Assembly (NCBI GenBank): GCA_905479165.1 | Contig: CAJQLK010000010.1 | Coordinates: 1-35,922, forward strand | DNA from: an uncultured Flavobacteriales bacterium | GTDB lineage: Bacteria > Bacteroidota > Bacteroidia > Flavobacteriales > BACL11 | DNA length: 35,922 nt | Direction: 5' to 3' | Shown here: positions 1-35,922 of the stretch, one piece after another | Layout: every line of letters starts with the position of its first letter | How positions within the stretch are numbered: position 1 is the stretch's first letter | Program-made: the position numbers and the translations under genes | The notes under the pieces: generated by a model | Told to the model about the DNA's origin: nothing | Databases searched by the model: none | What the model saw: the letters and a program-made list of their open reading frames with translations, nothing else

Positions 1-290
1 TCAAGTGATAATGAATAAACTTCAAACCCATTTCCCTTATCAAATTTAGTTTTGTTGAATTTTCTGTATGCATCTACAATATTCGGATTTTCTCTTCTAC
101 AAGGTCCGCACCAACTTGCCCAAAAATCAATAAGGACTAGTTTTCCCTTTAATGAAGATAACTTCATTTTATTTCCTGTTGGATTGTTATATTCGAGTTC
201 AGGAGCAATGTCTCCTATTTTTAATCCTACTTCTTGTGCTGAAGCAACTGATGTAAGTATGCTAAAAATAATTATTAATATTTTATTCAT
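1..290 (-). CDS. TlpA/thioredoxin-like thiol-disulfide oxidoreductase, secreted (partial, C-terminus off window)
   Basis: Minus-strand translation MNKILIIIFSILTSVASAQEVGLKIGDIAPELEYNNPTGNKMKLSSLKGKLVLIDFWASWCGPCRREN...: signal peptide and WCGPC redox motif. Start ATG at 288-290 overlaps the murA stop (TAATG). Confidence 0.85.
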   Translation of the reverse strand, partial: MNKILIIIFSILTSVASAQEVGLKIGDIAPELEYNNPTGNKMKLSSLKGKLVLIDFWASWCGPCRRENPNIVDAYRKFNKTKFDKGNGFEVYSLSL

Positions 291-1597
291 TAATCTATTC
301 TTGTAATTTGTGCTCCAATAGCATTTAATCTTGTGTCAATATTTTGATATCCTCTATCAATTTGCTCAATGTTGTGTATTGTGCTTTCTCCATCAGCAGC
401 AAGTGCAGCTAATAATAATGAAACTCCAGCTCTAATATCAGGAGAGGTCATGGTTGTTGCTTTAAATTGATACTCATGATCTAGTCCAATAACTGTTGCT
501 CTATGAGGATCGCATAGAATAATTTGAGCTCCTATATCAATCAATTTATCCACAAAGAATAATCTTGATTCAAACATTTTTTGGTGTATTAGTACAGATC
601 CTTTAGCTTGAGATGCAACAACTAATATAATTGACAACAAATCAGGTGTAAATCCTGGCCAAGGAGCATCTGAAATAGTTAAAATTGAACCATCAATAAA
701 GGATTGTATTTCATAACTATCTTGTGAAGGAATATAAATATCATCTCCTCTTCTTTCCATTTTGACTCCTAATTTTGCAAAAACAGACGGGATTAATCCT
801 AACTCATTATAAGCTACATTTTTAATAGTAATCTCTGATTTTGTAATTGCAGCTAAGCCTATAAAAGACCCTATTTCAATCATATCAGGAAGTATTCTGT
901 GCGTACATCCTCCAAGATATTCTACACCTTCAATGTGTAACAAATTAGAGCCAACACCAGTAATTTTAGCCCCCATTGAATTTAACATTTTGCATAATTG
1001 TTGCAAGTAAGGTTCGCAAGCAGCATTGTAAATGCTCGTTTTTCCTTTCGCCATTACGGCTGTCATTACAATGTTTGCAGTTCCAGTAACTGATGCTTCA
1101 TCAAGTAACATATCTGCCCCTTTTAGCGCATCAGCAGTTACTCGGTAGAACTGTTCTTTACTGTCATATACAAATTTAGCGCCTAGATTTTCAAAGCCAA
1201 TAAAGTGTGTGTCTAATCTTCTTCTTCCGATTTTATCGCCACCAGGCTTTGGAATATATCCTTTTCCGTATCGAGCTAAAAGAGGGCCTACTATCATAAT
1301 TGAACCTCTAATTCGACTACTTTTTGTTTTATAATCTTCTGATGACAAATAATCAACATCAACATTATCGGCTTTAAAAGTATAAGTTGATTCATCAAGT
1401 TTATTTACGGTTACATTTAAGTCGCGCAACAAATCAATTAAGATATTTACATCACGAATGTTCGGCACATTTTCCATTCTTACTTCCTCAGGAGTAAGTA
1501 ATACGGCACACAGAACTTGCAATGCCTCATTTTTTGCCCCTTGCGGATGTAAATCTCCTTTTAGTTTTATTCCTCCTTTTACTTTAAATGTAGCCAT
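290..1597 (-). CDS. murA: UDP-N-acetylglucosamine 1-carboxyvinyltransferase
   Basis: 435 aa; MurA/EPSP-synthase fold features (GGxKLxGxLxPQGAKNEALQ N-terminus, RxRGSIMIVGPLLARYGKGYIPKPGGDKIGRRRLDTH, SPDIRAGVSLLLAALAADGEST). Confidence 0.95.
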   Translation of the reverse strand: MATFKVKGGIKLKGDLHPQGAKNEALQVLCAVLLTPEEVRMENVPNIRDVNILIDLLRDLNVTVNKLDESTYTFKADNVDVDYLSSEDYKTKSSRIRGSIMIVGPLLARYGKGYIPKPGGDKIGRRRLDTHFIGFENLGAKFVYDSKEQFYRVTADALKGADMLLDEASVTGTANIVMTAVMAKGKTSIYNAACEPYLQQLCKMLNSMGAKITGVGSNLLHIEGVEYLGGCTHRILPDMIEIGSFIGLAAITKSEITIKNVAYNELGLIPSVFAKLGVKMERRGDDIYIPSQDSYEIQSFIDGSILTISDAPWPGFTPDLLSIILVVASQAKGSVLIHQKMFESRLFFVDKLIDIGAQIILCDPHRATVIGLDHEYQFKATTMTSPDIRAGVSLLLAALAADGESTIHNIEQIDRGYQNIDTRLNAIGAQITRID

Positions 1598-2221
1598 TTA
1601 GTAATTCTTTTTATAATTCTTTTTATAATTTTTCTTCTTCCCGTTATTCTTTTTATTGCTGTTAGCACCTCCTTGCCTTACGGATGCTGAACGAATAAAT
1701 TCAAAATCATCAGCAAGTTTTAACTCATCATTAGACATTTGCTTAAGATGCAAACGAATAATGTTATTATCCACTGAACTTTCATTAAATAAAATGTAAG
1801 ATTTTTTCATCTGATTAGCAATCATCCCAGTCATAATTTCTTTTTCAGAGCCCTCCATTTTCATAGCCGTTTTTATCATTGTAGGGATTGTATTTCCGTA
1901 ATATGAGAAACGAATTTTATTGCTAGGATAGGTCATTGGCTCTGGTTTTTCTTCTAACTTTTCAGCCTCTGGTTTAGGGTAAGGTGATTTTATATCAAGT
2001 TTAAAATCAGACATTATATGCAAGTGATCCCAAAGCTTATGAGTAAATTCCTTTACATCTCGCAAGTGAGGATTCATTTGTCCCATAAATGCAATGATTG
2101 CATCTACACATTTTTGTTGTTCTACTTTATCAGTTAATCTGGTAGCGTGATTAATCATTTTATGAACATGCCTTCCGTATTCAGGTATCGTTAGATGCTC
2201 TCTCTTAGTGTTGTATTCCAT
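1598..2221 (-). CDS. DUF4290 domain-containing protein with Lys/Asn/Tyr-rich basic C-terminal tail
   Basis: MEYNTKREHLTIPEYGRHVHKMINHA... The ORF track extends to 2293, but that extension runs through a terminator hairpin and a -7-like promoter element, so the ATG at 2221 is preferred. Confidence 0.8.
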   Translation of the reverse strand: MEYNTKREHLTIPEYGRHVHKMINHATRLTDKVEQQKCVDAIIAFMGQMNPHLRDVKEFTHKLWDHLHIMSDFKLDIKSPYPKPEAEKLEEKPEPMTYPSNKIRFSYYGNTIPTMIKTAMKMEGSEKEIMTGMIANQMKKSYILFNESSVDNNIIRLHLKQMSNDELKLADDFEFIRSASVRQGGANSNKKNNGKKKNYKKNYKKNY

Positions 2222-2237
2222 GAAAATATATTTGCAG

Positions 2238-2263
2238 CAAAAGTAATAAAAAAAGCCCACCAA
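2238..2263 (-). promoter_or_regulatory. Candidate Bacteroidota-type promoter for DUF4290-murA-tlpA-like operon
   Basis: Minus strand TACTTTTG (2245-2238) matches TAnnTTTG. A TTG at 2263-2261 lies about 15 nt upstream, inside the terminator hairpin. The -7 element ends 17 nt before the ATG at 2221. Confidence 0.45.
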
Positions 2264-2277
2264 ATTGGTGAGCTTTT
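2245..2277 (-). terminator. Rho-independent terminator downstream of the TonB receptor gene
   Basis: Minus strand AAAAGCTCACCAATTTGGTGGGCTTTTTTTATTA: near-perfect stem (one G-U pair) followed by a T-run. Confidence 0.85.
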
Positions 2278-2313
2278 GTCTAATCTCTAACATCTATATG
2301 CTAGTATCTATTT

Positions 2314-4515
2314 CTAAAATCCTAAAGTAAGTCCTAAAAGATAATTTCTTGTTGCTTCAGGAAAATAAGCAGCCATATTGTAACCTCTTTCGCTATCAGC
2401 ATTTACATAATGATCGTATTCTCTAGGATCATAACCATCAGAAACAAAACGATACACCCAAGCATTGCTTACATATTTGTTGTCTAATAAGTTGTTTACT
2501 TGTAAGGTAAGCTTTGCAGTTTTAAATATTTTACTGTCCCAATCATAAGCTAATCTTAAATTGTTTACTAAATAATCATCTAATTTTCTATCATCAGAAG
2601 AAGTGTTATCAATAAATTGCTCCCCAACATATTTGCTTATAAAATCAAGACTGATATTTTTATCTACTTTATAATTGAAAATTGAAGCCCAAATAGCTGT
2701 TGGAGAAAAAGCTAAATCAGTGTTTTCATAATCTATTTTTTCTTGGTCTCCAGTATCCCAATTGTCAACATATTCATTGTGGCTAATTATTTTGTTTTCT
2801 GATAGCGTCATGTTTCCTTCCCAAGTCATTTTATCAGACAACTTGTATGTAGCTTCAAGCTCAATTCCTTTTCTGTACGACTCATCAATATTTGCTCTTC
2901 TATATGCGCCTACATCATTAATTTGTCCAGTAAGTACTAACTGGTTTTTGTATTTCATGTGGTAAAGATTTACACCTAATGAAAATTTTTCTCCACTTTG
3001 TTTGTACCCAACTTCAGTATCGTAAAGTGTTTCATGTGATGGATATTCATCAGCTTTATTTTCTACATAATCATTTCTGTTCGGTTCTTTATTGGCTACT
3101 GCAAATGACACATAAATGGATTGGCTCTGGTTTAAATCATGAAAAAGCCCGATTTTTGGATTGAAAAATACATGAGATACTTCTTGTTCGGATGGCACCC
3201 CATTTCTGTCATATCCTTCAAATATATAATCTACCCTTCTTCTTTGCAAATCTAAATAAAGGTTAGTAGCATCAGAATATTTATAATTTGCTTTTCCATA
3301 AAAGTTATGATCTAATTTTTCAGCTTTGTTCCAGTAATACTGATGATTGCTTGCTCCATTACTTGCGTACTCAGCCCAGATAATATTGCCGTAATGTTGT
3401 CCAGAATAACTGTTGCTAGCACCACCTAAAACTAAATCAAGGTTACCCATTTGATGATTAAGAGAATAAGTAAATCCTCCAAAATCATTGTTTAACCATT
3501 TCCTTCTGATAAGGTTGGTTGAAGAAATTGTGTCATCAGATAAAATGATATTTTCCAGACCATAATCTACAAAATCTTCTCCAATTTTTTCTTGCTCATA
3601 ATATCCTTCACCATGCGTAAAATGTGCAGCAACATTTACAGTGGTTTCAGTACTTAATTGCTTGCTGTAATGCAATTGGTAATGTGTTTGTCCGTAATTA
3701 TCAACTTCATTTTTATAAGTGTAAGGGTTGAATGTTCTATTTTCGTCTAAATAATTTAAAGGCACACCATTCCAAGCTTGATAAGTGCGTTCATGTCCTG
3801 TAAAAACCAATGCCTTTATAACTGAGCTTGCTCCAAAATATGTTCCTTGTAGGTAAAGAGATTTTAAGTTAGAAGTTGCTCTATCTATATAACCATCAGA
3901 TGAAATTTTAGATACGCGCCCATTAAAAGCAAATTTATTATTGATAAGTCCAGTTCCGAATTCTATATTATTTTTTAATGTAGCAAAACTTCCCATAGAA
4001 TTGCTAGTAGTAAAATAAGGATTTTTCTTTAAACCATCAGTTTTCAAATTTACTGATGCCCCAAAAGCAGAAGCCCCATTAGCTGAAGTCCCTACACCTC
4101 TTTGAATTTGAATGCTCTCAATTGAAGATGAGAAATCGGGCATATTTACCCACCAAACTCCTTGGCTCTCAGAATCATTTAATGGAATTCCATTAATTGT
4201 AACATTTATTCTTGTTGGGTCAGAACCTCTTACTCTAAAGCCAGTATAACCCACTCCAGCTCCTGCATCAGAAGTAGTAACTACTGAGGGAGTAAGTGAA
4301 ATGATATAAGGTAAATCCTGTCCCAGATTTCCTTTTTCAATTTCTGATTTACTGATGTTTGTAAACGCTACTGGAGTTTTTTCAGTTGCTCTAAGCGCAT
4401 TTACATTTACATCATTTAACACCTTTTGCATTGAAATAGTGTCATTTGGCTGTTGTGCAACACCAATAAATGGTAGAGCAAGCAGAGCAGCCATGCAGTT
4501 TTTTTTATTAAACAT
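2314..4515 (-). CDS. TonB-dependent outer membrane receptor, probably thiamine-related
   Basis: 733 aa with signal peptide, plug motif (GFRVRGSDPTRINVTINGIPLNDSESQGVWWVNMPDFSSSIESIQIQRGVGTSANGASAFGASVNLKT) and beta-barrel C-terminus; preceded by a TPP riboswitch. Confidence 0.92.
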   Translation of the reverse strand: MFNKKNCMAALLALPFIGVAQQPNDTISMQKVLNDVNVNALRATEKTPVAFTNISKSEIEKGNLGQDLPYIISLTPSVVTTSDAGAGVGYTGFRVRGSDPTRINVTINGIPLNDSESQGVWWVNMPDFSSSIESIQIQRGVGTSANGASAFGASVNLKTDGLKKNPYFTTSNSMGSFATLKNNIEFGTGLINNKFAFNGRVSKISSDGYIDRATSNLKSLYLQGTYFGASSVIKALVFTGHERTYQAWNGVPLNYLDENRTFNPYTYKNEVDNYGQTHYQLHYSKQLSTETTVNVAAHFTHGEGYYEQEKIGEDFVDYGLENIILSDDTISSTNLIRRKWLNNDFGGFTYSLNHQMGNLDLVLGGASNSYSGQHYGNIIWAEYASNGASNHQYYWNKAEKLDHNFYGKANYKYSDATNLYLDLQRRRVDYIFEGYDRNGVPSEQEVSHVFFNPKIGLFHDLNQSQSIYVSFAVANKEPNRNDYVENKADEYPSHETLYDTEVGYKQSGEKFSLGVNLYHMKYKNQLVLTGQINDVGAYRRANIDESYRKGIELEATYKLSDKMTWEGNMTLSENKIISHNEYVDNWDTGDQEKIDYENTDLAFSPTAIWASIFNYKVDKNISLDFISKYVGEQFIDNTSSDDRKLDDYLVNNLRLAYDWDSKIFKTAKLTLQVNNLLDNKYVSNAWVYRFVSDGYDPREYDHYVNADSERGYNMAAYFPEATRNYLLGLTLGF

Positions 4516-4577
4516 TTTAATTATTTTTTGTTAACATTACCAGATAAAATAGGGTTATTATCTGTTCTATTTAATGT

Positions 4578-4656
4578 TGACTCATTTTCCTATGATGAAT
4601 TACCACCTCAGGTTCAATGGGTGTAATCTCAGCCTTTCGGCACCCCTTTTAAGATA
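4578..4656 (-). promoter_or_regulatory. TPP (thi-box) riboswitch aptamer upstream of the TonB receptor
   Basis: Minus strand TTAAAAGGGGTGCCGAAAGGCTGAGATTACACCCATTGAACCTGAGGTGGTAATTCATCATAGGAAAATGAG contains the conserved GGGGTGC...GGCTGAGA...ACCC..TGAACCTGA...GGTAAT...ATAGGAA. Stems GGGTG/CACCC and GCC-GAAA-GGC are present. Confidence 0.93.
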
Positions 4657-4677
4657 GGGTAAAAGTATAAAAAAAGT

Positions 4678-5193
4678 TTATAGTTGACTAAAATTAGTTG
4701 ATATACTTTCAATTGCCTGCTCATTTCTATCCTCACCTTTAATTATTAAAAATTTGTGTCCTAAGCTTTCTAGTTCTTGTTTGTAGAGTTCAAGAAGTTC
4801 ATTTCTGTTTGTAGGGTTTTCTCTTAATTGGTCGTAATCCCATTTTAAGTCTGGCTTACATAAAAGATAAAATCTGTTCTCAACTTTTTGTTTTTTAATT
4901 TGCTCTAAAATCCAATTGTTGCAGTTACCATATTTATAATCGCTCCATATTTTAATGGTAATAAGATCTGTATCATGTAAAGAGATTTGTTGGTTGCCAA
5001 TAGAAAGTTGCTCGTTTTCCAATTGCCCTGTAGCAATTTCTAATAAATCTTCTTGTAAGTAATTTTTACCTAAATCAGCTAGATATACTCTTGCAAACTC
5101 TTTTGTAAAAGGAATCTTGTAATGTTCAGAAAGGACTTTGCAAAGAGTTGTTTTTCCGCTACTTTCAGGGCCTGTTACAATTATTTTAAGCAT
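4678..5193 (-). CDS. NadR-like P-loop kinase (ribosylnicotinamide kinase-type AAA ATPase; possible vitamin kinase)
   Basis: MLKIIVTGPESSGKTTLCKVLSEHYKIPFTKEFARVYL...: Walker A GPESSGKTTL typical of the NadR RNK domain; overlaps the pnuC-like gene by 8 nt. Confidence 0.8.
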   Translation of the reverse strand: MLKIIVTGPESSGKTTLCKVLSEHYKIPFTKEFARVYLADLGKNYLQEDLLEIATGQLENEQLSIGNQQISLHDTDLITIKIWSDYKYGNCNNWILEQIKKQKVENRFYLLCKPDLKWDYDQLRENPTNRNELLELYKQELESLGHKFLIIKGEDRNEQAIESISTNFSQL

Positions 5194-5782
5194 TAGAAGT
5201 ATTCTTGTTTAGCCACATGAAATACCCAAAAATTGCAATTATAGTATATGCTAAAAATAGGAGGGATGTAAGATGTAATTCCCTGCTATAATATAGGTAA
5301 ATTGAAACAACATCAATCACAATCCAATAAAGCCAATTTTCTAAAACTTTTTTGGTTACCATATAAGTTGCAATTACTGAAAAAACGGTTGTAAAAGAAT
5401 CGACTATCGGCATTTTTGCTGAGGTGTAAGTCGCAAAATAGAACCCCATTAAAAAAGTAATAATTGCACCAGTAATTATTAGTGTTAAGTGTTTCCCTGC
5501 ACTCCACTGAGTTATTTGTAAATCCTGCTCTTTTTTGGTCCAATTGTAATAGCCGTAAAAAGCCATTATTAAGTAAAAAACTTGCAAGCCTGTTTCTGGA
5601 AAAAGTTCTGCTGAAAAACAAATATAAATGTAAAGTGCTACACTAATTCCTGCGGCAGCCCAGCACCAAATGTTTTGTTTAGTAGCAAGTATTACATAAA
5701 GTACAGAAAGAACTACTGCTATAGTTTCAATAATACTCCAATTGAAATCTAAGCTGCTAAAAAATAAAATTATTTCATTCAT
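5186..5782 (-). CDS. PnuC-family vitamin transporter (nicotinamide riboside or thiamine/PnuT type)
   Basis: 198 aa, multiple TM segments; NWSIIETIAVVLSVLYVILATKQNIWCWAAAGISVALYIYICF and FYGYYNWTKK are PnuC-like motifs. Confidence 0.88.
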   Translation of the reverse strand: MNEIILFFSSLDFNWSIIETIAVVLSVLYVILATKQNIWCWAAAGISVALYIYICFSAELFPETGLQVFYLIMAFYGYYNWTKKEQDLQITQWSAGKHLTLIITGAIITFLMGFYFATYTSAKMPIVDSFTTVFSVIATYMVTKKVLENWLYWIVIDVVSIYLYYSRELHLTSLLFLAYTIIAIFGYFMWLNKNTSNA

Positions 5783-5792
5783 ATTAATGAGT

Positions 5793-5821
5793 CAAAAATA
5801 CTAATTTGTATAAGTTTGCAA
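5793..5821 (-). promoter_or_regulatory. Candidate Bacteroidota promoter for the pnuC-like/kinase genes
   Basis: Minus strand TTG (5821-5819), 18-nt spacer, TATTTTTG (5800-5793) = TTG-N18-TAnnTTTG; 10 nt between the -7 element and the ATG. Confidence 0.6.
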
Positions 5822-5877
5822 GCGAAAAGAGAGTTTTTAGTGCATAGTCACTAGTTTAAAAACAAATTTAAATCAAA

Positions 5878-6738
5878 ATGAAAAAAATCTTAGTTGTTAC
5901 TTTGCTTTATTGTTCAATAGCAACTTTGTCTTTTGGACAAGAAAAAGCACATCAAATTTACAATAAAGATGGGAGTAAAATTTCCTATAAAACTATGCTT
6001 TTCAAAATAAAAAATGCGGATGTAGTTTTGTTTGGTGAAAATCATAATGATCCGATTTCACACTGGTTACAACTGGAACTTACAAAGAGCTTGTACGAAA
6101 AACATGGAGAAAATTTAATGCTCGGAGCAGAAATGTTAGAGGCTGATAATCAAGTTGTGTTAGATGAGTATTTGCTAGGTTTTAGTAGAGAAAAAGATTT
6201 TGAAAAAGAAGCGAAAATATGGCCAAATCATAAAACAGATTACCGTCCACTTTTAAGATTTGCAAAAGAGAATGATTTGCATTTTGTAGCTACAAATATA
6301 CCAAGAAGGTTTGCAAATATGGTGTATCGTTTTGGTGTTGATACTCTAGCTTATTTGCCAGAAGCATCAAAACAATTTATTGCCCCTCTTCCTATGGCTT
6401 ACGATACTTCATTGCATTGCTATAAAGAAATTTCTATTATGGCTGGAGGGCATGGAGGTGAAAATTTACCGAAATCACAAGCAATAAAAGATGCAACTAT
6501 GGCTCATTTCATACACGTAAATATGAATGAAGACACTAAGTTTATACATTATCATGGTTCGTATCACTCAAAATATCACGAGTCAATTATGTGGTATTTA
6601 TTGCAGTTAAATTCTAGTTTAGCAATACAAACCATAGAGGTAGTAGAACAAGCTGATGTTTCAGAGTTCGATAAAGAACTAATCGGTAATGCTGATTTCT
6701 TTATAGTCGTTGATGAAGATATGTGTAAAACACATTAA
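5878..6738 (+). CDS. ChaN-family (DUF399) lipoprotein-like/secreted protein
   Basis: MKKILVVTLLYCSIATLSFGQ... VVLFGENHNDPISHWLQLELTKSLYE, LGAEMLEADNQVVLDEYL, HFVATNIPRRFANMVYRFG: ChaN motifs. Confidence 0.85.
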   Translation: MKKILVVTLLYCSIATLSFGQEKAHQIYNKDGSKISYKTMLFKIKNADVVLFGENHNDPISHWLQLELTKSLYEKHGENLMLGAEMLEADNQVVLDEYLLGFSREKDFEKEAKIWPNHKTDYRPLLRFAKENDLHFVATNIPRRFANMVYRFGVDTLAYLPEASKQFIAPLPMAYDTSLHCYKEISIMAGGHGGENLPKSQAIKDATMAHFIHVNMNEDTKFIHYHGSYHSKYHESIMWYLLQLNSSLAIQTIEVVEQADVSEFDKELIGNADFFIVVDEDMCKTH

Positions 6739-7496
6739 CAATTATGCACTGCATTTGCAATTTCAGAAATTAGATTTTCGTCCTTTTCAATTGCATTCCC
6801 AACTACTATAATGTCAGCTCCAGCTTTGCAATTAGTAATTGCTTTTTCGCCACTACTTATTCCTCCTCCAATAATTAAAGGAATATCAACTGATTGACTT
6901 ACGGTTGCAATCATTTTTTCAGAAATTGGGTTTAGGGCACCACTTCCACCATCCATAAATATGAGTTTAAGTCCTAGCATTTCACCAGCCATAGCCGTGC
7001 AAGCAGCAACTGCATTTTTTTCAGCAGGAATAGGAGTGGTGTTGCTCATATAAGAAACAGTAGTTGGTTTTCCGCTATCAATAAGTATGTAGCCTGTAGG
7101 TAAAACTTCAAGTGAAGATTGCTTTAATATTGGAGCTGTAATGACTTGTTTGCCAATAAGCATTTCCGCATTTCTTCCTGAAATAAGTGATAGAAAAAGA
7201 ATACCATCCGCTTTGTTGTTTACTTGCATTGCATTGCCAGGGAAAAGTATAACTGGAATGTCAGAGTTTTCTTTTAAAGTTACTAGACAAGTATCTAAAC
7301 TATCACTTGTAAGTAAACTTCCTCCAACAAAAAAGTAATCGGTATTTGCCTTCTCTGCTTTTTCTATAATTGTAAGTAGTTGAGTTTTATCTTGCTTATC
7401 TGGGTCAATTAAAAGTGCAAATGATTTTTTATTTGCTCTTTTGTTTTTAAGTATAATTTTGTAGATATCCATAAGTAATTTTCTATTTGCAAACAT
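6735..7496 (-). CDS. Geranylgeranylglyceryl phosphate synthase family protein (PcrB/GGGPS-like)
   Basis: FALLIDPDKQDKTQL...DYFFVGGSLLTSD...ILFPGNAMQVNNKADGILFLSLISGRNAEMLIG...FMDGGSGALNPI...LIIGGGISSGEKA: GGGPS TIM-barrel motifs. Start may be the internal Met at 7472. Confidence 0.88.
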   Translation of the reverse strand: MFANRKLLMDIYKIILKNKRANKKSFALLIDPDKQDKTQLLTIIEKAEKANTDYFFVGGSLLTSDSLDTCLVTLKENSDIPVILFPGNAMQVNNKADGILFLSLISGRNAEMLIGKQVITAPILKQSSLEVLPTGYILIDSGKPTTVSYMSNTTPIPAEKNAVAACTAMAGEMLGLKLIFMDGGSGALNPISEKMIATVSQSVDIPLIIGGGISSGEKAITNCKAGADIIVVGNAIEKDENLISEIANAVHNC

Positions 7497-8064
7497 ACAC
7501 TAAAAAGTGCGTATCTATTTTTGTGTAATGCAATGTGTATTTTGTTTTATTAAAGCGTGTTTCTATTTTACCATTCTCTTTCATAATAAATGGTGATATC
7601 AGTATATCTTTTTTAAAATCAATACTTCCTTTTTGATGCCATTTAAAAACTGCTTCTTTGCAACACCATATTAATGTTGCTTTTTCTTTTGTTAAATCTT
7701 GATGACTATTGTTTGTAATAAATTTAGGTGAGAGTTTTAGTGGTTTTTCAGAAATGTATTCAATATCTAATCCTATTTTTTTGTCGCTTATAATTATTGC
7801 AACTAAATTTTTAGAATGAGAAATTGAAATGTGCTTCCTATTTGAAATTTCAGGAGCACCATTTGAATTATATGAAATTTGTTGATTTGGTTCTAATTCG
7901 TTTAAGAGTAATCTGCTTACTAAAAAGTTTTTTTTTCTTTTTTCATTTTTGAATTTTGATGAGTCAAAACGCGCTCCAAGTTTTAAAAGTTCTGTTAAGC
8001 TCTCATTGATGTGCCAAATAGCAATTTGACAATTATTTTCAGTGTATTTTTTAATGACCCCCAT
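7483..8064 (-). CDS. 4'-phosphopantetheinyl transferase superfamily protein (Sfp-type)
   Basis: ISISHSKNLVAIIISDKKIGLDIEYI ... LIWCCKEAVFKWHQKGSIDFKKDI: the ACPS superfamily GxDxE...W..KEA..K signature. Confidence 0.85.
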   Translation of the reverse strand: MGVIKKYTENNCQIAIWHINESLTELLKLGARFDSSKFKNEKRKKNFLVSRLLLNELEPNQQISYNSNGAPEISNRKHISISHSKNLVAIIISDKKIGLDIEYISEKPLKLSPKFITNNSHQDLTKEKATLIWCCKEAVFKWHQKGSIDFKKDILISPFIMKENGKIETRFNKTKYTLHYTKIDTHFLVYVCK

Positions 8065-8079
8065 CTCTCAGTTTATTGG

Positions 8080-8109
8080 TTGCGAATGTAATAATTATCA
8101 TTATCTTTG
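8080..8109 (+). promoter_or_regulatory. Bacteroidota-type promoter upstream of ahcY
   Basis: TTG (8080-8082), 19-nt spacer, TATCTTTG (8102-8109). Confidence 0.65.
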
Positions 8110-8129
8110 CCACCCTTTAAAATAAAAAA

Positions 8130-9437
8130 ATGGAAACGGATACTATGAATTATAAAGTAAAAGATATCTCATTAGCAGAATGGGGTAGAAAAGAAATTAC
8201 ATTAGCTGAGGCAGAAATGCCAGGCTTAATGGCTACAAGAGAAGAGTATGGAGATAGCAAACCATTAGCTGGCGCTAGAATTGCAGGGTGTTTGCATATG
8301 ACAATTCAGACTGCAGTTTTAATTGAAACATTAGTTCATTTAGGCGCTGAGGTTACTTGGTCATCTTGTAATGTTTTCTCAACACAAGACCAGGCAGCGG
8401 CTGCAATTGCAGCAACAGGAGTGCCTGTTTTTGCCTGGAAAGGACTTTCAGAAGAAGAGTTTGATTGGTGTATTTTACAAACTCTTACTGCCTTTGAAGG
8501 TGGTAAATCGTTAAATATGATATTAGATGATGGAGGTGATTTAACTAATATGGTTTTTGATAGATTTCCTGAAATGGTAGCAGACATTAAAGGTCTCTCT
8601 GAAGAAACTACTACTGGAGTACATAGATTGTACGAAAGAATGGAGAATGGGACGCTTTTAACTCCTGCTATTAACATTAATGACTCAGTTACTAAATCAA
8701 AATTTGATAATAAGTATGGTTGCAAAGAATCGTTAGTAGATGCAATCAGAAGAGCAACTGATGTAATGATGGCTGGTAAAGTTGCTGTTGTTGCTGGCTA
8801 TGGTGATGTTGGAAAAGGCTCTGCAGCTTCATTAAGAGGTGCTGGAGCAAGAGTTATTGTTACTGAAATTGATCCTATTTGTGCTTTACAAGCTGCAATG
8901 GATGGTTTTGCAGTAAAAAGAATGAATGATGCTTGTAAAAATGCAGATATCATTGTGACAACTACTGGAAATAAAGATATTATTCAAGCGCATCATTTTG
9001 AGAGGATGAAAGACAAAACAATTGTTTGTAATATTGGTCATTTTGATAACGAAATTGATGTTTCTTGGTTGAATGAAAAATGGGGGCATACAAAAGATAC
9101 GCTAAAGCCACAGGTTGATATGTATACTATTAATGGAAAAGTTATTATTTTATTAGCAGAAGGTAGGTTAGTGAATTTAGGTTGCGCAACAGGACATCCT
9201 TCATTTGTTATGTCAAATTCATTTACAAATCAAGTATTGGCTCAGTTAGAACTTTGGAATAATACAGATGCTTATGGTAAAGAGGTTTACATGTTACCCA
9301 AGCATTTAGATGAAAAAGTTGCTAGACTACACCTTGCTAAAATTGGAGTTGATTTAGAAACGTTAAGGCCAGACCAAGCAGAATACATTGGAGTAACGGT
9401 TGAGGGACCTTATAAACCAGAATATTATAGATACTAA
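8130..9437 (+). CDS. ahcY: Adenosylhomocysteinase (S-adenosyl-L-homocysteine hydrolase)
   Basis: [69 protein letters not shown]-terminal [18 protein letters not shown]. Confidence 0.97.
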
Positions 9438-9458
9438 ATAGTCATTTTATAATAAATT

Positions 9459-9487
9459 AAAGCTCCGAGAAAATAGGGGCTTTTTTT
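9459..9487 (+). terminator. Rho-independent terminator downstream of ahcY
   Basis: AAAGCTCC-GAGAAAATA-GGGGCTTTTTTT. Confidence 0.85.
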
Positions 9488-9560
9488 ATGCTTTAAATCT
9501 GCCATTTTATTAATATAAAAAAATACCTTAATATTGTAGCTTGAATTAAAACCTGTACAT

Positions 9561-11348
9561 ATGAAAAGATTCTTTACAATTTTATTTTTTAGTTTGTTTA
9601 CTGTAGTTTTTATAAATGCACAGTGTTCTATTGATTATAGTTATTTTCCAGTTGGCGCAAATTATGGTTTATATCCTGATACCTTGCCTGATGGGGTTGT
9701 TGGGCAACCCTATAATCAAGATTTAACTTTTTACCTGCCTCTTGATACTGTTTCTGCAGGTGTTTTTGTAGAGTTTACAGATTTTCATATTACATCAATT
9801 TCCCTTCCACTAGGGCTTTCTTGGGAATGTAATAATAGTGCTAATGCGTGTCATTATGATCCTTTAGTTAGTCAATACGGCTGTGTAAATGTTTCTGGTA
9901 CTCCTTTAGTAGCTGGAAATTATGATGTTAATGTTAATTTAGTAGCTACTCATAGTTTATCTGCTTTAGTAGGAACAGAAAGTATTTCTTTCTCACTTCC
10001 AATGACAATAATTAATGATACGTCTACATCTAATAATGCTGGCTTTGCAATGACAAATTCATCAGGTTGCGCTCCAATAACAGTTAGTTTTACAAATAAT
10101 AATACTGGTATGTTATCTTATTTTTGGGATTTTGGAAATGGCAACACTAGCACTATGCAAGATCCAGTGGATCAGATATATTCTCAGGCTGGGCAGTATA
10201 TTGTGCAGTATTCAGCAATACAAAGTAATCCGTCATATTTTTTAGAAAGTATTGAGGTATTTTCAGGTACTTGCACAGATAATTTCCTGATTGGTGATGT
10301 GGATTTATTATATGATATTACAACTTCAAGTGGAGTTGTACAGTCTGTATCCCCTTCTAATGCGATAACTCAGGCTTTTCCTTTAATGATTAATTTATCT
10401 AACCCATTACAATTAACTGGTCAAGATGTTACAATTGAAGTCTGGGATGATGATGGCTGGATAAGCGGATTAGAATACTGTGGTGGCGTTACTTTTACAC
10501 CGCCACAGCAAGCAGGAACATTTTCTGCAAATGGAGGTGGTTTATCCATAAACTATACTATCATGGAGATTCCTGCAAATACAGTAATTACAGCAGATAC
10601 GATAAATATCTATGGATATCCTAGTACTCCTGTTTTGGTTTACGATACTTTAAATAACTTGATTTACACATCTTCAGATTCCACTGCAATGCAGTGGTAT
10701 TATTATAATAGCCCAATACCTGGAGCTACAGACACCTTTGTTGAACCAACAGCTTCTGGTTTATACTCTTTAGTTGTTGTAAATGAGAATGGTTGTGTGA
10801 CTACTTCTTTAGAGGTTTTAATTGTAATATGCGACACTTCATATCAACCAATGTTGGATGATAATGGATCTACAGCATGGATGTTAGATTCAGCCTTGTA
10901 TTCTAATCTTCAGTGGTTTAGCGTTAGTACTGGAATTATTAATGGAGCAAATCATTCTTTTTTTCCAGCTACTGAAAACGGGGAGTACTATATTGTTGCA
11001 ACTGATACGTTTGGATGTTCATACTCATCAGCTACAGTATACCTAAGCCCTTTTGTAAGTTCAGAAGGAATAGTTATTTCTGAGATTGTAAAGGTTGGGC
11101 CCAACCCTATTGAAAATGGATTTCCTTTGAATATCTATATAGATGCCCCAGCGTTATCACCAGTTATATTTGTTTTGATCGATTTCTATGGAAGGGAGGT
11201 TATTCGAAAGATTGTTCATTACCGCTCTTATCCTTATCAATTTGAAGCAAATGAGCTTAGTAAGTTATCCAATGGGGTATATTATTTAGATATCTCATTT
11301 GATGACAATAAGATAAGAAAGAAAATTGTAAAGTTGGGAGCTAATTAA
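9561..11348 (+). CDS. Secreted PKD-domain protein with T9SS type A C-terminal sorting domain
   Basis: Signal peptide (MKRFFTILFFSLFTVVFINAQ); PKD-like GCAPITVSFTNNNTGMLSYFWDFGNGNTSTMQDPVDQIYSQAGQY; C-terminal VGPNPIENG...ANELSKLSNGVYYLDISFDDNKIRKKIVKLGAN. Confidence 0.85.
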   Translation: MKRFFTILFFSLFTVVFINAQCSIDYSYFPVGANYGLYPDTLPDGVVGQPYNQDLTFYLPLDTVSAGVFVEFTDFHITSISLPLGLSWECNNSANACHYDPLVSQYGCVNVSGTPLVAGNYDVNVNLVATHSLSALVGTESISFSLPMTIINDTSTSNNAGFAMTNSSGCAPITVSFTNNNTGMLSYFWDFGNGNTSTMQDPVDQIYSQAGQYIVQYSAIQSNPSYFLESIEVFSGTCTDNFLIGDVDLLYDITTSSGVVQSVSPSNAITQAFPLMINLSNPLQLTGQDVTIEVWDDDGWISGLEYCGGVTFTPPQQAGTFSANGGGLSINYTIMEIPANTVITADTINIYGYPSTPVLVYDTLNNLIYTSSDSTAMQWYYYNSPIPGATDTFVEPTASGLYSLVVVNENGCVTTSLEVLIVICDTSYQPMLDDNGSTAWMLDSALYSNLQWFSVSTGIINGANHSFFPATENGEYYIVATDTFGCSYSSATVYLSPFVSSEGIVISEIVKVGPNPIENGFPLNIYIDAPALSPVIFVLIDFYGREVIRKIVHYRSYPYQFEANELSKLSNGVYYLDISFDDNKIRKKIVKLGAN

Positions 11349-11757
11349 AGATGTGCAGAACATTATTATCATCCAAACTCAAATTGTAAGTTTTTAATGA
11401 CAAAAGTGCTGGTGCATTTATAGCTTCACCTGTGTTACTTATTAAGAATGCTGAGGCGCAACAACCGCAAAATGCAATTCCAGAATTTACTGAATCAATA
11501 ACTGAACATGATAGTGATGGTTCGTAACTGCAGTTTCTGTCGTAAACTTTATAGTCATTGCCAACTCCATGGTAAATAATTATTCCTTCTACTCCTCCTT
11601 CAATAAAAATTGCACTTCCTGATATTGCGATTTCACTATTTTCGGGTAAGCTTAAATTCACATACTCATTTACATAAACTTCTTGTATGTAATCATTTTT
11701 TGAGTTACAGCTGAGTAGTAAAATATTCATTGTTAGAATGTAAATAAGCTTTTTCAT
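11341..11757 (-). CDS. Lipoprotein, Rieske-fold-like (possible degenerate cluster site)
   Basis: Lipobox LLLLSC; YKVYDRNCSYEPSLSCSVIDS...GIAFCGCCASAFLISNTGEAINAPALLSLKTYNLSLDDNNVLHIFN resembles the Rieske C-terminal half (C..C...S.F....G....GPA..L..Y.V). Confidence 0.55.
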   Translation of the reverse strand: MKKLIYILTMNILLLSCNSKNDYIQEVYVNEYVNLSLPENSEIAISGSAIFIEGGVEGIIIYHGVGNDYKVYDRNCSYEPSLSCSVIDSVNSGIAFCGCCASAFLISNTGEAINAPALLSLKTYNLSLDDNNVLHIFN

Positions 11758-11817
11758 ACCTGCAATTTTAGGTAAAATAAATGAGATTTATTACCTTTAT
11801 TAATATGAAAATATTTA

Positions 11818-11825
11818 TATCTTTA
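11818..11825 (+). promoter_or_regulatory. Candidate -7 element upstream of the TonB receptor
   Basis: TATCTTTA, one mismatch to TAnnTTTG, followed by CAGCCTTTAAAA. Confidence 0.4.
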
Positions 11826-11844
11826 CAGCCTTTAAAATTAGAAT

Positions 11845-14800
11845 ATGTCGAGAAAAATTTATTTAATAGTAGCATTTGCATTAACAACAACTTTTGCTTT
11901 TGCTCAAACAGGATCTCTTAAAGGAGTAATTACTGATGCTATGACTGGTGAGCCAGTTCCTTTTGCTAATATTGTGGCAGAAAAAGGAGGGAATCAAATT
12001 GGTGGTACTACTACTGATTTTGATGGAAACTATACAATTAAGCCTTTAGTCCCCGGTAATTATACTATTAAAGCAACTTTTGTTGGTTATGGTGCTGTTG
12101 AAATTACAGGCGTAATTGTTTCCTCTAACAAAATTACAAAGCAAGATGTTCAACTGCAAGAAGGTGTTGCTATTGGTGAAGTAAAAATTATTGCATACAA
12201 GAAACCTTTACTTGACCAAGATAACTTATCAGGAGAAACAAAAACTGCTGAGGAAATTGTAGCCTTACCAACAAGAAATATAAGTTCTGTAGCTGCAACT
12301 ACTGCAGGTATTTACCAAAAAGATGAGGGTGAAGGGGTAAATGTTAGAGGATCTCGTTCTGATGCTACTGAATATTATATTGATGGGATTAAGGTGAGAG
12401 GTGCTATTGGAGTTCCCACTTCTGGAATTGAGCAGATTACTGTAATTACTGGTGGTGTTCCTGCACAATACGGTGACGCTACTGGAGGAATTATTTCTGT
12501 TACTACAAAAGGCCCTTCTAATAAAACATTTGGTGGTCTTGAGTATGAGTCATCATCATTATTTGATAATTATAATTACAATTTATTAGGATTTTCTTTG
12601 TCCGGACCTTTATTAAAGAAGAGAAATGCTGATGGTTCTAAAGGAAGTTCAATTTTAGGATATTTTATTTCAGGTGAGCTTAGAAGCGTTGATGATAATG
12701 ACCCATCAGCAATTGGAATGTGGAAGGTAAAGGATGATGTTTTAACTGATTTAAAAGCAAATCCTTTTGTATTAGCTCCTAATGCAACGGCAGGCTTATT
12801 AAGTTCTTCTGAGTTTTTAAATGAGGATGACTTTGAATTGGTTGAGGCTAAACTAAACACAAATGATAAAAGAATAAATCTATCTGGTAAAATTGATTTT
12901 AAACCATCTATTAATACGTTCTTGTCATTAGGGGGTTCTTTCTATGCTAGAAAAAGTAATGATTATAACTATTATAGATCAATGTATTCATCTGATGATA
13001 ATCGTAATTCTTCACAAACTACCTATCGTTTATTTGGTAAGTTGACTCAAAAGTTTGGTTCTGAGCAGTCAAATTCAGAGGAAAGTGCATCAGTTATTAA
13101 AAACGCATTCTTTACAATACAAGGAGATTATACAAATAATAAGTACACTTATGATGATGAAAAACATGGAGAGAATATTTTTAACTATGGTTATGTAGGA
13201 AAGTTTAATACATACAAGGCTCCTATTTATCAAAATGGTACTGCAATTGACTCTGCAAGTGGTATCCTTTATAGTGGACAAATTTTAGGTGGTTGGGCAG
13301 ATACTTTATATACATTTGAGGCTAGTGATATTAATCCTGGTTTAGTAAATTATACTTCTGCTTATTATGATATGTTTTCTGAATACGGCGGGAATTCATA
13401 CCAATCTTCAACTATGAGTCAATTTGGTGTTGATGCTTCTAATGATGGCGTGATTAGAACTGCAGCAGACTTGCAAGGACAAGGCTTAATGAATGGTGAT
13501 GCTCCTTCATCAGTATATTCTTTATTTGGAAGTAATGCCTCTTGGTATGGGTACTCTGTTAAGCAAGAAAATACACAGTCAACCTTTAAAGCTTCAGGAT
13601 CTGCAGATGTTAAGTCTCATGAATTCTCATTTGGATTTGAATTTGAACAAAGGAAAGATTATTATTGGCAATTTAACACTTTTAGATCTGTATGGACTCT
13701 AATGAATCAATTAGCAAATAAACATATTTTAGAGCGTGATTTAGCAAACCCAAATCCTGTATTTGATGCTAACGGAACTTTTCAGGATACTATTAATTAT
13801 GATAGATTGTTTGTTGCTGAAGAACAATCTGATTTTGATAGAAATTTAAGAGATGCATTAGGATTAGATCCTAATGGAACTGATTTTATTGATGTTGATT
13901 CTTATGACCCATCAACTTACTCATTAAGTATGTTTAGTGAAGATGAGTTGCTGAACAATGGTACTTCGTATGCTGTATATTATGGATATGATATTTATGG
14001 AAATAAAAATAATGGAGATGCTTCTTTAGCCAACTTCTTTGAAGAAGAGGGTAGTAAAAGATTAATTGCTCCATTTAATCCTATTTATACAGCAGGTTAC
14101 ATCCAAGATAAATTTGCAATTGAGGATTTAATTTTTAATGTAGGCGTTAGGGTAGATCGTTATGATGCCAATCAAAAAGTATTAAAGGATCAACACTTAT
14201 TATATAGTGCATATACTGCTGGTGCTGATATGGATTTAATGAATTCTACTGATATTCCTTCGACTATAGGTAATGATTATGTTGTATATGTTGATGATGT
14301 TGATAATCCATCAGCAATTGTAGGTTATAGAAATAATGATGGTGATACTTGGTATAATGCTGAAGGTTTAGTAATTTCTGATCCTTCTTTATTAGCTGAA
14401 GCCGCTGGTGGTAAAATTGCTCCTTATCTAAAAGATGCAGTATCAGCTGCACAAGGAATAGTAAATGTTAATGAAGTGTTTGAAGATTATACTCCTGAGG
14501 TAGTGTTTATGCCTAGGATTGCATTCTCTTTCCCTATTTCTGATGAGGCTCAATTCTTTGCGCATTATGACGTATTAACACAAAGACCTCCTTCAGGAAA
14601 TAGATTAGAGCCAGTTGATTATTTATTTATGGCCGACAGAGTTGGTGAAAGATTAAATAACCCTAATTTAAAGCCTGAAAAAAATGTTGATTATGAGTTA
14701 GGATTTGCAAAAACTTTATCTTTAAAATCGGCATTAAAAATATCTGCATTTTATAAAGAGTTAAGAGATATGGTTCAGGTAACTAGTGTGCTTTCTGCTT

Positions 14801-15555
14801 ATCCTGCACAGTATTATACTTATGGCAATATTGACTTTAGTACAGTAAAAGGTTTGTCTGTGAATTATGATTTAAGAAGAACAAATAATGTTCAGATGAC
14901 TGCTAACTATACTTTGCAATTTGCTGATGGGACAGGTTCATCTGCAACATCAGGTGCTAATTTAGCAGAAACTGGACAGCCTAACTTAAGAACATTAACT
15001 CCACTTGATTACGATCAAAGACATGCAGTATCTGCATCTGTTGATTATCATTATGGAGAAGGGAAGGATTATAATGGCCCTTTATTGTTTGGAGCAAAAG
15101 TATTTCAGAATGCAGGTGCTAATGTAATGTTCTCTGCAGGATCAGGAACTCCTTATTCTAAACAATCTAACATTACACAAGAAGCAGCAAGTGGGATTAA
15201 TGATAGATCAACACTTGAAGGTAGTCTAAATGGATCCCGTTTGCCTTGGCAATTCCGAATTAATGCTAAAGTTAATAAAGAATTTGAAATCAAGTGGAGT
15301 GATAAAAAGAGTTCACACTTAAATATATATGTTCAAGTTCAGAACTTACTGGATGCTAAAAATATAATGAGTGTATATCGTGCAACAGGTAACCCAGAGG
15401 ATGATGGCTATTTAACTTCATCAGCAGCACAAAATTCTATTGATGCGAAAAATGACCCTGAATCTTTCAGGTACTTGTATTCATTGGCCGTAAACAATCC
15501 TTCGCATTATAGTCTGCCTAGAATGTGGAGAGCAGGTATAAGCTTACAATTTTAA
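11845..15555 (+). CDS. TonB-dependent receptor with N-terminal carboxypeptidase-regulatory-like domain
   Basis: 1236 aa; GSLKGVITDAMTGEPVPFANIVAEKGGNQIGGTTTDFDGNYTIKPLVPGNYTIKATFVGY; plug GVNVRGSRSDATEYYIDGIKVRG...GVPAQYGDATGGIISVTTKGP; aromatic C-terminus AGISLQF. Confidence 0.93.
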   Translation: MSRKIYLIVAFALTTTFAFAQTGSLKGVITDAMTGEPVPFANIVAEKGGNQIGGTTTDFDGNYTIKPLVPGNYTIKATFVGYGAVEITGVIVSSNKITKQDVQLQEGVAIGEVKIIAYKKPLLDQDNLSGETKTAEEIVALPTRNISSVAATTAGIYQKDEGEGVNVRGSRSDATEYYIDGIKVRGAIGVPTSGIEQITVITGGVPAQYGDATGGIISVTTKGPSNKTFGGLEYESSSLFDNYNYNLLGFSLSGPLLKKRNADGSKGSSILGYFISGELRSVDDNDPSAIGMWKVKDDVLTDLKANPFVLAPNATAGLLSSSEFLNEDDFELVEAKLNTNDKRINLSGKIDFKPSINTFLSLGGSFYARKSNDYNYYRSMYSSDDNRNSSQTTYRLFGKLTQKFGSEQSNSEESASVIKNAFFTIQGDYTNNKYTYDDEKHGENIFNYGYVGKFNTYKAPIYQNGTAIDSASGILYSGQILGGWADTLYTFEASDINPGLVNYTSAYYDMFSEYGGNSYQSSTMSQFGVDASNDGVIRTAADLQGQGLMNGDAPSSVYSLFGSNASWYGYSVKQENTQSTFKASGSADVKSHEFSFGFEFEQRKDYYWQFNTFRSVWTLMNQLANKHILERDLANPNPVFDANGTFQDTINYDRLFVAEEQSDFDRNLRDALGLDPNGTDFIDVDSYDPSTYSLSMFSEDELLNNGTSYAVYYGYDIYGNKNNGDASLANFFEEEGSKRLIAPFNPIYTAGYIQDKFAIEDLIFNVGVRVDRYDANQKVLKDQHLLYSAYTAGADMDLMNSTDIPSTIGNDYVVYVDDVDNPSAIVGYRNNDGDTWYNAEGLVISDPSLLAEAAGGKIAPYLKDAVSAAQGIVNVNEVFEDYTPEVVFMPRIAFSFPISDEAQFFAHYDVLTQRPPSGNRLEPVDYLFMADRVGERLNNPNLKPEKNVDYELGFAKTLSLKSALKISAFYKELRDMVQVTSVLSAYPAQYYTYGNIDFSTVKGLSVNYDLRRTNNVQMTANYTLQFADGTGSSATSGANLAETGQPNLRTLTPLDYDQRHAVSASVDYHYGEGKDYNGPLLFGAKVFQNAGANVMFSAGSGTPYSKQSNITQEAASGINDRSTLEGSLNGSRLPWQFRINAKVNKEFEIKWSDKKSSHLNIYVQVQNLLDAKNIMSVYRATGNPEDDGYLTSSAAQNSIDAKNDPESFRYLYSLAVNNPSHYSLPRMWRAGISLQF

Positions 15556-15590
15556 TAAAATAACTAGTAAAAAAGAAAAATAGATTTTTT

Positions 15591-18500
15591 ATGAATAATA
15601 AAATTAAACAAATAGTAACATTATCATTTGCATTCTATAGTATTGCATTGATGGCGAAAGAGAATGTTCCAAATCCCGGAGTAACTTCTGTTGTTAATAC
15701 AAGGGTGGCTGCTGGTTGTAATCCTTCAAAATCTAAAACTGACTTGGATGTAAATAATGTGAGAACCACAATTATGGGTGGAGGAGACATGTGGTGGGAT
15801 TTAGCTGACGCACAGTATGAAATTCCTAAAGGAAGTAAAAAGAATTCAATGTTTGCAGGTGCACTTTGGATTGGTGGTGTTGATGATGGGGGGCAATTGA
15901 AAGTTGCTGCAATGACTTACCGCCAAGATGGTAATGATTTTTGGCCTGGACCTTTAAATGTAAATAATGCAACAATATCAGCTGATGAGTGCGTAACTTG
16001 GGATAAACATTTCAAATTAGATCGTTCAGAAGTAGAGGAATATGTTGCTCGTTTTGATTCAGATCCTACCTATGTTATTCCTAACTCTATATTAGACTGG
16101 CCCGCACATGGTAATGAGACACTAGGACAAGATGAGTTTTTAGCGCCTTTCTTTGATGCAAACGGAAATGATCTCTATGAACCGTTTGATGGTGATTATC
16201 CTGACTATAACATTACTGGAACAAATGATAATGCAAGATTGTTTGGTGATCAAACTTTATTCTGGATTTTTAATGATAAAGGAAATATTCACACTGAAAC
16301 TGAAGCTGAACCTTTAGGTTTAGAGATACATGCACAAGCATTTGGATTTACTGCCGATAATGAAGTTAATGATATGACTTTTTACAATTATAAAGTAATT
16401 AACCGTTCAACACTTCCTTTGAATGATACCTATTTTGGGCAATGGGTAGATCCTGATTTAGGGTATTATTTAGATGATTATGTAGGATGTGATGTAAATC
16501 TTGGATTAGGTATTTGTTATAATGGAGATGCTGAAGATGAAGGTGCTGATGGTTACGGATTTAATCCACCTGCTATTGGAGTAGATTTCTTCCAAGGGCC
16601 AATATCTGATCCAAATGATGGTATTGATAACGATAGAGATGGATTAATAGATGAAGGTTATGATGGTATAGACAACAATAATAATGGTTTAATTGATGAC
16701 CCAGAAGAACGTGAGCAAATTATCATGTCAAAATTTGTTTATTATAATAACGACTTTACCACTATGGGAAATCCTGAATCTGGTACAGATATTTACAACT
16801 ACTTAAGAGGTATTTGGAAAGATAATGTTCCTATGACTTATGGTGGAGATGGTCATGGTGGAGGAACAGGCTCAACAACTGATGAGTGTAACTTTATGTT
16901 CCCTGGAACTTCTGACGCATCTTTTGCTGGAGCAGAATGGACTGAGGTAACTGCTGGAAATGTGCCAGCTGATAGAAGATTCCTGCAATCAGCTGGAGCC
17001 TTTACTTTACAGCCTGGTGCTGTAAATGTTATTACAACTGGTGTTGTATGGGCAAGAGCTAAATCTGGTGGGCAAACTGCATCAGTGCAGTTACTTAAAA
17101 TTTATGATAGAGAAGCTCAGGCTTTATTTGACAATAACTTTGACATTCTTAACGGACCAGATGCGCCTGATGTAACAATTCGTGAGTTAGATAAAGAATT
17201 AATTTTTACATTATCAAATGGTGCTACTTCAAATAATATTGATGAGTCTTACTCTGAGAAAGACCCTTACATTACTAAACCAGATAATATTGCTAACTCG
17301 CCAAATTACGAATTTCAAGGTTACTTAGTTTATCAATTGGAGAATGCAACTGTTTCAGTTACTGATTTAGATGACCCCGATAAAGCAAGACTTATCTACA
17401 GAAGTGATGTAAATGATGATGTAACAGGAATTGTTAATCAATACTTAGATCCTATTTTAGCAGTATATACTCCAATTGAAGAAGTTCCTTCTATATTGAG
17501 TTCTGGTGTAATTGGCTCAGTTGATGAAGGAATTCAGTTTTCTTTCCAAATTAATGATGATAGATTTGCTTTAGGAAATACAAGATTGGTAAATCATAAA
17601 ACTTATTACTTTATGTCATTATCATACGGTTATAATAGAGCTGAAGAGAATGCTGACCCTTATGATGTAAATGCATCTGAATATGATGGGAGAAACCAGC
17701 CTTATATTTCAGGTAGAAGAAATATTAAAGTATATTCTGCAATCCCTCATGTTACTAATCCTGAAAATGGAGGAACAATTTTAAATGCATCTTATGGTGA
17801 TGGGGTTGAACTTGCAAGAAAAGAAGGTCAAGGAAATGGAGGGATGGCTTTAGAGTTTACAAACCAAACTATTGAAGATATTTTAACTTCTGAGGATCAT
17901 AGAAGTTTAAATCCAACATATGTAGCAGGACAAGGACCAATAACTATTACAGTGGTTGATCCTGTAAAAGTCCCTCAAGGAGACTTTACTTTCAAATTAA
18001 TGGATCCTATTTTTGTTGGTAATGCTAATGCTATTAGTTCTTATGGCAGGTGGGAATTGATTGATAATGCAACGGGAAATATAAAAGCTTCAGCCGATCA
18101 AGATATTGATTTAGGTTCTGAGCAATATATCTCACAACTAGGTTTAAATGTAAAAGTAAAACAAACACAAAACCCTGGTACTGACCCAGCTACTATTGAT
18201 GATAATGGATTAATTTCTGGTACAATAGAATTCTCAAATCCTAATGACAGATGGCTAAGTGGGGTTGCAGATAGAGATGATGAGAACGGATTCTTTAATA
18301 TATGGGGCTTTAATTGGATTAGATCAGGTTCTTATACAAATGAGGCTATTGGTCAGTTTAGTGATTACAATATGACTGATGATCCGAATGGGGTATTTGA
18401 AGGGGTTGTAATGCAATCAAATGTTGCTTCATCACAATTTGGAAGTTTTGAATGGACTGGAGGAACATGGGCTCCCTATCGTTTTGCATCTAACTTTAAT

Positions 18501-19838
18501 GATGGCCCTGGTCTCAGTAATTCGACTACTAATGCAGCAAAACTAACTAATTTAAATTCAGTTGATATTGTATTTACTGATGAAAAATCAGAATGGAGTA
18601 GAGTTTGTGTTGTTGAAGCCCAAGATGATGAATCATTATCAATCGGCAATCAAAATAAAATGGGATTAAGACAGTCAGTTTCTGTTGGTAAAGATGGTCT
18701 CCCAGATGGAATGTTAGATGCGAATGGTGATTCTATTAAAGGGCTGGGCTGGTTCCCTGGTTATGCTCTTGATATTGAAACAGGCGAAAGGTTAAATATT
18801 ATTTTTTCTGAAGATTCATGGCAAACTTCTGAGAACGGGAATGATATGCAATGGAATCCTACATCTACTTTATTAACTCCAGGTGATTTTCCTCAATATG
18901 ATTCTCAAAATAATGAGTTCTTAGGAGGTAATTATCTATTAGGGGGGAAACACTTTATCTATGTTGTTAAAGGAGAATCATGGGTAAAAGGTACTGAGGA
19001 TTATATTAATAATATTGCTGATTGTGATTTCTCACCAAACTATGATGAATCAGCTTGGATCTACTCTAAATTACTAAATGATAATAATGGTACTGGGAAA
19101 TATTTTGTATTTAAAAATGTGACTTGGGTTGGAGCTCCTTTATTAGCGCCAGGAAGAGATATGAATTTATCTAATAAGGCAACTGTTAAATTACGAGTAA
19201 CAAAGCCATATAATGCTTACGAAACTGTTACTGAAGATAAATTCTTTGATAAAAATATGGATTTAACTTTAGGAACAACTTATGTTGTTGCCAACTTAAA
19301 TTCAACTTCCACTTGGGGTGGAAAAACTGTTATCTATGATGGTATTGATTATGAGGTTGGAGAATCATTTGTAGCGACAGCCACACTTAATTTTGACAAC
19401 AGCACTTCAACAAAAGCAAGAGCTATTGAAGCCACTGCACTTAATAGTTTTAATCCTACTTATAGTTTCAATACTAACAATATTGTTGCAGTAACTGGTG
19501 ATAATGATGTTGCAAAAGATGCCTTAGATATTATTAATATTGTTCCTAATCCTTATTATGGTTATTCTACATATGAGGTTAATCAATTAGATAATAGAGT
19601 AAAAATTACAAACTTACCAAGAAGAGCAACTATAAAAATATTTACTGTAAGCGGTACTGAAGTTCGTACTTTAAATAAGGATAATAGGATGACTTCAATA
19701 GATTGGGATTTGAAAAATAATTTTGGAATTCCTATTTCAAGTGGTTTATATATTTTGCATATAAATGCTCCTGGAGTTGGAGAAAAAATAGTAAAATGGT
19801 ATGGAGCTTTAAGGCCAATTGATTTAGATACATTCTAA
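15591..19838 (+). CDS. Large secreted protein with Asp/Asn-rich calcium-binding-like segment and T9SS-like C-terminal domain
   Basis: 1415 aa; signal-like N-terminus; GGDMWWDLADAQYEIPKGSKKNSMFAGALWIGGVDDGGQLKVAAMTYRQDGNDFWPGPL; DPNDGIDNDRDGLIDEGYDGIDNNNNGLIDDPEE; C-terminal NIVPNPYYGYSTYE...ISSGLYILHINAPGVGEKIVKWYGALRPIDLDTF. Confidence 0.8.
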   Translation: MNNKIKQIVTLSFAFYSIALMAKENVPNPGVTSVVNTRVAAGCNPSKSKTDLDVNNVRTTIMGGGDMWWDLADAQYEIPKGSKKNSMFAGALWIGGVDDGGQLKVAAMTYRQDGNDFWPGPLNVNNATISADECVTWDKHFKLDRSEVEEYVARFDSDPTYVIPNSILDWPAHGNETLGQDEFLAPFFDANGNDLYEPFDGDYPDYNITGTNDNARLFGDQTLFWIFNDKGNIHTETEAEPLGLEIHAQAFGFTADNEVNDMTFYNYKVINRSTLPLNDTYFGQWVDPDLGYYLDDYVGCDVNLGLGICYNGDAEDEGADGYGFNPPAIGVDFFQGPISDPNDGIDNDRDGLIDEGYDGIDNNNNGLIDDPEEREQIIMSKFVYYNNDFTTMGNPESGTDIYNYLRGIWKDNVPMTYGGDGHGGGTGSTTDECNFMFPGTSDASFAGAEWTEVTAGNVPADRRFLQSAGAFTLQPGAVNVITTGVVWARAKSGGQTASVQLLKIYDREAQALFDNNFDILNGPDAPDVTIRELDKELIFTLSNGATSNNIDESYSEKDPYITKPDNIANSPNYEFQGYLVYQLENATVSVTDLDDPDKARLIYRSDVNDDVTGIVNQYLDPILAVYTPIEEVPSILSSGVIGSVDEGIQFSFQINDDRFALGNTRLVNHKTYYFMSLSYGYNRAEENADPYDVNASEYDGRNQPYISGRRNIKVYSAIPHVTNPENGGTILNASYGDGVELARKEGQGNGGMALEFTNQTIEDILTSEDHRSLNPTYVAGQGPITITVVDPVKVPQGDFTFKLMDPIFVGNANAISSYGRWELIDNATGNIKASADQDIDLGSEQYISQLGLNVKVKQTQNPGTDPATIDDNGLISGTIEFSNPNDRWLSGVADRDDENGFFNIWGFNWIRSGSYTNEAIGQFSDYNMTDDPNGVFEGVVMQSNVASSQFGSFEWTGGTWAPYRFASNFNDGPGLSNSTTNAAKLTNLNSVDIVFTDEKSEWSRVCVVEAQDDESLSIGNQNKMGLRQSVSVGKDGLPDGMLDANGDSIKGLGWFPGYALDIETGERLNIIFSEDSWQTSENGNDMQWNPTSTLLTPGDFPQYDSQNNEFLGGNYLLGGKHFIYVVKGESWVKGTEDYINNIADCDFSPNYDESAWIYSKLLNDNNGTGKYFVFKNVTWVGAPLLAPGRDMNLSNKATVKLRVTKPYNAYETVTEDKFFDKNMDLTLGTTYVVANLNSTSTWGGKTVIYDGIDYEVGESFVATATLNFDNSTSTKARAIEATALNSFNPTYSFNTNNIVAVTGDNDVAKDALDIINIVPNPYYGYSTYEVNQLDNRVKITNLPRRATIKIFTVSGTEVRTLNKDNRMTSIDWDLKNNFGIPISSGLYILHINAPGVGEKIVKWYGALRPIDLDTF

Positions 19839-19875
19839 TTAAATAAAATAATAGACGATAATAAATATTATAAAT

Positions 19876-20937
19876 ATGAAACAAATTAATAACTGGATAA
19901 AAGCTGTAGCAATAATTGTATTAATGCTTCCGTTTTCTAATGCATTTGCAGGAAACCCTCAAAGAGCAGGGCAAGCAGGCGCTTCAGAATTATTGATCAA
20001 TCCATGGGCTAGAACCTCTGGTTGGGGAGGAGCAAATGTTGCTGGAGTTAGAGGATTAGAGGGTATATTCTCAAATGTTGCAGGACTTGCTTTTACTGAA
20101 AAAACAGAATTGATTTTCAGTCAAACACAATGGTTAAAATATGGAGATGAGGCTGTAAGTAATATTAGTGCATTTGGTTTTTCTCAGAAGGTTGGAGAGT
20201 CGGGGGTTTTAGGTTTTTCTGTAATGAGCATGGATTTTGGAGATATTGAAATTACTACTGTAGATTTACCTGATGGTGGTATAGGTACGTATTCTCCTTC
20301 ATTTATGAATCTTTCACTTTCATATGCTAAGATTTTCTCTAATAGTATCTATGGGGGGATGACAGTTAAAATGATTTCAGAACAAATTTCAAATGTAGGT
20401 GCCAATGGTGTTGCATTAGATGCAGGGATTCAGTATGTAACTGGTTCAGAAGATAATTTTAAATTTGGTATTGCATTAAAAAATGTAGGACCAAGAATGT
20501 CTTTCTCTGGTGATGGGCTTTCGTTTAGAGGAATAGTTGGTGATGCTGACGATTATAAAATGACTGTTGAGCAAAGATCATCAGAGTTGGAATTACCGGC
20601 ATTATTAAATATTGGACTTTCGTATGATGTTAATTTTATGCAACATAGAGTTACTGGTGCTGGTACATTCACTTCTAACTCTTTTCAAAAAGATCAATAC
20701 CGTTTGGGTGGTGAGTATTCTTACAATGAAATGTTTATGTTAAGGTTGGGTTACACATATGAGGATGGAATTAGAACTCCATCAACAAGAACAACTGCCT
20801 TAAGAGGTCCTTCAGCTGGTTTTACAGTTGAGTTGCCAATTGGAGATAATGGTTCAACTTTCGGTTTAGATTATTCTTACCGTCATACTGATCCTTTCCA
20901 AGGCTCCCACACTATAGGAGCAAGAATTAATTTATAA
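19876..20937 (+). CDS. PorV/PorQ family outer membrane protein
   Basis: 353 aa; signal peptide; NPQRAGQAGASELLINPWARTSGWGGANVAGVRGLEGIFSNVAGLAFTEKTELIFSQTQWL plus FadL-like beta-barrel, ending ...TIGARINL. Confidence 0.85.
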   Translation: MKQINNWIKAVAIIVLMLPFSNAFAGNPQRAGQAGASELLINPWARTSGWGGANVAGVRGLEGIFSNVAGLAFTEKTELIFSQTQWLKYGDEAVSNISAFGFSQKVGESGVLGFSVMSMDFGDIEITTVDLPDGGIGTYSPSFMNLSLSYAKIFSNSIYGGMTVKMISEQISNVGANGVALDAGIQYVTGSEDNFKFGIALKNVGPRMSFSGDGLSFRGIVGDADDYKMTVEQRSSELELPALLNIGLSYDVNFMQHRVTGAGTFTSNSFQKDQYRLGGEYSYNEMFMLRLGYTYEDGIRTPSTRTTALRGPSAGFTVELPIGDNGSTFGLDYSYRHTDPFQGSHTIGARINL

Positions 20938-20960
20938 AATCAAAACAAAGTTATAATGTT

Positions 20961-20986
20961 CAAAAAGGAAGGTAACTTCCTTTTTG
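20961..20986 (+). terminator. Rho-independent terminator downstream of the PorV-like gene
   Basis: CAAAAAGGAAG-GTAA-CTTCCTTTTTG: 11-bp perfect stem with T-tract in the 3' arm. Confidence 0.85.
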
Positions 20987-21008
20987 TGCGTTTATAAGTT
21001 TACTAATT

Positions 21009-21482
21009 ATGAGTACAATATATTTATCACAAGAAGGTTTTGACAATTTAAAAGAAGAGTTAAACACTTTAAAATTTGTTGATAGACCAACAGTAATTAA
21101 TCAAATTGCTGAAGCAAGAGATAAAGGTGATTTATCAGAAAATGCTGAATATGATGCTGCCAAAGAAGCACAAGGATTATTAGAAGCAAGAATTTCAAAA
21201 CTAGAAAATGATGTTGCTAATTCTAGGGTGTTAGATCAGTCTGAGATGGACACTTCAACTGTTCATTTGCTTACGAAAGTTACTATAAAAAACACTGCTA
21301 ATGATATGGAAATGACTTATGCTATAGTTTCAGAATCTGAGGCTGATTTAGCAGTAAAAAAGATTTCTGCAACTTCCCCAATTGGAAAAGGCTTACTAGG
21401 TAAAGCTATTGGTGAGATTGCTGATATAGAAGTTCCTAATGGAAATATGCGGTTTGAAATTATTGATATTCAACTGCTATAA
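21009..21482 (+). CDS. greA: Transcription elongation factor GreA
   Basis: RPTVINQIAEARDKGDLSENAEYDAAKEAQGLLEARISKLE; SPIGKGLLGKAIGEIADIEVPNG. Confidence 0.96.
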   Translation: MSTIYLSQEGFDNLKEELNTLKFVDRPTVINQIAEARDKGDLSENAEYDAAKEAQGLLEARISKLENDVANSRVLDQSEMDTSTVHLLTKVTIKNTANDMEMTYAIVSESEADLAVKKISATSPIGKGLLGKAIGEIADIEVPNGNMRFEIIDIQLL

Positions 21483-21874
21483 TGCCTAGTATTTTTTCTA
21501 AAATAGTTAGTGGTGATATTCCTGCTTTTAAAGTAGCTGAGGATGAAAATTATGTAGCTTTTTTAGATATTTTCCCTTTAGCAAAAGGTCATGTTTTAGT
21601 AATCCCTAAAAAGGAAACTGATTATATTTTTGATTTAGATTCTGAAGAATTTTTAGGACTTTTTAGTTTTGCTAAAAAAGTAGCAAAAGCAATGGATAAA
21701 ATTATCTCTTGTGAGAGAATTGGAGTTGCAGTTATTGGATTAGAAGTTCCTCATGCGCATATTCACTTAGTACCTTTGCATGATGTTTCTGATATTAATT
21801 TTGAAAGACCAAAATTAAAGTTTCCAGATTCAGAAATGAAAGAAATTGCTGATCTTATTAAATCTGCTATTTAA
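21482..21874 (+). CDS. HIT family protein
   Basis: [43 protein letters not shown]; catalytic HAHIHLVPL. Confidence 0.95.
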
Positions 21875-22421
21875 GCTTATCAGGATTATCTTTTAAAAAA
21901 GACCCCCAACCCGTATAACTTTTCCCACCACCTTGCCCAGGGCTTCTTTGAAAATGATGACAGACTGCTGCAGCTAACCCATCACTTGCATCTAAATGTT
22001 TAGGCATTTCCATAATATTTAAAATTGATTTTAACATTGCGGCAACTTGCTCTTTACTAGAATTACCTTGCCCAGTGATTGCCATCTTAATTTTTTTTGG
22101 TGCATACTCAAAAATAGGAATATCACGGTAAAGTGCAGCAGACATAGCAACCCCCTGGGCTCTTCCTAGCTTTAACATGGACTGTACATTCTTACCAAAG
22201 AAGGGTGCTTCAACAGCAAATTCATCTGGTTTGTATTCATCAACTAACTGCAATGTTCTTTCAAAAATTCTTTTAAGTTTTAACTCATGTGATCCAAGTT
22301 TTGCAAGATGTAAAACTCCCATATTAATGAGTTCCATTTTCTTCCCTTTTACATGAATGAGTCCATAGCCCATAATTGTAGTTCCAGGATCTATTCCTAA
22401 TATGATTTTATCAGTTTGCAA
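21867..22421 (-). CDS. ruvC: Crossover junction endodeoxyribonuclease RuvC (TTG start)
   Basis: [57 protein letters not shown]. First codon is TTG, with an in-frame TAA two codons upstream. Confidence 0.95.
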
Positions 22422-22425
22422 TTGT

Positions 22426-22433
22426 TATCTTTG
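22426..22433 (+). promoter_or_regulatory. Candidate -7 element for the flippase-like gene in the 30-bp divergent gap
   Basis: TATCTTTG on +, and TAGTTTTG on - (22447-22440), both in the 30-bp ruvC/flippase interval. Confidence 0.4.
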
Positions 22434-22451
22434 TATCAACAAAACTAAGCA

Positions 22452-23429
22452 ATGCTAAGCAGAAAATCTATAGGCTTCTTATTAAAAATTGGAATTGTAG
22501 CTTTTGCTCTTTTCTTTTTGTTTCAACAACTCACTTCCAAAAGTAGTGCCGAAAAATTTGATATTGATCAAATTTTACTAATACTTAAAGATAATTTTCT
22601 TGTTATAGGGGTAGTTGTAATAATAATGTTTTTAAACTGGTTTCTGGAAGCTTTAAAATGGCGTTTTTTAATTTTGAAGATTGAAAAGGTTTCAATTAAA
22701 AGGTCTATTAGAGCAGTTTTTTCAGGAATTACGGTTTCTGCTTTCACTCCAAATAGAGTGGGCGAATATGGGGGAAGGGTATTTTGTTTGGAAAAAGCAG
22801 ACAGAATTAAAGGTGTTTTGATTACAGTAATTGGGTCTATGGCTCAGTTGGTTACAACTATAATTTTTGGCTCAATTGGAATTTTATTACTACCTAATTT
22901 AATGCCAGAATTTGACTCCTTACTCTCAAATATTGTATTTGCATATCCAATAATGTTATTCTTATTGATATTGTTGAATGTACTTTTAGTTACTTTATTT
23001 TTAAATGCCTCAGTGTTTTCAGTTGTTTTATCTAAGATTAAGTTTTTAAGAAAATTTAAAAAGTATAATGAGGTGTTTTCTTTTTATAATTCATCAGAAT
23101 TATTGGAAATACTGCTTTATTCAGTAGCAAGGTATATCGTTTTTACAACTCAGTTCTTTATTTTGTTACAAGTTTTTGATGTCCAAATTGGATATGTTGA
23201 TGCAATGATTTTGATTACCACTATGCTTTTAGTGATATCAATAATTCCTACTATGGCAATTACTGAAATTGGAATTAGAGGCTCAGTTGCACTTTTCCTT
23301 TTTGGATTGGTTTCTGTAAATGCAATAGGGATATTATCAGCTACTTTTGTAATGTGGGTTATCAATCTTTTATTACCTGCTTTAATTGGAACAATCTTTA
23401 TTTTCTCACTTAAATTCTTTAGAAAATAA
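22452..23429 (+). CDS. Flippase-like domain / lysylphosphatidylglycerol synthase TM-region family membrane protein
   Basis: Polytopic; FLNWFLEALKWRFLILKIEKVSIKRSIRAVFSGITVSAFTPNRVGEYGGRVFCL (UPF0104-like NRxGE motif). Confidence 0.85.
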   Translation: MLSRKSIGFLLKIGIVAFALFFLFQQLTSKSSAEKFDIDQILLILKDNFLVIGVVVIIMFLNWFLEALKWRFLILKIEKVSIKRSIRAVFSGITVSAFTPNRVGEYGGRVFCLEKADRIKGVLITVIGSMAQLVTTIIFGSIGILLLPNLMPEFDSLLSNIVFAYPIMLFLLILLNVLLVTLFLNASVFSVVLSKIKFLRKFKKYNEVFSFYNSSELLEILLYSVARYIVFTTQFFILLQVFDVQIGYVDAMILITTMLLVISIIPTMAITEIGIRGSVALFLFGLVSVNAIGILSATFVMWVINLLLPALIGTIFIFSLKFFRK

Positions 23430-24532
23430 TGCAGATTGGAATTTTAATAATCTTGTTTTTATATGCGTTATTAATTATAAGATATACTTTAGGTTGGCAC
23501 AAAGTTCAAGCAATAACTAATAAAGATTTTACCTCAACAGTTAGTATTGTAATTGCAATGCGAAATGAGGAAAATGAAGTAGAAAGATTATTGCAAAATT
23601 TACAATCCCAAATTTACCCTACTGTTAAGTTAGAGTTGATTTTAGTAAATGATCATTCAACTGATAATACGCTTAATATTTTATATTCCTCACAATTAGA
23701 TAATTTGCAAGTTATAAATATGCCTAATGGTGAATTCGGGAAAAAGAATGCGATTAAAAAAGCTGTTGAGCTTGCAAGTGGAGATGTTATTTTAGCATCA
23801 GATGCAGATTGTAGTTTTAATCCAAAATGGGTGCAAACTATGGCTAACTATTTTACTGATGAGAGTATAAAACTGGTGTCTGGTCCTGTTGCTTATCACA
23901 AACAAAAAGGAATATTTTCGAGTCTGCAAGCCTTAGAATTTTCCAGCTTAATTGGAAGTGGTGCTGGAGCAATTGGAGTTAACAATGCGATATTCTGTAA
24001 TGGTGCTAATATGGCTTACAGAAAAGAAATTTTTTTAGAAGTAAATGAGTTTTCTATTGATGCTGCAGTAAGTGGTGATGATGTTTTTTTACTTCATAGT
24101 GTAAAAGCAAAGTATCCTAATTCTGTTGTATTTGCAAAAGAGAAAAGTGCTATTGTGATGACGGATGCAGTGCAATCATTTTCAGCATTTATTAACCAAA
24201 GAAAAAGGTGGACCTCCAAGAGTAGTGGCTATAAAGATAATTCAAGTATTTACACTTCCTTTTTAGTTCTTTTTACAAACTTGGCATTCGTTTTCCTTTT
24301 TGCAATGCAATTTTGGGATATTAAATCTTTTAACTTATTCATATTATTTTATGCAGTTAAATTTTTGGTAGATTTAATTTTGTTATTCCCAATTTTAAAA
24401 TTTTTCAACCGAACAGATTTAGTAAAATGGATTTTTCCTTTTGAAATCTTTTACTCTTTTTATATAGTTTTGATTGTGGTTTTGTCTTTTACAAAATCAT
24501 TCGAATGGAAGGGTAGAGTGCATAATAAATAG
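23429..24532 (+). CDS. Glycosyltransferase family 2 with C-terminal TM helices
   Basis: STVSIVIAMRNEENEVERLLQNL...LILVNDHSTDNT...ASDADCSF...QRKRWTSKSSGY: GT-A, DxD and Q..RW motifs. Confidence 0.92.
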   Translation: MQIGILIILFLYALLIIRYTLGWHKVQAITNKDFTSTVSIVIAMRNEENEVERLLQNLQSQIYPTVKLELILVNDHSTDNTLNILYSSQLDNLQVINMPNGEFGKKNAIKKAVELASGDVILASDADCSFNPKWVQTMANYFTDESIKLVSGPVAYHKQKGIFSSLQALEFSSLIGSGAGAIGVNNAIFCNGANMAYRKEIFLEVNEFSIDAAVSGDDVFLLHSVKAKYPNSVVFAKEKSAIVMTDAVQSFSAFINQRKRWTSKSSGYKDNSSIYTSFLVLFTNLAFVFLFAMQFWDIKSFNLFILFYAVKFLVDLILLFPILKFFNRTDLVKWIFPFEIFYSFYIVLIVVLSFTKSFEWKGRVHNK

Positions 24533-25585
24533 ATGAATAACAAATCATTAAATAAATTAGCTTGGAAAAAGTTGAAGAAAGATAAATTGACTTTCTCATC
24601 TTTAATATTTATTTTTTGCTGTGTGCTAATTGCTTTTTTTGCAACAATTATGAGCCCTGATGGCAGTAAAAATGCAAATGAAATGCATATTGAATTAGCA
24701 ACTAATAAACCCTTAACTAAAATCATTTTTTTAGAGCTTCCAAAGCAAATAACTGAAGAATCTTCAATAATTGAAAAGTTGATTTTTGGTACTCCATCAC
24801 AAGTAAGCCGAATTCCGATTAGTAGTTTTGAAAAATCAGAAAGAGGATTAACTTATTTACCTTTTCAATCAGAGATGGAAAAAAACTATTTTGGTGATTA
24901 TAAGATAGTGGAACAAACGTTTTGGTTTGGTACGGATAAGTACGGTAGAGATTTATTAAGCAGAATAATTCTTGGAACAAGAATATCTCTTTCAGTTGGT
25001 TTTATTGCTGTAATTATTTCATTAATTATCGGAATTAGTTTTGGACTTATTGCTGGTTATTTTAGAGGAAAAACAGATGGTGTAATTATGTGGTTTGTAA
25101 ATGTAGTTTGGAGCATACCAACTTTACTAATGGTCATTGCAATTACATTGGCTTTAGGTAAAGGGTTTTGGCAAGTGTTTGTTGCGGTTGGCTTAACAAT
25201 GTGGGTAGAAGTTGCTCGAATTGTTAGGGGGCAGGTTTTGGTTATTAGAGAATTGGAATATGTAGAGGCTGGAAAAGCATTGGCTTTTACATCTTTTAGA
25301 ATAATACTTAAACACATTTTACCTAATGTTATAGGACCCGTAATTGTAATTTCTGCAGCCAATTTTGCTGCTGCAATTTTGATTGAAGCAGGGCTTTCTT
25401 TTTTAGGTATTGGAGTACAACCTCCTATGCCAAGTTGGGGAGGAATGATAAAGGATCATTATACTTATATTATTATGGATAAAGCGTATTTGGCAATTAT
25501 TCCTGGTATGGCGATAATGAGTTTAGTATTGGCTTTTATGATTTTGGGTAATGGTTTGCGTGATGCATTTGATGTTAGAAATTAA
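24533..25585 (+). CDS. ABC transporter permease, dipeptide/oligopeptide (DppC-like)
   Basis: FGTDKYGRDLLSRIILGTRISLSVGFIAVIIS; EAGKALAFTSFRIILKHILPNVIGPVIV (EAA loop); EAGLSFLGIGVQPPMPSWGGMI. Confidence 0.93.
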   Translation: MNNKSLNKLAWKKLKKDKLTFSSLIFIFCCVLIAFFATIMSPDGSKNANEMHIELATNKPLTKIIFLELPKQITEESSIIEKLIFGTPSQVSRIPISSFEKSERGLTYLPFQSEMEKNYFGDYKIVEQTFWFGTDKYGRDLLSRIILGTRISLSVGFIAVIISLIIGISFGLIAGYFRGKTDGVIMWFVNVVWSIPTLLMVIAITLALGKGFWQVFVAVGLTMWVEVARIVRGQVLVIRELEYVEAGKALAFTSFRIILKHILPNVIGPVIVISAANFAAAILIEAGLSFLGIGVQPPMPSWGGMIKDHYTYIIMDKAYLAIIPGMAIMSLVLAFMILGNGLRDAFDVRN

Positions 25586-25596
25586 AACGTAAAATT

Positions 25597-26097
25597 ATGG
25601 AATTGGTATTCTCGGCACTAATTATTTTTTCACTGAGGTTGGCCGACCAGAGTTTGGGAACAATGAGAGCATTATTAGTTGCAAAGAATAAACCAATTTA
25701 TGCGGCTCTTATTGGTTTAGTAGAATCTGCAATTTGGATAGTTGCTATTTCACAAGTAATAAAGGATATTGATGACCCTGTACTTATTGCTGCTTATGCT
25801 TCAGGATTTGCAGCTGGCACTATTTTGGGCTCCTATATTGAACGTATTGTCGGTGTGGGTAATATTGTGGTACGTGTTTTTTCTCCTGCTAACTCACCTT
25901 CTGTTGCTGAAAAGCTTAGAGAAGATGGTTATGGAGTTACTATAATTGATGGTGAGGGTAAGGAAGGACCAGTAAAAATTTACCTTTGTGTAATACCAAG
26001 GAGAAAATTAAAGTCCGTTCTAAGTATGATAGAGGAAATAAACCCAAATGCTTATATCACTACTGATATGGCAAACCCTACTTCTTTGAAGAAGTAA
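25597..26097 (+). CDS. DUF2179/DUF5698 (UPF0316-like) membrane protein
   Basis: SLRLADQSLGTMRALLVAKNKPIYAALIGLVESAIWIVAISQVI ... SYIERIVGVGNIVVRVF. Confidence 0.8.
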   Translation: MELVFSALIIFSLRLADQSLGTMRALLVAKNKPIYAALIGLVESAIWIVAISQVIKDIDDPVLIAAYASGFAAGTILGSYIERIVGVGNIVVRVFSPANSPSVAEKLREDGYGVTIIDGEGKEGPVKIYLCVIPRRKLKSVLSMIEEINPNAYITTDMANPTSLKK

Positions 26098-26104
26098 ATT
26101 TTAT

Positions 26105-26112
26105 TATATTTG
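26105..26112 (+). promoter_or_regulatory. Candidate -7 element for the frameshifted membrane-protein gene
   Basis: TATATTTG matches TAnnTTTG; TTG at 26086-26088 (16-nt spacer); ATG at 26129 is 16 nt downstream. Confidence 0.45.
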
Positions 26113-26128
26113 TAAAAATTAATTTATT

Positions 26129-26649
26129 ATGAAAAATTATTTCTGATTGTATTTACGGCTTTATCAATGAATGTTGTTGTGTTTGCGTCATTTCCTGTTG
26201 TTGTAAATGAAATTTCAATTGAAAAACCATGTGATAATATAATCTTGATAAATGGAGAAGAGATCTCTGCAAAAGTTATTGAAATTAATCCTGATTTTAA
26301 AAAATATAAGAAATGTGATAATTTAGATGGGCCTCTAATTTCTATATATAAATCAGAGGTTTTAATGTTAAGATATAAAGATGGCTCAAAAGATTTATTT
26401 AATAATGAAATTATTAACAAGAAGAATATAAAAAGAACCCCTTCTACTAGTGCAGTAGAAGGGGTAAGTATTCTTTCTTTACTCTTAGCAGTTTTTGGTT
26501 TATTTATAGCATTAGCTTTGCCTTTAGGAATAGCTGCTGTAATTTTAGGTGTGATTGGTATGAAAAAAGATAATAAATTATTAGCAGTTGCAATAATTGG
26601 TGCGATAATTGGTTTTATTGATATTATTCTGATTCTATCAGTTCTGTAA
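26129..26649 (+). pseudogene. DUF4190-like small membrane protein with an apparent 1-nt frameshift in the signal peptide (intact ORF 26167-26649)
   Basis: ATG AAAAA TTATTTCTG...: adding one A gives MKKLFLIVFTALSMNVVVFASFPVVVNEISIEK..., a good signal peptide joined to ORF 26167-26649. As given, the ATG at 26129 hits TGA after 5 codons. Confidence 0.7.
26437..26465. repeat. Perfect 12-bp inverted repeat within CDS
   Basis: ACCCCTTCTACT-AGTGC-AGTAGAAGGGGT. Confidence 0.9.
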
Positions 26650-26670
26650 AATAATCCTCTTAAAAAAAGC

Positions 26671-26706
26671 AAAAAAGGAGCTGAATTAATTTTCAGCTCC
26701 TTTTCT
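26671..26706. terminator. Bidirectional intrinsic terminator between convergent genes
   Basis: AAAAAAGGAGCTGAATTAATTTTCAGCTCCTTTTC: 9-bp GC-containing stem with A- and T-tracts on either side. Confidence 0.85.
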
Positions 26707-26725
26707 TTTTAATATTTATTTCTAT

Positions 26726-27079
26726 TTAAAAAGGCAAGTCATCATCTTCTGATGCTGGCGCATTAAATTCTGATGCAGCATCCATTTCTGGGCTCCCAGC
26801 CCCTTGGCTTTCAATTCTCCAAGCATCAATATTATGGAAATATCTTCCGTTATATTCTCTTGATGATAAGTTAAAAGAAACTTCTACTTGATCCCCTTCA
26901 TTATGGTGGTTTAGCATTTCAATTTTATCCTCTCCAAATAATTGGAAACAAACTTCTGGGTTATATTGTGCGCCAGTATCTACAAGGAAAGATTGTTTTT
27001 TCCATTCTTTTCCTGCTTTAGATGTTCCGCTTTCTACACTTAATTTTCTGCTTAATTTTCCTTTTACTGATAAACTCAT
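26726..27079 (-). CDS. DUF3127 domain-containing protein
   Basis: MSLSVKGKLSRKLSVESGTSKAGKEWKKQSFLVDTGAQYNPEVCFQLFGEDKIEML..., acidic DDDLPF C-terminus. Confidence 0.85.
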   Translation of the reverse strand: MSLSVKGKLSRKLSVESGTSKAGKEWKKQSFLVDTGAQYNPEVCFQLFGEDKIEMLNHHNEGDQVEVSFNLSSREYNGRYFHNIDAWRIESQGAGSPEMDAASEFNAPASEDDDLPF

Positions 27080-27149
27080 TTTATATTTTTTTAATTTAAG
27101 TCTTGCAAAATTAAGTAAAATAAATGCATAAAAATCTTTAAAGCGGCTT

Positions 27150-27181
27150 TTGTGTGTAAATGTTAAAAAATAATATCTTTG
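27150..27181 (+). promoter_or_regulatory. Bacteroidota-type promoter upstream of tRNA-Leu
   Basis: TTG (27150-27152), 21-nt spacer, TATCTTTG (27174-27181), 13 nt before the tRNA 5' end. Confidence 0.6.
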
Positions 27182-27194
27182 CCGTCCTTTTTAA

Positions 27195-27276
27195 GCGGAT
27201 GTGGCGGAATTGGTAGACGCGCTAGACTTAGGATCTAGTGCCGCAAGGTGTGAGAGTTCGAGTCTCTTCATCCGCA
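27195..27276 (+). tRNA. tRNA-Leu (anticodon TAG)
   Basis: GCGGATG/CATCCGC acceptor stem; CTAGA-CTTAGGA-TCTAG anticodon arm; long class II variable arm; GTTCGAGTC T-arm; CCA not encoded. Confidence 0.96.
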
Positions 27277-27282
27277 CAAACT

Positions 27283-27309
27283 AAGCAAGCATTATAGCTT
27301 GCTTTTTTG
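27283..27309 (+). terminator. Rho-independent terminator downstream of tRNA-Leu
   Basis: AAGCAAGC-ATTATA-GCTTGCTTTTTTG. Confidence 0.85.
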
Positions 27310-27344
27310 TTTTCATAACTTTTTCTTTATCTGATAAATAAGTG

Positions 27345-27352
27345 TATTTTTG
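27345..27352 (+). promoter_or_regulatory. Candidate -7 element upstream of tig
   Basis: TATTTTTG followed by CAGCCCTTTTTAAAAAA; no clear -33 TTG at the expected spacing. Confidence 0.4.
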
Positions 27353-27379
27353 CAGCCCTTTTTAAAAAATAAATAAAAG

Positions 27380-28732
27380 ATGAAACTTACACAAAGCAAA
27401 GCAAAAGATTTAATGGCAACTATTACTGTTGAGGTAAAAGGTGCAGATTACTCTGAAAGAGTTGAAAAAGTATTAAAAGGTTATCGTAAAACAGCTGAGA
27501 TTCCTGGATTCAGAAAAGGAAAAACTCCTATGGGAATCATCAATAAAAAATACAGAACATCTGTTATTATTGAAGAGGTTAATAAGATGCTACAAGATGA
27601 ATTATATAAGCATATTACAGCTGAAAAAGTAAGAGTTCTAGGCTCACCAATGCCAATTGATGAAAAGCCAATTGACTGGGGAAATGATGAAGACTTTACT
27701 TTTGAATATGAAGTAGGTTTAGCACCAGAGTTTGATGTTAAAATAACTACAAAGGATAAATTGAACTACTATAAAATTAAAGTTGATGCTAAGTTAGTTG
27801 ATGGATATTGTAACGATATTGCAAAGCGTTATGGTAAAATGAGTAATCCTGAAGCATCAGTTGAGGGAGATTTGATTTTCTGTACTATTGAGCAATTAGA
27901 TGTTGATGGGATAGTAATGGATAATGGTATTAAAAATGATGCTACTGTTGCTATGGATTACATTGCTGATAAGAAAATTAAAAAGCAATTTATTGGTGTA
28001 AAAACAGATGACTTAATTACTGTTAATGTAATGAAAGCTTTTACAAATCATTCTGATTTAGGGGCTATGTTAAATGTTGATCATGCTGCAATTCATAACT
28101 TAACTTCAGAAGAATTTCAGTTTACTGTAAAGAATGTAAACAGATTAAAGTCAGCTGAGTTGAATGTTGAGCTTTTTGATAAAGTTTACGGGCCTGGTGT
28201 GATAAAAAATGAAAAAGAATTTAAAGCAAAAGTAAAGTCAGAAGCAGAAGCTCAATTTGTAGGAGAGAGTGATAGAATGCTTAAAAATGATGTTGTAACT
28301 TACTTTATTGATAAATTGAAGTTAGCTATGCCAAATGATTTTTTAAAGAGATGGTTAGTGCAAACTTCTGAGCAACCAATTACTATGGAGATGCTAGAAA
28401 CTGAGTACGATATGTATGCAAAAAGCTTACAATGGCAGTTAATTGAAAATAAAATCTTAGAAAATCATAGCATTAAAGTTACTCAAGATGATGTTCTATC
28501 GCATACTAAAGTTTTAATTTCAGCTCAAATGAAGCAGTACGGCCAGCCAGAAGGAGATGACAAACAATTGACCGATATTGCCACTAACATTCTTAAAAAT
28601 GAGGAAGAAAGAAAGAAAATTTACGACCAAATTTTTGATGAAAGAACTCTAGCAGTTTATAAGGAAAACTTCAAATTGACTGAAATGTCAGTTTCTTATG
28701 ATGAATTTGTTAAATTAGCATCAGGAAAATAA
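27380..28732 (+). CDS. tig: Trigger factor
   Basis: 450 aa; KGYRKTAEIPGFRKGKTPMGIINKKYRTSVIIEEVNKMLQDELYKHI is the trigger factor ribosome-binding GFRxGKxP signature; located upstream of clpP-clpX. Confidence 0.94.
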   Translation: MKLTQSKAKDLMATITVEVKGADYSERVEKVLKGYRKTAEIPGFRKGKTPMGIINKKYRTSVIIEEVNKMLQDELYKHITAEKVRVLGSPMPIDEKPIDWGNDEDFTFEYEVGLAPEFDVKITTKDKLNYYKIKVDAKLVDGYCNDIAKRYGKMSNPEASVEGDLIFCTIEQLDVDGIVMDNGIKNDATVAMDYIADKKIKKQFIGVKTDDLITVNVMKAFTNHSDLGAMLNVDHAAIHNLTSEEFQFTVKNVNRLKSAELNVELFDKVYGPGVIKNEKEFKAKVKSEAEAQFVGESDRMLKNDVVTYFIDKLKLAMPNDFLKRWLVQTSEQPITMEMLETEYDMYAKSLQWQLIENKILENHSIKVTQDDVLSHTKVLISAQMKQYGQPEGDDKQLTDIATNILKNEEERKKIYDQIFDERTLAVYKENFKLTEMSVSYDEFVKLASGK

Positions 28733-28815
28733 AGCGACTTTTAGCAGTTGTATATTAAGCTAATTTTATCGATTATTATCTAGAATCTAAATATTAACAG
28801 CTAAATACTAAAAAA

Positions 28816-29490
28816 ATGGATTACGGAAAAGAATTTCAGAAATACGCAACAAAACATAAAGGAATAAGCAGTTTACATCTTAATGAGTTTTCATCAATGC
28901 ACGCTGGTTATATTTCGCCAACAATTATTGAAGAGAGGCAAATGAATGTCGCAAGTATGGATGTTTTCTCTAGACTTATGATGGATAGAATCATCTTTTT
29001 AGGAGTTGGAATTAACGATCATGTTGCAAATATTATTCAAGCGCAATTATTATTTTTAGAGTCAGTTGATGCTCAGAAAGATATTTTAATTTACTTGAAT
29101 TCTCCAGGTGGTGGAGTATATGCAGGACTTGGTATTTATGATACTATGCAGTACATTAATCCTGATGTTTCTACAATTTGTACTGGTATGGCAGCATCAA
29201 TGGGAGCTGTGCTTTTATGTGCTGGAGCTGAGGGTAAAAGAACTGCACTTAAACACTCGAGAGTTATGATTCACCAACCTTTAGGAGGGGCTCAAGGACA
29301 AGCATCTGATATTGAGATTACTGCTCGTGAAATCCAAAAATTGAAGAAAGAATTGTACGAAATTATTTCTGAACACTCAGGAAAATCTTATAAAGAAGTT
29401 TGGAAAGACAGTGATAGAGATTACTGGATGACTGCTGAAGAAGCAAAAGCATACGGTATGATTGATGAAGTTCTGGAAAGAAAAAAATAA
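28816..29490 (+). CDS. clpP: ATP-dependent Clp protease proteolytic subunit
   Basis: RIIFLGVGINDHVANIIQAQLLFLES; GMAASMGAVLL (Ser); RVMIHQPLGGAQGQASDIEI (His); RDYWMTAEEAKAYGMIDEV. Confidence 0.97.
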   Translation: MDYGKEFQKYATKHKGISSLHLNEFSSMHAGYISPTIIEERQMNVASMDVFSRLMMDRIIFLGVGINDHVANIIQAQLLFLESVDAQKDILIYLNSPGGGVYAGLGIYDTMQYINPDVSTICTGMAASMGAVLLCAGAEGKRTALKHSRVMIHQPLGGAQGQASDIEITAREIQKLKKELYEIISEHSGKSYKEVWKDSDRDYWMTAEEAKAYGMIDEVLERKK

Positions 29491-30719
29491 TGTCAGAAGT
29501 AGAAAAAGTTATATGTTCCTTTTGTGGTAAAAATAAGCAAGACACCAATATTTTAATAGCTGGTACCTCTGCACATATTTGTGATGCATGCATTGAGCAA
29601 GCCCATGAAATTGTAAAGGAAGATTTAAATGATGATCTTTTTTCTACTGAAGATTTTACCCTTTTAAAACCAAAGGCAATAAACGAACATCTTAATGATT
29701 TTGTAATTGGGCAAGAAGATGCAAAAAAAGTAATTTCAGTTGCAGTTTATAATCATTATAAAAGATTAATGCAACCTGATACAACTGAAGAATATATTGA
29801 GATTGAAAAGTCAAATATCATAATGGTTGGGCGTACTGGTACTGGTAAAACATTAATTGCAAAATCTATTGCTAAACTTTTAAAAGTTCCTTTTTGTATT
29901 GCTGATGCTACTGTACTTACTGAAGCAGGATATGTTGGAGAGGATGTAGAAAGCATACTCACAAGATTGTTACAAGCTGCCGATTACGATGTTGAACAAG
30001 CGAGAAGGGGAATTGTATTTATTGATGAGATTGATAAGGTTGCTCGTAAAAGTGATAATCCTTCAATTACCAGAGATGTAAGCGGGGAAGGAGTTCAGCA
30101 GGCAATGCTAAAATTACTAGAAGGGACAATTGTAAATGTTCCGCCACAAGGAGGTCGTAAGCACCCTGACCAAAAAATGATTGCTTTAGATACTAAGGAT
30201 ATTTTGTTTATCAGTGGAGGTGCTTTTGATGGAATTGAAAGGCATATTTCGAATAGAATGAATACCAGCTCAATTGGATTTAAATCTAATAAAGGCAATG
30301 ATATTGAAAAAGATAATTTATTGCAATATATTTCTCCTCAGGATTTAAAATCATTCGGATTAATACCTGAACTTATTGGAAGAATGCCTGTTGTAACATA
30401 TTTAAACCCATTAGATAGAAAAGCACTTAAGTTAATACTTACTGAGCCTAAAAATGCATTAACTAAGCAATATCAAAAGCTATTTGATATGGATGGAATA
30501 GCTTTAACATTTGATAAAAAAGCAATAGATATTATAGTTGATAAAGCAATGGAATATAAATTAGGAGCAAGAGGTTTACGTTCTATTTGTGAGGCAATAA
30601 TGCTAGATGCAATGTTTGAGTTTCCTTCTGATGAAAGTAAGAAAGATTTGAAGATAACTACTCCATATGTAAACGCTCAGTTGACTAAACTTTCATTCAC
30701 AAAACTAAAAGTAGCTTAG
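29490..30719 (+). CDS. clpX: ATP-dependent Clp protease ATP-binding subunit ClpX
   Basis: N-terminal zinc finger CSFCGKNKQD...CDACIEQAHEI; GRTGTGKT Walker A; IVFIDEIDKVARKSDNPSITRDVSGEGVQQAMLKLLEGT; RGLRSICEAIMLDAMFE. Confidence 0.97.
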   Translation: MSEVEKVICSFCGKNKQDTNILIAGTSAHICDACIEQAHEIVKEDLNDDLFSTEDFTLLKPKAINEHLNDFVIGQEDAKKVISVAVYNHYKRLMQPDTTEEYIEIEKSNIIMVGRTGTGKTLIAKSIAKLLKVPFCIADATVLTEAGYVGEDVESILTRLLQAADYDVEQARRGIVFIDEIDKVARKSDNPSITRDVSGEGVQQAMLKLLEGTIVNVPPQGGRKHPDQKMIALDTKDILFISGGAFDGIERHISNRMNTSSIGFKSNKGNDIEKDNLLQYISPQDLKSFGLIPELIGRMPVVTYLNPLDRKALKLILTEPKNALTKQYQKLFDMDGIALTFDKKAIDIIVDKAMEYKLGARGLRSICEAIMLDAMFEFPSDESKKDLKITTPYVNAQLTKLSFTKLKVA

Positions 30720-31522
30720 TTTACTACAATTGGATAAGTTATGCCGTTGATTGTAATATCAAAGTTGCAATCACAAATACTATCACCATAATTAATGATT
30801 CTATCTGTGTAACTATTTGGAGAAATTTTTGCTTTACCACTTTTTATTACACAAGTTGGTAAGCAACCTAAATCAACTTCTAAAGAATCAGTAATTTCCA
30901 TAGTAAAAGCATTTCCGTTTACACTATTTCCGCTTGCAGTTCCAGTTATCATATATCTGTCATCAGAAATATTAAAGTAAGTATTCTGCCCACTTACCCA
31001 TTCTCTAACTCTACTTGATTCCCAATTAATTGTTCCGTTTAAAGTGGTAATACTAGCATTGTTTACCTCAATTGCAAACCACATATTCCCTTTGTTGTTT
31101 CTACCTTGGTTTGTAATAATTCGTTCACCTTGTACTAGATTATAATTCACATGATAATCATCAAAAGTTGTAGTAGTTACGGATAATGAATCTCTATATC
31201 TTCCGGTATATACTGAGATGATTTTACCACTTCTTATAGTAGTATTGTTAGAAACAGTAGATGCGCCAAAGTTAACAATAAGTGTGTCAGAATTTGATGT
31301 GTCAGAATTCATAATTGTATAAGTAGGTCCTAATTTATGATCAGGGTTTGCATCAAAACCTGCTTCAACCATTCTGCCTGCATCATTAAATATTTGTTCG
31401 GCAATTAGGTTGTCTTTTGCAGCTTGTGTGCTAGTCAATTCATTTTGAGTTATAACATCTTCATCTTTACATGCGTAAAGTAAAACAGTTAAAATACTTA
31501 GGGCTATTCCTATTTTCTTCAT
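30716..31522 (-). CDS. Hypothetical lipoprotein
   Basis: MKKIGIALSILTVLLYACKDED lipobox-like; beta-rich body; four C-terminal cysteines (LGCLPTC, CDC). Confidence 0.75.
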   Translation of the reverse strand: MKKIGIALSILTVLLYACKDEDVITQNELTSTQAAKDNLIAEQIFNDAGRMVEAGFDANPDHKLGPTYTIMNSDTSNSDTLIVNFGASTVSNNTTIRSGKIISVYTGRYRDSLSVTTTTFDDYHVNYNLVQGERIITNQGRNNKGNMWFAIEVNNASITTLNGTINWESSRVREWVSGQNTYFNISDDRYMITGTASGNSVNGNAFTMEITDSLEVDLGCLPTCVIKSGKAKISPNSYTDRIINYGDSICDCNFDITINGITYPIVVN

Positions 31523-31541
31523 CTTAATTTTTTTGGTAAAC

Positions 31542-32048
31542 TTAGTTAATTTTCTGAAAAATTAAAAAACTATAATCATGAGCATGTTTTTCATCAGCTT
31601 TACATTCTATTTTCCCTTCTTCTTTCCAATCATTTCCTAACTTAGGGAAAAAGGTATCACCATTATAAGTATGATGTACTTTAGTAAGATAAATTTTATC
31701 TACTAGATTGGCTTCAAGCGCTAGCTTGTAAATCTGCCCCCCTCCAATAATGAAAGGTTCTGTATCTCCATTTTGTTTTGCAATTTCTAGAGCAGCTTCT
31801 ATAGAATTAACTACTTCACATCCATCTGCTTTATAGTTGGTTTGTCTTGTGATAACAATATTCGTTCTATTTGGTAATGGCCTGTACTTATGTGGAATAG
31901 ATTCAAAGTTCTTTCTACCCATTATCACATGATGATTTAAAGTAGTCTCCTTGAAAAAACGCATGTCTTTTGGTAAATGCCAAATAAGGTCATTATCTTT
32001 TCCAATCACTCCATTTTCGGCTGCCGCTACTATTAGTGAAACTTTCAT
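31542..32048 (-). CDS. folA: Dihydrofolate reductase
   Basis: VSLIVAAAENGVIGKDNDLIWHLPKDMRFFKETTLNHHVIMGRKNFESIPHKYRPLPNRTNIVITR; FIIGGGQIYKLAL. Confidence 0.96.
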   Translation of the reverse strand: MKVSLIVAAAENGVIGKDNDLIWHLPKDMRFFKETTLNHHVIMGRKNFESIPHKYRPLPNRTNIVITRQTNYKADGCEVVNSIEAALEIAKQNGDTEPFIIGGGQIYKLALEANLVDKIYLTKVHHTYNGDTFFPKLGNDWKEEGKIECKADEKHAHDYSFLIFQKIN

Positions 32049-33151
32049 TAGCTTTTAATTACTTTATATTCTACCCCTCTTTCCTCAAGGTAATTTCTTA
32101 CAAATGCAAAATGTCCTCCCAAGTATTCGGGAGGAGAAATTCCTACTCTATCATACTCTCCATTTACCACCAAATTGGCAACTGCAGTACAAGTAAATCC
32201 TGTAGTACGTGCCATGGAAATAGTATCATCTTTAAAACGATCCAACAAGTTATACTGATAAGCTACTGCCTCTCCATTTTCTGTTCCTTTCATGATGACT
32301 CTCATGATTGTAAAGTCTTTATCACCTTTTTTCATTTCCCATTTTGGGAATAATAATTTGGCAGTCATATCCACTGGGCGAATCATGCTTCCATTTACCT
32401 CTACCTCATCATAAGAGAAAAATCCGCTAGCACGCAATACTTTCAAATACTCTACACAACCTGGGTAACGCAATGTTTTTTCAATCATATTTGGCACATG
32501 TGCCATAGTCTTTATCAAACTTCTTAATCCATCAGAATTCCAGCTTTCTAAAGTTCCAATTTCATCAAATTCTATTAATTCAGTGTCCGATAAAGCTTCT
32601 TTGATAATCAATTGACTATGCTGTACATATCTAGCAGGGCGAATGTATTCTTCAATTACATCAATTGGAGAAAATACTGCTTGATATTCGTATGGCCATT
32701 CTCTTTTCTCAGGAAGTCCACCAACCAAACATTCGTAATCTGTAATTTTCATTAATTTATCATGGTGTCCGAAAATGATATTTCCCATACCAGGAGCAAC
32801 ACCACAATCCATAACTGCAACTACTCCTTTTTCTTTTGCAAGTTCATCTAATCCGAAAGGATCTTCAGGATAAAAAGAAATATCGACTATATTTTTCCCA
32901 GCTTCAATTACATCTTTCATCATTTTGTAACCCATAAAACCAGGTACTGCACCCACTACTAAGTCAAAATCTTTAATTAAGTTTTGTAGAGTTGCTGTAT
33001 CAGAAACATCAGCACAGATAGTTTTTATTCCATCTAAAACATCTAAGTTTTTTTGTGAAATATCTACTGATGTAACATTGTGTTGTTTGGCCAAATCTTT
33101 CGCCATTACTCCTCCTACTAATCCTGCTCCTAATACTATTAAATTTGCCAT
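32048..33151 (-). CDS. Saccharopine dehydrogenase family protein
   Basis: [32 protein letters not shown] (Rossmann); VVGAVPGFMGYKMMKDVIEAGKNIVDISFYPEDPFGLDELAKEKGVVAVMDCGVAPGMGN. Confidence 0.9.
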   Translation of the reverse strand: MANLIVLGAGLVGGVMAKDLAKQHNVTSVDISQKNLDVLDGIKTICADVSDTATLQNLIKDFDLVVGAVPGFMGYKMMKDVIEAGKNIVDISFYPEDPFGLDELAKEKGVVAVMDCGVAPGMGNIIFGHHDKLMKITDYECLVGGLPEKREWPYEYQAVFSPIDVIEEYIRPARYVQHSQLIIKEALSDTELIEFDEIGTLESWNSDGLRSLIKTMAHVPNMIEKTLRYPGCVEYLKVLRASGFFSYDEVEVNGSMIRPVDMTAKLLFPKWEMKKGDKDFTIMRVIMKGTENGEAVAYQYNLLDRFKDDTISMARTTGFTCTAVANLVVNGEYDRVGISPPEYLGGHFAFVRNYLEERGVEYKVIKS

Positions 33152-33945
33152 TATATTGCTACCTTTCCTTTAATGTGTGGATGATATTCATAATCTGCTA
33201 ACTCAAAATCATCAATAGTGAATTCAAAAATACTTTTTACATTTGGGTTGATTTTCATTTTAGGTAATGCTTTTGTATCTCTACTTAATTGTAATTCCGT
33301 TTGCTCAAAATGATTGGTGTAAATATGCGCATCACCTAAAGTATGAACAAAATCACCTACTTCCAAATTACAGACTTGTGCCATCATCATAGTAAGCAAA
33401 GCATAAGATGCAATGTTGAAAGGAACCCCCAAAAAGATATCGGCACTTCTTTGATATAGTTGACAAGAAAGTTTTCCATCCGCTACATAAAACTGAAAAA
33501 ATGCATGGCAAGGAGGTAAAGCCATTTGCTCAATCTCTCCAACATTCCAAGCGCTTACAATAATTCTTCTACTATCTGGGTTATTTTTTAAAGCCTCAAC
33601 TACTTGAGTAATTTGGTCAATGTGTTTACCATCAGGAGCAGGCCAACTTCTCCATTGGTAACCGTAAACATGTCCTAAATCACCATTTTCATCTGCCCAT
33701 TCATCCCAAATACGCACTCCATTTTCTTTGAGGTATTTTATATTAGTATCTCCCTTCAAAAACCAAAGTAATTCGTGAATGATAGATTTTAAGTGTAGTT
33801 TTTTGGTAGTGATACAAGGAAATCCTTCTGTTAGATCGAAACGCATTTGATGTCCAAAAACACTTTTTGTTCCTGTTCCTGTTCTATCTTCTTTTGGCGT
33901 ACCTTCCTTCATCACGCGTGTCATTAAATCTAAGTATTGTTGCAT
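33151..33945 (-). CDS. thyA: Thymidylate synthase
   Basis: [32 protein letters not shown] (catalytic Cys); [31 protein letters not shown]. Confidence 0.98.
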
Positions 33946-33949
33946 TTGT

Positions 33950-35266
33950 TTATAATATCATTCCTACAATTACGGCTGTTAATAGGGAAGCCAATGTTCC
34001 TGCTATTAAAGCCAAAATTCCTAATTTGGATAAATCCCCTCTTCTTTTTGGGGCTAATGCACCTATCCCACCAATTTGTATTCCAATGGAAGCAAAGTTG
34101 GCAAATCCGCATAATACATAAGTAGCAATTATAATAGATTTTTGCTCTACAAATGAACCTGCACTTTTCATTTCTCCTAAGGACATATATCCTACAAATT
34201 CATTCAATACCGTTTTCTCTCCCAATAATTGGCCTACCAAAAACATATCCTCCTTGCACACTCCCATTAGCCATGCAATTGGCGCACCAATATAACCCAA
34301 AATCATATTAAATGAAAGGTTATCATATTGAGTGTGATTTGCAATCCATATATTTAGAGTAGTCCAATCTCCAACTTTTAAAAGTATAAAGTTTGCCATT
34401 GACATTAGCGCAATAAACACTAGTAGCATAGCGCCAACATTTACTGCTAATCTGAGGCCATCAGTTGTTCCTTTTGAAATTGCTTCTAAAGCATTAGCTC
34501 CCATATCTGCTTTACTAACTTCTAATTTTGTTTCAAATTTTTCTTTTTCCGGCAATAACATTTTTGCAGCCACAATAGCTGCTGGTGCCGACATAACAGA
34601 TGCCGCTAATAAATGTTTGGCAAAAATAATTTGTTGCGCAGGGTCATCTCCACCCAAAAAACCGATATATGCAGCCAGAACTCCACCTGCAATTGTTGCC
34701 ATTCCTCCACTCATCAAACATAACATCTCCGACATGGTCATTTTATCCAAATATGGTTTTACAAGTAGAGGAGATTCTGTCTGGCCTAAAAAGATATTTC
34801 CTGCAGCCGCTACACTTTCAGGTCCTGATAGGCGCATTATTTTTTTCATGAGCCAAGCAAAACCGTAAACTATTCTTGGTAAAACACCCCAATAATAGAA
34901 TAAAGAGGTAAGTGCTGAAAAGAAAATTACTGTAGGTAATATCATCACCACAAAATTCATAAGAGGAGATTCAATGATACCGGTTTCAAATGAGCTGAAA
35001 AGAAACATAGTACCATCTTGGGTGAAAGAAATGATTTTGGCGAATATTTTTCCTATAAACTCAAATCCTAAAGAAATAAAAGGAACTTTTAAAATTAAAA
35101 GAGCAAATATTATTTGAATACCCAATCCTTTTCCAACTAATTTCCAGTCAATGCTTTTACGGTTTCTTGAAAAAGCAAAAGCAATAAGAAGTAAACTACC
35201 TAATCCTAGTAAACCTCTTAAAAGAGATTCAATTGAAAAGCCAGAAGTTTGCATTAATTCATTCAT
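33950..35266 (-). CDS. NupC-family concentrative nucleoside transporter
   Basis: Polytopic 438 aa; [44 protein letters not shown] and [23 protein letters not shown] signatures. Confidence 0.94.
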
Positions 35267-35267
35267 A

Positions 35268-35867
35268 TTATTCTCCTTTTCGTTTTTTTAATTCGTCTCT
35301 TATTTCTGAAGCTTTTTCATAGTCTTCCACTTCAATTGCTGCAGTAAGTAATTTTTTAAGTTTTGGAGTACTTAAATTATTCATTCCTTCAGGCTTTGGT
35401 GTTTTGTCATCCTCTTCCTTTAGAAATAAATCATCATCATCTCTTGAACTATTGATAATAATACCTGCACGAGCTAAAATATCTTCATATGTAAAAATAG
35501 GACAACCGTATCTTATCGCAATTGCTATTGCATCTGAAGTTCTTGCATCTATTTCAACTTCCTCTTCTGTAGCTTTATTTTTGCAATGAAAAGCAGCATG
35601 AAAAACACCTTCAATTAAAGTATGTATTACAACTTTCTGTACTGCAATATCAAAACTATCACCTAATGTTTTAAATAAATCATGAGTAAGTGGTCGGCTT
35701 GGTTCTTCTGTTCCATCAAGTGCAATTGCAATGGAACGTGCTTCACACCACCCGATTACAATAGGTAATTGGCGTTTCCCAATCGTTTCGTTCAATAGTA
35801 AAACATAGGCATTGTTTTGTGAGTTACTTTGCCTTATTGCTGCTATATCAAGTTGAACGAAATCCAA
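35268..35867 (-). CDS. Bifunctional nuclease family protein (DUF151 + UvrB/UvrC-like motif), TTG start
   Basis: AYVLLLNETIGKRQLPIVIGWCEARSIAIALDG...RPLTHDLFKTL...DARTSDAIAIAIRYGCPIFTYEDIL; C-terminal LLTAAIEVEDYEKASEIRDELKKRK. First codon TTG, with an in-frame TAA three codons upstream. Confidence 0.92.
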   Translation of the reverse strand: MDFVQLDIAAIRQSNSQNNAYVLLLNETIGKRQLPIVIGWCEARSIAIALDGTEEPSRPLTHDLFKTLGDSFDIAVQKVVIHTLIEGVFHAAFHCKNKATEEEVEIDARTSDAIAIAIRYGCPIFTYEDILARAGIIINSSRDDDDLFLKEEDDKTPKPEGMNNLSTPKLKKLLTAAIEVEDYEKASEIRDELKKRKGE

Positions 35868-35868
35868 A

Positions 35869-35922
35869 TTATCTTATTTTTTTAATTTCTTCAATTAACT
35901 TTGGAACAACTTCAAACGCATC
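35869..35922 (-). CDS. etfA: C-terminus of probable electron transfer flavoprotein alpha subunit (partial)
   Basis: Minus strand encodes DAFEVVPKLIEEIKKIR*, resembling the EtfA C-terminus; only 17 codons are visible. Confidence 0.55.
   Translation of the reverse strand, partial: DAFEVVPKLIEEIKKIR

Follow-up and report, generated by a model that had tools for sequence, protein, structure and literature searches.

A conserved gene trio of Bacteroidota encoding a TonB-dependent receptor, a T9SS-type exoprotein and a PorV/PorQ-family barrel: a candidate surface complex for uptake

What do a TonB-dependent receptor, a giant exported protein and an outer-membrane barrel do together when their genes form one compact group? 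The question is raised by a window (the whole stretch of DNA analysed, 35,922 nucleotides) of contig CAJQLK010000010.1, from an uncultured Flavobacteriales bacterium. The genes encode, on the forward strand, a receptor of 1236 aa (11845-15555), an exoprotein of 1415 aa (15591-19838), whose C-terminal sorting domain (CTD) and tail occupy 19491-19835, and a PorV/PorQ-family barrel of 353 aa (19876-20937), presumed to be the cognate carrier or anchor of the exoprotein. The location, the shared strand and the gaps of about 35 nt described in the first-pass annotation were recovered, with 35 nt between receptor and exoprotein and 37 nt between exoprotein and barrel. The strong terminator placed at 20961-20986 (+) also stands: it is an intrinsic-terminator-like hairpin with an 11-bp core and a T-run, which was not flagged by a generic consensus scan, and the 46-nt stretch 20950-20995 folds at -18.9 kcal/mol (z = -7.2), none of 200 shuffles being equally stable. 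Since the upstream neighbour is divergent (11341-11757, reverse strand) and the hairpin and T-run end the group at about 20986, before greA as the next gene, the trio looks like a self-contained operon from its sequence. A promoter scan gave 49 sites, compared with 47 in shuffles. The window also holds a second TonB-dependent receptor of 733 aa (2314-4515, reverse strand), with neither exoprotein nor barrel adjoining, and a ChaN-type haem-binding protein (5878-6738).

The trio is a conserved unit, real and ancient in Bacteroidota. Public genomes of close to moderate relatives gave 62 informative loci, each with a full-length exoprotein and sufficient flanking DNA; the order receptor-exoprotein-barrel on one strand holds in 57, and a receptor lies upstream in all 57 barrel-linked loci. 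This set was collected with peptide motifs taken from the window exoprotein and favours near relatives; a profile search of the phylum and a set of distant loci were therefore added. The exoprotein profile, searched in 393 phylum genomes, matched 213 of the 380 of high quality (the weakest matches including some PorZ CTDs), and in distant Bacteroidota receptor, exoprotein (1008-1390 aa) and barrel follow one another in this order on one strand in 19 of 20 loci. One of those 20 distant exoproteins (L161:6737-10444, genome G149) is the only one to combine a trio-type end with the absence of an adjacent receptor or barrel. Nearly all genomes of the same family carry the exoprotein, the two misses among those listed being incomplete genomes; moreover, several genomes hold many members of the exoprotein family and some hold several diverged copies of the trio. 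Unlinked orthologues, which the first-pass annotation had set against its own proposal, were looked for as well, and in most loci the orthologues proved to be linked, so that the expected conservation across the phylum was borne out. On these synteny counts the arrangement is far beyond chance. Envelope genes are often clustered in bacteria, and the trio might be no more than a set of outer-membrane proteins without mutual relation, grouped in an ordinary operon for co-regulation; this is very improbable, however, given that order, strand and spacing persist across distant genera and that the trio recurs several times within genomes, with its paralogues matched.

The receptor comprises, by Pfam, a CarboxypepD_reg domain (about residues 24-106), a Plug domain (132-216) and a TonB_dep_Rec beta-barrel, and its signal peptide ends before Gln21, which is invariant in an alignment of 25 relatives. 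It had been called SusC-like, a description that found no support: no SusC/RagA family model was found among its NCBIfam matches at E <= 1e-3, where the generic TonB receptor matches are weak, and for lack of a model match membership of SusC was rejected. Furthermore, no match to SusD (PF07980) was found across the organism's own genome (83% complete), and the neighbour of the receptor is a non-lipoprotein of 1415 aa, not a SusD-type lipoprotein. The absent SusD match fits a replacement role for the exoprotein but proves nothing.

The exoprotein starts with a Sec-type signal peptide, judged by eye, and has no plausible lipobox. A conserved N-terminal module (about 40-520) is followed by an FnIII-like stretch (about 530-690, from the sequence pattern), a middle region and the CTD. 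Within the module Cys43 and Cys134 are invariant in the alignment and more likely form a disulfide; lipoprotein anchoring through Cys43 (AAGC) was ruled out, this residue lying some 20 positions past the hydrophobic core of the signal peptide. No Pfam family was matched, and a PDB search for homologues of the exoprotein gave nothing. AlphaFold models were obtained for residues 36-700 and 690-1415 (mean pLDDT 84.6 each). In Foldseek the best matches of the N-terminal module were GH94/GH116-type enzymes and a dextran dextrinase, with E-values down to 4e-6 and weak superposition (TM-score <= 0.28, rmsd > 8.8 angstrom), too weak for an enzymatic or carbohydrate-related function to be claimed or for any ligand to be indicated. 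In another genome (G310), long tandem arrays of proteins of about 560 aa (L200:3895-19525, reverse strand; L201; L203) consist of this module joined to a type A CTD; the stretches examined contain at least 17 full copies.

The sorting domain follows the pattern VPNPYYGYSTYE...WDLKN...SGLYILHINAPGVGEKIVKW and ends in the conserved tail ALRPIDLDTF. This tail, (A/V)LRPIDLDTF (window 19803-19835), lies after the last CTD strand in members from Flavobacteriales and Bacteroidales; many distant trio CTDs have another short tail, or none. The domain falls below the type A cut-off (TIGR04183, 18.6 bits against 23; Pfam E = 0.029) and has no match to the type B model TIGR04131. The 595-aa PKD-domain protein encoded at window 9561-11348 (+), which adjoins the trio and is apparently separate from it, provides an internal contrast, with a canonical type A CTD over the TIGR04183 cut-off (30.1 bits). 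When a profile of 64 trio CTDs was compared with the PDB, it matched PorZ (5m11, E = 5e-6) and PorU (6za2, E = 5e-4), and Foldseek with the C-terminal AlphaFold model (690-1415) likewise placed PorZ first and PorU second. They are the two known T9SS proteins that retain their CTD, remaining attached to PorQ and PorV, respectively (PMC10202324, PMC5562754).

A DISCRIMINATING comparison in multi-copy genomes set related exoproteins with an adjoining barrel against those that are solo or in tandem without one. The paralogues without an adjoining barrel mostly carry ordinary type A CTDs: the type A cut-off (NCBIfam) is passed by all seven solo exoproteins and by none of nine barrel-linked ones, and a profile of 14 solo CTDs finds RemZ and NucA in the PDB, two carried substrates that have been observed on PorV within the translocon (PMC10994853). 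By an end-pattern regex, a barrel is adjacent downstream of 102 of 121 trio-pattern CTDs, compared with none of 25 type A ends; this pattern was chosen post hoc, with the data already seen, and the weight is therefore placed on the model-based counts. By its features (signal peptide, Ig-like PorZ/PorU-related CTD, SprA in the genome) the exoprotein counts as a putative T9SS substrate, broadly defined, and its CTD resembles in sequence and fold the retained PorZ/PorU kind, not the cleaved type A. It had been suggested that PorV-type proteins shuttle or hold such clients; since the CTD resembles the retained type, "held" suits this exoprotein better than "shuttled". In genome G358, tandem trio-type exoproteins (L174:7288-19899 and L175:1944-5072, reverse strand) have CTDs that are 99% identical, compared with 77% for the bodies, and are followed by a single barrel, with no adjacent co-directional receptor. 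Homogenisation of CTDs among tandem exoproteins sharing one barrel was considered and is weakened by a similar trend in stand-alone type A arrays (84% versus 60%).

The barrel belongs to the PorV family model NF033709 (145 bits, cut-off 90), and the profile of its own family matches F. johnsoniae PorV (6h3i_F, E = 7e-16). It stays well below the cut-offs of the PorV equivalog (NF033710, 63.8 bits against 250) and the PorQ equivalog (NF033711, 73.8 against 220). Genuine PorV (493 bits) and PorQ (307 bits) genes lie elsewhere in this genome, as do PorZ and PorU, and SprA is present too (2702 bits), which confirms the T9SS that the first-pass annotation had implied. Because the genome has its own set of these proteins, the trio barrel is classed by sequence as a third, separate kind beside PorV and PorQ; of the earlier label "PorV/PorQ-like", the family holds, and identity with PorV or PorQ does not. 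The match to PorV, and the fact that shuttling is the role of PorV-family barrels (PMC5562754), would agree with a transient carrier that collects the exoprotein at SprA and delivers it to the PorU sortase, where the CTD would be cleaved and the protein released or linked to LPS. This is improbable: a PorV is already encoded by the genome, the CTD matches the uncleaved PorZ/PorU class, and the conserved tail behind the CTD would be lost on cleavage.

The distribution of the genes bears on their partnership. Of 118 phylum genomes, 63 gave a strong barrel match (E <= 1e-20), accompanied by the exoprotein in 62; a strong exoprotein match (E <= 1e-10) lacking a strong barrel occurred in none of the genomes listed. 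The comparison was made by eye, on a listing from which eight genomes without a barrel match are absent. Genome-wide searches of five genomes in which no barrel had been found next to an exoprotein gave a cognate barrel elsewhere in four (E <= 1e-137), two of these having it adjacent to a further exoprotein copy, and found none in the fifth. The barrel does look dedicated to the exoprotein, as had been supposed, on gene linkage, CTD class and co-occurrence, and we consider it very probable from the sequences that the CTD and the barrel are a dedicated pair.

The place of the receptor is less settled by these data. Five multi-copy genomes contributed 24 trios, in which the distances measured within a genome for exoprotein, barrel and receptor correlate (r = 0.79-0.91, permutation p <= 0.002); such co-divergence is expected from co-transmission no less than from contact and does not tell the two apart. 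The receptor tracks the divergence of the exoprotein body no less closely than does the barrel (r = 0.91), and in 55 of 74 cases body and receptor concur on their best match in another genome; with the body accounted for, the CTD adds little to the barrel correlation (partial 0.12). Trios thus duplicate and diverge as units. Counterexamples exist in the form of trio-type exoproteins standing alone (L084, L095, L098) or in tandem without a receptor (L174, L175). The unit might accordingly be only the exoprotein and its barrel, as a barrel-anchored adhesin or structural surface protein, with a co-expressed receptor serving an independent uptake. PorP/SprF-type barrels do anchor adhesins without a TonB receptor (PMC9143113, PMC12618676), the tandem exoproteins of L174/L175 share one barrel with no co-directional receptor adjacent, and the N-terminal module recurs in the stand-alone secreted proteins that form long arrays (L200, L201, L203). 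We nevertheless regard this as unlikely, since a receptor stands upstream in every barrel-linked locus of close to moderate relatives and in 19 of the 20 distant ones, and co-diverges with the exoprotein body no less than the barrel.

It is on the whole probable, by a modest measure, that the trio encodes one outer-membrane surface complex for TonB-driven uptake, with the exoprotein anchored by the barrel. Sec would take the exoprotein across the inner membrane and the cell's T9SS across the outer one, an export route suggested by its CTD and by the presence of SprA, PorV and PorU genes. Its CTD, of the PorZ/PorU kind, would remain uncleaved and be captured by the cognate PorQ-like barrel, which would keep the protein on the surface as an integral anchor; this step is suggested by the linkage, CTD class and co-occurrence already given. 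The anchored exoprotein may then sit over or beside the receptor and bind or present a ligand for TonB-driven import, serving the trio receptor as the SusD lipoprotein serves SusC. From the constant shared operon and the co-divergence we infer this uptake role, including contact with the receptor, and judge it an even question whether exoprotein and barrel form a working complex with the receptor in uptake.

Several known systems offer points of comparison. The PorQ-PorZ and PorV-PorU pairs of the T9SS attachment complex (PMC5562754, PMC10202324) likewise unite a protein exported by the T9SS, bearing an Ig-like CTD that is not cleaved, with a PorV/PorQ-family barrel that keeps it at the surface (for the trio a proposal based on the genes), and it is PorZ and PorU that the exoprotein CTD matches best in profile and fold; in contrast, the trio barrel stays under the model cut-offs of PorQ and PorV, the exoprotein body bears no relation to the PorZ propellers, and the trio includes a TonB receptor and coexists with PorQ and PorZ in the same genome. 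The pairs of type B CTD and PorP/SprF barrel are like the trio in that the cognate barrel gene directly follows the substrate gene, that some substrates are orphans with the barrel elsewhere, and that several substrates may use one barrel (PMC12618676, PMC9143113), whereas the trio has a PorZ/FlgD-like Ig domain as CTD and a barrel of the PorV/PorQ family. SusC/SusD systems likewise combine a TonB receptor whose N-terminal domain is carboxypeptidase-regulatory-like with a large surface partner encoded alongside, and occur in many copies in some genomes; they differ in that the trio receptor has no SusC model match, the genome has no SusD match, and the partner is a T9SS-type exoprotein with a barrel, not a lipoprotein. 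Finally, BamG-BamH of the Bacteroidota BAM complex is comparable to the architecture proposed here, a FadL-type barrel holding a surface protein by its extracellular loops (PMC12578637, PMC12611786), although BamH is a lipoprotein and the function is barrel assembly.

No account of the trio, of its CTD-barrel pair or of their union with a TonB receptor was found in the open-access papers searched. Given known parts, a pairing rule like those of type B/SprF and PorZ/PorQ, and no such account, the components are of known kinds and the union of CTD, barrel and receptor looks new. The trio looks like an undescribed alternative to the SusC/SusD nutrient importers. More tentatively, and slightly short of an even chance, it may be a widespread second architecture for TonB-dependent uptake of macromolecules in Bacteroidota, with a T9SS exoprotein, anchored by a PorQ-like barrel of its own, as the ligand-binding partner outside the receptor, one which on that same reading would have multiplied and diversified in some lineages as SusCD has in gut Bacteroides.

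Simple predictions follow from the trio, namely the barrel by which each exoprotein is held, and retention of the CTD. If the proposal is true, the T9SS builds import machines too, not only secreted enzymes and adhesins, with PorQ-like barrels as dedicated anchors, and many large hypothetical exoproteins would gain a function, as would part of the large set of barrels known only as "PorV/PorQ family". A third CTD-specified route would then stand beside those of PorV with type A and SprF with type B domains.
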